Source of the DNA: an uncultured Rubrobacteraceae bacterium
GTDB taxonomy: Bacteria; Actinomycetota; Rubrobacteria; Rubrobacterales; Rubrobacteraceae
Assembly (NCBI GenBank): GCA_902806085.1
Contig: CADCVH010000115.1
Span: 1-62,024 of the forward strand
Direction: 5' to 3'
Length of the DNA: 62,024 bases
Part shown: piece after piece, positions 1 through 62,024 of the stretch
How the letters are laid out: each line of letters opens with the position of its first letter
Position numbering within the stretch: the stretch's first letter is position 1
The notes under the pieces: generated by a model
The model's input: the letters and a program-made list of their open reading frames with translations, nothing else
Told to the model about the DNA's origin: nothing
Databases searched by the model: none
Position numbers and translations under genes: made by a program

Positions 1-40
1 CGCGGCTACCGTCCGCTGGACCAATCGCTGTGACAAACGC

Positions 41-84
41 TCTAGGTTTTGAGGTTCTAGGTTTTGAGGTCCTAGGTTTTGGGG
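41..84 (+). repeat. 15-bp tandem repeat, three units
   Basis: Two identical 15-bp units (TCTAGGTTTTGAGGT) at 41-55 and 56-70 are followed by a variant at 71-84. An inverted relative lies at 254-279 and further relatives at 26043-26066, 30718-30746 and 30872-30896. The flanking stretch 1-276 holds no credible gene; apart from these repeats I see only GC-rich sequence. Function unknown. Confidence 0.8.
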
Positions 85-253
85 CGGGGGTCGGCGGCGG
101 TGTGGGGGCGTTTATTTGTAACGGTGGGAGGAGGCCGTGTGGCTTGTGGTAGGCGCGGGCTCAAAGCTCTTCCTGCGGCGGGTGCTGGTCGGCGTCTTCG
201 TTGAGCGTGGGGCTTTCTGGACTCCGGGATCACTTTCCCGCATCACCGGAAGA

Positions 254-279
254 CCTGAAGCCTAAAACCTCAAAATCTA
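254..279 (-). repeat. inverted copy of the 15-bp repeat overlapping a stop codon
   Basis: Read on the minus strand this begins TAGATTTTGAGGT and continues with a TTTAGGCTTCAGG half, matching the family at 41-84 in opposite orientation about 170 bp away. Its first TAG is the stop codon of the small gene that ends at 277. Confidence 0.65.
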
Positions 280-537
280 ATTGATCTCTTTCACCCACGC
301 GGCGGTCCAGCCCGTCTCCGAGCGGACGTAGTCGCCCCGCCACGAGACGCCTTTGAGGCGGTCGAAGAGGCGGGCGGCCTCCGCGGGGTCTTCGAGGCCT
401 ATCTCGGCGCCCAGGGCCTCCACCTCGCTGCGCGGGACGTGGACCGGGATCTCCTCGAACTTGTCCTTGAGGGCTTCGCGCATCCGGATCTGTTGCCCCC
501 TGTCCGGGGTCCGGTGCCTTCCCTCTCTGATGGTCAT
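277..537 (-). CDS. small uncharacterised protein, 86 aa
   Basis: I do not recognise the family. The ATG is preceded by an AGGAGGTCGGCC ribosome site, which strongly supports both gene and start. The protein is soluble, charged and without Cys. A central stretch (about residues 25-65) looks like two helices with conserved-looking VPRSEVEAL and DPAEAARLFDRL segments, and a Trp-rich tail follows. The stop codon lies inside a dispersed repeat, so the natural C-terminus may have been altered by the repeat. It stands alone, transcribed away from the RND operon's end. Confidence 0.6.
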   Translation of the reverse strand: MTIREGRHRTPDRGQQIRMREALKDKFEEIPVHVPRSEVEALGAEIGLEDPAEAARLFDRLKGVSWRGDYVRSETGWTAAWVKEIN

Positions 538-613
538 GGCCGACCTCCTGTGTCGGGTGCTACTCGGACAAGTATGTAGCTTCCGTCGCTACGTGGCTGT
601 CGTACAAAACACG

Positions 614-1105
614 CTAGGGGTCTTCGAGCGCCCCGAGCACCGCCTCGACGGGGCCCTCTCCCTGGTACGAAAGGGCCACCTCCGAATGCTCGTCCACGAC
701 GACGATGGCGGCGGCGCGACCGGTGTTGCGGGCGCCGTACTCGCGGCTGACCCGGCCGCCCCAGTCCGGCAGGATGACCAGGTAGTCCGCCGGGTCCAGG
801 TCGGGGGGCAGCTCGCGCGTCGCCTGGTCGTAGGCGCTTGCGAGGACCAGCCCCACCGTCATCCAGTAGACGGGCGGGACGATGGAGAGGTCTATGACGC
901 TCGCCACGAGGACCTCCTCGGGGTCGGGGAAGCGGACGCGGACGGCGTGGTTGATCTCGCGCGCCGTCGGGGCCGTGCCCTGAAGGTGGAAGATGAGCAC
1001 GACCTTGCGTCCCCTCTGGTCCCGCAGGCCCACCCGTCGCCCCGAGCCCGCCGCGACGAGGTCGAACTCCGGCGCTTCTCTCCCGGTTTGCAGCCTCGAC
1101 TCCAA
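614..1105 (-). CDS. thioredoxin-fold (AhpC/TSA-like) protein lacking the peroxidatic Cys
   Basis: The N-terminus reads GREAPEFDLVAAGSGRRVGL, typical of peroxiredoxin/TlpA-like proteins, followed by a beta strand VVLIFHLQG. Where these families carry the catalytic Cys (usually F-x-P-x-x-x-x-x-C) this protein has FHLQGTAPTAR, and there is no Cys anywhere in its 163 residues, so peroxidase or disulfide chemistry is unlikely. The TTG start is 4 nt after the RND stop, with GAAGAAGGG as a plausible ribosome site. It is therefore the third gene of a marR-RND-this operon. A redox-inactive binding or structural role is inference. Confidence 0.7.
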   Translation of the reverse strand: MESRLQTGREAPEFDLVAAGSGRRVGLRDQRGRKVVLIFHLQGTAPTAREINHAVRVRFPDPEEVLVASVIDLSIVPPVYWMTVGLVLASAYDQATRELPPDLDPADYLVILPDWGGRVSREYGARNTGRAAAIVVVDEHSEVALSYQGEGPVEAVLGALEDP

Positions 1106-1109
1106 GTGG

Positions 1110-4100
1110 CTAACCCTTCTTCCGCCGCAGGCCGCCCCTGAGGAGCGAGTAGCCGACGGGGACGACGAGCAGGGTCAGGAACGTCGAGGTGACGAGCCCC
1201 CCGATCACGGGTATCGCGAGGCTGCTGGAGATGAGCGCGCTCCCCCCACCGCCGAACCCGAACGCGAGGGGGACGAGGGCGAAGATGGTGGCCAGGGCCG
1301 TCATCAGGATCGGGCGCAACCTCGCGCGTCCCGCCTCGAAGATCGCGCCGTCCACCGTGTCGTGGCGCCCGCGGGCGTTCTGGGCGAAGTCCACGAGCAG
1401 GATCGCGTTCGAGACGACGATCCCGATCAGGAGCAAGACCCCCAAAAGCGCCGGCAGGGAGAGCGCCGTGCCGGTGACGAGCAGCGCCCCGAAGGCCCCG
1501 GCGGTCGTGAGCGGCACGGCGAGCAGGATGATCAGCGGCGTTACGAGGGAGCCGAAGAAGACGACCAGGATCAGGTACACCAGCACGAGCGCCACCCCGA
1601 TGGAGAGGATCAGGTTCCTGAAGCTCTCCTCGATGTCCTCGCTCTCCCCCCCGACGCCCGCTGTCACGCCGTCGGGCAGGTCCAGCCCGGGCAGCGCGGC
1701 GTTCACCTCGTTCGAGACGGAGCTGGTGTCCTCGGAGGTGATGGTGCCGGTAACGGTAACGGCCCGGTCCCCGTCGTCGCGGCTTATGGCCGACGGCGCT
1801 TGGACCTCCCTGACCTCCGCCACGTCCCCCACGGTCTGCCCGGACCCGAGGGGAAGCCCGCGGACCTCCTCGATGGAATCGACCGACCCCTCCGGCAGGC
1901 CGATGGCGACGGGCTCGTCGCCGAGCGTCACCTCCGAACCCGTCCCGCCGAGCAGGGTCCCGAGCGAGGTCGAGACGGCGCCCGGGGAGAGGCCCGCCTT
2001 TGCGGCGTCCCCGGCGTCGACGGAGACCTCTATCTCCGGGCTGACCTCCGATAGGTCGCTCTGGACGTTGGTCACGTCGTCGGTTCGGTCAAGCTCGTCT
2101 ACCACGGTCTCGGAGGCCCGCCTGAGCTCTTCCTCGGTGCCGCCGGTTATGGTGACCTCGATGCCGCCGGTCGGCGGGCCCTGCTGCAGGATCTGGACCT
2201 GGAAGCCCTCGCCGAAGCGGTCGCTTCCCTCCTCGGCCAGCCTGCTTAGGGTCTCCTGCACGTTGGCGTTCTCCCCGACCACGATGAACGCCTGGGCCTG
2301 GTTACCGGTACGCAAAGGGGCGTCGGGGTTGAAGTTGTCCTCGCCGCCGATGGAGAGCTGGTAGCTCTCCACGCCGCGGTCTTCGTTCATGAAGTCCTCG
2401 AAGGGCCGCAGCTCCTCGCTGGTCTCGCCGATGGCGGTCCCCGCCGGCAACTCCACAGTCGCCTGCAGGAGTCGCTCCTCGCTCGGCGGGAAGAAGCTGA
2501 CCGCGAGGAACGGTATCGCCGCCAGCCCCCCAACGAACGCCAGAAGCGCTATGAGGAGGACCGCGAGCCGGTGCCTAAGGCTCCACAGCAGCAGGGGCGC
2601 GTAGAGGTCGACGAGCAGGCCGTCCGAGCCCCCCCCGCGGCGGGCCGCCGAGCGCCTCGCCGCCCGCGCCGCGAGAACCGCCAGGCCGACGATCAGGAGC
2701 GCGGCCACCGCCCCCGCGACCACCAAAAAGACCGGCGAGCCCGTGTCTATCCCGCCGACGACGTTGCGCGCACCGTCCGAGATCCCGCCGAGACCCTCGA
2801 TGATGCCCGCCGGGATGAAGGACAACCCGTCGAGCAAGCCCGTTCCGGCCGCGACCACGGCCCCGACGAAGAGCAAGCCCAAGACCAGCAGCGAGAAGAC
2901 CAGCACCCTTGGCACGCCCGGACCGCGCCGGGTCCTGCGCGCGCGGCGGCCCCCATCCACCGGGTACTCGCCGTCCTCGTAATCCTCCGGAGACACCTCG
3001 CGGTCGTTCTCTTCCGTTCGCGGCTCCGGGACCGCCCCCCGTTTCGCCTGGCGCTTGATAAAGACGCTGGTGAGCACCGGGATGACGGTTATGGAGACGA
3101 TCAGGGAGGCGATCAGGGCGAAGGCCACGGTCAGGGAGAGCGGCAGGAAAAACTTGCTCACGATGCCGCCGACCAGCCCCAGGGGCAGGAAGACGGCGGT
3201 CGTGGTCAGCGTGGACGAGGTAATGGCGCTCGCCACCTCGTTCGTGCCCTTGAGGGCGGCCTCCTCGGGGCTGTAGCCCTCCTGCACGTAGCGGTAGGAG
3301 TTCTCAAGCACCACGATCGCGTCGTCCACCACGCGCCCGACGGCTATCGTGAGGCCCGCCAGGGTGATGATGTTCAACGTCAGGTTGTCCGCCCAGGAGA
3401 AGAGCAGGGCGGCCAGGATGGAGGTGGGCAGGGAGACGGCGGTGACCAGCGTGGCGCGCAAGGAGCGGAGGAAGAGGAAGATGATCCCGACGGCCAGAAG
3501 CCCGCCGATGAGCGCCTTCTCCACCAGCCCGTTCACCGACTCCTCGACGTCTTCGGCCGAGTTGAAGACCACGATCACCTCGTCCTCGCCAAGGTCCTCG
3601 CGCACCTGCCCTAGCGCCTGCGTAACGCCCTCGGCCACCTCGACGGTGTTCGCCTCCGGCTCCTTGACGACGTTGAGCCCGAGGCTGGGCTCCCCGTTTG
3701 TCCGGGAGACGCCCGAGATGTCCGAGCTCGCCTCCCCGACATCCGCCACGTCGGAGAGCAAGACCGGCTCGGGCGCCTCCGCCGCCGTAGGCGCCGCACC
3801 CGCCGGCGCGGGCGCAGCCGATGGCGGTGCGGACGCCCCAGTCGGGGCCCCGGCCGGAGCCCCCGTTGGAGCCCCCGCAGGCGCTCCCGTGGGCGCCCCT
3901 CCCGCGGGTGCTCCGGTGGGCGCTGCCGTGGGCGCTGCCGCGGCGCCGACGGGCAGGTCGCGGAGTTGTTCGACCGTGGTCAGCTCGCTCGTGGTGCGGA
4001 CGGGTGTGGAGAGGCCGTCCACGCTCACGTCGCCCACGGGCGCGTTCACGTTCGAGCCGGAGATGGCGCCGATTATCGCCTCGGCGGGGATGCCGCGCTC

Positions 4101-4679
4101 CTCGAGCTCGGCGGGCTTGAGGTCCACCTCAAGCTGCCGCTCGGAGCCCCCGACGAGGTCCGCGCTCGCCACGCCCTCGACGTCCTCGATGAGCGGTATG
4201 GCCTCGTCCTCGGCGTACTCGGTGACGCGGGCGAGGTCCCCGTCCTTTGCAGACAGGGAGACGTTCAGGATGGGGAACTGCGAGGCAGATTGGCGGTTCA
4301 CCTCGGGGGCGGCGGCCTGCTCGGGGAGGGAGACGCCGTTTATGGCGTCGTTGATCTCGTCCTCGGCCTGCTCGGTGTCCACGTCGAGCCCGAACTCCAC
4401 GACGAGCACGGAGAAGCCGGGCGAGCTCGTCGCCTGGACGCCCTCTATGCCCTCGATACCCTCGACGGAATCCTGCAAAGGCTGCGTGACCTGCTCGTCC
4501 ACGAGGTCGGGCCCGGCCCCCGCCACCGGTGTGGAGACGGTGATGAGCGGGAACTCGATGTCGGGCAACAACTCCTGGTTGAGCCGCGTCGTCGCGTATG
4601 AGCCGGCCCCTATGAGGATCACGGCCGCCAGGAAGACGACGGACTTGTTCTTCAGGCACCAGCGGACTATCGCCTGCAC
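1110..4679 (-). CDS. RND-family efflux transporter, inner-membrane permease (AcrB/Swr type)
   Basis: A 1189-residue proton-driven exporter of the HAE-RND kind. The N-terminus has TM1 and then periplasmic PN/PC-type sequence with TPVAGAGPDLVDEQVTQPLQ. Segment GRVVDDAIVVLENSYR is the hallmark TM4 acidic motif, and the C-terminal half repeats the architecture, ending with LIGIVVSNAILLVDFAQNAR. GTG start overlaps the marR stop by one base. Two oddities stand out. A Pro/Thr/Gly/Ala repeat of about 55 residues (roughly 247-303, built on GAPTGAPA) sits in the first periplasmic domain. An extra ~130-residue insert between TM6 and TM7 carries two additional hydrophobic segments. No membrane-fusion or outer-membrane partner is nearby, as expected for a Gram-positive. 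Substrate unknown. Confidence 0.9.
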   Translation of the reverse strand: MQAIVRWCLKNKSVVFLAAVILIGAGSYATTRLNQELLPDIEFPLITVSTPVAGAGPDLVDEQVTQPLQDSVEGIEGIEGVQATSSPGFSVLVVEFGLDVDTEQAEDEINDAINGVSLPEQAAAPEVNRQSASQFPILNVSLSAKDGDLARVTEYAEDEAIPLIEDVEGVASADLVGGSERQLEVDLKPAELEERGIPAEAIIGAISGSNVNAPVGDVSVDGLSTPVRTTSELTTVEQLRDLPVGAAAAPTAAPTGAPAGGAPTGAPAGAPTGAPAGAPTGASAPPSAAPAPAGAAPTAAEAPEPVLLSDVADVGEASSDISGVSRTNGEPSLGLNVVKEPEANTVEVAEGVTQALGQVREDLGEDEVIVVFNSAEDVEESVNGLVEKALIGGLLAVGIIFLFLRSLRATLVTAVSLPTSILAALLFSWADNLTLNIITLAGLTIAVGRVVDDAIVVLENSYRYVQEGYSPEEAALKGTNEVASAITSSTLTTTAVFLPLGLVGGIVSKFFLPLSLTVAFALIASLIVSITVIPVLTSVFIKRQAKRGAVPEPRTEENDREVSPEDYEDGEYPVDGGRRARRTRRGPGVPRVLVFSLLVLGLLFVGAVVAAGTGLLDGLSFIPAGIIEGLGGISDGARNVVGGIDTGSPVFLVVAGAVAALLIVGLAVLAARAARRSAARRGGGSDGLLVDLYAPLLLWSLRHRLAVLLIALLAFVGGLAAIPFLAVSFFPPSEERLLQATVELPAGTAIGETSEELRPFEDFMNEDRGVESYQLSIGGEDNFNPDAPLRTGNQAQAFIVVGENANVQETLSRLAEEGSDRFGEGFQVQILQQGPPTGGIEVTITGGTEEELRRASETVVDELDRTDDVTNVQSDLSEVSPEIEVSVDAGDAAKAGLSPGAVSTSLGTLLGGTGSEVTLGDEPVAIGLPEGSVDSIEEVRGLPLGSGQTVGDVAEVREVQAPSAISRDDGDRAVTVTGTITSEDTSSVSNEVNAALPGLDLPDGVTAGVGGESEDIEESFRNLILSIGVALVLVYLILVVFFGSLVTPLIILLAVPLTTAGAFGALLVTGTALSLPALLGVLLLIGIVVSNAILLVDFAQNARGRHDTVDGAIFEAGRARLRPILMTALATIFALVPLAFGFGGGGSALISSSLAIPVIGGLVTSTFLTLLVVPVGYSLLRGGLRRKKG
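3783..3953. repeat. coding tandem repeat (GAPTGAPA-type) inside the RND gene
   Basis: Degenerate 12-nt units encode alternating Gly-Ala-Pro-Thr/Ala in the periplasmic part of the exporter. Such a tract is prone to copy-number change and would behave as a flexible spacer between the PN and PC subdomains. Confidence 0.6.
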
Positions 4680-5167
4680 TAGTTTTCCTCCCCCGGCACC
4701 CGGCCGAGCGCCGCCGTGATCTCCTTGAGGCCCTTGTAGAAGGCCACCGCCTCTTCGTCCGTCAACGTGTCCAGCGCGGCGTTTAGCTGGGTGCGGCGCA
4801 CGCCCATGATCCTGCGCGCCACCTCGTGCATCCCCGGCGCGTAGTCGACCAGCACCACCCTCCTGTCCTCAGGGTCGTGGCGGCGCTCGATCATGCCGTG
4901 CTCCGAGAGCCTGTCCACGAGCTGCGTCGCGGCCGGCCGCGATACCCCCAGGGTGTGGGCGATGTGGCCGACCGAACACGGCCCCTTCGCGAGCGCTATG
5001 AGCACCTGTATGTGGCCCGGGGAGACGTGCGCGTCGGACGGAAAGGCGTGCGCGGGAGCCCCGGCCTTCACGGACGCCTCCAGCTCCAGCGGCACCGGCC
5101 GACCCAACTCACGCCCCAAAACCGGCAACAACAACACGATCTCGTCTACCAATCTCTCCCGGTCCAC
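4679..5167 (-). CDS. MarR-family transcriptional regulator
   Basis: Winged helix-turn-helix in the middle of the protein: CSVGHIAHTLGVSRPAATQL is the recognition region, followed by wing residues DPEDRRVVLV. It is the first gene of the operon with the RND exporter (stop/start overlap of 1 nt), so it probably represses the exporter in response to a ligand. I place the start at the GTG at 5167, which has GGACGGGAAG upstream. The frame stays open to a TTG at 5245, but that extension is AT-rich, uses TTA/AAT codons unlike the rest, and carries an inverted repeat that looks like the operator. The longer 188-aa form cannot be excluded. Confidence 0.85.
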   Translation of the reverse strand: MDRERLVDEIVLLLPVLGRELGRPVPLELEASVKAGAPAHAFPSDAHVSPGHIQVLIALAKGPCSVGHIAHTLGVSRPAATQLVDRLSEHGMIERRHDPEDRRVVLVDYAPGMHEVARRIMGVRRTQLNAALDTLTDEEAVAFYKGLKEITAALGRVPGEEN

Positions 5168-5192
5168 ACGCTTCCCGTCCAGTTCGGCTTCG

Positions 5193-5218
5193 TTAAGCGA
5201 CTTATTTAACCGCCTTAA
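5193..5218. promoter_or_regulatory. candidate MarR operator, imperfect inverted repeat
   Basis: TTAAGCG (5193) and CGCCTTAA (5211-5218) form an interrupted inverted repeat in an AT-rich island between the divergent marR and hydrolase genes. Autoregulation by MarR proteins at such sites is well known; here binding is inferred only. Confidence 0.5.
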
Positions 5219-5316
5219 TGATATGTGAGGTGATGGATCTGTCAAGGGATCTTCTCGCGGTCCGTGCAGATCGGGTACGATCCGGTCCGCCGAGGGTTTC
5301 GGAAGTGGGGAGGTTT

Positions 5317-6249
5317 ATGGTCAGGCTGAAGGCGGCCGTGGCGGCCGGTGTGGCGGGCGGGCTCTGGGCCCTCAATAACAGGTTAGAGAAGACGGCTCTC
5401 CCGGCGAGGCTGGGCGGTGAGGCCAGGCGTTACCGGTGGGGCGGCGGAAAGATAGCGTACTCCGTCGCCGGTGAGGGAGAGCCGCTGCTGCTCGTCCACG
5501 GCGTCTACGCCGGCGCGTCCTCGCTGGAGTTCCGCGCGAACTTCGAGGAGCTATCCAGGAGCTTCCGGGTGTACGCGTTGGACCTGCTGGGCTGCGGGTT
5601 CTCGCAAAAGCCCCGGCGGCGTTACGCGCCGGACGACGTGACGGGCCAGATCGAGGCGTTCGCGAGGGAGGAGATCGGGGCGGGAGCCCATCTCGTCGCG
5701 AGCTCCCTCTCCGCGGCCCTCGTCGTCCCGGCCGCCGTGCGCAACCCGAAGCTCTTCGAGAAGCTCGTCCTCGTCTGCCCCACCGGCTACGGCACCCTGG
5801 ACCGTCCCTCCGGCCTCCTCGGGGACGCCGTCTACGGCCTCTTCCGGGCGCCGGTCCTCGGCGACACCCTCTACCACGCCCTCGTCTCCCGGGCCGGCAT
5901 CCGCTACTACCTGGAGAAGATGGCCTACCACGACCCGCAGCTCGTGACCCAAGACGTCGTCGAGGACTACTACCGGGCCGGGCACGGGCCCGGGGCCAGG
6001 CACTTCCCGGCCGCCTTCGTGTCCGGGAAGCTGAACCTCGGGATCTCGGACCTCTGGCCCAGGGTGCCGCACAAGAGCCTCGTCTGCTGGGGCCAGGAGG
6101 CGAAAACCGTCCCCCTCTCGGACGGGAACAACTTTGCACGCAACAACCCGCGCGCCGAGCCCCGCGTCTTCAGGGACGCCGCCCTCCTCCCCCACGTCGA
6201 GCGGGCCGAGAGGTTCAACGAGGAAGTGCGGACGTTCTTGTCCGGTTGA
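5317..6249 (+). CDS. alpha/beta hydrolase
   Basis: An alpha/beta-hydrolase fold of about 310 residues. The oxyanion motif is LLLVHGVYAGASS, the nucleophile elbow region HLVASSLSAALVV, and LLPHVERAERFN near the end supplies the likely catalytic His. The elbow reads A-S-S-L-S rather than G-x-S-x-G, and the usual Asp position in the WGQEAKTVPL segment lacks a clear Asp, so the catalytic set is unusual. The ATG at 5317 has a strong GTGGGGAGG site; the frame is open further upstream but runs through the promoter region. It is divergent from marR, so it may be co-regulated by it. Confidence 0.8.
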   Translation: MVRLKAAVAAGVAGGLWALNNRLEKTALPARLGGEARRYRWGGGKIAYSVAGEGEPLLLVHGVYAGASSLEFRANFEELSRSFRVYALDLLGCGFSQKPRRRYAPDDVTGQIEAFAREEIGAGAHLVASSLSAALVVPAAVRNPKLFEKLVLVCPTGYGTLDRPSGLLGDAVYGLFRAPVLGDTLYHALVSRAGIRYYLEKMAYHDPQLVTQDVVEDYYRAGHGPGARHFPAAFVSGKLNLGISDLWPRVPHKSLVCWGQEAKTVPLSDGNNFARNNPRAEPRVFRDAALLPHVERAERFNEEVRTFLSG

Positions 6250-6276
6250 AGGCCGGGCCACGCCCCGATCGCCCCC

Positions 6277-6795
6277 TCAGGCCTCGCTCCGGCCGGCCCG
6301 AAGGACGTCGGGCTCCTGGAGGACGTGCATGCCGATCTCCCCAAAGAGGGCCACGGCGTCGCCCATGCCGCCTGGTATAGCCGGCCTGTCGGGCGGCGGG
6401 ATCGTGCGGGTGCGGGCGCGCTCCCCGAGCTCCGTGATCGTCCGCTCGAAGCCGGCAGGGGTGTAGGAGTTGAGTAGCGTCGCCGTCCGGGAGTCCACCC
6501 TGAAGGAGTGGACCGTGCCGCGCGGGATCAGCACGAAAGAGCCCGCCCCGGCCTTCAGCTCCCGACCGTTCGTCAGGTAGGTGATCTCGCCGTCGATGAC
6601 GAAGAACTGCTCGTCCTGGTCGTGGTGGTGGGGACCGGGACCGGAGCCCCTGGGACAGAGCTGCCACATCAGCGAGTAGGCGCCCCCGGTCTGCTCCCCG
6701 CTGGCGAGCACCACCCAAAGGATGCCGACCATCCAGTAGGCCGGCCCCTCTTCGACGGTGTCGACATACGGCGCCGCCTTCGGTTCTTCGTTCAT
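6277..6795 (-). CDS. cupin-domain protein
   Basis: Single-domain cupin. Motif 1 is GPGPHHHDQDEQFFVIDGE, with metal-binding His residues and a Glu, and motif 2 is GSFVLIPRGTVHSF, with the last His. The family includes quercetinase-like dioxygenases and sugar isomerases; substrate cannot be told. The ATG at 6795 has GGAGGAAC about 9 nt upstream, making the protein 172 residues; a longer reading frame upstream lacks such a site. It converges with the hydrolase and is followed upstream by the PPOX gene on the same strand with a gap of about 100 nt. Confidence 0.8.
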   Translation of the reverse strand: MNEEPKAAPYVDTVEEGPAYWMVGILWVVLASGEQTGGAYSLMWQLCPRGSGPGPHHHDQDEQFFVIDGEITYLTNGRELKAGAGSFVLIPRGTVHSFRVDSRTATLLNSYTPAGFERTITELGERARTRTIPPPDRPAIPGGMGDAVALFGEIGMHVLQEPDVLRAGRSEA

Positions 6796-6892
6796 CTGCC
6801 CGTTCCTCCTCGCCTGTTTGATGATCCTTCGGGGGCCGACCACCAGCCGGGACCGCCCATCGAGGCCGACCGCACCTCGGACAGCGGGGGAA

Positions 6893-7315
6893 CTAACCCA
6901 TGCCGCTGATCTTCTCGGGCTCTATGGCGATGATCACCCGCGCCTGCTCGCGCCCCCCGAACCAGGGGTAGGGCCCCCCCAAGCACTTCCCGGAGAGCCC
7001 CTCTATGTGATCGGCCCCGCCCTCCTCGGTGACCCACGCCACCCGCCCGCGCACCTGGAAGTAGCGGCGGGGGTCGGCGGGGTCCGAGACGGCCACGGCC
7101 ACGCGCGGGTCGCGCTCCACGTTCCTGACCTTCAGGAAGCCCCGGACGCTGTTGATGAGGACGCGCTCGCCGTCGGTGTCCACCCAGGTCTGGGTTAGCT
7201 GGGGCGAGCCGTCGGGCATGGTGGTGGCCACGTAGCAGGTGCTCGGTCGGCGCAGCAACTCCAGCAGGTTCCGGGGCAATTCCATGCGCGGTCTCCAATT
7301 CTTGGCCTCTGACAC
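6893..7315 (-). CDS. PPOX-class (pyridoxamine-oxidase-like split-barrel) flavin/F420 enzyme
   Basis: About 140 residues with the split-barrel pattern: LLRRPSTCYVATTMPDGSP, then WVDTDGERVLINSVRG, KVRNVERDPRVAVAV and RYFQVRGRVAWV. This matches actinobacterial PPOX-class F420- or FMN-dependent oxidoreductases and biliverdin reductase-like proteins. The GTG at 7315 has AAAGGAG 5 nt upstream; the TTG at 7333 abuts an operator-like palindrome and is less likely. It is divergent from a TetR gene, and the shared intergenic region carries two matching palindromes, so it is probably the TetR target. Confidence 0.8.
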   Translation of the reverse strand: MSEAKNWRPRMELPRNLLELLRRPSTCYVATTMPDGSPQLTQTWVDTDGERVLINSVRGFLKVRNVERDPRVAVAVSDPADPRRYFQVRGRVAWVTEEGGADHIEGLSGKCLGGPYPWFGGREQARVIIAIEPEKISGMG

Positions 7316-7333
7316 AATGACTCCTTTGCTCAA

Positions 7334-7355
7334 AAGTGGAAGTTAACTTCAACTT
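7334..7355. promoter_or_regulatory. palindromic operator candidate 1
   Basis: Perfect 12-bp palindrome GAAGTTAACTTC (7339-7350), extended by AAGT...ACTT arms to 22 bp. It matches a second palindrome whose centre lies 43 bp away (about four helical turns). Likely TetR site governing the PPOX gene. Confidence 0.75.
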
Positions 7356-7376
7356 ATAGAAGGGACTATAGCACAA

Positions 7377-7398
7377 AAACGGAAATTAATTTCTACTT
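7377..7398. promoter_or_regulatory. palindromic operator candidate 2
   Basis: Perfect palindrome GAAATTAATTTC (7382-7393) with an ACTT right arm, sharing spacing and flanks with the site at 7334-7355. It lies 38 bp before the TetR start and overlaps the alternative TTG at 7397, arguing for the downstream GTG. Confidence 0.75.
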
Positions 7399-7435
7399 GA
7401 ACCATGATTTTCCGCTTCTGCGGTATGATGGGGCC

Positions 7436-8170
7436 GTGTCAGAGATCCCCCCTCCGTCCGACCGCCCTCCTTTGCGCCGCGACGCCGAGCGCAACCGCCG
7501 GCGGATCCTCACCGCGGCCCGCGGGCTGATCGCCGAGCGCGGGCTGGGTGTGGGCTACGAGGAGATCGCCCGGGAGGCCGAGGTCGGGGTCGGCACCGTC
7601 TACCGGCGGTTCCCCTCCCGGGACGGGCTCTTTTACGAGCTGTTCCACGACCGGGTGGACGCCGTCGTCGGGATCCTGGAGGAGGCCCTCGCGGTCGAGG
7701 ACCCGTGGGAAGGGCTGCGCCGGTTCATGCGGCGCGACTTCGAGCTGCAGGCGTCGGACCGCGGGCTGCGGGAGTTCATGCTCGGCGGCGCCGACAGCAC
7801 CGAGTTGGGGCGGCGCTCACGGGGGCGGATCCAGCCGCTCGTCGCGGAGCTCGTGGAGCGAGCCCGGTCGGCGGGCCGCCTGCGCGCGGACGTCGGGCAG
7901 GGCGATATCGAGATCATCCTGGCCATGGTCGGCGGGCTTATGGACGCGTCGGTCCGCGTGGACCCCGACCTGTGGCGGCGCTACCTCGCGATGGTCCTCG
8001 ACGGGATCCAAAGCGGAGACCGGCACGACGAGCTACCGGGCGAGCCACCGGACCAGGCCGAGGTCGGCCGGATCCTCGCCGGATGGGCCCGGCCGCGGCG
8101 GGGCCAGGGCCGACCGCGGGACCCAGAGGCTCCCGCCCGCGCCGGGCCCCAATCCGAAACGGGGTCTTGA
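7436..8170 (+). CDS. TetR-family transcriptional regulator
   Basis: The N-terminal HTH is clear: RRRILTAARGLIAERG, then YEEIAREAEVGVGTVYRRF and PSRDGLFYELF. The C-terminal ligand domain of about 150 residues is typical of actinobacterial TetR proteins with the SBP-like DxELxxRS... helices. It is divergent from the PPOX enzyme, and the two palindromes between them fit TetR autoregulation. I use the GTG at 7436 because the longer frame to 7397 would run through the second palindrome. The tail is Pro/Arg-rich and low in order. Confidence 0.85.
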   Translation: MSEIPPPSDRPPLRRDAERNRRRILTAARGLIAERGLGVGYEEIAREAEVGVGTVYRRFPSRDGLFYELFHDRVDAVVGILEEALAVEDPWEGLRRFMRRDFELQASDRGLREFMLGGADSTELGRRSRGRIQPLVAELVERARSAGRLRADVGQGDIEIILAMVGGLMDASVRVDPDLWRRYLAMVLDGIQSGDRHDELPGEPPDQAEVGRILAGWARPRRGQGRPRDPEAPARAGPQSETGS

Positions 8171-8260
8171 GGGTCGTACGATCCTATGTGGCCGCCCGGG
8201 GGGGCCGCCCGGGGGAGCGCGGCGGTCGCGGCGGCTCCACAGCGGGAGAAAGGGGTCAGG

Positions 8261-8659
8261 TCAGGACGGTTCGGCGTCCACGACGGCTACGGTGCAGCGC
8301 GAGACGCAGACCGTCTTGTCGTTCTCGTCCGTTATGTGGACCTCCCACACCTGGCTCGTGCGCCCGACGTGGGCCGGAACCCCGACCGCCTTGAGCGTTC
8401 CGCTCCTCTTCGGGCGGACGTGGCTGGCGTTGATCTCCGCCCCGAAAGCCGCCTTGCCCGGCGGGCAGTTGAGGTAGCCGCCGACGCTAGCCACGCTCTC
8501 GGCGAGCACCACGCTGACCCCGCCGTGCAGGTACCCGAACGGCTGGTGGTGCCTCTCGTCGACCGGCATCGTCGCCACCACCCGTTCGGACGTGAGCTCC
8601 ACGAACTCCACGCCGAGCCTCCCGGTTACGCCCCCATCGTTCCTCATAAGGGTTTCCAT
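8261..8659 (-). CDS. PaaI/EntH-like hotdog-fold thioesterase
   Basis: A 132-residue single hotdog domain. The region HHQPFGYLHGGVSVVLAES contains the HGG motif and following acidic residue typical of PaaI/YbdB thioesterases. LNCPPGKAAFGAEINASHV and the VWEVHITDENDKTVCVSRCT strands complete the fold. It would hydrolyse acyl- or aryl-CoA thioesters. The ATG at 8659 has GAGGTGAGGG upstream; the reading frame to 8704 has no site. It converges with tetR over a 90-bp GC-rich gap containing a duplicated GGCCGCCCGGGG. Confidence 0.85.
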   Translation of the reverse strand: METLMRNDGGVTGRLGVEFVELTSERVVATMPVDERHHQPFGYLHGGVSVVLAESVASVGGYLNCPPGKAAFGAEINASHVRPKRSGTLKAVGVPAHVGRTSQVWEVHITDENDKTVCVSRCTVAVVDAEPS

Positions 8660-8735
8660 GTCCAAAGCCCTCACCTCCCTGGTAGACCCGACGACCGCCA
8701 GCATACTAACCCACCGGAGGTTCGGAACCCGACAA

Positions 8736-9200
8736 TCACAGGACCTTCTCCATCGAGAAGTTGGTCAACGCGACACCCCGCCGCACCACCGTGTTCCGCC
8801 GCAGGACCGCGAACCCGTGCCGCCCGAAAAACGGACGGGCCGTAATGCTGGCCTCGGTAAAGATCCTGCCGATGCCGAGGCCGCGGGCCCTCTCCTCCAC
8901 CGCCCCGTAGAGCAGCGACCCGACGCCGCGCCCGACTACGTCCCGGTGGCAGTAGAGCATGTCCAGGTGTCCATCCTCCTCCAGCTCGGCGAAGCCGACC
9001 ACCCCGCGGTCCCCCTCCGCGACCAGCGTGTGACGCCCGGACATCCGCCCGTGCCAGGCCTCCGGGTCCGGGGGAGCCGGCGCCCACGCCCGCACCTGCT
9101 CCGGCGAGTAATCCCCAAGGTTGACACCTCGAACCGTCTCGTAGAACAGGCGGCAGATCCCCTCCGCGTCACCCCTCTCGTAGTCTCGAACGGTTACCAC
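8736..9200 (-). CDS. GNAT-family N-acetyltransferase
   Basis: GNAT fold of about 154 residues: VRDYERGDAEGICRLFYETV at the start, VVGFAELEEDGHLDMLYCHR in the middle strands, then the acetyl-CoA loop DVVGRGVGSLLYGAVEE and FFGRHGFAVLRRNTV. The order is typical of PhnO/ElaA-like acetyltransferases. Substrate is not predictable. GTG at 9200 is preceded by GGAGGTGGGG. It appears to be its own unit, with a ~40-bp gap to the next minus-strand gene downstream. Confidence 0.85.
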   Translation of the reverse strand: MVTVRDYERGDAEGICRLFYETVRGVNLGDYSPEQVRAWAPAPPDPEAWHGRMSGRHTLVAEGDRGVVGFAELEEDGHLDMLYCHRDVVGRGVGSLLYGAVEERARGLGIGRIFTEASITARPFFGRHGFAVLRRNTVVRRGVALTNFSMEKVL

Positions 9201-9247
9201 GAAAGCCCCACCTCCGACGCGCAAACCGACCGCTGATACCCGAAACC

Positions 9248-11380
9248 TTACCCCGGCAGCTCCCGGCGGTCGACCCTATACAGGCTGTAGCGTTCGCCGG
9301 GTACGTCCAGGCGGGTGAAGCCGGGGATACCGAGGAGTTGCCCGTCGAGGGGGGTGTTGGCGTGGAGCAGGAGGTAGTCCGCCTCGTAGCGGCGCAGGAT
9401 GCCCGCGGCTTCGGGGATGGTAGGGCCGGAGAAGAAGCGGTTCACGTCGAGGGCGCCCCGGGGGGGTTCGATCTCGCCCGGCACGCGCTCTTCGAGGGCG
9501 GGGAGGATGTTCAGGATCAGGTTCCCCCTCAAACTCGCCACGTTGGCCTTCGCCGAGTGCGCCGGGATGATGGTGTTCTCGAGGTCGGGCGCGAGCACGA
9601 CGGCGGGCTCCTCTATGTTGTCCCGCATCCAGCGGAACGCGGGATCGAGGGGATAGGTGGCGGCCTGCGGGACCGAGCTCGTGGCGAGCACCTTGCCCAC
9701 GGCGAGGCCGGCCACCGGCGCGACCGCGACCGCCAGCACGCAGACCAGCGCCAGGGGCAAAAATGGCGCGAGGCCCGGACGCCCGCCCCGGCCCGCGAGG
9801 ACCTTTCCCGCGTAGAGGGCGCCCTCCCACGCCATCCAGCCCACGGTCAACACGGCCGCGAGCGGGATGGGCCAGGCCAGGCGCCAGATCTGGCCCGGCA
9901 GGACCACGTTGTCCCCCACGAAGGTCGTGAGCGGCGGGAAGAAGCAGACGGCCGTAACGAGCAGCAGCACCCCGAGGAGTAACCGCGCGGCGGAACTGGC
10001 CCCCACCCGCGAGAACAGGAAAGGCAGCCCGGCGAGGTAGCCGAGCGCTACAACGGGGTTCAGAAGGAGGGAGGGGTGCATTATGTAATATCCTCCGCCG
10101 AGAACGAGGATACGCTCCCAGCCAGGCCTGACGAAGACCGCGTTGGCGAGCACCTCCGGGTCGTGGGCGTTTATGTCCGCGCCCTTGAGCACCGTCGAGA
10201 GCGGCTCCCCGGTCGTCACGACGAACAAAAGCGGCACCACGAGGATGCTCAGGAGCGTCGCCCCGAGTGCTATCACCGTCCTCCAGACCGCCGGGCTCCG
10301 CCAGTTGACGGCGAGGTGTACGAGGCCGAAACCCGTCACCGAGAGGCCGATGATCGCCAACCCGACAGGATGCACGGTCACCACGGACCAGCAGACGAAC
10401 CCGAAGGAGAGCAGGTAGCGCAGCCTCCGGCCCTCCAGGAACGCGGCGGCCAGGCAGAGGGAGACGGGCAGAAAGAGGAACCGCGCCGCGAACTTGTCCT
10501 CCACCGCCCGCGTGATGAACTCCCCGCCGAAGACGTAGATGCTGGGGCCGAGGTAGAGGAGAAAGAAGAGCGCGTACACGGTTCCCGCCACGAGGGCGGC
10601 CGCCTCGTTCTTGAGGAGCAGGCGCATCAGGGCGTAGGCGGAGAGCAGGGCGAGCACGACCACCGTGGGGTTCAGGTAGCGCAGGACCAGGTCCACGGGG
10701 TCGAGGCCGGAGGCCCTCGAAAAGGCGGCCTGCTCCAGGAGCCAGCCGTTGATCCTAACGCGCGAGGCGCCCGTCTGGTTACCGAAGTAGGGCTCGAAGC
10801 GGGCGAGCGCGTCCGCGCTCAAGAACTCCCTGGCGTAGGCCAGGTAGACCCACAGGTCGTTGTACGAGTGCGGCACCCGCATCCGGGACGCGTAGGCCAA
10901 CACCGCCCCCGACGCCAGGAAGGGCAACCAGAGCGCGCGGTGGGCCCGCCCTTCTACGCCCGACGTTCTCTGGACCGGACGGCCCCGGGTGAGCGCCACG
11001 ACGAGGGCCGCGAGCAGGAACGCGGCCACGACGGCGCCGGAGATCAGGAGGTAGAGGTCCAGGCTCTGGTGCGTCATCAGCATCGGGACGCCCAGCATCC
11101 CGAAGAGGCCGGCGCTGAACACGAACGCCACCGGCAACGCGGCGACGCCGGGGAATTGTCGCCCCAGAGACCAGAGCGTGACGAGCAACCCGGGCGTCAG
11201 GAACAGGACGAGGGTGGCCGCGTAGAGCGCCCCGGGCAGCGCCGAGAGGATCCCCCTCAGGGGCCAGAGCGCCAGCAGGGCGAGGATGCCCGCCAGCACG
11301 ACGAGGGCCTCCGGGGAGCGCGCGCGTCGCGCGACGCGTTGCGCGACGCGTTGCGCAAGCTTGGCCTTTCCCAACTCCAT
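9248..11380 (-). CDS. large polytopic membrane protein, glycosyltransferase-C-like (paralogue A)
   Basis: About 710 residues with a long N-terminal block of more than a dozen hydrophobic helices and a soluble ~150-residue C-terminus containing PAFRWMRDNIEEPAVVLAPD and RRYEADYLLLHANTP. This architecture matches GT-C membrane glycosyltransferases such as those of the DUF6541 group and the ArnT/PMT superfamily, though I see no clear catalytic DE motif; RVPHSYNDLWVYLAYAREFL may be the equivalent. It is related in layout to the proteins at 23674-25737 and 27295-29421. It lies downstream of a sulfatase and a small membrane protein on the same strand. The start is ATG 11380 or the TTG 6 nt inside (AGGAGG sits directly before the ATG). 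Confidence 0.8.
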   Translation of the reverse strand: MELGKAKLAQRVAQRVARRARSPEALVVLAGILALLALWPLRGILSALPGALYAATLVLFLTPGLLVTLWSLGRQFPGVAALPVAFVFSAGLFGMLGVPMLMTHQSLDLYLLISGAVVAAFLLAALVVALTRGRPVQRTSGVEGRAHRALWLPFLASGAVLAYASRMRVPHSYNDLWVYLAYAREFLSADALARFEPYFGNQTGASRVRINGWLLEQAAFSRASGLDPVDLVLRYLNPTVVVLALLSAYALMRLLLKNEAAALVAGTVYALFFLLYLGPSIYVFGGEFITRAVEDKFAARFLFLPVSLCLAAAFLEGRRLRYLLSFGFVCWSVVTVHPVGLAIIGLSVTGFGLVHLAVNWRSPAVWRTVIALGATLLSILVVPLLFVVTTGEPLSTVLKGADINAHDPEVLANAVFVRPGWERILVLGGGYYIMHPSLLLNPVVALGYLAGLPFLFSRVGASSAARLLLGVLLLVTAVCFFPPLTTFVGDNVVLPGQIWRLAWPIPLAAVLTVGWMAWEGALYAGKVLAGRGGRPGLAPFLPLALVCVLAVAVAPVAGLAVGKVLATSSVPQAATYPLDPAFRWMRDNIEEPAVVLAPDLENTIIPAHSAKANVASLRGNLILNILPALEERVPGEIEPPRGALDVNRFFSGPTIPEAAGILRRYEADYLLLHANTPLDGQLLGIPGFTRLDVPGERYSLYRVDRRELPG

Positions 11381-11479
11381 CCTCCTAGAAGAAGACCGGC
11401 CACGCCCGCGCGAGATGCGGCCGTTCGACGGCAGGAATTCTAACAAGCGGTCGCGGGGGAGGCCCGTCCCCGAACGGCC

Positions 11480-12106
11480 TCACCCCTCCGCGGCGGCCCC
11501 GGCGCGCGCGGTACGCCCCGCGCGCCGGAAGGAGAGGAACCCGTGCACCGCGAGGGAGAGCCCCAGCCACGCCCATCCCAGGCCGAAGAGCATCCAGAGC
11601 ACGGTCCCGAACGCGCCAAGGTCCATGGCGAAGGCGAGCAGGCCGCACAGGGAGCCCACCACGAAGGGCAGGAGCCCCCAGGTGGGCAGCGCCCCGTCCC
11701 GCGGGGCGGCGAGGCCGAAGAGGATGGAGCCGGCGCCGAGGAGGAGCAGGCCGAGGCGGAAAGCGCGGTAGGCCGGCGCCGTCATGATGTAGACGTCGTC
11801 AAGGCCGAGCCAGTACAGCCCCGCGTCCCCGGCGACGACGAGGACGAGCCCCAGGAGGACCAGGCCGAAGCCGATCTTCTGCAGGAGGCCCGAGCGGCCC
11901 CACTGCCGGACCTGCAGCCCCACCAGCCCGGCCAAAAGCAACAACGGCGCCGACGGGAAGAGCTTCCAGAACACGTTCGGCGTGCCGAAGGCGGTCTCCG
12001 AGATGGAGGCCCCGATGGGAGAGAGCGCCCACAACACGCCGCCGGGCACGACGAGAAGCCCGGACCACCTCACGAGGAACCAGAGCAGCCTGCGCAGCAC
12101 CTTCAC
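11480..12106 (-). CDS. uncharacterised membrane protein, about six TM helices
   Basis: A 208-residue protein made almost entirely of hydrophobic helices: LLWFLVRWSGLLVVPGGVLW, FPSAPLLLLAGLVGL, IGFGLVLLGLVLVVAG, FRLGLLLLGAGSILFGL, LLPFVVGSLCGLLAFAM and VLWMLFGLGWAWLGLSLAV. No family recognised. The GTG start is a single base after the stop of the Tat-exported sulfatase, so the two are co-translated and probably work together at the membrane. The next gene downstream is the polytopic paralogue A. Confidence 0.75.
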   Translation of the reverse strand: MKVLRRLLWFLVRWSGLLVVPGGVLWALSPIGASISETAFGTPNVFWKLFPSAPLLLLAGLVGLQVRQWGRSGLLQKIGFGLVLLGLVLVVAGDAGLYWLGLDDVYIMTAPAYRAFRLGLLLLGAGSILFGLAAPRDGALPTWGLLPFVVGSLCGLLAFAMDLGAFGTVLWMLFGLGWAWLGLSLAVHGFLSFRRAGRTARAGAAAEG

Positions 12107-12107
12107 C

Positions 12108-13601
12108 CTAGTAGCTGGGCAGCGGGCCGCCCGCGTCCTTGATGACGTAATCCTGGAACATCTTCTTTGCCACGCCGGGGTTCGCGGAGGCGATGTCTTT
12201 GTTCATTTTCGGGTCCTTTTCGAGGTCGAAGAGCTTCGCCCCCGTCCCGTCGTGGCTGGCGAACATCGCGTGGCGGTCGTCCCGGGCCCAGACGTGATCG
12301 TGGTACCCGGCGGTAAAGTACGGACGGGCCTCTCCGGGCTGGCCGCCTTCCAGCAGCGGGTTCAGGTCCTGCCCCTGGAGCGGGGCGGGTGGCTCGATGC
12401 CAAGGGCGCCAAGGATCGTGGGGGTTATGTCGTGGGTGGAGGCGAAAAAGTCGCTCGTCTCCCCCGCGCCCTTGCCCTGTGGATGCTTCATCATGAACAC
12501 GATGTCCGTGAGCTCCGGGTAGAGGGCGGTGACCACCTTGCCCGCGACGCCGTGCTCCCCGAAGGCGTGCCCGTGGTCTGAGACGAAGAGGAACATCGTG
12601 TTCTCCATCAGGCCGAGCTCCTCGGCCCGCTGCATAAAGTTTCCGAGCCAGTTGTCCATCATGGTGACCTCCCCGGCGTAGAGGGCGCGCATCCTCTCCA
12701 GCTGGGCTTCGGTCAGCCAGTCCGAGGGTCCGCTGCTGGAGGTGACGGGCTCGGGGCCGTCGTGGCCGTCGGAGTACATTTTCGTGTACTTCTCGGGCGG
12801 GTCCCAGGGCTCGTGCGGGTCGTAGTTGTCCACGACCAGGAAGAACGGCTGGGCACCCTTCGCGGCCTCAAGAAACTCCATCCCCTTCAGAAAGACCTGG
12901 GGGGAGAACCAGTCCTCTTCGCGTTCGCGGCCCATCGTGTTCGCGTAGTACTGGAGCATGATCTCCTCGGCGTGGGAGGCGTTGGGCCCGCCGATAAGGG
13001 CACCCTCGATCTTCTCTTTCGACGCCGGCGTCTGCGGCCTGAAGAAGTCCCTCTCCTGGCCGCGGATAAAGTGGAAGGCGTGGAAGCCGCGGTGGAAGTC
13101 GTAGAAGGGCCTGAACTGGTGGAGCGTGTCCGTCACGAAGAGGTTGTAGAAACCCTCCCCGGCGAGTATCTCGGCGAGCGTGGTCTGGTCCCTGGGGATG
13201 GGCTGCCAGCCCCAGAGGCCGACGTCTTCCGAATACCACCGCTCCCAGTTCCTGAAGGGGAAGGTGCGGATGCCCGTGTGAACGCCGCGCCTGGCCGGTA
13301 TGGAGGGGATGGCCTCCGGGTAGGCCCGGGTAAAGCGGAGGCTGTTCTTCGCTATCTCGTCGAGGTTCGGCGTCTGCACGGTGCGGCTGCCGTAGGCGCC
13401 GACGTGGTCCTTTCTCAAGGAGTCGATCAAGACCAGCACTACGTTCATCCGGGATCCCCCACTCGGAAGGTACTCTTCTGGCAGTTGCTTGAACTGGTTG
13501 GCGAAGGTGCCGCACCCGGCCGCCCCGAGCGTCGCCGCCCCGGCGGCCCCGGCGCCCGCGACCTTCAGAAAGTCGCGACGTGTCAGGGTCCGGTTCCTCA
13601 A
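12108..13601 (-). CDS. Tat-exported lipoprotein of the sulfatase/alkaline phosphatase superfamily, serine-type active site
   Basis: The N-terminus carries a Tat signal (LTRRDFLKVAG, residues 6-16) and a lipobox-like GAAGC with Cys30, so it is probably an anchored exported lipoprotein. The sulfatase core follows: VLVLIDSLRKDHVGAYG supplies the metal Asp, and IPSIPARRGVHTG fits the S-x-P-x-R-x4-T-G signature with Ser100 at the formylglycine position. VSDHGHAFGEHG is the second metal site. Ser-type sulfatases need a radical-SAM maturase; without it the protein may act as a phosphodiester or phosphomonoester hydrolase. TTG start with AGGAGG 6 nt upstream. First gene of the operon 12108-9248. Confidence 0.88.
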   Translation of the reverse strand: MRNRTLTRRDFLKVAGAGAAGAATLGAAGCGTFANQFKQLPEEYLPSGGSRMNVVLVLIDSLRKDHVGAYGSRTVQTPNLDEIAKNSLRFTRAYPEAIPSIPARRGVHTGIRTFPFRNWERWYSEDVGLWGWQPIPRDQTTLAEILAGEGFYNLFVTDTLHQFRPFYDFHRGFHAFHFIRGQERDFFRPQTPASKEKIEGALIGGPNASHAEEIMLQYYANTMGREREEDWFSPQVFLKGMEFLEAAKGAQPFFLVVDNYDPHEPWDPPEKYTKMYSDGHDGPEPVTSSSGPSDWLTEAQLERMRALYAGEVTMMDNWLGNFMQRAEELGLMENTMFLFVSDHGHAFGEHGVAGKVVTALYPELTDIVFMMKHPQGKGAGETSDFFASTHDITPTILGALGIEPPAPLQGQDLNPLLEGGQPGEARPYFTAGYHDHVWARDDRHAMFASHDGTGAKLFDLEKDPKMNKDIASANPGVAKKMFQDYVIKDAGGPLPSY

Positions 13602-13834
13602 TCCTCGCCTCCTGGTGGACGTCCCTGGAGCCTCTGATCCGGGCGTCTCTCGTTCTGGCAGCTTTCCGGGCCGAAGCCGCCGAAGATTGTAACCGTTTGC
13701 GTCCGCGCCCGCAGAAGTTCCGGACGGGCTCGCCGCGGGCTCGCACCGGGCCCGAAGTTCTACTAAGGTAGGCGCGGCAGAGAACCTTACCGGAGGAACA
13801 ACATGCTCTATTCGTACGTGGCGGGGAGACCGTT

Positions 13835-14824
13835 TTGAACTGGCTCATCACCGGCGGCTGCGGGTTTATAGGGACCGCCCTGATCCGATCCTTGAGGGAC
13901 GAGGGCGGGCACGGCATCCGCGTCGTGGACAACCTCACCGTCGGCGACCGCGACGACCTCGCGACCGCCACGGACTTTGTCGAGAAGGGACCGGAGGACC
14001 TCGCCCCGATAAGCCAGGGCGGGCCGGTCGAGCTCGTCGTGGGCGACATCCTGGACGAGGAGCTCGCGCTGCGGGCGGCCGAAGGCGCGGACGCCATCGT
14101 CCACCTCGCCGCCAACACGGGGGTGCTGCCCTCCGTCGAGGACCCGCGGGGCGACTGCAGGAAGAACGTCTTCGGGACGCTCAACTACCTGGAGGCCGCC
14201 AGGCACAACGGCGTGGGGCGCTTCGTCTTCGCCTCGAGCGGGGGGACGGTGATCGGGGAGGTCGAACCGCCCATCCACGAGGAGATGGCCCCCCACCCGG
14301 TGGCACCCTACGGTGCCAGCAAGCTCGCCGGCGAGGGCTACTGCTCCGCCTACTTCCAGACCTTCGACATAGGGACCGTGGCCTTGCGTTTCGGCAACGT
14401 CTACGGCCCCCTCTCCGGCCACAAGAACAGCGTCGTCGCGCGCTTTATCAGGCGGGCGACGAACGGGGAGGCCCTGGAGATCTACGGCGACGGCACCCAG
14501 ACCCGCGATTACATCTACATCGGGGACCTCATAAGGGCCATAAAGCTCTCGGTCACCACGCAAGGCGTCGGCGGCGAGACGTTCCAGATCGCCACCAACG
14601 CAGAGACCACCGTGCGCGAGATAGCGGACAGGCTCCTCCCGGCCCTCGCCGAAGCCGGCGTCAAGGACGTCGAGGTCCGCAACACCGACGCCCGCCGGGG
14701 CGAGGTCCGACGCAACTTCGCCGACACCTCCAAGGCGAAGCGCCTGCTCGGCTGGCAGGCCGAGATGGACCTCGACGAGGGCCTGCGGCGCACCGTGGAG
14801 TGGTTTATGCACAAAGAGAGCTAG
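13835..14824 (+). CDS. NAD-dependent epimerase/dehydratase (UDP-glucose 4-epimerase type)
   Basis: Extended short-chain dehydrogenase of 329 residues. The Rossmann motif TGGCGFIGTAL is at residues 6-16, VVDNLTVGDRD binds the nucleotide ribose, HLAANTGV is the conserved active-site strand, and YGASKLAGE gives the Y-x3-K pair. The usual SS-x-x-x-YG stretch is present as FASSGGTVIGE. The C-terminus (LGWQAEMDLDEGLRRTVEWF) is typical of GalE/GDP-mannose-type enzymes. TTG start with GGGGAG upstream. It is divergent from the sulfatase operon and precedes a small coiled-coil gene, and it probably supplies a nucleotide sugar to the surrounding glycan genes. Confidence 0.88.
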   Translation: MNWLITGGCGFIGTALIRSLRDEGGHGIRVVDNLTVGDRDDLATATDFVEKGPEDLAPISQGGPVELVVGDILDEELALRAAEGADAIVHLAANTGVLPSVEDPRGDCRKNVFGTLNYLEAARHNGVGRFVFASSGGTVIGEVEPPIHEEMAPHPVAPYGASKLAGEGYCSAYFQTFDIGTVALRFGNVYGPLSGHKNSVVARFIRRATNGEALEIYGDGTQTRDYIYIGDLIRAIKLSVTTQGVGGETFQIATNAETTVREIADRLLPALAEAGVKDVEVRNTDARRGEVRRNFADTSKAKRLLGWQAEMDLDEGLRRTVEWFMHKES

Positions 14825-14882
14825 AAGCCGGAGGCACCCCGGATGTCGTAGGATGTGTTCGGCAACGGATCGGGAGGTGGCG

Positions 14883-15128
14883 ATGGAAAGAGAAGGGCCC
14901 GAGGTCAGGGCGGGCAAAAAACGCCGGATGGCGCTGGCGGAGGAGATCCGCAAGGCGGAGCTCGTGCGGGACAGGCTGCGGGGCGTAGAAGAGATCGCGA
15001 GGTCCTACCCCGAAGGCCACGAGATGCGCGCCCGCCTCGACAACCTCCACCTGGAGCGGATGATCGAGACCGTGGAGGAGGAACTCGCGGACCTCTGGGA
15101 CCGCACCCTCCACCCCCGCGGCACCTGA
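14883..15128 (+). CDS. small coiled-coil protein, paralogue 1
   Basis: An 81-residue, strongly charged, helical protein. ATG is preceded by GGGAGGTGGCG. The N-terminal half contains LAEEIRKAELVRDRLRG, closely similar to LADRLRKAEQARDLLRE in the protein at 26336-26647, and the leaders of the two genes are also alike. No catalytic residues or membrane segments are seen. Likely a structural or adaptor protein; family not recognised. Confidence 0.7.
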   Translation: MEREGPEVRAGKKRRMALAEEIRKAELVRDRLRGVEEIARSYPEGHEMRARLDNLHLERMIETVEEELADLWDRTLHPRGT

Positions 15129-15144
15129 GAGGTTACACAGCGGG

Positions 15145-16407
15145 CTAGGCGGCTGGCCTCCCGCGGGCGGCGAGGTAGAAGACCACCTGGGACAGGGCGG
15201 CGACGGCGGCGCCGAGCGCGACGGCGTACGCTACCCTCCCGACCACATCCCCGGGCAGCGCGACCACGCAGACGGCGGAGGTCGTCAGGCCGGCAAACCA
15301 CCCGAGTGCCGCCAGGCGTTCGCGCCCGAGGGCGAAGAGAGCCTGGTTGAGCATCTCGGAGAGCAGGTAGAGGGCGGCGAGAGAGGCAAGCGCCACGAGC
15401 ACATTCCGGCCCGTCTCGAAGTCGCGCCCGGCGAACAACCTCAAACCCCATTCGCCGAGCACCCACGTTGCCCCCACCATGAGGACCCCGACAACGCCGA
15501 CCATCCCGGCCGACCGTACCACGAAACGGTCGAAGGCTTCTCTCCCTTCGGTCGAGAGGATGCGGCTGGCGCGCGGCAGGAGCGCTCCGATGGCGGGGCT
15601 GAGTACGTACTGGGGCATGCGTGTGAGAACAAGGGCCGCCGCGAGCACGGCCACCTGCGCGTCGGTTCCTCCGAGCAGGCGAACGACGATCGGCCCCCCG
15701 TTCATCATCGCCTGCGCGAAGCCCACGGACAGGAGCACCGGTCCGGCGAAGCGTAGGGCCTCCCCGGTGGCGAAAGGTTCGCCCGCCTCCTTGGGTGGGG
15801 GTACCGGGGCGGGCCGAACGGCCAGCACACCGATCACGGGGGCGAGCACGATGGCGAGGGCGGGGCCAACAACGCCCAGGCCCGCAAAGAGCAGGACGAC
15901 CGAGATGAACAGCCGGCCCGAAGCCTCGGCCACTATCTGCCCGCCGAGCCGGAAAGACTGACGGTGACCGTTGAAGATGCCCCGACGGAAATACTCCGGC
16001 GCGTACAGCGCCACGACGACGATGAACGCAGCCGTGATCCAGGCGTCCTCGAAAACGTACTTGGTGAGCAACGGGCCGGCGGGTAGCGCCACGATCAGGA
16101 AGGCCGCCAGCAACCCCGCCTGCCACCGCCCTACTGAGGAGACCACAGGCCCCCAGTCCCGCCCCTGCGCCTCCCTCTCCGCGACGTACCGCCCGAGGGT
16201 CTGCGTGCCGCCGATCCACAACACCTGGACCGTCAGGAAGGTCGCCGTCCACAGCAACACGAGCGGCGCGGACTCCTGCTTACCAAGAGCGTGGAAGTAG
16301 ACGCTCTGGAAGGCGTAAGTCAAGGCACCGGAGAGGGCGAAGCAAACCGCAATAGCCGCACTCCCCGCCCCGGCGCCTTGCCCCTTCAGTACGTTCGCGA
16401 ACCTCAC
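15145..16407 (-). CDS. Wzx-like polysaccharide flippase (MOP superfamily)
   Basis: About 420 residues and roughly 12 TM helices, with LSGALTYAFQSVYFHALGKQ near the start and conserved-looking helix ends such as FRRGIFNGHRQSFRLGGQIV and MPQYVLSPAIGALLPRASRI, as in lipid-linked oligosaccharide flippases. It would move undecaprenyl-linked glycans across the membrane. It stands beside epimerases and glycosyltransferases, supporting the glycan-assembly role of the region. The start is the ATG at 16407; upstream is a 63-bp gap to the winged-helix gene's end. Confidence 0.82.
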   Translation of the reverse strand: MRFANVLKGQGAGAGSAAIAVCFALSGALTYAFQSVYFHALGKQESAPLVLLWTATFLTVQVLWIGGTQTLGRYVAEREAQGRDWGPVVSSVGRWQAGLLAAFLIVALPAGPLLTKYVFEDAWITAAFIVVVALYAPEYFRRGIFNGHRQSFRLGGQIVAEASGRLFISVVLLFAGLGVVGPALAIVLAPVIGVLAVRPAPVPPPKEAGEPFATGEALRFAGPVLLSVGFAQAMMNGGPIVVRLLGGTDAQVAVLAAALVLTRMPQYVLSPAIGALLPRASRILSTEGREAFDRFVVRSAGMVGVVGVLMVGATWVLGEWGLRLFAGRDFETGRNVLVALASLAALYLLSEMLNQALFALGRERLAALGWFAGLTTSAVCVVALPGDVVGRVAYAVALGAAVAALSQVVFYLAARGRPAA

Positions 16408-16470
16408 GCCGCGAATCTTACGCCATACGGCGGAGGGCAGGAGCGGGGTGCCGGGCCGCCCATACGAACA

Positions 16471-17580
16471 TCAGCCGGGTTCCTCGAACCGGACCCCGAG
16501 CTCCGGTGTTCCGTCCGTCGCGAAACGCAGCAGGCGCTCGCCCTCCCCGGCGAGGGCGGCGCGGTCCCCCGTGGAGAGCGGGGCGAACGGTTCGGCGACC
16601 AGGGTCGCGGATCTCTTCGTCTTCTCGATCTTCCACACCCCGGACACGAAGCCGTCGATAAGGAAAGTGGCCCTCACCCGCGCGGAGGAGAGGAACACTC
16701 TCTTGCGGTCCTCGTCGGCTATGACGCGCCGCCGGTCGGCGTGGGCGAGCACGAGGTTATCGTACTCCGGCACGAAGAGGATCGGCGCGGGGGTATCGGC
16801 CGGCGCCAGCGGCGCGCCCGGCAGGTCGAAAAGCTCGTTCCCGCCCTCGTCCCTGTAGAGGCGCAACCCCGGCTTCATCTCTTCTAGCAGGCCCTTCGCG
16901 CCGGTCAGCCCGGACCACGCCTGGAAGTCCCTCGCGCCCGCGGGGCCGAAGGCCCCCAGGTAGCGAGACACGAGGGCGCGCAGGCTCTCGTCGGGGTCTG
17001 CGAGCGGCGCCCCGAGCCAGGATTCCGGCGGGGCGAACCTGGGGCTGCCGCCCCTGCCCCAGACGCCGGCGGGCGGCGTCTGGACGAGCGGGAGGCGCGT
17101 CCTCACCAGGTAGGCGAGGGCGGACGGGTCCCGGTCCGGCTCCAACTCCACGAGCCGTTGCTGCAATTCCTTAGAGGTGCGCGGCCCCTCTTCCGCCATC
17201 CGTCGCGCCTCCGACACGAGCCGGTCGAGGTCGAGCCCCGCCAGACGCTTCCCCGCGATGGAGCGCAGGGAGCGGTCGAGCGCCGCCTGGAGGGCCGGCC
17301 GCAGGAGCAGGTAATCCTCCGCCGTCGTCAGGTGCAGCGTGGCCCGCATCATCGAGGAGCGGACGACCCGCCGATCCTCGATGAGGTCCGTCAGTTCGTC
17401 CCTGGCAAAATCGCGAAGCCTGGTCCATAGCCCGATGTAGGGCGGGTTCGGCACCTGCGCCTGCAACCCGGCGAGACGCCTGACGGCGTCGTAAACGGAG
17501 CTCTCCTCCCGTCCCAGCAACATCTGGCGCCCGAGCGTCGCCCGGTTAAGCTCCCGGAGCGAGAGGACACGGGGCGTCAA
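16471..17580 (-). CDS. winged-helix DNA-binding protein of the HTH_42/YcaQ-AlkX group
   Basis: A 369-residue protein. The N-terminus LSLRELNRATLGRQMLLGRE, then VRRLAGLQAQVPNPPYIGLW, and RRVVRSSMMRATLHL match PF06224 proteins; relatives bind or repair cross-linked DNA (AlkX/YcaQ, AlzA). The expected later motifs (VPEYDNLVLAHADR, then ATFLIDGFVSGVWK) are present, so the protein seems intact. It is embedded in the glycan cluster but is probably functionally independent. TTG start, weak ribosome site. 17581-17705 downstream of the GT2 gene holds nothing I can identify. Confidence 0.85.
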   Translation of the reverse strand: MTPRVLSLRELNRATLGRQMLLGREESSVYDAVRRLAGLQAQVPNPPYIGLWTRLRDFARDELTDLIEDRRVVRSSMMRATLHLTTAEDYLLLRPALQAALDRSLRSIAGKRLAGLDLDRLVSEARRMAEEGPRTSKELQQRLVELEPDRDPSALAYLVRTRLPLVQTPPAGVWGRGGSPRFAPPESWLGAPLADPDESLRALVSRYLGAFGPAGARDFQAWSGLTGAKGLLEEMKPGLRLYRDEGGNELFDLPGAPLAPADTPAPILFVPEYDNLVLAHADRRRVIADEDRKRVFLSSARVRATFLIDGFVSGVWKIEKTKRSATLVAEPFAPLSTGDRAALAGEGERLLRFATDGTPELGVRFEEPG

Positions 17581-17705
17581 AAGCTAGCCCCGACCGGCGC
17601 ATACGGGCCCCCTCCGCTATCGACCGATAAAGTGCCGACCGGCGTCATCCAGGAAGGATACGCCAGGCCTCGCCTTCGGACACCGCCAACCTGACGCCTG
17701 GAGCC

Positions 17706-18758
17706 TTACCTCAGCCAGGTCGAGATGATGACGCGGAAGACGCCTAGCGGGTAGGCCAACCTCGGGGGCTTCTTCGTCTCGCCGGCGGCGCGGGTCATCA
17801 TGGAGACGGGGACCTGATGGAAGCGTAGCTTGTTCCTGAGGGCTTCCAGGGTGATCTCGTTCGCGTTAAAGCGGTCCTCCCGGAGGTCCATCTTGTGGAG
17901 TTCGGAGACCCGGATCGCGCGGAAGCCGTTCGTGCAGTCGGAGACCTTTACGCCGGTGAGCAGCGAGATCAGGCGCGAGAAGAACACCACCCCGATGTGC
18001 CGCACGCTCCCCGACTCCTCGTAGAAGCCCATAAAGCGGCTGCCCAGCACGAAGTCCGCCTTATCCTCGATGATCGGCCCCACGAGCCGGTCGAGCTCCT
18101 CCGGCTTGTACTGCCCGTCGGCGTCGAGGTTGACGACGGCGAGCGACTGCTCGGCCTGAGCTATCGCGAAGCCGGTCCTGAGGGCGTCGCCCTGGCCCCG
18201 GTTGACGACGTGGGTCACCACGGGCACGCCCTCGGCCCGGGCGAGGGCCGCCGTCGCGTCGGTGGAGCCGTCGTCCACGACGACCGTCTTCACCTCGTGG
18301 CCCAGGACCTCGTCGGGAATGCGGCGCAGGACGCCCTGGATGCCGCCCTCCTCGTCGTAGGCGGGGACGATTATCAGGATCTCGCCGGGGTGTCCTTCGA
18401 GCCTCTCTTTCGGCGAGAGGTGCTTCTCCTCGTAATCCCTGACTGCGAGGCCGGTGACGATCTCGCCGCTCCTGCGTCCCGCCGCCCTGACCCGCGCGAG
18501 CAGGTTCAAGAAGAGCGCGAAGAGCAAGAGGTTGGCGAGGCCCAGGAGGGCGAAGGCTCGGTTCTCCAGGCCGAGCAGGCGGCTCACCGGCTCGAAGATC
18601 TGGGGCACCACGGAGACGAGCGCTACGCCGAGGGCGATCACGAACGAGAGGAGCAGGTCGAGCCTGCTCCCCCCGCCGCGGAACTTGAAGAAGCCGTAAG
18701 CCGCGAACAACAGCGCTATGACGACGCCGGCGATGCTTATGTGTTCGGACTGCAGCAT
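17706..18758 (-). CDS. DUF2304-GT2 fusion glycosyltransferase (dolichyl/polyprenyl-phosphate sugar synthase type)
   Basis: Residues 1-95 form a DUF2304-like block with three hydrophobic helices (IAGVVIALLFAAYGF, LLLSFVIALGVALVSVVP, FALLGLANLLLFALFLNLL). Residues 125-350 are a GT2 domain: IIVPAYDEEGGIQGVL, VVVDDGSTDAT, VNRGQGDALRTGF, the metal-binding NLDADGQYKPEEL and SRFMG. This pairing is common in enzymes that load sugars on polyprenyl phosphate. ATG shares one base with the stop of the UDP-sulfoquinovose synthase gene, so the two are translationally coupled and this enzyme is the best candidate user of UDP-sulfoquinovose. Confidence 0.85.
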   Translation of the reverse strand: MLQSEHISIAGVVIALLFAAYGFFKFRGGGSRLDLLLSFVIALGVALVSVVPQIFEPVSRLLGLENRAFALLGLANLLLFALFLNLLARVRAAGRRSGEIVTGLAVRDYEEKHLSPKERLEGHPGEILIIVPAYDEEGGIQGVLRRIPDEVLGHEVKTVVVDDGSTDATAALARAEGVPVVTHVVNRGQGDALRTGFAIAQAEQSLAVVNLDADGQYKPEELDRLVGPIIEDKADFVLGSRFMGFYEESGSVRHIGVVFFSRLISLLTGVKVSDCTNGFRAIRVSELHKMDLREDRFNANEITLEALRNKLRFHQVPVSMMTRAAGETKKPPRLAYPLGVFRVIISTWLR

Positions 18759-19954
18759 CAGATCTTGCTCGGCTCCGCGGGCGCCTTGTCCTGCGGCCTC
18801 CACAGCGAGGTGGCGGGGATCTTCGAGGTGTCGCAGCGGTGGGCGTACTTGCGCGCTATCTCGGTGACCTCCTCCAGCAACCCTTCGCTCAGGGTCGTCG
18901 GTTGCAGGCCCAGGTCCAGGAAGCGATCGTTGCGGACGTGCAGATCGTTCTCGGCGGCCTCGTTGCGCGGGTTCTGCACGTAGTCTATCTCAGCGCCCGT
19001 GCGCTCGGAGACCAGCTTGGCGAGGTCGCGCAAACGGTGGGTCTCGGTCATCTGGTTGTAGACGTTGACGCGGTCGCCCCTCTCGGGCGGGTTCTCAAGC
19101 GCGAGCTGTATGCAGCGCACGGTGTCCTGGATGTGGATGAAAGCGCGGGTCTGGCCGCCCGTGCCGTGGACGGTGAGCGGGTAGCCTACGGCGGCCTGCA
19201 TCAAAAAGCGGTTGAGGACGGTGCCGTAGTCGCCGTCGTAGTCGAAGCGGTTTATGAGGCGCTCGTCCAGCCTGGTCTCCGCGGTCTGGGTCCCCCAAAC
19301 GATGCCCTGATGCAGATCGGTGACGCGCGTCCCGTCGTTCTTGTTGTAGTAGGCGAACATGAGCTGATCCTGGGTCTTGGTCATGTGGTAGATGCTGCCC
19401 GGGTTCGACGGGTAGAGGATCTCCTGCTCCACGAGCTCGCCCTCTTCGGTCTCGACCTTGACCGTCAGGTACCCCTCGGGGATCTGCATCCCGGCCGTGC
19501 CGTAACCGTAGACGCCCATGGTCCCTAGGTGCACCACGTGGATGTCGAGCCCGCTCTCGGTGATCGCCGCCAGCAGGTTGTTGGTCGCGTTGAGGTTGTT
19601 GTCCACGGTGTAGCGCTTGTGGGAGCTGGACTTCATCGAGTAGGGCGCGGCCCGCTGCTCGGCGAAGTGGATGACCGCGTCGGGCTGCCACTCGAGGAGC
19701 AGGTCCAGAAGCCGCTGGTAATTCTCGGCGACGTTGATGCTGCGGAAGTCTATCCGGTTGCCGGTCAGCTCCTCCCAGACGCCGAGGCGCTCGCCCATAG
19801 GGCGGATCGGGGTGAGGGATTCGCATTCCAACTCGATGTCTATCTTGCGCCGGGAGAGGTTGTCGACCACGGCCACCTCGTATCCTTGCGCCGAGAGGTG
19901 CAGCGAGGTGGGCCAGCCGCAGAAGCCGTCGCCACCTAGAACGAGTACCTTCAT
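18758..19954 (-). CDS. sqdB: UDP-sulfoquinovose synthase (SQD1/SqdB/Agl3 type)
   Basis: Atypical short-chain dehydrogenase that makes UDP-sulfoquinovose from UDP-glucose and sulfite. Diagnostic signs are GGDGFCGWPTSLHL at residues 7-20, VDNLSRRKID, HFAEQRAAPYSMKS (about 96-109), HLGTMGVYGYG with Thr145, and YHMTKTQD with Tyr189/Lys193. The long insert carrying TVKVETEEGELVEQEI and QGIVWGTQTAET is typical of the SQD1 group and absent from ordinary epimerases. Length (398 aa) matches the family. ATG 19954 has AAGGGAG upstream. In plants and phototrophs it feeds sulfolipid, and in Sulfolobales an N-glycan. No GT4 SqdX/SQD2 is seen here; a GT2 follows directly. Confidence 0.9.
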   Translation of the reverse strand: MKVLVLGGDGFCGWPTSLHLSAQGYEVAVVDNLSRRKIDIELECESLTPIRPMGERLGVWEELTGNRIDFRSINVAENYQRLLDLLLEWQPDAVIHFAEQRAAPYSMKSSSHKRYTVDNNLNATNNLLAAITESGLDIHVVHLGTMGVYGYGTAGMQIPEGYLTVKVETEEGELVEQEILYPSNPGSIYHMTKTQDQLMFAYYNKNDGTRVTDLHQGIVWGTQTAETRLDERLINRFDYDGDYGTVLNRFLMQAAVGYPLTVHGTGGQTRAFIHIQDTVRCIQLALENPPERGDRVNVYNQMTETHRLRDLAKLVSERTGAEIDYVQNPRNEAAENDLHVRNDRFLDLGLQPTTLSEGLLEEVTEIARKYAHRCDTSKIPATSLWRPQDKAPAEPSKI

Positions 19955-20061
19955 CTTTCCGTGCTCCCTTCTTCCGGGCATCTACCGCGGATCATCCACC
20001 GCTCTCTTCCGTGTCCGGACCCGCGAAACGCGCGCCAGCCGTCGATTGTAGAGGATAAACT

Positions 20062-20089
20062 GTTAAACGGTTCTTAAACCCCGGTAAAC
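20062..20089 (+). promoter_or_regulatory. phased TTAAAC-type repeats (Pho-box-like)
   Basis: GTTAAAC (20062), CTTAAAC (20073) and GGTAAAC (20083) recur at 11 and 10 bp in the region between sqdB and the DUF2723 gene. Direct repeats one helical turn apart are the usual layout of PhoB/PhoP-type response-regulator sites; the assignment is inference. Confidence 0.55.
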
Positions 20090-20160
20090 GCTCTGTTTGA
20101 CCTCTCCGGCGGCCCGGCAGGGCGGGCCCCGTCCGTCCGGCTCTTACCCGACGGCGGCTA

Positions 20161-20186
20161 TATTAACCCATATTAACGTCTATTAA
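20161..20186 (+). promoter_or_regulatory. three TATTAA repeats at exact 10-bp period
   Basis: TATTAAC, TATTAAC and TATTAAT begin at 20161, 20171 and 20181, just 25-50 bp before the DUF2723 start. Their exact 10-bp phasing suggests a protein-binding array; it may include the -10 region. Confidence 0.55.
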
Positions 20187-20210
20187 TAACCCACGGTCGG
20201 CTAGAGTACA

Positions 20211-21872
20211 ATGTCCCGGCCCCAAACGCGACCGAGGATGTTTCGAGATTTGGCTACGGACCGAGACCCAGGCGGCAGGACCCTCGCCCCGTCGGGCTCC
20301 CTTCCGAGCGGCAAGGGCCGCCCCGGCAGATTGGGTCCCGCGCTCGCGGGCGCTGCGGCCGGCCTGTTCGTCTTCGTGCTGTACCTGAGGACCCTCGCGC
20401 CCACGGTCCTCTACTACGACGACCCCGACATGCTCGACGCCGTGATGCTCCAGATGCAGGTCGCCGTTCTCGGGATCACGCACCCCACCGGCTACCCGAC
20501 GTACCTGTCGCTGACGCACCTTTTCACGTACCTGCCCGTGGGGGACGTCGCCTACAGGGTCAACCTCGGGAGCGCGGCCTACGGCGCTTTGGCGGTCGTG
20601 GTGGTCTTCGGGGCGGGCTACCTGCTGAGCCGACGGGTCGTGGCGGCGGCCGTGGCGGCCGTGGCGTTCGGGCTCGGGGGGGCGATCTGGTCCCAGGCCG
20701 TCATCGCCGAGGTCTACACGATGAACGCCCTCCTGATCTCGCTGACGCTCGTCTCCCTGCTCCTCTGGCGCGACCGCGACCGCGACCGCTACCTGCTGCT
20801 CGCCGCCTTTCTGTGTGGCCTCTGCCTCACCCACCACCTCACGAGCGGCCTGCTGCTCCCCGCGGGCCTCCTCTTCGTCGGCCTCGTGAACTGGCGCCGG
20901 CTGCTCGAGTGGCGCCTGATGCTCCGGTGCGCCGGGCTCTTCTTTTTGGGCCTTACCCCTTACCTCTACCTGCCTATCCGGTCCTGGATGGACGCGCCGA
21001 TGGACGCGAACAACCCGTCCAACTTCGAGCGCTTCTGGTACGTGGTGAGCGGGGGGAACCTCACGGGCTCTTTCTTCGCCTACGGGCCGGCGGAGCTGCC
21101 CGGGAGGCTGCTCTTCTACTGGGGCCACCTCACGGACAACCTCAACCCCATCCTCATCATGGTCGCGCTGACGGGGGCCGCGCTGATGGTCGCGCGCGAC
21201 CGGCCCGTAGGCCTGCTCCTCGGGTTCCTGTACCTCGGGTGGGCGTTCTACTCCATAGAGAACGCCATCCCGGACATCAACCTGTACTTTATCCCGACGT
21301 ACCTGATCCTCTGCCTCTGGGCGGCGGTCGGCCTGGGCGCGCTGCTGACGGAGGCCGAACACCTGGCCGGGCGCCTCCCGCGGACGCCGCGACGGGCGGC
21401 GCTCGGCCTTCTCTGCGTCGCGCTGCTCGTCATCCCGCTCGTCGGGGTGCGGGAGACCTCCGCGGCAAACGACATGAGCGAGGCGAACCTCGGGCGCGAG
21501 CAGGTAGACGCGGTGGCCGAGAAGGCCGCCCCGAACGCGACGATCCTGCACCACCGCAGCAGCATGTGGTACCTGGTCCTCGTCGAGCGGCGCCGCCAGG
21601 ACCTGACCCTCGTCGACCCCTTTCTCCACAACACCCAGGTCGAGTACGCCGACATCGTCTGGCCGGCGGACCTGAGCCTCAAAGAGACGGACCGCCGCTA
21701 CGGCACGAACGACTTCAGCGGGGTAACCTCGGCCAGGATCGCCGCCAGAAAAGGCCCCGTCTACCTCCTCACCAGCTCCTACATCCCAGAGCCCGAACGC
21801 TACGAGGCGTTCGGCTTCAAAGTGGTCGAGGTCGAAGAGAATATCTTGTACAGGCTCGTCCCGAAACGGTGA
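20211..21872 (+). CDS. DUF2723-family polytopic membrane protein (GT-C-like, protein O-mannosyltransferase relative)
   Basis: 553 residues with about ten TM helices. Family signs are YYDDPDMLDAV near residue 69, HPTGYPTYLSLTHLF (91-105), WSQAVIAEVYTMNAL (about 156-170) and LCLTHHLTSGLLLP. These are the conserved pieces of PF11028, proteins thought to use lipid-linked sugars outside the membrane. The soluble C-terminus has ATILHHRSSMWYLVLVE. The ATG at 20211 follows an AT-rich promoter with phased repeats. Divergent from sqdB, suggesting shared regulation; converges with the second sulfatase, with only 8 bp between stops. Confidence 0.85.
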   Translation: MSRPQTRPRMFRDLATDRDPGGRTLAPSGSLPSGKGRPGRLGPALAGAAAGLFVFVLYLRTLAPTVLYYDDPDMLDAVMLQMQVAVLGITHPTGYPTYLSLTHLFTYLPVGDVAYRVNLGSAAYGALAVVVVFGAGYLLSRRVVAAAVAAVAFGLGGAIWSQAVIAEVYTMNALLISLTLVSLLLWRDRDRDRYLLLAAFLCGLCLTHHLTSGLLLPAGLLFVGLVNWRRLLEWRLMLRCAGLFFLGLTPYLYLPIRSWMDAPMDANNPSNFERFWYVVSGGNLTGSFFAYGPAELPGRLLFYWGHLTDNLNPILIMVALTGAALMVARDRPVGLLLGFLYLGWAFYSIENAIPDINLYFIPTYLILCLWAAVGLGALLTEAEHLAGRLPRTPRRAALGLLCVALLVIPLVGVRETSAANDMSEANLGREQVDAVAEKAAPNATILHHRSSMWYLVLVERRRQDLTLVDPFLHNTQVEYADIVWPADLSLKETDRRYGTNDFSGVTSARIAARKGPVYLLTSSYIPEPERYEAFGFKVVEVEENILYRLVPKR

Positions 21873-21880
21873 GCCGCCGA

Positions 21881-23503
21881 CTATTCCGCTTCGGCGGCGC
21901 GGCAGCCGTCGGCCTCGCACTGGCGCAGCGAGTCTAGCTGGGAGTTCAGGCGCCGCAGGAGGTCTTCGGGCGCTTCGCCGTAGATGTTCTCCAGCTGGTG
22001 GGGGTCCTCCCTGAGGTCGTAGAGCTCGTGCTCGCCGGTCTTGTACTCGACGAAGAGGTGGTCCTCGGTCCTCAAGGCCTTGAGCCACGGCCGCCCCCAC
22101 TCCTCGCTCGTCTCGGCGCTGCCCGAGGAGGTCTTGCGCCAGTCGTTCGGCAGCGGGTCCCCTGTGACCAGGGGCGTCACCTGGCTCTCGTTCACGAAGG
22201 GGGGGCGGGGGACGCCGCCCCTCTCGGCCACGGCCTCGACGAGGAACCTCTGGCGCCAGTCTTCCTCCGGCGCGGGCGTCCCGTCGAGCAGCGGCGCCAG
22301 CGAGCGGCCGTCCACGAAGCCCGGCGGGTCCACCCCCGCCAGGTCCGCGAAGGTGGGCGCCAGGTCGTTGTTGAGCACCACGTGGGGCAGCGTCTTCCCC
22401 TCCGCCACGCCCGGGCCGCGCACCACCAGCGGCACCCTTACGTCCTCCTCGTAGGCCGTCCACTTGCCCGCCCCCAGGCGGTGCTGGCCCAGGTGGAAGC
22501 CGTTGTCTGAGGTGAAGAACACGTAGGTGCTCTCGAGCTCCCCCGTCTCGCGCAGGGCGTCGAAGAGCTCGCCGAGCATGTCGTCGACGGCCAGCATGGA
22601 TCGGAGGCGCTTTTTGTGGAGCTCCTGCATGTAGGCCACCTGGTCCGGGCCCAGGGGCGGGTTGTCCCGGATCCATCGGGGCTTGTCGGAGACGTCCCCC
22701 TCGTCGAAGGAGGGCGGGCGCGGGAGCCCCGCGTCTTTTAGGGCGTTCTTGTGGCGGGGGGCTGGGGTTGCCGGCTGGTGGGGGGCCTTGGTGCCGAGCC
22801 ACATCAGGAAGGGGCGGTCGGTGGTGAAGAAGGGCGGGTCGGCCCCGGCGGTGCGCCCGACGTAGTCTGCGGCCTTGTCAGAGAGCACGTCGTCCAGGTG
22901 GTAGCGGTTGGGGTCGTAGTTGATGATGGCGCCGTTCTCGTTGAGGGAGTTGGAGAGGAAGTTGCCCGAGATGCCGTACCACTCGTCCCACCCAGGCGGG
23001 ACGTAGTCGCCGTAGTAGGCGTTGAGGTACTTGCCGAAGAACGAGGTCCGGTAGCCTTCTTCCTGTAGCCAGGTGGCCATCGTGGAGTCCTCGTGGCCCA
23101 GGAAGCGGAACTTCTGGAAGCCGCCGCGCGGCGGCTCGTTGGAGAGGACCTGGTGGTTGTGGGCGTACTGGCCGCGCAGGGTCGTCGCCCGGGCCGGGCA
23201 GCACAGGGAGTTGGTCACGAACGAGTTCTCGAAGGTGGTGCCCTCTTGCATGAGGGCCCTCAGGTTGGGCATGTGCTCCAGGGACTCCGGGTTGATGTCC
23301 TGCGCGGCGAGATCGTCCGTGAGGATCAGGACCACGTTCGGGCGTTCGGGCTCTTCGTCCTTCCGCTCGGGCTGCTGCTGGCCCTCGGCGGTCGGAAGGC
23401 AGGAGATGGGCGCGCAGAGGAGGGCCAGCAGGAGAACCATCCGGCCGACCTTCAGGAGCGCGCTCTCCGATCTACCCTCGCCAGAACCCAATCTCTCACC
23501 CAC
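21881..23503 (-). CDS. exported arylsulfatase, cysteine-type
   Basis: Sulfatase of about 540 residues. An N-terminal hydrophobic stretch MVLLLALLCAPISC ends at a possible lipobox Cys. The core starts PNVVLILTDDLAAQDI (metal Asp pair), and the active site NSLCCPARATTLRGQYAHNH fits C-x-P-x-R with formylglycine Cys. KTYLNAY-like HGKY and TSDNGFHLGQHRLGAGK (metal and His) complete it. The C-terminal ELYDLREDPHQLENIY is typical of choline/heparan-type sulfatases. Likely removes sulfate esters from extracellular or envelope glycans. The start is uncertain: 23503, or the Met at 23440 that opens the signal peptide. Confidence 0.88.
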   Translation of the reverse strand: MGERLGSGEGRSESALLKVGRMVLLLALLCAPISCLPTAEGQQQPERKDEEPERPNVVLILTDDLAAQDINPESLEHMPNLRALMQEGTTFENSFVTNSLCCPARATTLRGQYAHNHQVLSNEPPRGGFQKFRFLGHEDSTMATWLQEEGYRTSFFGKYLNAYYGDYVPPGWDEWYGISGNFLSNSLNENGAIINYDPNRYHLDDVLSDKAADYVGRTAGADPPFFTTDRPFLMWLGTKAPHQPATPAPRHKNALKDAGLPRPPSFDEGDVSDKPRWIRDNPPLGPDQVAYMQELHKKRLRSMLAVDDMLGELFDALRETGELESTYVFFTSDNGFHLGQHRLGAGKWTAYEEDVRVPLVVRGPGVAEGKTLPHVVLNNDLAPTFADLAGVDPPGFVDGRSLAPLLDGTPAPEEDWRQRFLVEAVAERGGVPRPPFVNESQVTPLVTGDPLPNDWRKTSSGSAETSEEWGRPWLKALRTEDHLFVEYKTGEHELYDLREDPHQLENIYGEAPEDLLRRLNSQLDSLRQCEADGCRAAEAE

Positions 23504-23673
23504 CGCGCGGCCCAGGGTCCGCGAACGTTACGCTTTCTATACCCTTCGCGTTGCCCGCGCACGCGCTTTGCGGACGGGGTCCCTATTGGAACCGAAAACT
23601 TTGTTATACATTCTGGCGATGTGCGAGTCCACTTCCGGGGGGTCCAGATGGTAGCGAGCGGGGAGGACGGCGG

Positions 23674-25737
23674 GTGCTTATAGACCTGATGCGGGCCGTC
23701 CCGGTGGCCCTCCTCGTCGGCCTCGTCCCCGGCTACTTCTGGGTGAGGTGCCTGGCGGCCACCGAGGACCTGGCCGAACGCCTCGCCTACGCGATAGCCC
23801 TCTCCGTGACCCTCGTCCCGGCCACGGCCCTGATCTTCGCCAGCCTCTTCGGAACGGGCGTCACCACGACGGTCTCCGTCCTTTCCGTGGTCCTCGTGTT
23901 CTCCGCCGGGCTCGCCGCCAGGCTCCTGTTCGGGCCGGCGAAGGAGCCGGCGGGTCCCCTGGCCCCCCTCCCGCCGCCGCCGGACGTCGCGACGCTCGTG
24001 CCGCTGTGCCTGGCGTTGTTGCTGGCGCTCGGCACGTTCTTCGGGTTCCCCGGGGAATGGGCCATGATCCCGGCCGCGGCCCTCGTCGTCCTGGCGGGCG
24101 TCCTCTACTGGCTCTCCCTCCGGCGGAGGGGCCGGGCCGACGCCGAACCGGGGGAGGAGGCGTCGCCTGCTGTCGTTTACGGTCTGCTCTGCGTGGCGCT
24201 GTTGCTGGCGCTGGCGCGGGGGTACCTCGGGCCGCTCCTCAACGGCTGGCCTTTTCCGCGGGGGGTCGACCGTTACGAGCACGCTATCATGACGAGCATG
24301 ATGGCCGAGGGCGGTTCCACGGAATCGTTCATGCTCTATCCGCCGGGTTTCCACGCGCTCTCCGCCATGATCTCCAACCTCAGCGGCCTGGAGCCGATGG
24401 CCCTCTTTCCCGCCCTCGCCCCGGCGCTGCTCGCGCTGACCTCGCTGTCGAGCTACGCCCTCGCGGCGCGGTTGTGGGGGAGGCCGGCCGGCGTGGCGGC
24501 GGCGTTTCTCTCCGGGCCCGTGCTCGGGGGGGCGTATCTGCACTTCGCCGAGGCGCGGTATCCGAACTTCGTGGGGGAGCAGGTCATCATAATCCTGGCG
24601 GTGGCCGCCCTGATCGGGACGTACGCCAACCCGACCGTCCGGGCCGGCCTGCTCCTGGCCCTGCTCGGCTCGTCGGCGGTCTTCTACCACCAGATCGCGG
24701 GCTACGTCATGGCCGTGCTGCTCGCGGTCGTCACCCTGGCCTTCCTCCCGTACCTGCTGCTCCGCCACCGCAGGACCGGCCTCGCCCTCCTCGCCTCGCT
24801 GGCCCTCCTCTTCGTGCTGGCCGCGGCCTTCGCCTGGGACACCTACGACCTGCCGGACCTCGTCGCCGGCCTGTTTGGCGATTCCGAGACCGGGCGGGGC
24901 GGTGAGGCGGTGGAGATGGCCATAGGCACCAAGCCGGCCAACCACCCGACGTACCTTCTCGTGACGATCACGGCCCCCGTCCTCTGGCTCGGCCTCTTCG
25001 GGGCGCTGATGCTCCTCCCGAACCGCACGAACGGCAGCATGCCGGCGAGGCTGGCGCACCTTACTCTGCTCGTGTGGGCCGCCCTCCTCTTCGTCGGCAG
25101 CCAGACGAGCTACTCCGGCTTCCCCGACCGCTTCGACCGGGACCTCGGCGCCCCCCTCGCCCTGCTCGCCGCCCCGGCGCTGGTGCTGCTCCTGCGCGCA
25201 ACCCCCCGGCTCGCGCCCTCGCGCGCCGCCCTGGCCGCCACCCTGCTCGCGGCCCTGTTGTCGGCGGGGCTGCTGGTCGTCCAGACGACGCGCAACCTGG
25301 AGGAGGCGGCGGGCCCGAGCGAGCGCCCCAGGGACAGGCCGGCCACGCCCGAGGTCGCCGCCGCCGGGTCCTGGCTGGGCGAGAACAACGAGGGCGGCAG
25401 CATCGTGGCGACGCCCTACCTCGACTACGTCCCGAGCCGCGGGATGCTCGCGATGGGCGGATACACGGAGATGCAGTCCTACGATTACGCCCGCATCCTG
25501 CGCGCGAGGGACCTCCCCCCCTTCGGCAAAGGCCCCCTCCTGGACGCCCTGTGGGTGCTCAAACACCCCACCGGGGAGAAGACGCAACGCATCATGCAGG
25601 AGAACGACGTGCGGTACGTGATCTTCCACAAGCGATACCCCGGCATAAGCTGGCTCCCCTACGCCCAGAACAGAGACCTCTACAGGATCGCCTACCAGAA
25701 CCCGGGCGTCGTCATCTTCGAGCCCCGCGACCCCTGA
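23674..25737 (+). CDS. large polytopic membrane protein, GT-C-like (paralogue B)
   Basis: About 687 residues. Some fourteen hydrophobic helices are followed by a soluble C-terminal part beginning near LGENNEGGSIVATPYLDY. Strong similarity with 27295-29421: LARGYLGPLLNGWPFPRGVD versus LARGYVGPVLHDWPFMRGVD, shared MLYPPGFH/LIYPPGFH, and VPSRGMLAMGGYTEMQSYDY versus VPSRMMLAMGDYSALQSFEY. The C-terminal fold resembles that of ArnT/STT3-like glycosyltransferases. GTG start with GGGAGGACGG upstream; longer frames lack support. It likely transfers or polymerises a lipid-linked sugar. Confidence 0.8.
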   Translation: MLIDLMRAVPVALLVGLVPGYFWVRCLAATEDLAERLAYAIALSVTLVPATALIFASLFGTGVTTTVSVLSVVLVFSAGLAARLLFGPAKEPAGPLAPLPPPPDVATLVPLCLALLLALGTFFGFPGEWAMIPAAALVVLAGVLYWLSLRRRGRADAEPGEEASPAVVYGLLCVALLLALARGYLGPLLNGWPFPRGVDRYEHAIMTSMMAEGGSTESFMLYPPGFHALSAMISNLSGLEPMALFPALAPALLALTSLSSYALAARLWGRPAGVAAAFLSGPVLGGAYLHFAEARYPNFVGEQVIIILAVAALIGTYANPTVRAGLLLALLGSSAVFYHQIAGYVMAVLLAVVTLAFLPYLLLRHRRTGLALLASLALLFVLAAAFAWDTYDLPDLVAGLFGDSETGRGGEAVEMAIGTKPANHPTYLLVTITAPVLWLGLFGALMLLPNRTNGSMPARLAHLTLLVWAALLFVGSQTSYSGFPDRFDRDLGAPLALLAAPALVLLLRATPRLAPSRAALAATLLAALLSAGLLVVQTTRNLEEAAGPSERPRDRPATPEVAAAGSWLGENNEGGSIVATPYLDYVPSRGMLAMGGYTEMQSYDYARILRARDLPPFGKGPLLDALWVLKHPTGEKTQRIMQENDVRYVIFHKRYPGISWLPYAQNRDLYRIAYQNPGVVIFEPRDP

Positions 25738-26335
25738 CGACGGCTCCCTCGATCGGCAAGGCCGAAACGGGGTGATCTCACAGGGTCCGCGCAACCTCGG
25801 GCGTCCGCGCCCCCCGGCAAAGACCATCCGGCTTCAATACTGCCCAAAGGTGTGAGTAGCCGGTAATTCCCGCGTATTGGAGGGGGAGAAGGGAGGTGTA
25901 GAGGGCGATACGGGTCCTGACAGCGGCTTGCGGAAGGGTCGATCCTTCCCGGGACGGGCACGAGGCTCGAGGCCGCCTCCTTCGGAGGCTTCTCTGGGCA
26001 TCGGGGGCGCGCGTCGGGGAGGGGGCCTCGCCGGGCACCCTTCGAAACCTAGAGCCTCAAAGCCTCGAACCCGAACAAAACCTGCGGTCCAACCTTTACG
26101 AACGCCGCTGTGAGGACGCTGCAGAACGGCAGCGGGCGCGGCTGCAAAAGCGGGCCGTCCCGTACCCGGCCGGACCCTAAAGCAACCGGACCGGCCGGCG
26201 GAGGACGACCGGCGCGATAGGATGGGTGCCGGGCGGGCCGCGGCGGTCTGGCCCAGGGAACGGCTCGGAAGGCAGCCCTTATGCCACAGGGCGTCCGCGG
26301 GGGCGGTGGCGCGAACCGGTGGGGAGGTAGCGGCG
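25738..26335. other. 598-bp intergenic region without a credible gene
   Basis: Frames across it are long only because of GC content. It contains two stem-loops (25932-25949, GGAAGG/CCTTCC; 25975-25989, GCCTCC-TTC-GGAGGC followed by a short T-rich stretch) and one copy of the dispersed repeat (26043-26066). The second hairpin could terminate transcription of the preceding gene. Confidence 0.5.
26043..26066 (-). repeat. dispersed 15-bp-period repeat, minus orientation
   Basis: On the minus strand this reads GAGGCTTTGAGGCTCTAGGTTTCG, matching the AGGTTTTGAGGTTCTAGG family found at the left edge and at 30.7 kb. No partner in the other orientation was seen close by. Confidence 0.6.
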
Positions 26336-26647
26336 ATGCAAGAACGGCGCGAGCAGCTAGCCGATAGGCTGCGTAAGGCGGAGCAGGCGCGGGACCTCCT
26401 GAGGGAACTGGAGCGTCGTCTGAAGGACAGGGATGGCACACAGGCGGAGGACCAACCGACGCAACTGGAACGGCTGGCGCAGACCCTGCCGGAGGCGGAC
26501 CGCATACGTTGGCTGATCGAGTCCGCCGCCGGGTCCGCGAGGGCGGACCGTTCGGCGAAGGCCGGCTCCGACGTTAGCCGTTCCCGCTCCGCCATCGAGG
26601 GGGAGATCTCGACGCTTCGGGGCACCCTCGAACGCGGGGTCACGTAG
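26336..26647 (+). CDS. small coiled-coil protein, paralogue 2
   Basis: 103 residues. The N-terminal two thirds is a continuous charged helix (REQLADRLRKAEQARDLLRE and onwards), followed by AEADRIRWLIES and a Ser/Arg-rich tail with EGEISTLRGTLERG. The start ATG has GGGGAGGTAGCGGCG upstream, closely resembling the leader of the gene at 14883, with which it shares its helix sequence. It lies between two polytopic glycan proteins. Function unknown; a scaffold or assembly role is a guess. Confidence 0.7.
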   Translation: MQERREQLADRLRKAEQARDLLRELERRLKDRDGTQAEDQPTQLERLAQTLPEADRIRWLIESAAGSARADRSAKAGSDVSRSRSAIEGEISTLRGTLERGVT

Positions 26648-26818
26648 CGCCAGACCCGGGCCAGGCGTGCCGCATCGCCCCGTGCGGGTTCGCGGCCGAC
26701 ACGGTAGAGGCACCCGGCCGCGAACCCGCGGGAGGCCTACGAGCCGAAGTTCGCGGAGCGGGCCCCACCCGTCGTCGAACGAGTAGCGCGGGGCGGCCGA
26801 GGGCAAGTGCAGGGGATC

Positions 26819-27007
26819 ATGGCTGCGATAGGTCCGGTCGGGATCCTCGTTTTGCTGGTCGCCGCCGCCCTGATCGTCTACTTCGCGCTCCGCAGGCGGG
26901 TGCCGACCGGGGTCCTGATCGTCCTCGTCCTGCTGCTCTCGCCGTTCGTTGCAGGAACCCTCGCGGTCTTTTTGGGCGCGGTTCTATCGGTCGAGTCCGG
27001 CGGGTGA
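26819..27007 (+). CDS. small two-TM membrane protein, 62 aa
   Basis: ATG preceded by AGGGG at 4-5 nt. Two hydrophobic segments, IGPVGILVLLVAAALIVYFA and VLIVLVLLLSPFVAGTLAVF, separated by a short RRRVPT turn. No family recognised. It sits between coiled-coil paralogue 2 and polytopic paralogue C. Confidence 0.6.
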   Translation: MAAIGPVGILVLLVAAALIVYFALRRRVPTGVLIVLVLLLSPFVAGTLAVFLGAVLSVESGG

Positions 27008-27163
27008 ACTCATTACGAACAACGCGGACAGGCCCTCTGGCGAAACAGGATGTCCCTCCGCTTGCACGACACGCCGGGGACCCTTTTCTCGCCAGGATCC
27101 GTGCCCACCACGGGGCAGTCGACGACCGCGGTAGGGGAGAACGCCAGGACCCCGTAGTTTTTT

Positions 27164-27203
27164 GTGAAACGCGTCCTAAACCTTTGTAAACAGTCGGTTA
27201 AAT
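27164..27203 (+). promoter_or_regulatory. phased AAAC repeats (Pho-box-like)
   Basis: GTGAAAC, CCTAAAC, TTGTAAAC and GTTAAAT recur with AAA/AAC cores spaced 11, 10 and 12 bp, about 90 bp upstream of paralogue C. The pattern matches the repeats upstream of sqdB/DUF2723 and phoX. The rest of 27008-27294 shows nothing else distinct. Confidence 0.5.
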
Positions 27204-27294
27204 CCGTCCGGTGGTGGCGTCTTTCGGTGGCGGTGGGACGGTTGCTTGCTAACCTACCCAACGTGCCTGGGCGCGGGACAACGGGTGAAGAGCC

Positions 27295-29421
27295 GTGTTG
27301 GTGGACCTGATCCCGGCCTCCCTGGCCGCGCTCGCGGTCGGGGCCGCGCCTGGATGGTTCTGGGCCGGGCTGCTGCGCGCGCCGGCGGACTACGCCGAGC
27401 GGGCCGCGCTCTCGGTCGCCTTCTCGATGGCGCTGGTGCCGGCCGTGGCGCTCGTGCCGACGCGCCTGCTCGGCCTCGGGTTGACGCTTCCCGTGGTCGT
27501 CGCCTCGGCCCTGGTGGTGTTTGTGGCGGGCCTCGCGGCCCGCGCGCGGTTCGGGGCCGCGAAGGGGGACGACGAGCCCGTCGTTCCGGACCCGGCCATC
27601 CCGCTACCGACGCCCGCGCTCGTGCCCCTCGCGGTGGCCCTGGTTTTGGCGCTCGGGGTCCTGATCGGGGCCGCGCCGGGCGAGGCGGTGGCGCCCGCGA
27701 TCACGGGTGCCACCGTCCCGACGGGGGGGATGGTGTTCGTCCTCGCGCTGCTGGTGGCCGCGTCGGGCGTGCTCTACCTGATCTTCGGGGGACGCTCGGA
27801 GGCAAGGACTGATGAGCCGGCCGGATCGGCCCCCCTCCTGCCGGCGGTCCCGCCCGGCTTGCGGCGGCTGCTGTTGCCGGCGGTGCTGTTGCTCGCGCTG
27901 GCGCGGGGGTACGTCGGGCCGGTGTTGCACGATTGGCCTTTTATGCGGGGGGTGGACCACTACTCGCACGCGGTGATGGCGAACCGGATGATGGAGGTGG
28001 GGAGGATCGAGCCGTACCTGATCTACCCCCCAGGGTTCCACACGATGACCGCCTCCGTCTCGCGCCTGACGGGACTTGACCCGCTGGAGATCTTCCCCGT
28101 ACTCGGCCCCGCCCTGCTCCTCCTCCCCGCCCTCGCCCTCTACACCCTCGGGGTCAGGCTATGGGGCCCGTGCTACGGGGTCGCCGCCGCCTTCTTCACC
28201 GTGCTCCTCGGCGGCACCTACTACTACTTCAACGACGCCATGTACCCGAACCTGGTGACCTCGCAGTTTCTGCTGGTAATGGCGCTTGCCTCCCTCGTGG
28301 TGACGTACCGCGCGCCGTCGGTCAGAAGCGGCCTCTCGCTCGTCATCCTGGGCTCCGCCGTCGTCCTCTACCATCCGGTTGCGAGCATGTACCTGGCGGT
28401 CCTTCTCGCGCTCGTCGGGGTGTACTTCGCGCTGCCGCTGATCTTCCGCGACAGGCGCAGGGGCCTCGCCCTGACCCTCTCGCTCGCGCTGCTGGGGTCG
28501 CTCTCCGTCCTGTACGCCTGGCACACGTACGACCTCGGGGGAGAGGTCTCCCGGCTCTTCGGCTGGGGCAGCGGGGGGACGACCGGAGAGGCGGTCGGGA
28601 TGGCGGTGAACACCCAGGAGGTCTATACCGAGGGTTTCCTGGTCGGGACGATGGTCTCCCAGCCCGTCGCGTGGCTCGGCCTGCTCGGGGTCTTCCTGCT
28701 CGTCGTCAGGGCCGGGCGCGCCGGCGGGATGCCCGTGATGCTCGCCCACCTCACCGTGTTCTTCTGGGCGGCGATCCTGTTCGCCGGCAGCCGCCTCTCG
28801 CTGGCGGGCTTCCCCCAGCGCTTCGGGCGCGACCTTGGCGTCCCCCTCGCCCTCCTGGCCGCCCTGGGCCTCATCGCGGTGCTGAAGTCCGTGGGAACCC
28901 GGAGGAGCGCGCCGGCCGTCTTCGCGGCCTCGCTCGTGGTGTTGCTCTCGGTGGCGCTGGTCGGGGCCGGGGCGGTCCAGAGCCTCCGTTGGGCGGGCAA
29001 ACCGAGCGTCCAGATGACCATGACGCCAGCCATAGCGGAGGCCGGCGCGTGGCTCGAAGACCACAACGAGGGCGGCAACATCATGGTCAGCCCGCACACC
29101 AACCAGGTGCCGAGCCGGATGATGCTCGCGATGGGAGACTACTCGGCGCTCCAGTCGTTCGAGTACGGCCAGATCCTACGCCCCAGGGACCTCCCCCCCA
29201 CCGGCCCCGAACCCCTCATGGACGTCCTGCGAACCGTGGTCAACCCGACGGGAGGCCAAGCACCGGGCACCCTGGAGGAGTACGACGTCCGCTACGTGGT
29301 CCTCTACAAGAACATGCCGGACAGGCAAACGGCCGACTACTGGAGGCGCTTCGAGGCGAACCCGGGCCCCTACCCGCCCGTCTTCGAGAACCGCGACGTC
29401 CTTATCGTCTCGGCCCGATGA
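27295..29421 (+). CDS. large polytopic membrane protein, GT-C-like (paralogue C)
   Basis: 708 residues, the closest relative of the protein at 23674-25737, with the same order of helices and the shared LARGYVGPVLHDWPFMRGVD, YLIYPPGFHTMTASVSRL and HNEGGNIMVSPHTNQVPSRM blocks. The C-terminal ending DVRYVVLYKNMPDRQ parallels DVRYVIFHKRYPGIS. The Asp in MRGVDHYSHA near the first large loop may be the catalytic acid expected of GT-C enzymes. GTG start (TTG directly after it is possible). The PIG-V-like gene follows on the same strand after 82 bp. Confidence 0.8.
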   Translation: MLVDLIPASLAALAVGAAPGWFWAGLLRAPADYAERAALSVAFSMALVPAVALVPTRLLGLGLTLPVVVASALVVFVAGLAARARFGAAKGDDEPVVPDPAIPLPTPALVPLAVALVLALGVLIGAAPGEAVAPAITGATVPTGGMVFVLALLVAASGVLYLIFGGRSEARTDEPAGSAPLLPAVPPGLRRLLLPAVLLLALARGYVGPVLHDWPFMRGVDHYSHAVMANRMMEVGRIEPYLIYPPGFHTMTASVSRLTGLDPLEIFPVLGPALLLLPALALYTLGVRLWGPCYGVAAAFFTVLLGGTYYYFNDAMYPNLVTSQFLLVMALASLVVTYRAPSVRSGLSLVILGSAVVLYHPVASMYLAVLLALVGVYFALPLIFRDRRRGLALTLSLALLGSLSVLYAWHTYDLGGEVSRLFGWGSGGTTGEAVGMAVNTQEVYTEGFLVGTMVSQPVAWLGLLGVFLLVVRAGRAGGMPVMLAHLTVFFWAAILFAGSRLSLAGFPQRFGRDLGVPLALLAALGLIAVLKSVGTRRSAPAVFAASLVVLLSVALVGAGAVQSLRWAGKPSVQMTMTPAIAEAGAWLEDHNEGGNIMVSPHTNQVPSRMMLAMGDYSALQSFEYGQILRPRDLPPTGPEPLMDVLRTVVNPTGGQAPGTLEEYDVRYVVLYKNMPDRQTADYWRRFEANPGPYPPVFENRDVLIVSAR

Positions 29422-29448
29422 GCCGGGAGCCGAAAACCCTACCCCCTG

Positions 29449-29454
29449 TATAAT
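29449..29454 (+). promoter_or_regulatory. consensus -10 box TATAAT
   Basis: A perfect TATAAT lies 50 bp upstream of the PIG-V-like start. No good -35 hexamer is visible at the expected distance, so the promoter may need an activator or another sigma factor. Confidence 0.45.
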
Positions 29455-29503
29455 TCCCGGCGCGGCGGGCCGGCGCGGTTCGGACAAAGACCCCGGGCGG
29501 AAG

Positions 29504-30712
29504 ATGTCTTATCTGAAGGAGAAGACGAAGAGGGAGGGTCTCCTGTTCGTGCTGCTCGTCTTCGGCGCGAGCCGTCTACTCTACCTCGCGGCCGGCTCCC
29601 TGTTCGCAAGCGTCGTGCCGGTCTCGCGCTTTCAGGCCGTCACCATGGACGTGCCGTTCGGCAGGATGGGCCTGTGGTCGCACTGGGACGGGGAGCACTA
29701 CGTAGCACTCGCGGCGGGCGGTTACCTGCAGCCGCCGGAGCAGGTCTCCCCCGCCTTCTTCCCGCTCTACCCGCTGCTGATGAGGTCCTTCGCGGAGCTC
29801 TTCGGGGGGCCCGTCTCGTGGGGCGCTCTCTCGGTGTGGGGGCCCCTGATCTCGTTGTTGGCCCTCCCCTTCGCCCTGTTCTTCGTCTACCGCATCGCCG
29901 AGGACGGCTGGGACACGGGCGTCGCCCGCGGCGCGGTCCTCGCCCTGGCCTTCTTCCCGACGGCCTTCTTCCTGAACGCGGCCTACACCGAAAGCCTCTT
30001 CCTCGCCCTCTCGGCCGGCTCTTTGTGGGCGGCCAGGGTCAGGCGGGACCTGCTGCTGGCCTGCCTCCTCGCCGGCCTCGCCACGGCGACGCGGAACGTG
30101 GGCATCTTCCTCCTCGTTCCCCTGGCCTACGAGTGGTTCAGGAACAGGGAGCTCTACCGTTGGCGCGGCCTCTACCTGGCGCTCGCCCCCTCGGGCCTCG
30201 TCGCCTACGCGGCCTACCTCTGGCTGCGCTTCGGGGATCCGCTCCTGTTCTACACGGACCAGCAGAAGTGGGGCCGGGAGCCCGAGGGCCCGATCGCCAC
30301 CGCCGCGAAGGCCTGGCAGTCGGCGGTCGAGGGCTCGGGACGACTGCTCGACCCGGGGCTGCTCTCCAACCCGTCCCTGGCGAACCTCGCCAACCACCTG
30401 GCCGGGGCCGCCAACCTCTACAATCTCCTCTTCTTCTTCTTCGCCCTCGTCGTCCTGCTGGCGGGCCTGCGGGACCTGCCGCCCGACCTCGCCATCTACG
30501 CCTTCCTGCTCGTCCTTCCCGCCGCCCTCTTCGGCACGCCCCAGGGCCCGCTCATGGGCGCCCCGCGCTACGTCCTGGTGGCCTTCCCCCTCTTTATAGT
30601 GCTGGGCCTCCTGGCAAAGAACCGCCCGGTCTTCGTGACGGGCCTTGTCTTGAGCACGGCCGTCTCGCTGGTCTTCTGCGCCCTGTTCGTGAGCTGGCGG
30701 TTTGTAGCTTAG
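29504..30712 (+). CDS. PIG-V-like membrane mannosyltransferase
   Basis: 402 residues with roughly ten TM helices. Family signs are LWSHWDGEHYVALAAGGYL near residue 57 (acidic catalytic loop), SPAFFPLYPLLMR, FFPTAFFLNAAYTESLFLAL and LATATRNVGIFLLVPL. These match PF04188-related GPI mannosyltransferase II homologues of bacteria, which add sugars from a polyprenyl-phosphate donor. ATG with GGGCGGAAG upstream. It ends 5 bp before a copy of the dispersed repeat and converges with the RTX gene. Confidence 0.85.
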   Translation: MSYLKEKTKREGLLFVLLVFGASRLLYLAAGSLFASVVPVSRFQAVTMDVPFGRMGLWSHWDGEHYVALAAGGYLQPPEQVSPAFFPLYPLLMRSFAELFGGPVSWGALSVWGPLISLLALPFALFFVYRIAEDGWDTGVARGAVLALAFFPTAFFLNAAYTESLFLALSAGSLWAARVRRDLLLACLLAGLATATRNVGIFLLVPLAYEWFRNRELYRWRGLYLALAPSGLVAYAAYLWLRFGDPLLFYTDQQKWGREPEGPIATAAKAWQSAVEGSGRLLDPGLLSNPSLANLANHLAGAANLYNLLFFFFALVVLLAGLRDLPPDLAIYAFLLVLPAALFGTPQGPLMGAPRYVLVAFPLFIVLGLLAKNRPVFVTGLVLSTAVSLVFCALFVSWRFVA

Positions 30713-30717
30713 AGGCA

Positions 30718-30746
30718 TAAGGTTTTGAGGTTCTAGGCTTTGAGGT
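30718..30746 (+). repeat. dispersed 15-bp-period repeat, two units
   Basis: TAAGGTTTTGAGGT followed by TCTAGGCTTTGAGGT, 15 bp apart, immediately after the PIG-V-like stop codon. An inverted relative at 30872-30896 ends the convergent gene, about 130 bp away; this repeats the arrangement seen at 41-84 and 254-279. Confidence 0.7.
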
Positions 30747-30871
30747 GCTCGGGATCGAGAATGGCCGGCTGGTCGTTTCGTCCAGTCGGAGAGCTGTTTA
30801 GGCCTGTCACCTTATCTGCGGGAATCAGGACGGATCAACGAACGAGGCTTTCGCCACGGAAACTTGTACCT

Positions 30872-30896
30872 GGGACCTTAAAACCCCAAAGCCTTA
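30872..30896 (-). repeat. inverted copy of the dispersed repeat at the RTX stop codon
   Basis: On the minus strand this reads TAAGGCTTTGGGGTTTTAAGG and so on; its leading TAA is the stop codon of the RTX-repeat gene. Confidence 0.65.
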
Positions 30897-31415
30897 CCCC
30901 GCGTAGACGGATTCGCAGTCTGGGGAGACGAGGTCTTTGCGGTCTACGCTGATCGAGTCGTCGCCGGGGCCGCAGCCCACGCGGTCTACCGCGCCGTCTT
31001 TTGCCTCGACAAAGTCGGCGCCGGCGCCGGCGAGCACGTCGTCGGCGCCCGCGCCGCCGTAGATCTCGTCTTTTCCGGCGCCGCCGTAGAGGGTGTCGCC
31101 ACCCGCGCCCCCGTAGAGCGCGTCTCCCCCGTTGAAGCCGGCGAGCCGGTCGGCCAGCCCGGAGCCGCGCAGGGTATTGTCCCCGCCGCCCCCGAGCTCG
31201 ACGCCGGCCAACGCGTCCCCGGCCGCCAGGCAGAGCAGCAACGCCCCGACCACGGCGACCAGCGCCCCGGCCCACCGCAGCCCGCCCTCCGACGGTCGCC
31301 GCTCCCCGCGGGGGGCGGGGACGGGAAAAACGGTCGCGCCCCTGGAGCTCAAGAAGGCGCCCCGTGTGGGCCAGGCCGCCGCGTCTTCGGGAAGAGATAG
31401 TCCATGCGTCCGCAT
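30894..31415 (-). CDS. membrane-anchored or secreted calcium-binding protein with RTX repeats
   Basis: 173 residues. A hydrophobic helix at about 47-66 (ALVAVVGALLLCLAAGDALA) looks like a signal or anchor, followed by glycine/Asp-rich nonapeptides at 78-137: GGGGDNTLR, GGAGGDTLY, GGAGKDEIY, GGAGADDVL. These GGxGxDxxx units form Ca-binding beta rolls. A small C-terminal cap has two Cys (CGPGDD and SPDCESVYAG) that may form a disulfide outside the cell. The N-terminal 46 residues are unusual for a signal peptide; a later start is possible. Divergent from phoX. Confidence 0.8.
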   Translation of the reverse strand: MRTHGLSLPEDAAAWPTRGAFLSSRGATVFPVPAPRGERRPSEGGLRWAGALVAVVGALLLCLAAGDALAGVELGGGGDNTLRGSGLADRLAGFNGGDALYGGAGGDTLYGGAGKDEIYGGAGADDVLAGAGADFVEAKDGAVDRVGCGPGDDSISVDRKDLVSPDCESVYAG

Positions 31416-31440
31416 TCTATTGGCCGGGAGGCCGGCCCTG

Positions 31441-31480
31441 GTTAAAGGCGGGAAACAGCCGGTTTAAATCTCCGTTAAAG
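31441..31480 (+). promoter_or_regulatory. phased TTAAA repeats, cluster 1 (Pho-box-like)
   Basis: GTTAAAG, GGAAACA, GTTTAAAT and GTTAAAG lie within 40 bp. The first and last two AAA cores are 22 and 11 bp apart (one unit is displaced by 2 bp). It is nearer the RTX gene start than phoX. Confidence 0.55.
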
Positions 31481-31519
31481 GAACCCGCGGGCCCGTGTGG
31501 TGCGACACTTCTTGCCAGA

Positions 31520-31547
31520 GAAACAGACATTTAAAGCAGGGTTAACC
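31520..31547 (+). promoter_or_regulatory. phased TTAAA repeats, cluster 2 (Pho-box-like), upstream of phoX
   Basis: GAAACA, TTAAAG and TTAACC begin at 31520, 31531 and 31542, an exact 11-bp period, about 85 bp before the phoX start. Tandem 11-bp repeats are how PhoP/PhoB-type regulators bind phosphate-starvation genes in Bacillus and Streptomyces. Confidence 0.6.
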
Positions 31548-31627
31548 GTCGTGCAACTTTACGGTTGGGGAGTCTCCCTAACATAACAGCGCAGGAGAGG
31601 TTGCCGGAGAGCAGAAGGGAGGGGCGC

Positions 31628-33466
31628 GTGGCTACGAGGCCGAGCGTTCAGAGGATCAAGAAAGGCAAGAGGGATCTCGACATCCAGCCGCCGGAGGGGA
31701 TGAGCCGGCGACGGTTCCTGACCTTTCTCGGGACGGGCTCCGCGGCGCTGGCCGCGGGCTCCTCGGGCGTCCTCGTCGGGTGCGCCGAGGGCGAGGAGCA
31801 GGAGGGCCGGCAGGGCGCCTCCCAGGAGCAGAACGGCTCTTCTTCCGGGTCTTCCGGCGGGCAGAAGGCCGCCGCGTCGTTCGGCCCCATAGAGCCGAGC
31901 GACGAGGACGACATAAAGCTCCCCGAGGGGTTCAAGTACGAGATCGTGCGCTCCGCGGGGGACCCCATGGGCGGCGGGATGGTCTACGGCGACCACAACG
32001 ACTTCGTGGCGTACTTCCCCGCGAACGCGCTCGACGGCGGTGACAGTTCCGAGGACGGGCTGCTCTGGATCAACCACGAGTACATAAACCCCTTGTTCTG
32101 GTCGAAGTACACGGACACCGAGGGGGCGACGAAGAAGACCAAGGAGCAGATCGACCGTGAGAAGGCCGGGGTCGGGGGATCGGTCGTCAGGGTGAAGAAG
32201 GAGGGCGACGCCTGGAAGTTCGTCGAGGGCGACGCGCTCAACCGCCGCATCGACGCGACGACGCCGATGGGCGTGACGGGGCCCGCCGCGGGGTCAGACA
32301 GGATGCAAGGCGCCACCGAGATCATAGGGACGCTCGCCAACTGCGGCGGCGGGGTGACCCCGTGGAACACCGTGCTCACCTGCGAGGAGAACTTCCAGGA
32401 CTACTACGGCCAGCGCACCGACGACCAAGGCGAGCCCGGCCAGGGCACCGACGACTCTCCCGAGGCGCTGGAGGTCGCGGAGACCTACCGCTGGCTCGAC
32501 GACCCGGGTAGTGCCCAGCCCCCCGAGCACTACGGCTGGATCGTCGAGATAGACCCCTTCGACCCGAACTCCAAGCCGCGCAAGCACACCTGGCTCGGGC
32601 GCGTCAGGCACGAGAACGCCGCCATAACCGTCTCCGATTCCGGAAAGGTCGTCGTCTACACCGGCCACGACGAAGAGGACCAGTGCATCTACAAGTTCGT
32701 CTCCTCCGGCACCTACGACGAGAACGACCGCGAGGCGAACATGGACCTGCTCTCCGACGGGATGCTCTACGTCGCCGACTTCGGCCAGGGCAAGTGGGTC
32801 GCCATGGACTACGAGAACAACCCCATCTTCAAGGACAACGACTATAAGGACCAGGCCGACGTCCTCGTGCGCACCATCGACGCGGCCAAGCTCGAAGACC
32901 CCGAGACCGAGCTTCCCATCGGCACGCCGATGGACCGCTGCGAGGACATCGAGGTCCACCCCGGGACCGGGCAAGTCTACGCGGCGCTCACCAACAACGC
33001 GCTTCACGGCAACTTCTACGGCCAGGTCATCCGCATGACCGAGGGGGGCGACGACCCCGAGGCCGAGGAGTTCCAGTACGAGATCTTCGCAGCGGGCGGC
33101 CCCCAGACCGGCTTCGCCTCCCCCGACAACCTCCTCTTCGACAACGACGACAACCTCTGGGTCGTGACCGACATCTCCAGCAGCAGCCTCGGCAGCGGCA
33201 TCTACTCGAGCTTCAAGAACAACGGCGCCTTCGTCCTGCCGGGCGGCCTGGACGGCGGGGCGAACGCCGACGACGTCGTCCAGTTCGCCAGCGCCCCCGT
33301 CGAGGCCGAGCTCACGGGCCCGGCCTTCACCCCCGACGGCAAGACCCTCTTCCTCGCCGTCCAGCACCCCGGCGAGGAGTCCGAGGACCCAAAGAACCCG
33401 ACCAGCACCTGGCCGAACGGCGACGAGCCCAAGTCCTCCGTCGTCGCCATAACCGGGTTCGCGTAA
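31628..33466 (+). CDS. phoX: PhoX-family alkaline phosphatase, Tat-exported
   Basis: 612 residues. A twin-arginine signal with SRRRFLTFLGTGSAALAAG (about 26-44) ends near VGCAEG, a likely lipobox, then a Ser/Gly/Gln-rich linker. The PhoX beta-propeller (DUF839) follows: LWINHEYINP, EIIGTLANCGGGVTPWNTVLTCEENFQDYY in two parts, HYGWIVEIDPFDP, GRVRHENAA, VYTGHDEEDQCIYKF, MDRCEDIEVHPGTGQVYAAL and SPDNLLFDNDDNLWV. These residues bind Fe/Ca and the phosphoester. It scavenges phosphate from organic esters outside the cell. GTG at 31628 has AGGGAGG upstream. Phased repeats upstream suggest Pho control. Confidence 0.9.
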   Translation: MATRPSVQRIKKGKRDLDIQPPEGMSRRRFLTFLGTGSAALAAGSSGVLVGCAEGEEQEGRQGASQEQNGSSSGSSGGQKAAASFGPIEPSDEDDIKLPEGFKYEIVRSAGDPMGGGMVYGDHNDFVAYFPANALDGGDSSEDGLLWINHEYINPLFWSKYTDTEGATKKTKEQIDREKAGVGGSVVRVKKEGDAWKFVEGDALNRRIDATTPMGVTGPAAGSDRMQGATEIIGTLANCGGGVTPWNTVLTCEENFQDYYGQRTDDQGEPGQGTDDSPEALEVAETYRWLDDPGSAQPPEHYGWIVEIDPFDPNSKPRKHTWLGRVRHENAAITVSDSGKVVVYTGHDEEDQCIYKFVSSGTYDENDREANMDLLSDGMLYVADFGQGKWVAMDYENNPIFKDNDYKDQADVLVRTIDAAKLEDPETELPIGTPMDRCEDIEVHPGTGQVYAALTNNALHGNFYGQVIRMTEGGDDPEAEEFQYEIFAAGGPQTGFASPDNLLFDNDDNLWVVTDISSSSLGSGIYSSFKNNGAFVLPGGLDGGANADDVVQFASAPVEAELTGPAFTPDGKTLFLAVQHPGEESEDPKNPTSTWPNGDEPKSSVVAITGFA

Positions 33467-33533
33467 AAGGCCCTTGTCGGTCAACCATCTGCGGTTCCCG
33501 GCGGGGGCTTTCGCCGGGCGCCGGTCTCTTCCC

Positions 33534-33539
33534 TATAAT
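33534..33539 (+). promoter_or_regulatory. consensus -10 box TATAAT
   Basis: TATAAT about 32 bp before the ATG at 33571 gives a plausible promoter with a short leader. No matching -35 seen. Confidence 0.4.
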
Positions 33540-33570
33540 GCTCCGGGGAGTCGGGTGGAAGGGGTCGTTC

Positions 33571-34284
33571 ATGGCCGAGAGGCAGTTCCGGTTGCCGGGT
33601 TCTCCCTACGAGGAGCTGGTGAGCACCATCGTGGCCTACGGGACCAGGGACGAGGCCTCGCGGCCCGGGGACGTGGGGAAACTCGACTCCGTGCACCAGT
33701 CCAGCGTCAGCCGGACCAACGGTTTCCTGACGGAGATCGGGGTCTTGCGGGGGGAGACGCAGAAGCTGATCACGCGCCGCGGGCGCGCCCTCGCGCTGGC
33801 CCTCGCCCGCAAGGACCGGGGGGCCATCAGGACGAACTGGCGGCACATCGTGTTCTCCACGGAGTTTTTGCAGAACGTGGTCTCGGCCGTGAAGCTGCGG
33901 GAGGGGATGCTCTTCCCGACCGTCCAGGCCTACATCGCCCACGCCGCCGGCCAGCCGCGCAACAAGCCCGTGATGACGGGGGCGGGCGCCATCGTCGAGA
34001 TCCTCAAGGCAGCCGAGCTCCTGAGGGAGGAGGCCGGCGAGCTGGTCGCCGTCTTCGACGAGGGTCTGATGCCGGAGGAACCCGCCGCAGAGGGTCCCGA
34101 CGAGGGCGGCACCCCCGACCCACGGGGAAACCGGATCTCCGCGGTCGTCGAGGCAGGCGGTGCGCCGAACGGGAGCACGGGCGCGCCGGTCCAGATCCAC
34201 CTGCACATCCGCTGCGAGCCCGACGAGATCGAAGACCTGGCCCCCCGCCTGAAGAGGTTGCTGAGGGACCTCTCGGCACCGTAG
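33571..34284 (+). CDS. uncharacterised protein with winged-helix-like N-terminus
   Basis: 237 residues, soluble. The first ~100 residues (YEELVSTIVAYGTRDEASRP, then LDSVHQSSVSRTNGFLTEIG and LITRRGRALALALA) resemble a winged helix that distinguishes target genes by a replicate-and-read pattern, and the ending VQIHLHIRCEPDEIEDLAPR looks like a short tetramer or oligomer strand. I do not recognise a named family with confidence. ATG with GGAAGGGG upstream. It stands alone between phoX and a 367-bp gap. Confidence 0.65.
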   Translation: MAERQFRLPGSPYEELVSTIVAYGTRDEASRPGDVGKLDSVHQSSVSRTNGFLTEIGVLRGETQKLITRRGRALALALARKDRGAIRTNWRHIVFSTEFLQNVVSAVKLREGMLFPTVQAYIAHAAGQPRNKPVMTGAGAIVEILKAAELLREEAGELVAVFDEGLMPEEPAAEGPDEGGTPDPRGNRISAVVEAGGAPNGSTGAPVQIHLHIRCEPDEIEDLAPRLKRLLRDLSAP

Positions 34285-34651
34285 GACGGGGCCACGACGG
34301 CCCGCGGTCGTGGTGTCGTCGACCCTACCCCGGCGGACGCCAACGAAGCGCTCGACCGCGCCGATAGAGCCCGGGCTGCCCGCACCCTTTGCGAAGTTCG
34401 CGCTTACCCCGTACTCTTTTGTCGCACTCTTTTTAACCCGGGGTTGTGGCCCGGGCATCGGACCGATGCGTGATCTTTGGCTAGCGCATCTTCGGTAGAT
34501 GATTCGGGCCGGGTGAGTTCGCTTTGAGAACCCACCCGGTCTCTACGCCCGGAACGCAGAGGCCACGGATGCGGCCGGGGCGCCCCGGCGATAATATTGC
34601 CCGCATGCGATTTGCACGCACGCGACGCACGACCCCGACCCTGCGACGAGG
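34285..34651. other. intergenic region with two stem-loops
   Basis: No credible gene. A long hairpin at 34509-34539 (CCGGGTG/CACCCGG plus inner GTTC/GAAC pairs, one mismatch) follows a second imperfect stem around 34461-34492 (ACCGATGCG/CGCATCTTCGGT). They may be terminators or a small RNA; GATAAT at about 34592 could serve as a -10 for the transporter gene. Confidence 0.4.
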
Positions 34652-35587
34652 TTGACGGACCGGGGGGCGGACCCTCCGCAGGCCGGCGCGACGAAGAACG
34701 CGGCGCTCGCCGAGGTCTCCCTGCTCCTGGCCGTCTTCTTCGTGGGCATGGACGTCGTCTCGGTCAAGTACGCGCTGGAGGGGTTCCCGCCGCTGGTGTT
34801 CATGCCCTTCAGGTACGTGCTGGCCGGGCTCTTGCTGCTCGCCTTCCTCCGGCTCTTCGGGAGGAACGCCGGCGCAAAGCTCGGGCGCGGGGACCTCCTC
34901 GCCCTGGCAGGCCTCGGCTTGGTGGGCATCGCCGTCAACTACCTCGGATACACGGTGGGCCTGAGCCTAACCACGGGATCAAACGCCGCGCTGATCATAG
35001 CCACCGCCCCGGTTTGGGGCCTCCTGCTCGGCATCGTGCTTGGGCTTGAGCGCGGTTCCTGGATGGGCGCCCTCGGGCTCGGGCTCGCCATCTCGGGGGT
35101 GGCCCTCGTCGTGGGCGGGGGCCTGGGCTCGGAGGGGGCGTCCGTGGGGGGCGACCTGCTCGTGTGCGTGAGCGCCTTCTCGTGGGGGGCCTACACGGTG
35201 CTCTCCCTGCCCGTCCTGCGCCGCCTGGACCCGCTGGTCGTTGGCGGCTGGACGATGCTGTTAGGGGGCCTCGCGGCCCTCCCCTTGGCCTTCACCGGTT
35301 TCCCCGGCCTCTCGGGGTCGCTCTTCTCGGTGGGGTGGGGAGCGGTGGGCGCGGCATCCTGGACGGCCGCCGCCTACTCGACGGTCCTGTGCAGCAGCTT
35401 CGCCATAGCCGCCTACCAGGCGAACGTTGCCCGGCGGGGCGCCAACAGGGTCCTGGCCTACCTGTACCTGCAAACGCTGATCGGGCTGCTGGCCAGCGTG
35501 GTGCTGCTGGGGGAGGGCCTGGGGGCGGCCAAGGTGGCGGGGGCTGCGGTCATCCTGCTCGGCGTCTACCTCGCCCGCCGCGCCTAG
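34652..35587 (+). CDS. EamA/RhaT-family (DMT) transporter
   Basis: 311 residues, ten TM helices in two EamA repeats. Repeat one has FFVGMDVVSVKYALEG, PFRYVLAGLLLLAFLR and LSLTTGSNAALIIATAPVW; repeat two ends RGANRVLAYLYLQTLIGLL and LGEGLGAAKVAGAAVILLGV, both typical signatures. It probably exports a metabolite or amino acid, with unknown substrate. TTG start at 34652; GACGAGG abuts it, so the exact start is uncertain. 35588-35687 beyond the stop holds a short hairpin only. Confidence 0.85.
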   Translation: MTDRGADPPQAGATKNAALAEVSLLLAVFFVGMDVVSVKYALEGFPPLVFMPFRYVLAGLLLLAFLRLFGRNAGAKLGRGDLLALAGLGLVGIAVNYLGYTVGLSLTTGSNAALIIATAPVWGLLLGIVLGLERGSWMGALGLGLAISGVALVVGGGLGSEGASVGGDLLVCVSAFSWGAYTVLSLPVLRRLDPLVVGGWTMLLGGLAALPLAFTGFPGLSGSLFSVGWGAVGAASWTAAAYSTVLCSSFAIAAYQANVARRGANRVLAYLYLQTLIGLLASVVLLGEGLGAAKVAGAAVILLGVYLARRA

Positions 35588-35687
35588 CCGCGCATAGCCT
35601 CGAAGGCCCCCGGTCGGGATCGGGTTCTCCCCTTTATCGTCGGACCATGCATCCCAGACGCAGTGGCGAGGTTTCTTACGAACCTGC

Positions 35688-35891
35688 TTAGTTGGCGGGC
35701 GGAAGGCTCGTGAGGAAGCCGGCGGCCACGAAGATGCCCGCGGCGAGGGGCAGCTCCAGGCCCACCATCCGCCCGAGGGGGCCGTCGCCCTTGTCGATGG
35801 GGTTGATGCCGCCGGTGGCGAGCAGCAGCACGGTCATCCCGAGCTTCATGACGAGGGCCCGACCGTAGGCGCCGCCGGCGAGGGCCAGCGG
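35688..35891 (-). pseudogene. C-terminal fragment of a CopD-family copper-transport protein
   Basis: The frame encodes AGGAYGRALVMKLGMTVLLL, then GGINPIDKGDGPLGRMVGLE and IFVAAGFLTSLPPAN. This is the end of CopD (PF05425): YGraLxxKLg, the helix, the N-x-x...P turn, R-x-V-x-LE, and a closing LTxxPPa. No start or N-terminal helices precede it. It runs directly into the PAS gene in another frame at about 35895, so it is a deletion scar. Confidence 0.65.
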
Positions 35892-36601
35892 CCGGCCGTG
35901 GAGCCGTTGGCCCAGAGGCGGCTCCCGTCTTTGCGCACCGCCCAGTTCTCCTCGGAGAAGGTCTGCCCGCCGAGCGCAATCCGAAGCTCGCGCTCGGGCC
36001 TGCCCTCCCGCCGACCCTCCGGCGGAAAGAACACGGAGAAATGCTCGCCCAGGATTTCCTCTTCGGAGTAGCCGAGGATGCGCCTGGCACCCTCGTTCCA
36101 ACCCTCGACGCGCCCGTCGGGGGAGAGCATCAGTATCGCGTAGTCCTTGGCGCCCTGGGCCAGCAGGCGAAAGCGCTCCTCGCTCGCGGCGGACCGTCTC
36201 CTGGCGGCGCGCATGGAGGCCACGAGCGCGCTGGTCGCGGCCCCCACCGCCGCGAACACCACGAGGTCCAGCAGCTGCCCAGGGCTGTCGACCCCGAACG
36301 AGTAGGCCGGGGCGAGGAAGAGGTAGTCGGCCACCACCAGCGCAAGCGCGGTGGCGAACAACCCCGGCCCTAACGCGCCCAACCAGGCGACGACCATCAC
36401 CGCGAGGACGAAGAGCAAGAACGGGATCTGGGCCTCCATGAAGGGATCGACAAGAACCTTCACCACAGCCACGACGGCCACCGCCGCGACGGCCACCCCG
36501 TAAGCCGCGACCGGTGAGCTTTGGCCCATCATGCCTGGACCACGCGAACCCGGCAGGTGGCCGCGGAGGGTTCTCCGGAGTTCGGTCTGCACCGGCAACA
36601 T
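35892..36601 (-). pseudogene. truncated DUF4118-PAS sensor protein
   Basis: Begins with ATG (GAGAGG upstream). About residues 26-130 are the four-helix DUF4118 block (GVAVAAVAVVAVVKVLVDPF, PFLLFVLAVMVVAWLGAL, LFATALALVVADYLFLAPA, LLDLVVFAAVGAATSALVA). A PAS domain follows: RFRLLAQGAKDYAILMLSPD, GWNEGARRILGYSEEEILGE, and ENWAVRKDGSRLWANG. It then breaks off inside the PAS at about 35900, joining CopD sequence out of frame; the frame stops at 35846. Kinase or other output domains are missing. A 237-residue product could still be made. Confidence 0.75.
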
Positions 36602-36704
36602 TCTTCCTCTCCCGGCTCTTGGTTGCCCTGGGGCAAAGATCTCACCGGCGACCCGGAGGCGCCTCCCGCAAATGCACTATTTTCGTGCGCGGGGGTCGGG
36701 GAGC

Positions 36705-37055
36705 CTAGACGACGTGGGAGGCGGGCCGGGTCCGGGTGACGACGACGAGCAAGTCCGACAGGTCGACCCGCCTCTTCGTGTACCGTTCACCGCCGACGCA
36801 GAACGTCGAGAAGGGGTCGCATTCGGGGTACAACTCCACCCAGTTGGGGACCCTTTCTTCCACCACGGGGGTTACCCTGCTGCAGATCACGAAGTCGGGC
36901 CGCAGGCGCACGACCTCCCGGTTGAGGTCCCCGGAGTCCGCCTCGAACACCTCGAGGCCCGGGAGGGAGATCCGGAAGACGGCCGCTATGCTCTCCCGGT
37001 AGGACGCCGACTCGTTCGCCACCAGTATGTGCCCTGTAGCTTCCATACCCGGCAT
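36705..37055 (-). CDS. degenerate receiver-like protein, paralogue 1
   Basis: 116 residues. The pattern GHILVANESASYRESIAAVF, then LRPDFVICSRVTP and DLSDLLVVVTR follows the strand-helix order of a response-regulator receiver, but the acidic pocket reads ANE and the phosphoacceptor Asp is replaced by Ser in DFVICS. Phosphorylation is not expected. About 40 percent of residues match the next gene upstream (37119-37514), so the pair is a tandem duplication. It lies downstream of a NarL-type regulator cluster. The start could be ATG 37055 or 37046. Confidence 0.6.
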   Translation of the reverse strand: MPGMEATGHILVANESASYRESIAAVFRISLPGLEVFEADSGDLNREVVRLRPDFVICSRVTPVVEERVPNWVELYPECDPFSTFCVGGERYTKRRVDLSDLLVVVTRTRPASHVV

Positions 37056-37118
37056 GTTATGCGGGCATCATTCAGGCGACATCACGAAAACGGGGGAATC
37101 TTCGCTAACCACTTTGGG

Positions 37119-37514
37119 CTAGTCGAACTTGGCTGCGCGGTCCACGATGGAGAGCAGATCCCCGAGTTGTATCTCCGCGTACTCCGTCCGCTCTCCCCGT
37201 TCGGAGGCCACGGAGCGGGTGGAGTGGCCCGGGTAGAGCTCCACCCAGACCGGTACCAGGTCCCGCACCCCGCCCGTGACGCGGCTGCAGATAGCCACGT
37301 CGGGGGTAAAGCGGGAGACGCTGCTTTCGAGGGCCTCGGGCTCCGCGACCTCCACGTTCACATCCGGACGCAGTTGGCGGAACACGGCCGCTATGCTCTC
37401 CCGGTAGGAGCGCGGCTCGTTTGCCAGCAAGACCCGCAACCTGCCGGTCCGGCGGCGCGCCGGGATCTCACCCTCCACCGGATCTGTCGGACCGTTCTTC
37501 ATCGGTTGCGCCAA
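37119..37514 (-). CDS. degenerate receiver-like protein, paralogue 2
   Basis: 131 residues. RLRVLLANEPRSYRESIAAV, FTPDVAICSRVTGG and WVELYPGHS are shared with the downstream paralogue, including Ser in place of the receiver Asp and an invariant VxWVELYP. The TTG at 37514 is preceded by GAGGAGGGAG. The common YRESIAAVFR helix and SRVT-x(9)-P-x-WVELYP block suggest a conserved interaction surface rather than a decayed gene. Possibly pseudo-receivers that modulate the neighbouring kinases. Confidence 0.65.
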   Translation of the reverse strand: MAQPMKNGPTDPVEGEIPARRRTGRLRVLLANEPRSYRESIAAVFRQLRPDVNVEVAEPEALESSVSRFTPDVAICSRVTGGVRDLVPVWVELYPGHSTRSVASERGERTEYAEIQLGDLLSIVDRAAKFD

Positions 37515-37645
37515 GTCCCCGCGCTCCCTCCTCGAACTCCCCGCCCCAACGCGCGGGTCTTCGGCGCGGATCTCGGGAAAGTTTAGCAGGGCCCGGCGCC
37601 TCCTAGATAGGACCCGCGTCGGGCCCGGGGGGTTACGGCGGGCGG

Positions 37646-38347
37646 CTACTTGATCTCGACCACGCCGTTGCGCGCGGCGAAGACCAGGGCCTGCAGGCGC
37701 GAGTGGACGTCGAGCTTGTTGAGGATGTTCACCATGTGGGTGCGCTCGGTCTCCACGGTGATGTGCAGCTTTTCGGCGATGTCCTTGCTGTTCAGGCCTT
37801 CCGCGAGCGCCTGCAGCACCTCCCTCTCGCGCCGCATGAGCCGGTCTATGGACTTCTGCGCCTTCAGCTCCTCCTCGCGCTTGCGGCTCACCATGCGTAG
37901 CATCTCGACGATCTCGTTGGGCGTGAGCAGGGCCTCCCCGGCCTTCAGGCGCCTGACCGCGTCCACGATGTCGCCTATGGCGGCGGCCTTGTGGAGCACG
38001 CCGGAGGCCCCCGCTTCGACCGCCCGGGCGAAGCGGGCGGGCTCCAGGCTCGCGCTCAGGACGAGCGTGGTTACCCCGCTGCCCTTCGCCGCGAGCTCCT
38101 CGATCAGGCCGAACCCGTCGCCGTCGGGCAGGGCGAGGTCGCAGACGGCCACGTCCGTGGCCCCGGCCGTGGTCCCGGCCGACCCGTTCAGAAACTCGCG
38201 CGCCTCGGCCAGCGAGCCGGCCTGGCCCACCACGGAGAACTCCTCCTCCCGCTCGAACATGAAGGCCAGCGCCTGGCGAAAAGAGGCGTGGTCCTCCACG
38301 AGGAAGATGCGGGTTTTCTCCTTGTCCACACCGCTTTCTACGGTCAC
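37646..38347 (-). CDS. NarL/FixJ-family response regulator
   Basis: 234 residues. The receiver has FLVEDHASFRQALAFMF (acidic pair E18-D19), VAVCDLALPDGDGFGLIEEL with phospho-Asp70, LVLSAS and HKAAAIGDIVDAV. The C-terminal LuxR-type HTH is LMRREREVLQALAEGLNSKD through VETERTHMVNILNKLDVHSR. It follows the big HisKA_3-type kinase after about 100 bp on the same strand, and NarL regulators pair with exactly that kinase type. GTG 38347 has GGGGGTAAG upstream. Confidence 0.88.
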   Translation of the reverse strand: MTVESGVDKEKTRIFLVEDHASFRQALAFMFEREEEFSVVGQAGSLAEAREFLNGSAGTTAGATDVAVCDLALPDGDGFGLIEELAAKGSGVTTLVLSASLEPARFARAVEAGASGVLHKAAAIGDIVDAVRRLKAGEALLTPNEIVEMLRMVSRKREEELKAQKSIDRLMRREREVLQALAEGLNSKDIAEKLHITVETERTHMVNILNKLDVHSRLQALVFAARNGVVEIK

Positions 38348-38448
38348 CGTCTTACCCCCGTATCGCAAAAAACCGCGCCAGCTCCGCGGCCCCGACGCGT
38401 CCACACAACTATAGTCCAGTCGCCGGGCCCCGGCCTGGTCTTTTTGTG

Positions 38449-41400
38449 CTAGAAATTGCCCCGTTCCGACGGAACTTCCCCGGTCAGGCGGGAGAGCGGC
38501 ACGCGCAAGAGCACGCGCGTGCCGCGTCCGGGCTCGCCCTCGACCTCGACCCGCCCGCCGAGATCCAGCGCCCGCTGGCGCATGGAGTACTGCCCTATGC
38601 CCGCCCGCGCCTCGCCCGGGTCGAAGCCGGCCCCGTCGTCGCGGACCTCGGCGTACAGGACGTCTTCCTCGACGCCAAGCTCGACCCGGACGCGGCTGGC
38701 GGCGGCGTGGCGGCGGACGTTGGTCAGCGCCTCCTGGACGATCCGCACGAGCTCCCGTCCCGGCCTCCCCGGGAGGCCCGGCGGTACGCCGTCCCCGACC
38801 ACCAGGTCGATCTCGTACCTGCCGCGCGCCATGCGGCGGTTCAGGTCGACGAGGTCCTTTAGCGAGGAGACGAAGGACCGTTCCGCCGTCTCCTTCAGCC
38901 GCAACTCGAAGATGGCGGCGCGCAGGCCCTCAACCGAACGCCTGAGGGCGTCCGCGCTCTCCTGGAGGGCGGGGTCGCCGCCGTTCGCGGAGGTAACCTG
39001 GAGGATCTGTATCTCCTGCAGGGCGTAGACGATGTCCTGGAGGATGCTGTCGTGGAGCTCGCGGGCTATCCGGTTGCGCTCGGCTTCCCTGACGGTCCGC
39101 AGGGCGTGTTCGGCCCTGTTGCGTTCGGTGACGTCGTGGGCGACGACGCACATCGCCCGCCTGCCCTCGTAGAGGACGTTGCTGATGCTGATCTCGACGT
39201 CCACCAGCGCGCCGTCTTTGCGCCTGTACTTTCTCTCGCCGAGCGAGAAGCGCCCCTTGCTCATCGCGAGCTCCGCGTTGCGGTCGACGCTCTCCCTGTC
39301 GTGGGCGCTGATGTCGTAGAACGACATGCCCTTGAGCTCCTCCTGGGCGTACCCGAGGGTGGCCGCGAGCGCGGCGTTGGCCTCCAGCACGCGCAAGGTC
39401 TCGCCGTCCAGCAAGAATATGCCCTCGGCCGCCTGCTCCACCACGTTCCTGTAGAGTTCCTCGCTCTGGCGGAGGTCCCTCGCCGCCCGCGCCCGCTCTA
39501 TGGATTCCCAGCAGCGGTTGGCCACGCTCACGAGGAGCCCGACCTCCTCGCGCGACCAGCGCCGCGGCGTCTTCTGGTGGACGGCCATCCCCGCCACGAA
39601 CCGCCCGTCCTTGTGCAGCGGCGCGCTGATCACGGCCCGGATCCCCGTCCGCCGGTACGCCGCGAGGTCGGCCCCGCCCACGCGCCCGTCCTCCTCGACG
39701 TCGTGCACCACGTATGGCTCGTTCTCCCGCGAGAGGCGCAAAGCCTCCGCCCCGAACTCGGACATGGCGAACCGGCCGACGATGCTGGGTACGCCCCTGG
39801 TGTAGTCGCCGGTGATGCGGAAGTGGTCCTCGTCGGCCTCGACCTCGGCGTAGGCGCAGCGGTCGGCGCCCAGGTGCTCGCCGAGCATCCGGGCCGCGGT
39901 GGCAGTGACCTCGTCGGGGGCGGTGATGGGTTGCAAGGCCCGGTCCAGAACGGCCAGGAACCGGGTCCGCTCCTCGGCCTCTTTGCGCTGGGTGATGTCC
40001 GTGGAGATGCCGCACGTGGCGTAGGGGGAACCGTCCGGGCCCCTCAGCGGGAACTTCACCGAGAAGTAGGTGTGCGTACCGTCGTCCTGGGGGACCTCCT
40101 CCTCGATCTCCAGCGGGGCCTCCGCGCGGAGCACCTCCAGGTCGTTCGTCCGGTATACGTCCGCGGATTCCTTCGCGAAAAGGTCGTGGTCGGTCTTGCC
40201 GAGAACCTGCCCTTCGGTGGTGTGGAACAGTTCCTCGAAGCGGCGGTTCGCGAGAACGTAGCGGCCATCGGCGTCCTTCACGTAGATCACGGCCGTCGTG
40301 TTGTCGAGGATGGCCTGCAGGCGGTCCTGGCTCTCCCTCAGAGCCCCCTCGGCCGCCTTGCGCGCGGTGATGTCGTAACGGATCGCCACGTACTGGTAGG
40401 GTTTGCCCCGCTCGTCCAGGAAGGGCACGATGGTCGTGTCCACCCAGTAGATCGAGCCGTCCTTGGCCCGGTTCTTGAGCTCCCCGCGCCACACCCCGCC
40501 CCGCGCTATCGTCCGCCACAGGCCCCTTATGTACCCGGGCGGGTGGTGCCCGGAGTTGACCAGGCGGTGGTCCTGGCCGACGAGCTCCCCCCGCGAGTAG
40601 CCGGAGATCTCGCAGAACTTGTCGTTGACGTAGGTGATGGCGCCCTTCTGGTCGGTGATGGCGACGATGGCCGACTCGTCGAGGGCGAACTTGAGGTCCG
40701 CGAGCTCCTTTAGGGTCCGGCGCAGGCCCTCCTCGGCCTCGGAGCGCTCCGTGACGTCGGTGGCCACCCCGATCACGCCCTTCACCCGGCCGTCCTCGCC
40801 GCGCAGCGGCTTGTACCAGGTCTCGAAGACGACGCCCCCGACCTCGCTCGTGCCGACGAACTCTTCGCCCGCGAGCGCTTGGCGCACGTCGTCCAGGACC
40901 CCCGGCGCCCCGGCGTAGACGTCGAAGACGGAGCGGCCCGCGAGCTCGTCCGGATCAAGGCCAAGCGTCTCCAGCCCGCGACCGGTGGAGAGCGTGAAGA
41001 TGCCCTCGGAGTCCAGGGAGAAGAGCACGACGGGGGCGTTGGTGACGACGGTCCTCAACAGCTCCTCGCTCTGCCTGAGCGCCTCCTCCGTCCGCCGGCG
41101 CTCGGTGACGTCGCGGGAGTTGATCACGACACCCTTTATCGCGGGGTCGTGGAGCAGGTTCTCGCCGACGGCCTCCAGCCGCCGCCAGGCGCCGCCCCTG
41201 TCCCTGACCCTGTACTCCACGGGCGGGAACGGGCCCGGGCGGTCCCGGTACGTGGAGAAGACCTCGGCCACGCGCGCGCGGTCTTCGGGGTGGATCAGGC
41301 CGAACGCCCCCACCCCGATCCTCTCCTCCTGCGTGAAACCCAGCACCCGCTCGACGGCCGGACTCTCGTAGACGATGGTGCCCTCTTCGTCGAGCACGAC

Positions 41401-43401
41401 TATGATGTCCGAGACGTTCTGCACCAGGGACCGGAACCGCTCCTCGCTCTCCCGCAACGCGTCCTCGGCCCGCCGCCTCTCGGTTGTATCGACCCCGTAG
41501 ATGCGCAAGAGGCCGCCCTCCGGCGTGCGCGAGATGGTCTGCTGGTAGAAGCGCCCGCCCACCTCCGCCTCGCGCACGAACGGCCGCCCCCCGGCCGACC
41601 AGATACGCTCGTTCGCCCCTTCGAGGCCGGCGAGCGCCGGGTGGGCCGCCCCGAGCTCCCGAAGGTCCGGGAAGTGGGCCTGGGCCGCCGGGTTGAGGTA
41701 CGTCGGTTCGCCGGCGACGCTCGTCTCCACGATGGGGCTCGGGTTGAGCTCGGGGAACGAGGCGAGGCGCGCGAGCTGCTCCTCGGCCTCCTTCTGCTCC
41801 GTGACGTCCCTCTGGGTGCCCCAGACCCGCACCACGAAGCCGTCCTCGACGATGCCCGTGAGGTTGTTGACGATGACCCTCTCGTTGCCTTCGCGGTCGA
41901 GCTCTCTCGTCTCGCCGTCGCGTATTCGGTATCCCGCCCGCGTCGCCGTCCTCAAGAACTCCACGTTCTCAGGCTCCGAACGGGGCAGAAGGTCGCCGAT
42001 CCGGGCGCCGACGATCTCCGGCGCCCCCCCGAAACCGTACATCCGGGCCATCGCGTCGTTGCACTCGGCGAGGTAGCCGTGGCGGTAGAGGTGGTCGAGT
42101 TGCTCCTCGTCGGGGAGGCTCGTCGGCAGCGGCTCGTCGAACTCGAAGCACCAGATCCCCTCGGTGCTCTGCGCTATGAAGGTCCGGTAGCGCTCCTCGC
42201 TGCGGCGGAGTCCCTCTTCGGCGAGCTTCCCGTCGGTGATGTCGTACTGGACGCCCTGCCAGTAGAGGGGGTTCCCCTCCTCGTCGCGCACGAGCACGGC
42301 CTCGTCCCGGATCCAGACCATCCTCCCGTCGCTGGCGAACTGGCGGTACTCTGCCTTGAAGGGCTCGCCGGTCTCGTCGGTGCGCCTGTCCTCGGCGAGC
42401 ACCCTCTCACGGTCGTCTGGGTGCATGATCTTTGTCCAGTGGTCCCCGTCGAGCAGCTTCCTGTCGGCCGGGTAGCCGAGCACGCTCTCGACCTGGGGGC
42501 TGACGTAGGTGACGCGCTTGTCGCCGGTCGGTTGCTGGACGTAGGTGACGGCCGGTATCTGCTCGACGAGGGTCCGGTAGCGGGCCTCCGCCTCCCTGAC
42601 CTTTCTCTCGGCCTCCCTGCGCCCGGTGACGTCGCGCGCGAGGGCGAGGTGCAGCGTCCGCTCCCCGGACTCGAACACGCCGACGCGCACCTCCACGGGG
42701 AAGGTCGTCCCGTCCTTGCGCCGGTGCACGCCCTCAAGGGTGAGGGGGGCGTCGGCGGAGCTGCGGCCCCACTGCCCGCGCAGGGATTCGGAAGAGATCC
42801 CCACCTCCACGTCCGCCACGGTCATGCCGAGCAGCTCCTGCCTGGAGTAACCCAAAGACTCGCACGCCTGGCGGTTCACGTCCACCAGGTTGCCCTCGGA
42901 ATCGTGCACGAACATCGCGTCCGCGGCCTGCTCGACGAGGCGGCGGAACCGGATCTCGCTGCGCGAGAGCGCCTCTTCGGCCCTCGCCCTTTGCCTGCGG
43001 ACCTCGGCCTCCTTGAGCTCCCGCGCGATGGCCGGGCACAGGCGGGCCATGTTCTCTTTGGTGAGGTAGTCGTTGGCGCCGGCCTTCATGATCCCGACCG
43101 CCGCGTCCTCCCCGATCTTGCCGGAGACGACGATGAACGGGACGTCGTACCCGAGCCCGCGCAAGAGCTCCAGGGCGTCGGGCGCCCTGAAGCGGGGCAT
43201 GTAGTAGTCGGAGACGACGACCTCGAAGGGCTCCCCGCGGGCCGCGGCCCCCTCCAGCGCCCGCTCCATGTCCTCGGGCGTGCAGACGCGCTCGTGGACG
43301 GGCCGGTAACCGCCGCGTCCGAGCTCGCGCAGGAGGAGCATGGCGTCGTTCTCGGAGTCCTCGACGAGCAGCAAGCGCACGGGAACGCCCGTCCCCTTCA
43401 C
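38449..43401 (-). CDS. hybrid sensor histidine kinase: REC - 9 PAS - GAF - HisKA_3/HATPase
   Basis: 1650 residues, cytoplasmic. An N-terminal receiver (phospho-Asp65 in VVVSDYYMPR, KAGANDYLTKENM) is followed by eight PAS/PAC units, a GAF domain (ALQPITAPDEVTATAARMLG through SVANRCWESIERA), and a ninth PAS (EGIFLLDGETLRVLEANAAL). The kinase core is HisKA_3, with ERNRIARELHDSILQD and His about 1450, and an HATPase with IVQEALTNVRRHA and RDDGAGFDPGEARAGIGQYS. Typical NarX-type transmitter. GTG overlaps the TGA of the CHASE kinase by 4 nt and has GGAGGAGGGAG before it. PAS 2-8 diversity suggests many ligands or redox cues. Confidence 0.92.
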   Translation of the reverse strand: MKGTGVPVRLLLVEDSENDAMLLLRELGRGGYRPVHERVCTPEDMERALEGAAARGEPFEVVVSDYYMPRFRAPDALELLRGLGYDVPFIVVSGKIGEDAAVGIMKAGANDYLTKENMARLCPAIARELKEAEVRRQRARAEEALSRSEIRFRRLVEQAADAMFVHDSEGNLVDVNRQACESLGYSRQELLGMTVADVEVGISSESLRGQWGRSSADAPLTLEGVHRRKDGTTFPVEVRVGVFESGERTLHLALARDVTGRREAERKVREAEARYRTLVEQIPAVTYVQQPTGDKRVTYVSPQVESVLGYPADRKLLDGDHWTKIMHPDDRERVLAEDRRTDETGEPFKAEYRQFASDGRMVWIRDEAVLVRDEEGNPLYWQGVQYDITDGKLAEEGLRRSEERYRTFIAQSTEGIWCFEFDEPLPTSLPDEEQLDHLYRHGYLAECNDAMARMYGFGGAPEIVGARIGDLLPRSEPENVEFLRTATRAGYRIRDGETRELDREGNERVIVNNLTGIVEDGFVVRVWGTQRDVTEQKEAEEQLARLASFPELNPSPIVETSVAGEPTYLNPAAQAHFPDLRELGAAHPALAGLEGANERIWSAGGRPFVREAEVGGRFYQQTISRTPEGGLLRIYGVDTTERRRAEDALRESEERFRSLVQNVSDIIVVLDEEGTIVYESPAVERVLGFTQEERIGVGAFGLIHPEDRARVAEVFSTYRDRPGPFPPVEYRVRDRGGAWRRLEAVGENLLHDPAIKGVVINSRDVTERRRTEEALRQSEELLRTVVTNAPVVLFSLDSEGIFTLSTGRGLETLGLDPDELAGRSVFDVYAGAPGVLDDVRQALAGEEFVGTSEVGGVVFETWYKPLRGEDGRVKGVIGVATDVTERSEAEEGLRRTLKELADLKFALDESAIVAITDQKGAITYVNDKFCEISGYSRGELVGQDHRLVNSGHHPPGYIRGLWRTIARGGVWRGELKNRAKDGSIYWVDTTIVPFLDERGKPYQYVAIRYDITARKAAEGALRESQDRLQAILDNTTAVIYVKDADGRYVLANRRFEELFHTTEGQVLGKTDHDLFAKESADVYRTNDLEVLRAEAPLEIEEEVPQDDGTHTYFSVKFPLRGPDGSPYATCGISTDITQRKEAEERTRFLAVLDRALQPITAPDEVTATAARMLGEHLGADRCAYAEVEADEDHFRITGDYTRGVPSIVGRFAMSEFGAEALRLSRENEPYVVHDVEEDGRVGGADLAAYRRTGIRAVISAPLHKDGRFVAGMAVHQKTPRRWSREEVGLLVSVANRCWESIERARAARDLRQSEELYRNVVEQAAEGIFLLDGETLRVLEANAALAATLGYAQEELKGMSFYDISAHDRESVDRNAELAMSKGRFSLGERKYRRKDGALVDVEISISNVLYEGRRAMCVVAHDVTERNRAEHALRTVREAERNRIARELHDSILQDIVYALQEIQILQVTSANGGDPALQESADALRRSVEGLRAAIFELRLKETAERSFVSSLKDLVDLNRRMARGRYEIDLVVGDGVPPGLPGRPGRELVRIVQEALTNVRRHAAASRVRVELGVEEDVLYAEVRDDGAGFDPGEARAGIGQYSMRQRALDLGGRVEVEGEPGRGTRVLLRVPLSRLTGEVPSERGNF

Positions 43402-45230
43402 GCCGGCTCCCTCCTCCTGGCGACGGACTCTTCCTTTGGCCGGTCCCTGCCGCCGAGCGTAAAGAAGAAGGTGGCCCCCTCCCCTACCGCGCCCTCGGCC
43501 CACACCTCGCCGCCGTGGCGGTGCACGATCCTCGCCACCGTCGCCAACCCTATCCCCGTCCCCTCGAACTCCTCCGGCCCGTGCAGCCTCTGGAAGGCCC
43601 CGAAGAGCTTGTCCTTGTAGGCGTCCTCGAAGCCCGCCCCGTCGTCCGAGACGTAGAAGGCGCCCCCCGAGTTGCCGAAGCGGATGGTGGCCCGCGGCTC
43701 CCTGGAGGTAAACTTCCAGGCGTTGCCGAGCAGGTTTTCGAGCGCCACCTTCAGAAGTCCCACGTCGCCCCGCACCGTGACGCCGCCCTCGATCACGAAG
43801 TCCACGTCCCGCCCCGGCTCGGCCCCCTTGAGGTCCTCCGCGACACCCGCCGCGAGCGCGCTCAGGTCCACGCTCTCGCGCCTCAAGGGCCTCCGGCCGA
43901 CCCGCGAGAGGTCGAGCAGGTCGTCTATTAGCTCCGCCATGTGCCTGCTCGCCGTCCGCACCCGCGTCAGGTAGTCAAGGCCCTCCTCGTCGAGCTTGTC
44001 GCCGTAGTCTTCGGAGAGGATCTGGGAGAAGCCGTCTATCGTGCGCAGCGGCGCCCTCAAATCGTGGGAGACGGAGTAGGAGAAGGCCTCGAGCTCCCGG
44101 TTGGTCCCCTCGAGCTCCCGGTTGACGTCTTCCAGGTCCTCGCTGGCCCTCTCGGCGCGCAGGCGGCTGCGGACGAGCATCCACGAGATGCCGAAGAGGA
44201 GCAGGCCCACCCCAAGGCCCGCCGCCAGGACGAAGAGGGGCAGGTTGCTCTGGACTTCCCTCTCGAAGCGCGGCAGCGTGGCGAAGTACAGGCTCCAATC
44301 GCGCCCGGCGACCTCGATCAGGCGCCTCTTGCTGAACAGCTCGTCCCCCCCCGCCTCGGCGCGCTCTATCCCGTCCGAGTCGTAGAGCAGGGCGCTGGAC
44401 TCCATCTCCCGCCCGTCGTAGACCTCGAAGTCGATGGCCGGGTCGAAGCCGCCGCCGAAGACGGCGTCGAGCAGGCCGTCCCTCCTGAAAGCGCCGACGA
44501 CGAACCCCCGCAGGGCCCGCCGGCGCTCGGCGACGTTCCCGGCGGGCTCGCCCGCCTCGTAGACCGGCAGGTACACCACGAAGCCCTGCAGCCGGGCGAG
44601 GTCGGCGGTCGCCCCCGGGGGGTTCTCCGTGAGCACGTAGGTGGTCTCCGTCGCCTGCGGGGAGCCCGTGTCCCGCGCCCGGTCCATGGCGGCCCGGTAG
44701 ACGGTGTACGGGTAATCGTCGCGCCCGAACATCTCGCGGTTCGCCTCGTCCGCGGGCGCGGCGAGGCTTATCGGGAAGTAGACGTCGCGCTCCCCGCCGG
44801 GTTCGAGGTCCGGCCGCAGCCCCGGCAGCCCGCCCTCTTCCAACCTCCGGATGAAACCCTCGCGCTCGGAGGGCTCCACGCGCTCCGCGAAGGCGAGGGC
44901 CTGGAGGCCCTTGAGGCGGGTCCCCGGCTCGACGCCCTTCACGTACTCCTCCCACTCCGGGGGGTCGACGGAATCGCTGGCGAGGACGAGGCCCCGGGCG
45001 CCGAACATCGCGTCCAGGTAGTCGTCCGTCCGGCGGTCCACCGCGGCCTGGGTGGCCCTCACCGTCTCGTCGAAGCGCACGCTGCTCTGCTTCTCGACGG
45101 TGTCGCGAACGTAGTACCAGGCAAGCGCCGTGAGAAGCAGCGAGATCAGGAGCACCCCGTAGGCCGCCGCCCCGCGCCGCAAGTGGCCCAGGAGGCGGTC
45201 GAGGCCGGGCAAACTCCTGGGCGCCCTCAA
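43398..45230 (-). CDS. CHASE-domain sensor histidine kinase
   Basis: 610 residues. TM1 (AYGVLLISLLLTALAWYYV), an extracellular CHASE domain (RFDETVRATQAAVDRR to RDWSLYFATLPRF, with GLQALAFAERVE and DVYFPISLAAPADEANREMF), TM2 (LPLFVLAAGLGVGLLLFGIS), a coiled linker, HisKA with SYSVSHDLRAPLRTIDGFSQ (phospho-His in SHDLR) and HATPase (NLLGNAWKFT, DDGAGFEDAYKDKLFGAFQR, GTGIGLATVARIVHRHGG). A bacteriophytochrome-type kinase that senses an outside ligand. Overlaps the downstream REC-PAS kinase whose receiver may take its phosphate. TTG start, no strong ribosome site. Confidence 0.9.
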   Translation of the reverse strand: MRAPRSLPGLDRLLGHLRRGAAAYGVLLISLLLTALAWYYVRDTVEKQSSVRFDETVRATQAAVDRRTDDYLDAMFGARGLVLASDSVDPPEWEEYVKGVEPGTRLKGLQALAFAERVEPSEREGFIRRLEEGGLPGLRPDLEPGGERDVYFPISLAAPADEANREMFGRDDYPYTVYRAAMDRARDTGSPQATETTYVLTENPPGATADLARLQGFVVYLPVYEAGEPAGNVAERRRALRGFVVGAFRRDGLLDAVFGGGFDPAIDFEVYDGREMESSALLYDSDGIERAEAGGDELFSKRRLIEVAGRDWSLYFATLPRFEREVQSNLPLFVLAAGLGVGLLLFGISWMLVRSRLRAERASEDLEDVNRELEGTNRELEAFSYSVSHDLRAPLRTIDGFSQILSEDYGDKLDEEGLDYLTRVRTASRHMAELIDDLLDLSRVGRRPLRRESVDLSALAAGVAEDLKGAEPGRDVDFVIEGGVTVRGDVGLLKVALENLLGNAWKFTSREPRATIRFGNSGGAFYVSDDGAGFEDAYKDKLFGAFQRLHGPEEFEGTGIGLATVARIVHRHGGEVWAEGAVGEGATFFFTLGGRDRPKEESVARRREPA

Positions 45231-45523
45231 ACGAGGCCCCCGCGAGAAGACGACCCGCCCGGCGCCGCGCGGGACGTATCGTCAGCCGAAAGCGCCTCGC
45301 TCACCCCTGCAAAACCTCTCTAACCGAAACGTGAGCCGGACACCTCCCCCGGGAGGCGTGCCGCAAGGTTTCATGTTACCCGCCGCACAGATGGCCCGCA
45401 ACACCGGCGAATGCCGGCCCCCACGCCCCGAAACGGCGACGGCCCGGGAAGCACCTTTTCTCCGGTTCACGCGGCATTCGCGGCGCCGGGTACGGAGAAG
45501 CCCGCGCCGCTTACCGCATCGGC
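45231..45523. other. intergenic stretch with no gene seen
   Basis: Leader of the CHASE kinase and beyond. I see only GC-rich sequence with a CCTCCC/GGGAGG inverted repeat near 45344-45357. Confidence 0.4.
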
Positions 45524-45724
45524 TTACCCGGCGACCGTCCCGTCCTGGGCGGGCACGAGCACCGCTTTATCTGCAAGGTTCACGTCTCGCCAATCGTCCA
45601 GGGCGCGCTCGACGCTCGTGTCCTCCGCACTGACATCCACCCGCACGCACCCGGTCAGAAGGTCGGCGACCGCATCGCCGAGCACGGGCGGTCGGGAATA
45701 GTGCCCCTGCGGCAGCCCCATCAC
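45524..45724 (-). pseudogene. possible PIN-domain (VapC-like) remnant
   Basis: The frame ends VRVDVSAEDTSVERALDDWR, DVNLADKAVLVPAQDGTVAG, which resembles the C-terminal third of a VapC toxin (ALxxWRxxNxxDAxLVAxA). The catalytic Asp is replaced by Lys, and no N-terminal DASVL half is found upstream. Probably a decayed second toxin next to the frameshifted one. Confidence 0.35.
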
Positions 45725-45853
45725 GACAAAGGACCTGACACACGAGGGGGCTTCACCTTCCGAGCGATCCCCCCGGAGGGCGGTATCACACCTATCGCGT
45801 GGCGGGCTTCCTTGCCTCGAAGGTCTGCCCGTCGCGGCAAGCTCGCACCCCGG

Positions 45854-46224
45854 TCATGCGTCGGCCGGTAGCAGCGTGAATGCCGCCTCCCCGGTAAGCG
45901 GTGGCGAGCTTCGGAAGTGGCGCTCGTCGAGGGTGGCGACACGCGTCGTCCCGAGACGCGCCGCGAGCGAGATCAGGGAGGCGTCCCCGCCAGTCCTATG
46001 TCCCGGCAGTCCCTTGCGGTCCTTACGGTCTCGATTACGGCCCCGGGCCACCATTCCACGAGATAGGCCCCCGACGCCAGGTCCTCGTAAAACGCCAACG
46101 CGGCGCCCACCCCACCACGCGAGACGAGATGGTCGATCTTCGCGACGATAAGCGGCGTCGCGAAGAGACCCTCTCCGAGGGTTTCCATCCAGGCGACCAC
46201 CACGGAGGCGTCCAGCACGATCAC
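45854..46224 (-). pseudogene. PIN-domain ribonuclease toxin (VapC-like), frameshifted
   Basis: The N-terminal part is IVLDASVVVAWMETLGEGLF, then IVAKIDHLVSRGGVGAALAF, ending DCRDIGLAG, with the first catalytic Asp present. The C-terminal part, in another frame, reads GDASLISLAARLGTTRVATL and DERHFRSSPPLTGEAAF, carrying further PIN acidic residues. The frames join perfectly as LAGDASLIS if one base is added to the run of four C (G on the minus strand) at 45985-45988. The N-terminal frame stops after LAGTPP (83 residues). Overlaps its antitoxin by 4 nt (GTGA). A sequencing error would restore an intact toxin. Confidence 0.75.
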
Positions 46225-46442
46225 CTCTCGCCGAACTCCATCTCCGAAAGGTGACGCTCCGCTTCGGAACCGGGGTCGCGCGGCCCCTCGAAGACACCGC
46301 GAGCCTGGGGCCGGGGCCGCTCGGAGACCGCGGCGGCAAGCACCCGGCGTACGAGCTCGGCCTTGGTGATCCCTTCGGCCCTCGCCCGCCGGTCAAGCGC
46401 CCTGTCAACCTCCGGGTCCACGTACAAACTCGTCTTCTTCAT
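46221..46442 (-). CDS. ribbon-helix-helix antitoxin (VapB/CopG-like)
   Basis: 73 residues. KKTSLYVDPEVDRALDRRAR followed by AEGITKAELVRRVLAAAV is a classic RHH_1 DNA-binding module; the tail GSEAERHLSEMEFGER likely wraps the toxin. It is the upstream gene of a toxin-antitoxin pair, overlapping the PIN gene by 4 nt. With the toxin frameshifted, it may persist as a free DNA-binding protein. Confidence 0.8.
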   Translation of the reverse strand: MKKTSLYVDPEVDRALDRRARAEGITKAELVRRVLAAAVSERPRPQARGVFEGPRDPGSEAERHLSEMEFGER

Positions 46443-46509
46443 GTCGTAAAGCCACCACCCGCCAAAGCCGGTTACGGGTAGGCAAGCCGGCAGGCGTCGG
46501 CGGACACAT

Positions 46510-46537
46510 AAAAAGGGCTCCCCGATGTGGGGAGCCC
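46510..46537 (-). terminator. Rho-independent terminator of clpC
   Basis: Perfect 9-bp stem GGGCTCCCC/GGGGAGCCC with a 5-base loop (46515-46537), followed on the minus strand by TTTTT. It is 26 bp past the clpC stop. Confidence 0.9.
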
Positions 46538-46562
46538 CTGGGTGACGTTCGACGCGTCCGTT

Positions 46563-49292
46563 CTACTGCTGGGTGGCGGGCACCTTCCTCTCGAAGGTCA
46601 GCTCGTTGCTACCGTCGCCCGCGCGGTCCACGACGACGGTGTCGTCGGGGCCGAAATCTCCGCCGATGATGCGGCTGGAGAGCGGGTTCTCGACGTGGCG
46701 CCTTATCGCCCGGGCCAGGGGCCTGGCGCCGAACTTCGGGTCGTAGCCCTGCTCGGCGATAAACTCCTTGGCGGCCTGGGTGACCTCGACGGAGACCCTC
46801 TGGCTCTCAAGGTGCTTGTTCAGGCGCCCGAGCATGATGCCCACGATCTCGAGCACGTCCTCGCGGGTGAGCGGCTCGAAGACGATGATCTCGTCCACCC
46901 TGTTTATGAACTCCGGCCGGAAGGCCCGCTCCAGGGCGTCCATGGCCCGCCGCTCGGTCTCCTGGAAGTCCACCCCTTCGGAGGAGGTGAACCCGAACTG
47001 CTTCGTCGAGACGAGATGCTGACTCCCGACGTTGGAGGTCATAATGATTACCGTGTTCTGGAAGTTCACCGTCCGGCCCTGCGCGTCCGTCAGCCTCCCG
47101 TCGTCGAGCAACTGGAGCATGGTGTTGAAGACGTCCGGGTGGGCCTTCTCGATCTCGTCGAAGAGGACCACGCTGTACGGCCTGCGGCGCACCGCCTCCG
47201 TGAGCTGCCCGGCCTCGTCGTAGCCGACGTAGCCCGGAGGGGCGCCGACGAGCCTGCTGACCGTGTGACGCTCCTGGAACTCGCTCATGTCTATCCGGAT
47301 CATGGCGTCCTCTTCGCCGAAGAGGTACTCGGCGAGGGTCCTGGCGAGCTCGGTCTTCCCGACCCCCGTCGGGCCGAGGAAGATGAAGGAGCCGACGGGA
47401 CGGTTCGGGTCCTTGATGCCGGCCCGCGCCCGGCGGACGGCCTCGGCGACGGCCTTGACGGCCCTGTCCTGCCCGACGACCCGCTCGTGGAGCACGCCTT
47501 CGAGGTTCAGAAGCCGCTCGGCCTCCTCCTGGACGATGTTGGTCGCGGGCACGCCGGTCCACTCCTCGAGGATGCGGGCGATGTCCTCGCGCCCGACCTC
47601 GGGGGAGTTGTCCTCGCGCCTCCCGACCCAGCCCTCCTGCTGCTCGCGCAGCTCGGCCCTGAGCTGCTCCTGGCGCTGCTTGAGGTTGGCCGCCTTCTCG
47701 TAGTCCTCGCCGCGCACGGCGTCGTCCTTCTCGCGATCGAGCTGGGCGATCTCCTCCTCTATGCGCCTGACGTCCACCGGCGGCACCGTGGCGCGCAGGC
47801 GCACCTCGGCTGCGGCCTCGTCCAGAAGGTCGATGGCCTTGTCCGGGAGGTAGCGGTCGGTGATGTAGCGGTCGCCCAGGTGCGCGGCGGCGATGATCGC
47901 CTCGTCGGAGATGCGGACCTTGTGGTGCGCCTCGTAGCGGTCCCTGAGGCCGAAGAGGATACCCACGGACTCGTCCACCGTCGGCTCGTCCACGAGCACG
48001 GGCTGGAAGCGCCGCTCGAGCGCCGCGTCCTTCTCGACGTTCTTGCGGTACTCGTCGAGCGTGGTGGCTCCTATGACCTGGAGCTCGCCCCTGGCGAGCG
48101 CCGGCTTGAGCATATTAGAGGCGTTCACCGCGCCCTCCGCCCCGCCGGCCCCGACGATGGTGTGGAGCTCGTCGATAAAGAGGACGATGTTCTTCTCCTC
48201 GCTCTGGAGCTCACGGATCATCGCGCTCATCCGCTCCTCGAAGTCCCCGCGGAAACGGGTGCCGGCCACAAGAGCGCCGGTGTCGAGCGCGAGCACGCGC
48301 TTACCCTTGAGGGTGTCTGACACGTCGTCGGAGACGATCCTCTGGGCGAGCCCCTCGACGATGGCGGTCTTGCCGACGCCCGGCTCGCCGATGAGCACCG
48401 GGTTGTTCTTGGTCCTGCGGCTGAGGATGCGCACGGAGCGCGCTATCTCCTCGGCGCGGCCCATGACCGGGTCGAGCTCGCCGTTGCGCGCCGCCTCGGT
48501 GAGGTCGCGGGTCACCTGGTCCAAAGTGGGCGTCTGGCTCTGCTGGCCGGGCTGACCGCCCTGGGCGCCGAAGCCACCGCCGCCGAAGTTGCCGCCGCCA
48601 CCGCCACCGCCAAAGCCACCGGGCCCCGCGGGACCGCCGGCGCGCGGGACCGCGCCGCCGCGCTGCTGGAGGAGGCGGGCGATCTCACGCCTCAAGGCCT
48701 CCGCGTCGCCGGCCCCGTTGCGGGCCAGGATCTGGTACGCGTTGCCGTCGCCCTCGCCGAGAAGCCCTAAGAGCAGGTGCTCGCTGCCGATCTGGGCGCT
48801 CCCCATCTGCCGCGCGGCCTGGAAGGCGAGCTGCAGGGCGTGCTTGGCGCTCGGGGTGAACGTGTAGACGGACTCGCCCGGGTCCCCGCGCTGCTCGCCG
48901 AAGGTTGAGCGCATCTCGGCCACGTTCGCGCCGGCCCGACCGAGCGCCTCCGTCGCGACGTTGTCGCCGGTGACGATCCCTGCCAGCAGGTGGTCGGTCC
49001 CGATCGCGTTCGTCCGGGTCGTCCCGGCCGAGGCCTCCCTGGCCCGCATCACGGCCTCCCTGGCCTCGCCGCTCAAGGCCTCGAAAAAGTTACCCGGACC
49101 CTGGCCGCCCTGCTGCTGTATAAGGTTGTGAAGCATCTCGAACGGGTTGCCCTCGCCGAAGGCGCCGCCCCCCCCGATCATGCCGAACTGCCGCGCGCAC
49201 TGCGTGCACAGGTAGCTCGTCGCGCGCTGCCCCCCCTGTTGCTGGAAGACCTGCACGCTCGCGGGTCGTACCCCGCAGTTCTCACATATCAT
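46563..49292 (-). CDS. clpC: ClpC-type AAA+ unfoldase with N-terminal zinc finger
   Basis: 909 residues, feeding ClpP. An N-terminal C-x2-C...C-x2-C zinc site (Cys3, 6, 29, 32) is unusual and McsA-like. Clp N repeats follow at about 75-210, a Gly-rich linker at 218-250, AAA1 with GEPGVGKTA (302-310) and LFIDELHT (Asp374-Glu375), a UVR segment in the middle domain (about 511-548), then AAA2 with GPTGVGKTE (640-648), [13 protein letters not shown] and a QFGF loop (765-768) in the position of the ClpP-binding [LIV]GF. ATG 49292 has GGAGG 10 nt upstream; a longer frame lacks support. Hairpin and 21-bp repeats precede it. Confidence 0.92.
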
Positions 49293-49326
49293 CAGCCCGA
49301 ATCCTCCTGGAATTAAACTCCATACC

Positions 49327-49345
49327 CTCTCCCAAAAAGGGAGAG
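49327..49345. promoter_or_regulatory. stem-loop in the clpC leader
   Basis: Perfect 7-bp stem CTCTCCC/GGGAGAG with an AAAAA loop about 35 bp before the clpC ATG. May affect translation or mark the 5' UTR; no T tract for termination on the minus strand beyond the loop. Confidence 0.5.
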
Positions 49346-49355
49346 TCCGGCAGCC

Positions 49356-49387
49356 CAAATCTTAGTCTGCCACGCTCAAATTTTAGT
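49356..49387 (-). promoter_or_regulatory. 21-bp direct repeat upstream of clpC
   Basis: CAAATCTTAGT (49356) and CAAATTTTAGT (49377) are 21 bp apart, exactly two helical turns; the repeat extends to ACTAAxATTTGxGC on the minus strand, with a partial third TTAGT at 49399. It does not fit the HAIR or CtsR consensus, so it may be a different stress operator. Confidence 0.5.
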
Positions 49388-49485
49388 ACCGAAGGCCTTT
49401 AGTTCAAGGCGGCGTAGGGAAGTGGGGCGTGTGGGTAAGAAGGAGGTTCCGAACAAGCCACTTTGGATCTATCCGGGGGTACGAG

Positions 49486-50163
49486 ATGGAAGAGCGAGGC
49501 CTGGTAGGGCTCGAGGCGAGGGCGGGGGACGGCACCGAGATCGGGCGCATCTCCGAGGTCATCGTGGACGAGGACGGGGCGATCACGCACGTCCTCGTCG
49601 AGCGGGAAGGGGAGCGGTTGGAGGTCCCGATCACCTCCCTGACGTTGGACCGGGACGCGGACTTCGCGACCTTCCACGCCGACGCCTCCGACGACGAACC
49701 GGGCGACCACCTCGGTGACGAAGAGGTCCCCCAGGGCTACGCCCCGAACCAGTCCGACGCGGACGACGCCGAGCACGAGGGCCAGTTCGTGACCGCGCCG
49801 ACGGACCCCAACGAGGCGGCTTCGCTCGACGCGGAGACCTCCACCGAGGCCGACGAGGCGGGCGGCTGGCAGGACGAGGCGTCCACCACCGCGGAATCCG
49901 GCTACCCGCGCACCGACGCCTACATAGATCCGGACACCGGGGAGGAGGTCGCCGATCCCCAGCTTCAGGACAACGACTCCCTCGGCGACGACGTGAGGGA
50001 CCTCGTAAACGGCACGGGCCTGAGCGTCCGCGCCGTAAAAGACGGCGTCGTCCAGTTGAGCGGGTCGGCGTCCACCCGGGGAGATCTGGACGGGAACGTG
50101 CAGGAGATCATGGGCCTCGACGGCGTCCTGGACGTAGACACCACCGACGTGGACGTCGGCTGA
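49486..50163 (+). CDS. PRC-barrel and BON-domain protein
   Basis: 225 residues. The N-terminus (LVGLEARAGDGTEIGRISEV to ITSLTLDRDADFATFHA) is a PRC barrel. A long acidic low-complexity linker (about 65-155, rich in Asp, Glu, Thr) precedes a C-terminal BON domain (DDVRDLVNGTGLSVRAVKDG through VLDVDTTDVDVG). Such proteins bind membranes or envelope surfaces and help stress tolerance. ATG 49486 has CGGGGGTACGAG. Divergent from clpC. The ferritin-like gene follows after 8 bp, so they are likely co-transcribed. Confidence 0.85.
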   Translation: MEERGLVGLEARAGDGTEIGRISEVIVDEDGAITHVLVEREGERLEVPITSLTLDRDADFATFHADASDDEPGDHLGDEEVPQGYAPNQSDADDAEHEGQFVTAPTDPNEAASLDAETSTEADEAGGWQDEASTTAESGYPRTDAYIDPDTGEEVADPQLQDNDSLGDDVRDLVNGTGLSVRAVKDGVVQLSGSASTRGDLDGNVQEIMGLDGVLDVDTTDVDVG

Positions 50164-50171
50164 CGTCTGGC

Positions 50172-50927
50172 GTGACGGCCCCGGCCAACGGTGCCCCTCT
50201 GCGAACCCGGGGCTCGCGCGAGTGGCTGGACCTTTTCCGGGCCAACGAGGAGCCGGAGGACCTGCCCGAAGGAGGCCCGCGGCTCTCCGGGGAGGAGCGG
50301 GCCTCCGTGGTCCGTTCGGTCCAGGAGTTCCAGCTCGGCGAAAACTCGGAGGGCAAGCACCTGCACCGGCTCGCGGGAGATCACGCCGAGAAAACCGGCG
50401 ACGGCGACTACCTGCTGGTCATCGAGTACTTTATCCGGGAGGAGCAGCGGCACGCGCGGTATCTGAAGCACTTCCTGGTTTCGGAGGGATTCGGCACCGT
50501 CAAGGGGAGCTGGGCCGACGCCGTTTTCAGGAGGCTGCGCCGCCTGGCCAACCTCGAGGTCTCCGTGGGCGTACTCGTGACGGCGGAGATCATCGCGAAG
50601 GTCTACTACGCGGCGCTGGAGGGCGCGACCCGCTCACCGACGCTACGCGCGATCTGCGAACGCGTCCAGCGCGACGAGAAGATGCACGTGCAATTTCAGG
50701 CCGAGCGGCTGGCGATCCTGCGCCGCGACCGCTCACTGCCCGGGATGGTCCTCACGCGCCTGCTCCACCGGGCACTCTTCTGCGGCGCCTGTCTGGTGGT
50801 GTGGAGGAACCACGGCGAGGCCGTCAGGCGCGGCGGCCTCCGGTTTCGGGCGTACTGGCGGCGCTGTTGGGACGAGTTTGGCGCCGCCCGACGCGCGATG
50901 GAACCGGCCGCGTACACGGATCTCTAG
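50172..50927 (+). CDS. ferritin-like di-iron protein
   Basis: 251 residues, four-helix bundle type. Helices one and two carry VRSVQEFQLGENSEGKHLHR and YFIREEQRHARYLKHFLV (E-x-x-H), helix three VLVTAEIIAKVYYAALEG, and helix four QRDEKMHVQFQAERLAIL (second E-x-x-H). The E...ExxH...E...ExxH pattern is that of di-iron oxygenases or peroxidases. A Trp/Arg-rich tail follows. GTG start 8 bp after the PRC-BON stop. Oxidative or desiccation defence is suggested by context; substrate unknown. Confidence 0.8.
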   Translation: MTAPANGAPLRTRGSREWLDLFRANEEPEDLPEGGPRLSGEERASVVRSVQEFQLGENSEGKHLHRLAGDHAEKTGDGDYLLVIEYFIREEQRHARYLKHFLVSEGFGTVKGSWADAVFRRLRRLANLEVSVGVLVTAEIIAKVYYAALEGATRSPTLRAICERVQRDEKMHVQFQAERLAILRRDRSLPGMVLTRLLHRALFCGACLVVWRNHGEAVRRGGLRFRAYWRRCWDEFGAARRAMEPAAYTDL

Positions 50928-51092
50928 GGAAGTCTGTCGCGGGATGGCCGATTCGGTCATGGACCCGTACGGCTCTCCCGACCTTCGCCGGCGGCATCCC
51001 GGGACGCGGCTTGCCGGATCGGCGCCGGGGGGGACCGCCGGGCTCGTCCTAAGCGGTCTCCGTCTGGCCCTCGAAGGCTACACAACGCTTCC

Positions 51093-54000
51093 TCAACCCC
51101 GGCGATGCCGTCCGGCCTCTTGGAGGGACGAGGGTTCCGGAGCCCAGCCCCGGGCGGCGAAGTACCGGGCGTAGGTCAGGACGAGATCCCCGTCAACGTC
51201 CGGCCGGCGCGGGCCGTCTTCGCCCAGCACCCGCCTGGTGTTCCGGTCGTCGTAGACGTTGCCGCCCGCGAGGTCTTCGGCGCCGGGGGCGGCCCCGCGC
51301 AGGACGGCGCCAGGCCCGTCTCCGGGCGGCGCGGCCTCCAGCCGGCGCAACCATTCCTCGTGGGGGATGCGCTCCAGCGTGTACCCCCCGTCCTCCAGCC
51401 GGTCGAAGACCGTCGCCGCGGGGCTGGGGTTCGGGTTGGCGAGGTGGTAGGTCCCGCAAGGGGCGTCCGGGTCCGCGGCGATCTTGAGTATCGCGGCGGC
51501 CACGAAGTCCACTGGCGTCATCTCTATTCTCCAGCCTTCGACCTCGGGGGCGGCGCCCAGGCGCAACGATTCGGAAAGGATCGCGACGAGCAGGTCGCGC
51601 GGGTTGGAGGCGCCGGTCTCCGAGTGGCCGGAGATAAAGCCGGGCCGGTGGACGCAGGCCGGCAGGCCGCGTCCCTCGGCCTCGCGGACAAGCTTCTCGG
51701 CGACCCACTTGGTCTGACCGTAGCCGTCCTCGCGGGCGTCCGCCAGGGAGTCCAGGTCCGTGTCCTCCTCGCAGCGGCCCGCGTTCGGGGGGAAGATCCC
51801 GTCGGTGGAGACGAAGTGGAACGGCTTGGTCTTGTGGCGGCACGCCAGGCGCAGCGCCTCGCGCGTGCCGCCCACGTTGGGCGCCTCGAGCGCCGAGTAC
51901 GGGTAGAGCAGGTTCACGGCCGCGGCGGCGTGGATCACGAGGTCCGTGCCGCGCGCCAACTCGTCGAACCTCTCCTCGCCCATCCCGAGCAAGGGCTCGC
52001 CGAGGTCCCCGACGACCGGCACGACGCGGTCCATGCGGCCGGGGGAGAGCCCGTAGGATTCCAGGTTGGAGGCGATGGTCTCAAGCGGGTCCTCGTCGTC
52101 CCGTCCCCGGACGAGGCAATGGACCCGCGCCTCCGTGGAAGAGAGCAGCCCGTCGAGAAGGAAGGCCCCGAGAAAGCCCGTGGCACCCGTCAGGAAGACG
52201 TTTTCGGCGTCTAGCAGGGTTGCCGCTTCCGTCCCGCCTTCCGGCGCTATCCCCGGCTCCAGCACGGCCCTGGCCTTCAGGTCAACCTCCGAAGACCCGT
52301 CGGCGTCTCCGTCGCGCTGGAGCGCTTCGATCCTGTCGCAAAGGCCCCGTACGGTCGGGTCCTCCATGAAGAGCGGCATCGAGACGTGGACGCCGAAGCC
52401 CTCCTCGACGCGGGCAGAGAGCCCGGCGGCGGCGAGCGAGTGCCCGCCAAGGTCGAAGAAATCGTCCCCCGCCTCTACCTCGCCCTCGTCCAGGCGCAGC
52501 GCCTCCTCCCAGATGCCCTTGAGCAGGTTCTCCTTCTCCGCGCGCGGGGCTTCGGGGGGGAGCGTCGTCGTGGCCGGGTCCCGGTCGGCGCGGGCCTGGC
52601 GGGGCGGGGGTGGCGGGAGTTTCTTGCGGTCCACCTTGCCCGAGGTCGCCTGGATCGGGAGCGCGTCGAGCGCCACGTAGACCGCCGGGACGGCGTAGTG
52701 GGGCAGGGCCTCCCGCAGGACCCCCCGGATCTCCTTGCTCCGGCCCGTCTTCGGGTCGAGGCTCCAACCGGAGAAGCGGTGGTCTTCGTACGGTTCGGGG
52801 ACCACGTAGGCCACGAGCCGCTTGTCCTCTCCCTCGCCGCCCTCGGAGACCACCACGCAAGCCCTGACGGCGACGTTCTCCTCGATGGCCGCCTCGACGG
52901 CGCCGAGCTCGACGTTGTAGCCCCGGATCCTGACGCGGAAGTCCGCCCGACCCACGATCTCCAGGTGCCCATCAGGCAGCATCCGACCCCTGTCTCCGGT
53001 CCGGTACATCCGCGCCCCGTCCTCCCCGGCGAACGGGTCGGGCACGAAACGCTCCGCCGTCTTCTCCGGCAGGTTCACGAAGCCCCGGGCGAGCATGTCC
53101 CCCCCGACGCAGACCTCGCCGGGCTCCCCTGCGGGCACGCGACGGAGATCGTCGTCCAGGATGTACAGCCGCCCGGGGCGCGCGGGCCGGCCCACCGGGC
53201 AGTACGTCGAATCCGGGTGATCCACCACCGCGCGAAGCTCCGTCACGGCGACCTCGTGGGTCTCGGCGATACTGTAGAGGTTGAAGGATCTGGTATGGGG
53301 CAGCGCTTCGAGCAGGCGCCGCGCCAGGGTCTTCGTGACCACCTCGCCGCAGACCCAGATCGTCTTCAGACCGGGGAGGCGCCCGGCGAGGTCCGGGCCG
53401 CTCGCGTCGAGGACGGCCTCCATTAGGGAGGAGGTCATCTGGATCTCGGTGATGCGGTGCTCTTCGAGGTGACGGATCAGGGCCGGCGGGTCGTAGATCA
53501 CGTCGTCCCCGATAACGTACGAAGCCCCGCCCCGCAAGAGCGGCCTCAAAACCTCCCACACGAAAAACACGCTGCACCCCACCCGGTCCCCAGGCCCGTA
53601 ATCGCTGACGCCAAAACGCCACAAATACGAGAGCACCGGCGCCCGGTGCGGGTTCGCGATGCCCTTCGGCTTGCCGGTCGTCCCCGACGAGTACGGGATA
53701 AAGGCCAGGTTCTCCCGGTCTACCCGCACGGGCTCCAGGTCTCTGCCGGGCGTCTCGGGCTCGTCCGCGTCCATCCGGAAGCTGCTCTGCCATTCGGGGA
53801 GGCGCCCCGCGTGGGCGTCTTTGGTAAGGACGACGGAGGGTTCGCAATCGGAGAGGACGTCCTCGAGTTGCGACGCGGGGTAGGCGAGCTCTAGGGGGAC
53901 GAAGGCGCCGCCGGCCTTCATGGCGGCCAGGATCGCCACCACGTACTCCGCGCACCGCTCCATGTACACCCCGACGGCGGCATCGGGCACGACGCCGGCG

Positions 54001-54155
54001 GAACGCAGGTGTACGGCGAGCGCGCCGGCCCGCCGGTCGAGCTCGGCGTAGGTGAGGGTGGTCTCGTTATCGACCAGGGCCGTCGCGTCGGGCGTCTTCT
54101 GAGCCTGGCGCTCGAAAAGCTCGTGCAAACAGCGTCCCTCGAGGTCCGCCCCCAT
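51093..54155 (-). CDS. adenylation - carrier - thioester-reductase enzyme (carboxylic acid reductase/NRPS-like)
   Basis: 1020 residues in A-T-R order. Adenylation: AFIPYSSGTTGKPKG (151-165), YRTGDRGRMLPDGHLEIVGR, FRVRIRGYNVELGAVEA and SGKVDRKKL with catalytic Lys507. Carrier: DDFFDLGGHSLAAAG with phosphopantetheine Ser573. Reductase: FLTGATGFLGAFLL (654-667), VVPVVGDLGEPLLGM, FVSTDGIFP and DGYGQTKWVAEKL with Tyr-x3-Lys. It activates an acid, loads it on the carrier and releases it as aldehyde or alcohol with NAD(P)H. The position that holds Asp235 in amino-acid-using A domains reads Val (GCSVFFVWEV), so an alpha-amino acid substrate is unlikely. ATG 54155 lacks a strong site; frame opens to GTG 54281. 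Confidence 0.88.
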   Translation of the reverse strand: MGADLEGRCLHELFERQAQKTPDATALVDNETTLTYAELDRRAGALAVHLRSAGVVPDAAVGVYMERCAEYVVAILAAMKAGGAFVPLELAYPASQLEDVLSDCEPSVVLTKDAHAGRLPEWQSSFRMDADEPETPGRDLEPVRVDRENLAFIPYSSGTTGKPKGIANPHRAPVLSYLWRFGVSDYGPGDRVGCSVFFVWEVLRPLLRGGASYVIGDDVIYDPPALIRHLEEHRITEIQMTSSLMEAVLDASGPDLAGRLPGLKTIWVCGEVVTKTLARRLLEALPHTRSFNLYSIAETHEVAVTELRAVVDHPDSTYCPVGRPARPGRLYILDDDLRRVPAGEPGEVCVGGDMLARGFVNLPEKTAERFVPDPFAGEDGARMYRTGDRGRMLPDGHLEIVGRADFRVRIRGYNVELGAVEAAIEENVAVRACVVVSEGGEGEDKRLVAYVVPEPYEDHRFSGWSLDPKTGRSKEIRGVLREALPHYAVPAVYVALDALPIQATSGKVDRKKLPPPPPRQARADRDPATTTLPPEAPRAEKENLLKGIWEEALRLDEGEVEAGDDFFDLGGHSLAAAGLSARVEEGFGVHVSMPLFMEDPTVRGLCDRIEALQRDGDADGSSEVDLKARAVLEPGIAPEGGTEAATLLDAENVFLTGATGFLGAFLLDGLLSSTEARVHCLVRGRDDEDPLETIASNLESYGLSPGRMDRVVPVVGDLGEPLLGMGEERFDELARGTDLVIHAAAAVNLLYPYSALEAPNVGGTREALRLACRHKTKPFHFVSTDGIFPPNAGRCEEDTDLDSLADAREDGYGQTKWVAEKLVREAEGRGLPACVHRPGFISGHSETGASNPRDLLVAILSESLRLGAAPEVEGWRIEMTPVDFVAAAILKIAADPDAPCGTYHLANPNPSPAATVFDRLEDGGYTLERIPHEEWLRRLEAAPPGDGPGAVLRGAAPGAEDLAGGNVYDDRNTRRVLGEDGPRRPDVDGDLVLTYARYFAARGWAPEPSSLQEAGRHRRG

Positions 54156-54444
54156 CCTAGCGCACCCCCGCGTCGCGCCCGGAGCCCGGGATGCCTGCCC
54201 TGATGCCAGAGACGCACGCGTCGACCGTAGAACCCATCGTTCTTCCCATTCCGAAACGCCCTTTCCTGATCTTCTGTTCACGACAAAAACTGCTGTGATC
54301 CGTTCAGGTTGCGACAGGACGCCGCGGGAGAAGTGTCAGGACCACGCCCCGGTCGACGACCGTTGCGGGCGGAGCGGCCCGGAAACGACGGTGCACATAG
54401 TAACCCTTTAGCCCGCGCGTTCCAGCGGTTATGCCGAAGATATC

Positions 54445-54471
54445 TTTAAAGTTTTGTTAAGTTTCGTGAAC
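54445..54471. promoter_or_regulatory. phased TTTAAAG/GTTAAG/GTGAAC repeats
   Basis: Cores recur at about 10 bp on the plus strand (minus strand GTTCAC, TTAACA, TTTAAAG). Similar to the repeats near phoX and sqdB. It lies between the Nramp-like stop and the A-T-R gene; the rest of 54156-54527 contains nothing else I can identify. Confidence 0.4.
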
Positions 54472-54527
54472 CTGGCCGGAAAAAGCGGCAGGCGGTTCGG
54501 GCCGGTTCGCGGCCACGGGTATAGGCG

Positions 54528-55823
54528 TTACCCTCCTATAGTGCCTATTATCTCTTGCGCGGCCACGTAGATGAAGATCAGGACGGAGACGGCGAGGATC
54601 AGGTTCGAGAGCAGGCCGCTGCGGTAGTCGCGCGGGACGCGCAGGTTCAGTAGCCAGAGGAGCGTTACGGCGAGGAAAGGCATGAACAGCGCGCCGAGGG
54701 AGGCGTAGATGATCACGATGGTTACCGGCTCGTCGAAGGCGAGCAGGAGCATCGGGGGGAAGGTGATCCAGACGAGAAAGAGGCGGAAGAAGACGCCCTT
54801 CTCGGAGAGGTACGCTTCCCCCTCCTCTTCGGGCACCCGGCGGAGGGTCCTTACGAGGTCGCCGAAGAGGTAGGCTCCGCCGTTCCAGGCGCCGGTGATG
54901 GAGCTCGTCGCCGCGGCCCAGAAGCCGATCAGGAAGAGCCAGCTCGCCACCGCGCCGAAACGCTGCGCGATGGGGTCGGAGAGGGCGACCAGGCCCTCCT
55001 CGCCGTCTATGCTCGCCCCGCTGGCGAACAGAAGCTCGGCGCCTATGACCAGCATCGCCACCATGAAGACGCCGGTCATTATGTACCCGACGCCCAGATC
55101 GGTGCGCATCATGGGGATCCAGGAAGGCCGCCGCCAGCCGCGCTCGCGCACCCAGTAGGTGTAGGAGACGAGCGTGAAGGTCCCGCCCACGCCGCCGATG
55201 ACCGCGAGCACGAACGGCAGCGAGCCCTCCGGCATCCGCGGCACTATGGTCCCAAGGGCCAGCTCGCCCAGGCTCGGGGTGAGCAGGACCGCAAGTCCCA
55301 CCACGGTAAGGAACATCACGCCGACGAAGACCTCCATCACCCGCTCGAAGAGCCTGTAACGCCCGAGGATGCAGATGCCGAAACCGAAGATTAACGAGTG
55401 CAGCACGGCCCAAAGCCAGAACGGCATGAGGCCCGGGAACATCGCGTCCGTGGCGAGCGCGGAGGCCGAGGGTGCCGCGGCCCCGAAGAAGAACGTGACG
55501 AGCGCCAGGTACACCATAAAGTAGATGCTCGCCCACCAGCCCATGGAGTGCCACCCTTCGAGGATGGTCGTCCTGGTCGCCATGTACCAGCGCCCGAGCC
55601 CCTCGGTGAGCGCGAACTTCAGGGCGGCGCCGAGGACGACGGCCCAGATCAGGATGGTCCCGAACTCCGTGCCGGCCGTGAGCGAGGAGACCATGTCCCC
55701 GGCCCCCACCCCGGTCGCCGCCACGACGAGGCCGGGCCCGACGAGCCTGAGCCGGCTCCCCCAGGTGGTCGGGGCCTCCCCCGCGGTAGCCTCCCCGGTG
55801 GGCCTCTCGGTAACGTCTGCCAC
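54528..55823 (-). CDS. Nramp-superfamily transporter with altered metal site
   Basis: 431 residues and 11-12 TM helices in Nramp layout: RLRLVGPGLVVAATGVGAGD MVSS for TM1, ALKFALTEGLGRWYMATR, FVLAVIGGVGGTFTLVSYTYW for TM6 and WGGAYLFGDLV-like NGGAYLFGD later. The TM1 DPGN motif that binds divalent metal is replaced by GAGDMVS, and TM6 lacks the usual M-P-H. These changes are known in Nramp relatives with other ions (for example Nramp-related Mg or trivalent carriers), so the substrate may not be Mn or Fe. GTG 55823 has GGAAGGGGAGCC upstream; the frame opens further to 55907. Confidence 0.8.
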   Translation of the reverse strand: MADVTERPTGEATAGEAPTTWGSRLRLVGPGLVVAATGVGAGDMVSSLTAGTEFGTILIWAVVLGAALKFALTEGLGRWYMATRTTILEGWHSMGWWASIYFMVYLALVTFFFGAAAPSASALATDAMFPGLMPFWLWAVLHSLIFGFGICILGRYRLFERVMEVFVGVMFLTVVGLAVLLTPSLGELALGTIVPRMPEGSLPFVLAVIGGVGGTFTLVSYTYWVRERGWRRPSWIPMMRTDLGVGYIMTGVFMVAMLVIGAELLFASGASIDGEEGLVALSDPIAQRFGAVASWLFLIGFWAAATSSITGAWNGGAYLFGDLVRTLRRVPEEEGEAYLSEKGVFFRLFLVWITFPPMLLLAFDEPVTIVIIYASLGALFMPFLAVTLLWLLNLRVPRDYRSGLLSNLILAVSVLIFIYVAAQEIIGTIGG

Positions 55824-55926
55824 AGGCTCCCCTTCCCGAATCCGTCGCCCTCGATGCATTACACACCAGATCCGGACCGGGCACAAATCGGGGCGCCGGC
55901 GGGCCACGCGAGGTCTTGCCGGCCGG

Positions 55927-56328
55927 CTAACTCTCCTTAGGAGCGTGACGGACGACGGTCCGGATCTGGAGCCCTCCCCGCACCCGCTGCGTCAGGTCTA
56001 TGGTCATCTCGGCCGGGTCGCAGGCGGCGACGAGATCGTCCAGCAACGTCGCGGCCAGGTCTTCGGCGAAGGCGCCCTCGTCGCGGAAGCCCCAGAGGTA
56101 GAGCTTCATGGCCTTGGACTCCAGGAGGCGCCCCTTCGGGCGGTACGTCAGCTTCAGGTCGTAGAAGTCCGGCTGGCCCGTCACCGGGCAGATCGCGGTA
56201 AGCTCGTCCGTCGTGAACTCCACGACGGCGTCCTTGCCGCCGTGGGACCAGGGGACGGTGTCGATCTCGCCCGCCCCTATGGGACCCCGAACGTCCCGCC
56301 CCAGTACCCGCTCGTCCTCTCGCTGCAT
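55927..56328 (-). CDS. queF: NADPH-dependent 7-cyano-7-deazaguanine reductase (preQ0 reductase)
   Basis: 133 residues, the short T-fold form. FTTDELTAICPVTGQPDFYD carries the active-site Cys47 that forms a thioimide with preQ0 and Asp54, and LLESKAMKLYLWGFRDEGAF is the E-S-K-x-x-K-L-Y QueF signature. It reduces preQ0 to preQ1 for queuosine. It lies 68 bp downstream of a QueT-like transporter gene on the same strand. ATG with AGGAGGTTCT upstream. No other queuosine biosynthesis gene is seen in the window. Confidence 0.92.
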   Translation of the reverse strand: MQREDERVLGRDVRGPIGAGEIDTVPWSHGGKDAVVEFTTDELTAICPVTGQPDFYDLKLTYRPKGRLLESKAMKLYLWGFRDEGAFAEDLAATLLDDLVAACDPAEMTIDLTQRVRGGLQIRTVVRHAPKES

Positions 56329-56396
56329 AAGAACCTCCTCGCGCCGGTTCGCGCTTTTCGGGCTATGTTAACCGACGTCCGCCCGGGAGCGTTCCC

Positions 56397-56885
56397 CTAC
56401 AACCTCCGCACGAGCACGGCGTTGCCAAGGAGCAGCAGCACCAGCTCGGAGACGGCTACCGAGCCGAAGGCGACGAGGTAGGGCAACCCGGCGACAAAGT
56501 GCAGCACCGTCGCCACGCCGGCGGAGATAACGAGGGCGAAGAGCGCGCTGGCGACGTACGTCCCGGCCCTTCCCCCGAGGCGGCGCGCGACGAGCCAGCA
56601 GAGGACGCCGCCCGCGAGGTTCACGACGGGCATGAGGAGGAGCTCCAGCCCGCCGGCCAACGGGCTGAACAGGTTGACGAGCCCCACCCCGACCGCGAAG
56701 GCGGGGATGGTCACCGGGTATTTTATGACCAGGGGCTTCAGGATCTCCCCGAGACGGAACTGCACGGGGCCGAAGGCGAGGGGTGCTATCAGCAGGCTCA
56801 ACACGACGTAGAGCGCCCCCACCACGCCGGCGATCGCGACCCTTCGGGCGGGGGTGTTCTTGGCGGAACTTTGCCGGGGCGTCAT
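56397..56885 (-). CDS. queT: QueT-family transporter (queuosine-precursor S component)
   Basis: 162 residues with about five TM helices. LAFGPVQFRLGEILKPLVIK and VGLVNLFSPLAGGLELLLMP match PF06177, the substrate-binding subunit of ECF transporters for queuosine precursors. Its ATG overlaps the stop of the GGT gene by 4 nt (ATGA), and queF follows, so GGT-queT-queF form one transcript. The energising EcfA/T genes are not in the window and are presumably shared elsewhere in the genome. Confidence 0.85.
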   Translation of the reverse strand: MTPRQSSAKNTPARRVAIAGVVGALYVVLSLLIAPLAFGPVQFRLGEILKPLVIKYPVTIPAFAVGVGLVNLFSPLAGGLELLLMPVVNLAGGVLCWLVARRLGGRAGTYVASALFALVISAGVATVLHFVAGLPYLVAFGSVAVSELVLLLLGNAVLVRRL

Positions 56886-58540
56886 CGGCCCCCGTCGCCG
56901 GCGTGCCCCGGGCCCTGGGCGAGGGCGCAGCCGTCTTTTCGGGGGTCGCTGCCGCAGGCGCGGACGCCGTCTTCGTGGACCCGGATCACCTGCGCCCCGC
57001 CCACCGGGACGACGTAGTCCTCCCCGACCTCGACCTCGTGCCCCTTCTCCTTGAGCCGCCCGACCTCCCGCTCCGGCAGGCGGCCCTCGACGAGCAGGGT
57101 GCCGTCGAGGTGGAGGTGGCGCGGGTGGTCCACGGCCTCCTGGGCGCTCATCCCGTGGTCTATGAGGTTCGAGAGGACCTGGGCGTGGCCCTGGGGCTGC
57201 ATCGGCCCGCCCATGTTCCCGAAGACGGCCCAGAGGGCGCCCTCGCGGGTGGCGAGGCCGGGGATAATCGTGTGCATCGGGCGCTTGCCGGGGGCGAGAC
57301 CGTTCGGGTGGTTCGGGTCGAGGCGGAAGGAGAAGCCCCGGTTCTGGAGGCAGACGCCGGTGCCGGGCGCCACGACGCCGCTGCCGAAGCCCATGTAGAG
57401 GCTGTTGATAAAGGAGCAGCCGTTGCCCTCCGCGTCCACGGCGCAGAGGTAGGTCGTATCCTCGCCTAAAGGTGGCTCGGCGGAGGCGACGGCCGCGCGG
57501 TCGGGGGAGACGTTCTCGCGCAGGGAGTCGGCGTAATCTTTAGAGATCAGGCGCCCCGTGGGTACCGGCGGGTCGCGCCAGAACTCGGGGTCGCCCACCT
57601 CTTTGTGCAGGTCCGCGTAGGCGAGCTTTTTGGCCTCGACCTCCAGGTGGACGCGGTCGGCGCCTGAAGGGTCGAGGGCGGCCAGGTCGAAGCCTTCGAG
57701 GATGTTGAGCATTTCCAGGGCCGCGATGCCCTGTCCGGGGGGCGGGATCTCGTAGACCCGCACGCCCCGGTAGTCCGTGGAGATGGGCTCGACCCACAGC
57801 GTCTCGTGGGCGGCGAGGTCCTCCTCGGCCAGATACCCGCCGGCACTCTGGGCGGCCTGGGCCATGCTGCGGGCGACGCGTCCGTTGTAGAAGGCGTCGG
57901 CCCCGCCCTCGGCGACGGCCGAGAGCGTGCCCGCTATGTCGGGCTGGGCGAAGACCTCGCCCGGCCGCGGGGCCCGTCCGTCCACGAGCAGCGTTTTCGC
58001 GGCGGCCTCGTTCCCGCGGAGCAGGTCCTCGGCCACCCCCCAGTAGCGGGCGAAGACCTCGGAGACGGGGAAGCCGTTCTCGGCTAGCTCGTAGGCGGGT
58101 TCCAGCAGGCGGGCGAGCGGCAGGTTGCCCAAAGAGTCCGCGGCGTCCTCCCAGAGCCGGACGGCGCCGGGGACCGTGATCGGCGGCCCGCCGCGCTCGG
58201 GCATCTCATCGAAACCAGCCCCCCGCAGCTTCTCGATGGTGGCCGCTTTCGGGGCGGCACCGGAGCCGTTCGCGCCGAGGACGCGGCCCGTGCCGGCCTC
58301 GTAGAAGAGCAGGAAGGCGTCCCCGCCCATGCCCGTCGCCATCGGGCCGACGACGGCCATCGCCGCGGCCATCGCCACGCAGGCGTCGGCCGCGGTCCCC
58401 CCCTCGTCCAGCACGCGCAGGCCGGCCAGCGCCGCGGAAGGGTGCTCGCAGGCGACCGCCCCGCGGGTGCCGAAGACCGTCGAGCGGCCCCCGCGGTCGG
58501 GGCGTCGGATATGGGCGGTGGTTTCTTCGCCTCGGAACAT
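56882..58540 (-). CDS. ggt: gamma-glutamyltransferase (Ntn-hydrolase)
   Basis: 552 residues. The large-subunit start RGAVACEHPSAALAGLRVLD and MGGDAFLLFY, and the autoprocessing site EDTTYLCAVDAEGNGCSFIN with Thr362 as the new N-terminus and nucleophile. The small subunit has SLYMGFGSGVV, FVLDPNHPNG-like RLDPNHPNGLAPGKRPMHT and FGNMGGPMQPQGH, all typical. It cleaves glutathione or transfers gamma-glutamyl groups. No clear signal peptide, so it may be cytoplasmic. It is the first gene of the GGT-QueT-QueF transcript. Confidence 0.93.
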   Translation of the reverse strand: MFRGEETTAHIRRPDRGGRSTVFGTRGAVACEHPSAALAGLRVLDEGGTAADACVAMAAAMAVVGPMATGMGGDAFLLFYEAGTGRVLGANGSGAAPKAATIEKLRGAGFDEMPERGGPPITVPGAVRLWEDAADSLGNLPLARLLEPAYELAENGFPVSEVFARYWGVAEDLLRGNEAAAKTLLVDGRAPRPGEVFAQPDIAGTLSAVAEGGADAFYNGRVARSMAQAAQSAGGYLAEEDLAAHETLWVEPISTDYRGVRVYEIPPPGQGIAALEMLNILEGFDLAALDPSGADRVHLEVEAKKLAYADLHKEVGDPEFWRDPPVPTGRLISKDYADSLRENVSPDRAAVASAEPPLGEDTTYLCAVDAEGNGCSFINSLYMGFGSGVVAPGTGVCLQNRGFSFRLDPNHPNGLAPGKRPMHTIIPGLATREGALWAVFGNMGGPMQPQGHAQVLSNLIDHGMSAQEAVDHPRHLHLDGTLLVEGRLPEREVGRLKEKGHEVEVGEDYVVPVGGAQVIRVHEDGVRACGSDPRKDGCALAQGPGHAGDGGR

Positions 58541-58640
58541 GCTTTCGCGACCTCCCTGTACGGCCCTATGATCTCTCTTACAGTTTATAGAAGTCCGCCA
58601 TGGGTATAGTCATTCGCAGAAACCCGACAGGAGGCAGGAC

Positions 58641-58805
58641 ATGGGCACAGGAAAAGCGATCTACGTGGGGGCCACCCTCGTTTCGATCCTGATCTCGATC
58701 TTCTTCTACCGCAACGACCGGCAGAACCTGGCGATCTTCGTCGGCCTCTGGGCCCCGACCATCCTCAACCTGGGCCAGACCCTGGTGGACGACGACCCCT
58801 CGTAG
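58641..58805 (+). CDS. small membrane protein, 54 aa
   Basis: ATG follows ACAGGAGGCAGG. Two hydrophobic stretches (YVGATLVSILISIFFY and LAIFVGLWAPTILNLGQTL) separated by RNDRQN. No family recognised. It is monocistronic, ended by a strong terminator 47 bp on, and divergent from ggt. Confidence 0.7.
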   Translation: MGTGKAIYVGATLVSILISIFFYRNDRQNLAIFVGLWAPTILNLGQTLVDDDPS

Positions 58806-58851
58806 GCGAAACCGCGCGAAACCGCCTCGCGCGCGACCGGACTTCGACCGC

Positions 58852-58879
58852 GGACCGGCCTTCGGGCCGGTCCTTTTTT
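58852..58879 (+). terminator. Rho-independent terminator with TTCG loop
   Basis: GGACCGGCC-TTCG-GGCCGGTCC stem (9 bp, perfect) and six T. It ends the small gene at 58641. Confidence 0.93.
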
Positions 58880-58900
58880 GTCGCGGGCACGGATAACCCG

Positions 58901-58990
58901 CTAGAGTCGCCCGAACTCCCTGAGAAGGTCGGCCAGCGGCACGCGTTTTACGATGGGGCGACCGTGCGGGCAGATGCTGACGTGACCTCC
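58901..58990 (-). pseudogene. mutL: 3' end of mutL, cut off by an integrative element
   Basis: Minus-strand codons up to the TAG at 58903 read GGHVSICPHGRPIVKRV, then ADLLREFGRL. This is the end of the MutL endonuclease domain: the C-P-H-G-R-P metal-site motif and closing F-x-R. Upstream, the sequence switches to the end of the serine recombinase, which shares these bases in another frame. The rest of mutL must lie beyond the element, outside the window. Residual MutL here would not be translated as such. Confidence 0.8.
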
Positions 58991-60681
58991 TTACGGTAAC
59001 CGCTGTCCCCCTCCAACGCCGTCGGGGGCCTTATCGGCATCTCCACCCAAGCCTCGCCATCCTTGACGAACACCTTGATACCGAGGATGCCGTAGAGCCG
59101 GTGCCGTTCCTCCGGTCCGAGGGACTCCAACACCTCCGGCGCTAGGGCGGCGTAGTGGCTCACGACGGCATCCCTGTCGCGTTCGAGGCGCTCCAGCTCC
59201 TCCCTGTGGCCCCTGAGCGCTTCCAGTTCGCTCTCCGCGGTCGCGCGGCGTTGGCCCAACGCGGCGAGTTTCTCCCGCAGCCTGTCGAAGCCGAGCAGGC
59301 CCTCGGCCGCCTGGTCGTGGTAACCGTCCCTCATCCGTTCCAGCTTGGCGAGCTCGTCCGCCCAGACCTTGGCTTCCTTCTGTGGGTCGCCGTGCTTATC
59401 CGCCCGCTTTAGCTCGATCATACGGTCGAGGTCCTTGGCGAGCTCTTCGGGTTCCGTCATCACCCCGCGCACGAAGGTCCAGACTTTAGCTTCGAGCACC
59501 AATGCAGAAACTGTCCGCCCGTTCGAGCAACTCTCCTCCCCGTGGTCGTGGCGCGCCGCGCAGCGATAGTAGCCGTAGCGGCGTGGCCCGCTCTTGCGCC
59601 GCTTGGTTCTGCTCAAGACCCTCATCCGGCGCCCGCACTCCCCACAGCGGGCCACGCCGCCGGAGAGCTGCCAGAACCTGTCCCCGGCGCCCGACGGCAC
59701 ACGGTTGCCCTTCACGGCTTCCCGTGCAGCGTCGGCGACCTCGCGCGGGACCCCGGAGTCGGGCACCGGCACGGCGATCCACTCCTCCTTGGGCTTGGTG
59801 TAGGAGGAGTACTTCCGTCCATAGCGCCTGCCATCCACGGACGACTCGGAGACCTGACGGCTCGTCATCTTGCGGCGGTTGAACCACCATAATCCGTACT
59901 TCACCGCGGGGTCCAGACGGCCCGCAACCTCCGGCGAGACCACGGCCGCCACCTCCTCAAACGAGTGGGGCCTGTAGACGTCGTCCAAGACGCAGTTTCG
60001 GAAGAACGAGCGGTCCCAAAACCTGGCGCCCCTCGGCGTCGGCACGCCCTCCCCTTCCAGCTCCAGCTTTATCGACCGCAGCGTGGCGCCCTCGGCCACC
60101 TCGCGGAAGATCCGCCGCACGACGCGCATCCTGTCCCCGTCCACCTCGTAGCCGTCGCGAGAGGCGTTGGCCTTGAACCCGTACCTCGGCGAGCGGCCGG
60201 CCATGACCTTGCCTTGTCGGGCTTTCTGGAGCCTGCCCCTCCGCGTCCTCTCCGTTATCTTCGCCCGCTCGAACTTCGCTAGCTGGTCGAGGATGCCGTC
60301 CGTGAGCTCCCCCTCAGGCGTGTCGTCGCCGCGGTCGTTGAGGGCGCGGATCTTCGTGCCGTGCTCGACGAACTCTCGACGGAGAAGGTAATGGTAAGCG
60401 GGCTCCCGGGCGAAACGGTCCCGGTCTTGGGCGAGCACGACGGATACACCACCAGAGGACACGAGGTCCCTCACGCGGTCCATGCCGGGCCTCTCCAAAG
60501 ACGCCCCGCTTTGGCCCGGATCGGAAACCTCTTCTAGGATCTCGTAGCCTTCCGCCGCGGCATAGCCACGAAGGGCCTCTAGCTGCTGGGCGAGCGAGTA
60601 CCCGCTTTTAGCCTGCTCTTCTGTGGAGACGCGGGCGTACAGGATCGCACGGTGCGGCCCGTAACCGTTCGTGGAAGTCAT
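58948..60681 (-). CDS. large serine recombinase (integrase)
   Basis: 577 residues. Resolvase domain with catalytic Ser19 in ILYARVSTEEQAKSGYSLAQ, Arg residues in QDRDRFAREPAYHYLLRREF and ELTDGILDQLAKFERAKITE. A recombinase domain follows (SPRYGFKANASRDGYEVDGD), then a zinc ribbon (CGECGRRM, YRCAARHDHGEESC) and a coiled coil (about 440-530) as in phage integrases. The last codons are read through the att site into mutL sequence. ATG 60681 is 2 bp after the repressor stop with AGGAAAATAG before it. Single-step site-specific integration. Confidence 0.92.
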   Translation of the reverse strand: MTSTNGYGPHRAILYARVSTEEQAKSGYSLAQQLEALRGYAAAEGYEILEEVSDPGQSGASLERPGMDRVRDLVSSGGVSVVLAQDRDRFAREPAYHYLLRREFVEHGTKIRALNDRGDDTPEGELTDGILDQLAKFERAKITERTRRGRLQKARQGKVMAGRSPRYGFKANASRDGYEVDGDRMRVVRRIFREVAEGATLRSIKLELEGEGVPTPRGARFWDRSFFRNCVLDDVYRPHSFEEVAAVVSPEVAGRLDPAVKYGLWWFNRRKMTSRQVSESSVDGRRYGRKYSSYTKPKEEWIAVPVPDSGVPREVADAAREAVKGNRVPSGAGDRFWQLSGGVARCGECGRRMRVLSRTKRRKSGPRRYGYYRCAARHDHGEESCSNGRTVSALVLEAKVWTFVRGVMTEPEELAKDLDRMIELKRADKHGDPQKEAKVWADELAKLERMRDGYHDQAAEGLLGFDRLREKLAALGQRRATAESELEALRGHREELERLERDRDAVVSHYAALAPEVLESLGPEERHRLYGILGIKVFVKDGEAWVEMPIRPPTALEGDSGYRKEVTSASARTVAPS

Positions 60682-60683
60682 GG

Positions 60684-60872
60684 CTATTTTCCTGCGAGCT
60701 CGGAGGGCGCAACGCCGAAGGCCTTGGCGAGTTTGCGGATCGTTGATGGGTGAGCGTTCGTGCTCGTGCCGCTCTCTAAGCGCCATATCGTGTCCTTCGA
60801 TACGCCCGCAGCCTCCGCCAGTTCGCGCAGAGACATGACGTGCTCCGCGCGAAGCTCCTTGACCTTACTCAC
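60684..60872 (-). CDS. small XRE-family repressor
   Basis: 62 residues. KVKELRAEHVMSLRELAEAA, GVSKDTIWRLESGTSTN and HPSTIRKLAKAFGVAPSELA form a complete Cro/CI-like HTH. GTG at 60872 has GGAGGTCAAC upstream; a frame back to 60920 would use the promoter region. It overlaps its own promoter region with the divergent gene and sits directly before the integrase, so it likely controls excision or element genes. Confidence 0.85.
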   Translation of the reverse strand: MSKVKELRAEHVMSLRELAEAAGVSKDTIWRLESGTSTNAHPSTIRKLAKAFGVAPSELAGK

Positions 60873-60919
60873 GTTGACCTCCATGTCTAGCTTTGTACCG
60901 ACGTCGTCTACTGGGAGCA

Positions 60920-60976
60920 ATTATACCCACGATATTCAGACAATACTAGACAAAACAGTTATGAATGCGGTACAAT
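60920..60976. promoter_or_regulatory. divergent promoters with AGACAA repeats
   Basis: Rightward: TAGACA (60947-60952), 18-bp spacer, TACAAT (60971-60976). Leftward: minus-strand TATAAT at 60925-60920. Two AGACAA copies (60938 and 60948, 10 bp apart) overlap both, as repressor operators usually do. Confidence 0.6.
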
Positions 60977-61056
60977 GGTTCCATCGGACAAAGAAACGGC
61001 CCCGGCGAGTGCGCCAACACTCCCGAGGCCCGGCCCACACAGACTTGGAGGTCACT

Positions 61057-61374
61057 GTGGACAGCAAGAGTCTAGCCCACGAAGGGCGTTCCCGTTTCGT
61101 CGGTCCCGAGTTCTGCCAAGAGCTTTCCGAGCTTACCGGTATCGAACTCGGCGTCCTCAATTCCGCCTTCGCCGGCGAGCGCGTGAACGCGGCCCTCGAC
61201 GCAGTGAAGACGGTCGTCGCCGAGAACCTCGATAAGGGCCCAGAAGACTGGACGGAGATCCTCCGGGAGCGCGCCAAGGCCGAAGGGCTCGGCCAGTACC
61301 GGCCCGGCTACTGGGACGGCTACGAGCTCACCTGGGAGCACAACGAGCACCTGAGGAGGATCGGGCGGCTCTAG
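61057..61374 (+). CDS. uncharacterised element protein, 105 aa
   Basis: GTG with TTGGAGGTCACT upstream. Soluble, acidic: FVGPEFCQELSELTGIELGV, LNSAFAGERVNAALDAVKTV and YRPGYWDGYELTWEHNEHLR. No family recognised. First gene rightward from the repressor, under the promoter at 60947-60976. Confidence 0.65.
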   Translation: MDSKSLAHEGRSRFVGPEFCQELSELTGIELGVLNSAFAGERVNAALDAVKTVVAENLDKGPEDWTEILRERAKAEGLGQYRPGYWDGYELTWEHNEHLRRIGRL

Positions 61375-61468
61375 GGCCGCCGGTACTGTTAGCCGATGAA
61401 CAGGCAGAGAGGCCCGCCTGTACGGGCGCTTGGACGATTCAAACGACGACAACAAAGAGGAGAGAAGA

Positions 61469-61846
61469 GTGCTTATCGAGCTGTGGAGAAAAGAGACGGT
61501 GGAACAGTACTCCGTCACGCCGTGCGTGATTTGCGGCAACGACTTCGAGCTGGGCAGCGTGTTCCCGATGGTCTACGGCGACCGCGGTCAGGAGCTTGGG
61601 GAGATGTGCCCGGTGTGTCTGGATTACCTCGACCGGCGCAGGGCGGACGTTGACGATCCGACGCTCGGCAATTGGCCGGCGCGGAACTGGCCCACGCTGA
61701 AGGACCTCGAGGAGGCTCGACGGCGTTTCCCAGAGCCCATGTTCGAGACTAGCGACGACATGTGCGCGTTCGCCGTGGACTTCGAGGCGGACGAGAGGCT
61801 CACTAGGGAGACCATCCTCTGGCCCATGGAGCGGGAGAAGGTCTAG
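61469..61846 (+). CDS. uncharacterised element protein with C-x2-C zinc-ribbon motifs
   Basis: 125 residues. VTPCVICGNDFELGSVFPMV and GEMCPVCLDYLDRRRADVDD give a likely Cys4 zinc site at about residues 18-52. The C-terminal half has DLEEARRRFPEPMFE and FAVDFEADERLTRE. Family not recognised. GTG 61469 has GAGGAGAGAAGA; TTG 61430 is an alternative. Confidence 0.65.
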   Translation: MLIELWRKETVEQYSVTPCVICGNDFELGSVFPMVYGDRGQELGEMCPVCLDYLDRRRADVDDPTLGNWPARNWPTLKDLEEARRRFPEPMFETSDDMCAFAVDFEADERLTRETILWPMEREKV

Positions 61847-61867
61847 CTCTCAGCTATCAGTAACACC

Positions 61868-61904
61868 CGGGCCGGGGTATCCTTCGGGGTGTCCCGGCCC
61901 CGGA
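61868..61904 (+). terminator. GC-rich hairpin, possible terminator
   Basis: CCGGGCCGGG pairs with CCCGGCCCCGG (one bulge) with a small inner loop, followed by CGTTTGTGTG. A weak terminator candidate after the gene ending at 61846. Confidence 0.5.
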
Positions 61905-61973
61905 CGTTTGTGTGGCGGTCGAGTATGGGTAGAAGGCGGGTGCAGACACACGAACCTAACGGAGGGACAAAAG

Positions 61974-62024
61974 ATGTCCGAACAGTCTAGGCAGCCCAAG
62001 GACAAGAACTACAACCTCATCGCC
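61974..62024 (+). CDS. start of a further element gene (cut by window edge)
   Basis: ATG with ACGGAGGGACAAAAG before it. Only 17 codons (MSEQSRQPKDKNYNLIA) are visible. The polar start and context fit a mobile-element gene; no family is assigned. Confidence 0.6.
   Translation, partial: MSEQSRQPKDKNYNLIA

Follow-up and report, generated by a model that had tools for sequence, protein, structure and literature searches.

A serine-recombinase element in the mutS-adjacent mutL paralog of an uncultured Rubrobacteraceae bacterium: probably a decayed gene, not a mutator switch

At the right edge of a contig from an uncultured Rubrobacteraceae bacterium, the gene of a large serine recombinase runs into the last codons of a mutL, which raises the question of whether excision of the recombinase element could restore a working mismatch-repair gene or whether this gene is beyond rebuilding. 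The window, i.e., the whole stretch of DNA that was analysed (62,024 nucleotides), is one entire contig (G000:C115) of an assembly with 133 contigs and an estimated contamination of 4.55%. We consider it highly likely (roughly 85%) that the insertion of an element of ca. 3.8 kb, accompanied by a deletion, disrupted a dispensable mutL paralog, and that the locus is a decayed gene and not a switch.

A mutL terminus beside a serine recombinase

The features of the window on which the argument rests are:

56882-58540, minus strand: gamma-glutamyltransferase (GGT)-like gene downstream of mutL2, a synteny anchor outside the element (genome G006 has the same order, mutS-mutL2-GGT)
58901-58978, minus strand: what is left of the mutL2 3' end (25 codons and TAG), without a start codon and with an in-frame stop upstream; defined by its translation, by 88% identity to MutL2 residues 506-530 and by the end of DNA homology
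58974-58977: left junction between mutL2 and the element, its exact base placed to within 1-3 bp by comparison with the intact genes of G003, G005, G006, G012 and G030
58948-60681, minus strand: large serine recombinase gene (ATG at 60681, stop at 58950-58948, 577 aa), whose ca. 9 last codons and stop belong to mutL2 DNA and are read in a different frame from mutL2 (Pfam Resolvase, Recombinase and Zn_ribbon_recom; homologs in the family)
60684-60920, minus strand: HTH regulator of the XRE/Cro type, encoded upstream of and in the same direction as the recombinase (HTH_3, E = 1.7e-12)
61057-61374, plus strand: small element ORF (ca. 105 aa) without a Pfam family, with a homolog in the element on contig C101
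61469-61846, plus strand: small element ORF (ca. 126-138 aa) with two CxxC pairs and without a Pfam family (ORF list, Pfam search)
61974-62024, plus strand: start of a 72-aa cargo ORF without a Pfam family, running on to contig C98 (C98:77-295), with a homolog in the C101 element
61898-62024: exact overlap with the first 127 bases of contig C98, where the element continues (to ca. C98:869) and is followed by ca. 380 bp of filler and by the mutL2 N-terminal half

The split gene is mutL2, the second mutL, located beside mutS. Its tail codons occupy 58978-58904 of the minus strand and read as ...SICPHGRPIVKRVPLADLLREFGRL, with the TAG stop at 58903-58901, and the resulting 25 C-terminal residues (CPHGRP...FGRL) match the end of a relative's 530-aa MutL2 with E = 2.6e-7. 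The first-pass annotation, made from the letters alone, had recognized a minus-strand MutL end with CPHGRP and FxR at this edge and had the last recombinase codons crossing the junction; both readings held, as the recombinase ORF does end within the mutL piece. Homology of the mutL2 DNA to intact relatives extends from the stop to 58974/58975 with none beyond, and the mutL2 piece is joined to the recombinase at 58975/58976.

The recombinase has the domain make-up of the large serine recombinase class (Resolvase, Recombinase and zinc ribbon in ca. 500-600 aa), with Pfam matches at E = 1.5e-32 (Resolvase), 2.4e-13 (Zn_ribbon_recom) and 1.9e-6 (Recombinase). Its ORF appears intact, and its product may be active in integration and excision. 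Homologs occur across the family at 38-74% identity; viral contigs scanned with the recombinase held no close relative and those scanned with MutL2 gave one weak 39-residue match, while all matches in the phages and plasmids searched remained below 60% identity. No conjugation genes were seen in the window's element. Recombinases of the same clade share a conserved end and diverge immediately after it, the pattern that an attachment site directly downstream of the gene would give, and relatives of the window's recombinase also read into other genes at this end. Because of this divergence, and because in the rumA elements of streptococci integrase and target are known to swap 3' ends (see below), the left border is plausibly the natural attachment end of the recombinase.

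Other serine recombinases were seen along the way. The 3' ends of two of them (L084, G061:C29; L086, G004:C283) are in frame with the C-terminus of a TPR protein, i.e., integrase and target are apparently fused. The genome of the window carries a second serine-recombinase element (L112, G000:C101:46000-58000, positions 2624-7186) within an ORF that looks restriction-modification-like by eye (without a Pfam match), and a further serine recombinase gene (G000:C83:25793-27406) that contains an in-frame TGA and is probably a pseudogene.

The right side and the missing middle of mutL2

From the 127-bp overlap and the synteny across the two contigs we infer that C115 joins C98, where small ORFs (77-295 and 511-798), the filler, the N-terminal half of mutL2, a VapBC-like pair and mutS follow in this order. 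A 0.9-kb block of the C101 element, 89% identical, spans the join and reaches C98:869, which argues for the join as well as for an element size of ca. 3.8 kb. The contamination estimate and the number of contigs could speak for a misjoin, or for fragments from different organisms. We regard such an artefact as very unlikely, given that the contig overlap is exact, that one and the same relative aligns to both flanks, in unchanged order and at 84-88% DNA identity, and that the second element in this genome spans the join.

The N-terminal half (C98:2346-1153, minus strand, 397 aa, of which the last ca. 31 residues are foreign) encodes MutL2 residues 2-366/368. The remaining mutL is thus located past the right end of the element, where the first-pass annotation had placed it. 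Extension to the right recovered this half only; the middle of the gene and a right attachment site did not turn up. MutL2 residues ca. 369-505 (ca. 140 residues, ca. 420 bp) were found nowhere in the assembly, the best match being MutL1 at 40% identity, and the lost part takes in the bulk of the endonuclease domain, with DQHGAHE and DQHGAHERILYE. The absence of these ca. 420 bp might in principle reflect an assembly gap, considering the fragmented and slightly contaminated assembly. A predicted ATPase-domain protein of 397 aa with a foreign tail could still be produced from the N-terminal half.

The right end of the element, as judged from its other copies, is not sharp, with homology ending variously at C98 positions 800, 811, 812 and 869, and the ca. 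380-bp filler beyond matches no known family and is without relatives in the 39 genomes. Comparison of the two borders for shared att-like arms gave 11/24 matches, a value equalled by 40% of random pairs. An attL/attR pair with a short common core and exact rejoining of the target is not what the locus presents, with ca. 420 bp of the target absent and the right flank made up of unrelated filler; such a structure may have existed at the original insertion, before the deletion.

The VapBC-like pair between mutS and mutL2 is present in some genomes (G000:C98 (L034), 2343-2777 and 2784-2978, minus strand; G062:C117 (L105), 2985-3434). A PIN domain was matched in the G062 pair (E = 1.8e-7); by eye, the C98 copy resembles it, and its own Pfam match is not PIN. 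Unlike in the genomes with this pair, mutS and mutL2 overlap in G006.

Two mutL paralogs, one of them repeatedly broken

The family has two mutL genes, mutL1 in nearly all genomes and mutL2 adjoining the only close mutS, and the interrupted gene is the latter. In the window's genome mutS is intact and so is MutL1 (597 aa, encoded on C94), and an uninterrupted mutL2 of the kind sought in related genomes was found in the same-genus G006, where it encodes 530 aa. The endonuclease-type motif set (DQHx(x)2E(x)4E, CPHGRP, FxR) is present in MutL2, with DQHGAHERILYE, CPHGRP and FGR in nearly all 17 intact genes aligned. MutL1 motifs are deviant but uniform across the family (L001, L003-L031), with DQHVAHERxxLD, ACH and CPHGRS and without FxR, and it is the MutL2 set that is standard. 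According to one report (PMC5290159), MutS-MutL is present in Rubrobacteria and NucS is not; no NucS match reached E 0.001 in the window's genome. Repair may be kept up by MutS and MutL1. G005 has an additional mutS copy (G005:C61 (L128), 483-2840), which may stem from contamination; the 4.5 kb that follow it hold no mutL2.

These results bear directly on the switch that had been proposed, in which excision by attL x attR recombination restores a working mutL. The recombinase looks intact, mutL2 adjoins the only mutS, and SpyCI of Streptococcus pyogenes provides a precedent (PMC3430984). Yet, because residues ca. 369-505 are absent, removal of the element would leave mutL2 without its endonuclease core; moreover, filler separates the element-like DNA from the N-terminal half, the border arms are no closer than random pairs, and the paralog that was hit has an intact counterpart, a finding that the first-pass annotation itself had named as speaking against its proposal. 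We thus consider a reversible switch extremely improbable, and for the assembled state it is refuted, as excision cannot rebuild mutL2 and MutL1 is intact. What stands of the earlier interpretation is that the element parts the CPHGRP/FxR end from the rest of mutL. How misleading a conspicuous junction at the end of a contig can be is seen here, where the neighbouring contig and the relatives turn the supposed switch into a decayed paralog.

For this decayed paralog we propose the following history. The element, with its large serine recombinase, XRE regulator and few small ORFs, would have entered mutL2 beside mutS, leaving the end of the recombinase gene adjoining the CPHGRP codons. During or after the insertion ca. 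420 bp of mutL2 (residues ca. 366 to ca. 505) would have been lost along with the right border of the element. The 58975/58976 border would then be the natural end of the element and the deletion would lie on the opposite side, insertion presumably preceding deletion.

Loss of mutL2 is seen elsewhere in the family. The gene is intact in 18 of the 39 genomes, many of the others ending at contig edges and not being scorable, and in at least three other genomes it is broken or missing beside mutS with mutL1 kept. It is broken in G002, G062 and G034 (the last with a frameshift at residue 78 and an end at residue 186), and missing in G020, where mutS and ca. 700 bp beyond it are present. The breaks of three genomes, which represent two genera, lie within ca. 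6 codons of one another, i.e., G000 after residue 366, G062 at 367/368 and G002 at 367-371. The chance of three out of five breakpoints clustering in this way is roughly 0.4%, by a rough hand estimate for a pattern noticed afterwards.

This cluster hints at an insertion hotspot, which we treat as a lead only. The window's element may have entered mutL2 at a recurrent attachment site at residues 366-371, with a later deletion shifting the left border to CPHGRP. The near-coincidence of the three breaks argues for this course, as does a serine recombinase ca. 1 kb from the G002 break, and we nevertheless hold it to be unlikely. The breaks are not base-identical, the G002 border being blurred over ca. 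12 bp, and the G002 recombinase gene faces away from mutL2 and is followed by sequence that is not mutL2. G062 shows no recombinase in the 1.9 kb visible and its one element ORF is not common to the others. The region is also a domain start, the elements differ, and all five breakpoints were examined post hoc. A common AT core for G002 and G062 was considered and dropped after codon-level inspection, the G002 border not being exact.

Somewhat more doubtful still is the general form of this idea, in which the start of the MutL2 C-terminal domain would be a recurrent attachment site across an actinobacterial family, where elements repeatedly remove the endonuclease domain from the MutS-paired MutL and leave an ATPase fragment. 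If true, the hotspot would mean that integrative elements also target a mismatch-repair gene, and the MutL2 losses would form a natural series for probing the role of the second MutL.

Comparison with known systems

SpyCI, a phage-like island, sits at the 5' end of mutL, and its excision restores mutL transcription (PMC3430984, PMC4689407). It resembles the window's locus in that a mobile element interrupts the mutS-mutL region. Unlike SpyCI, the window holds a serine-recombinase element of ca. 3.8 kb in the C-terminal third of a paralog, away from the 5' end, and the gene is partly deleted and would not be restored by excision.

Rubrobacter radiotolerans RSPS-4, with two mutL (RradSPS_0036 and RradSPS_0159) and mutS at RradSPS_0158 (PMC4148983), resembles the window's family in that one mutL adjoins the only mutS; unlike for the window, no mutL interruption is reported for it (PMC4148983).

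For the junction itself, a parallel is offered by the single-serine-integrase ICEs in streptococcal rumA, conjugative elements in which integrase and target exchange 3' ends and which are bounded by direct repeats of 2-21 bp (PMC4701971). In contrast to these, neither defined direct repeats nor conjugation genes were found in the window's element. What the two have in common is an integrase gene whose 3' end lies at the junction and takes its last codons from the target gene in a different frame.
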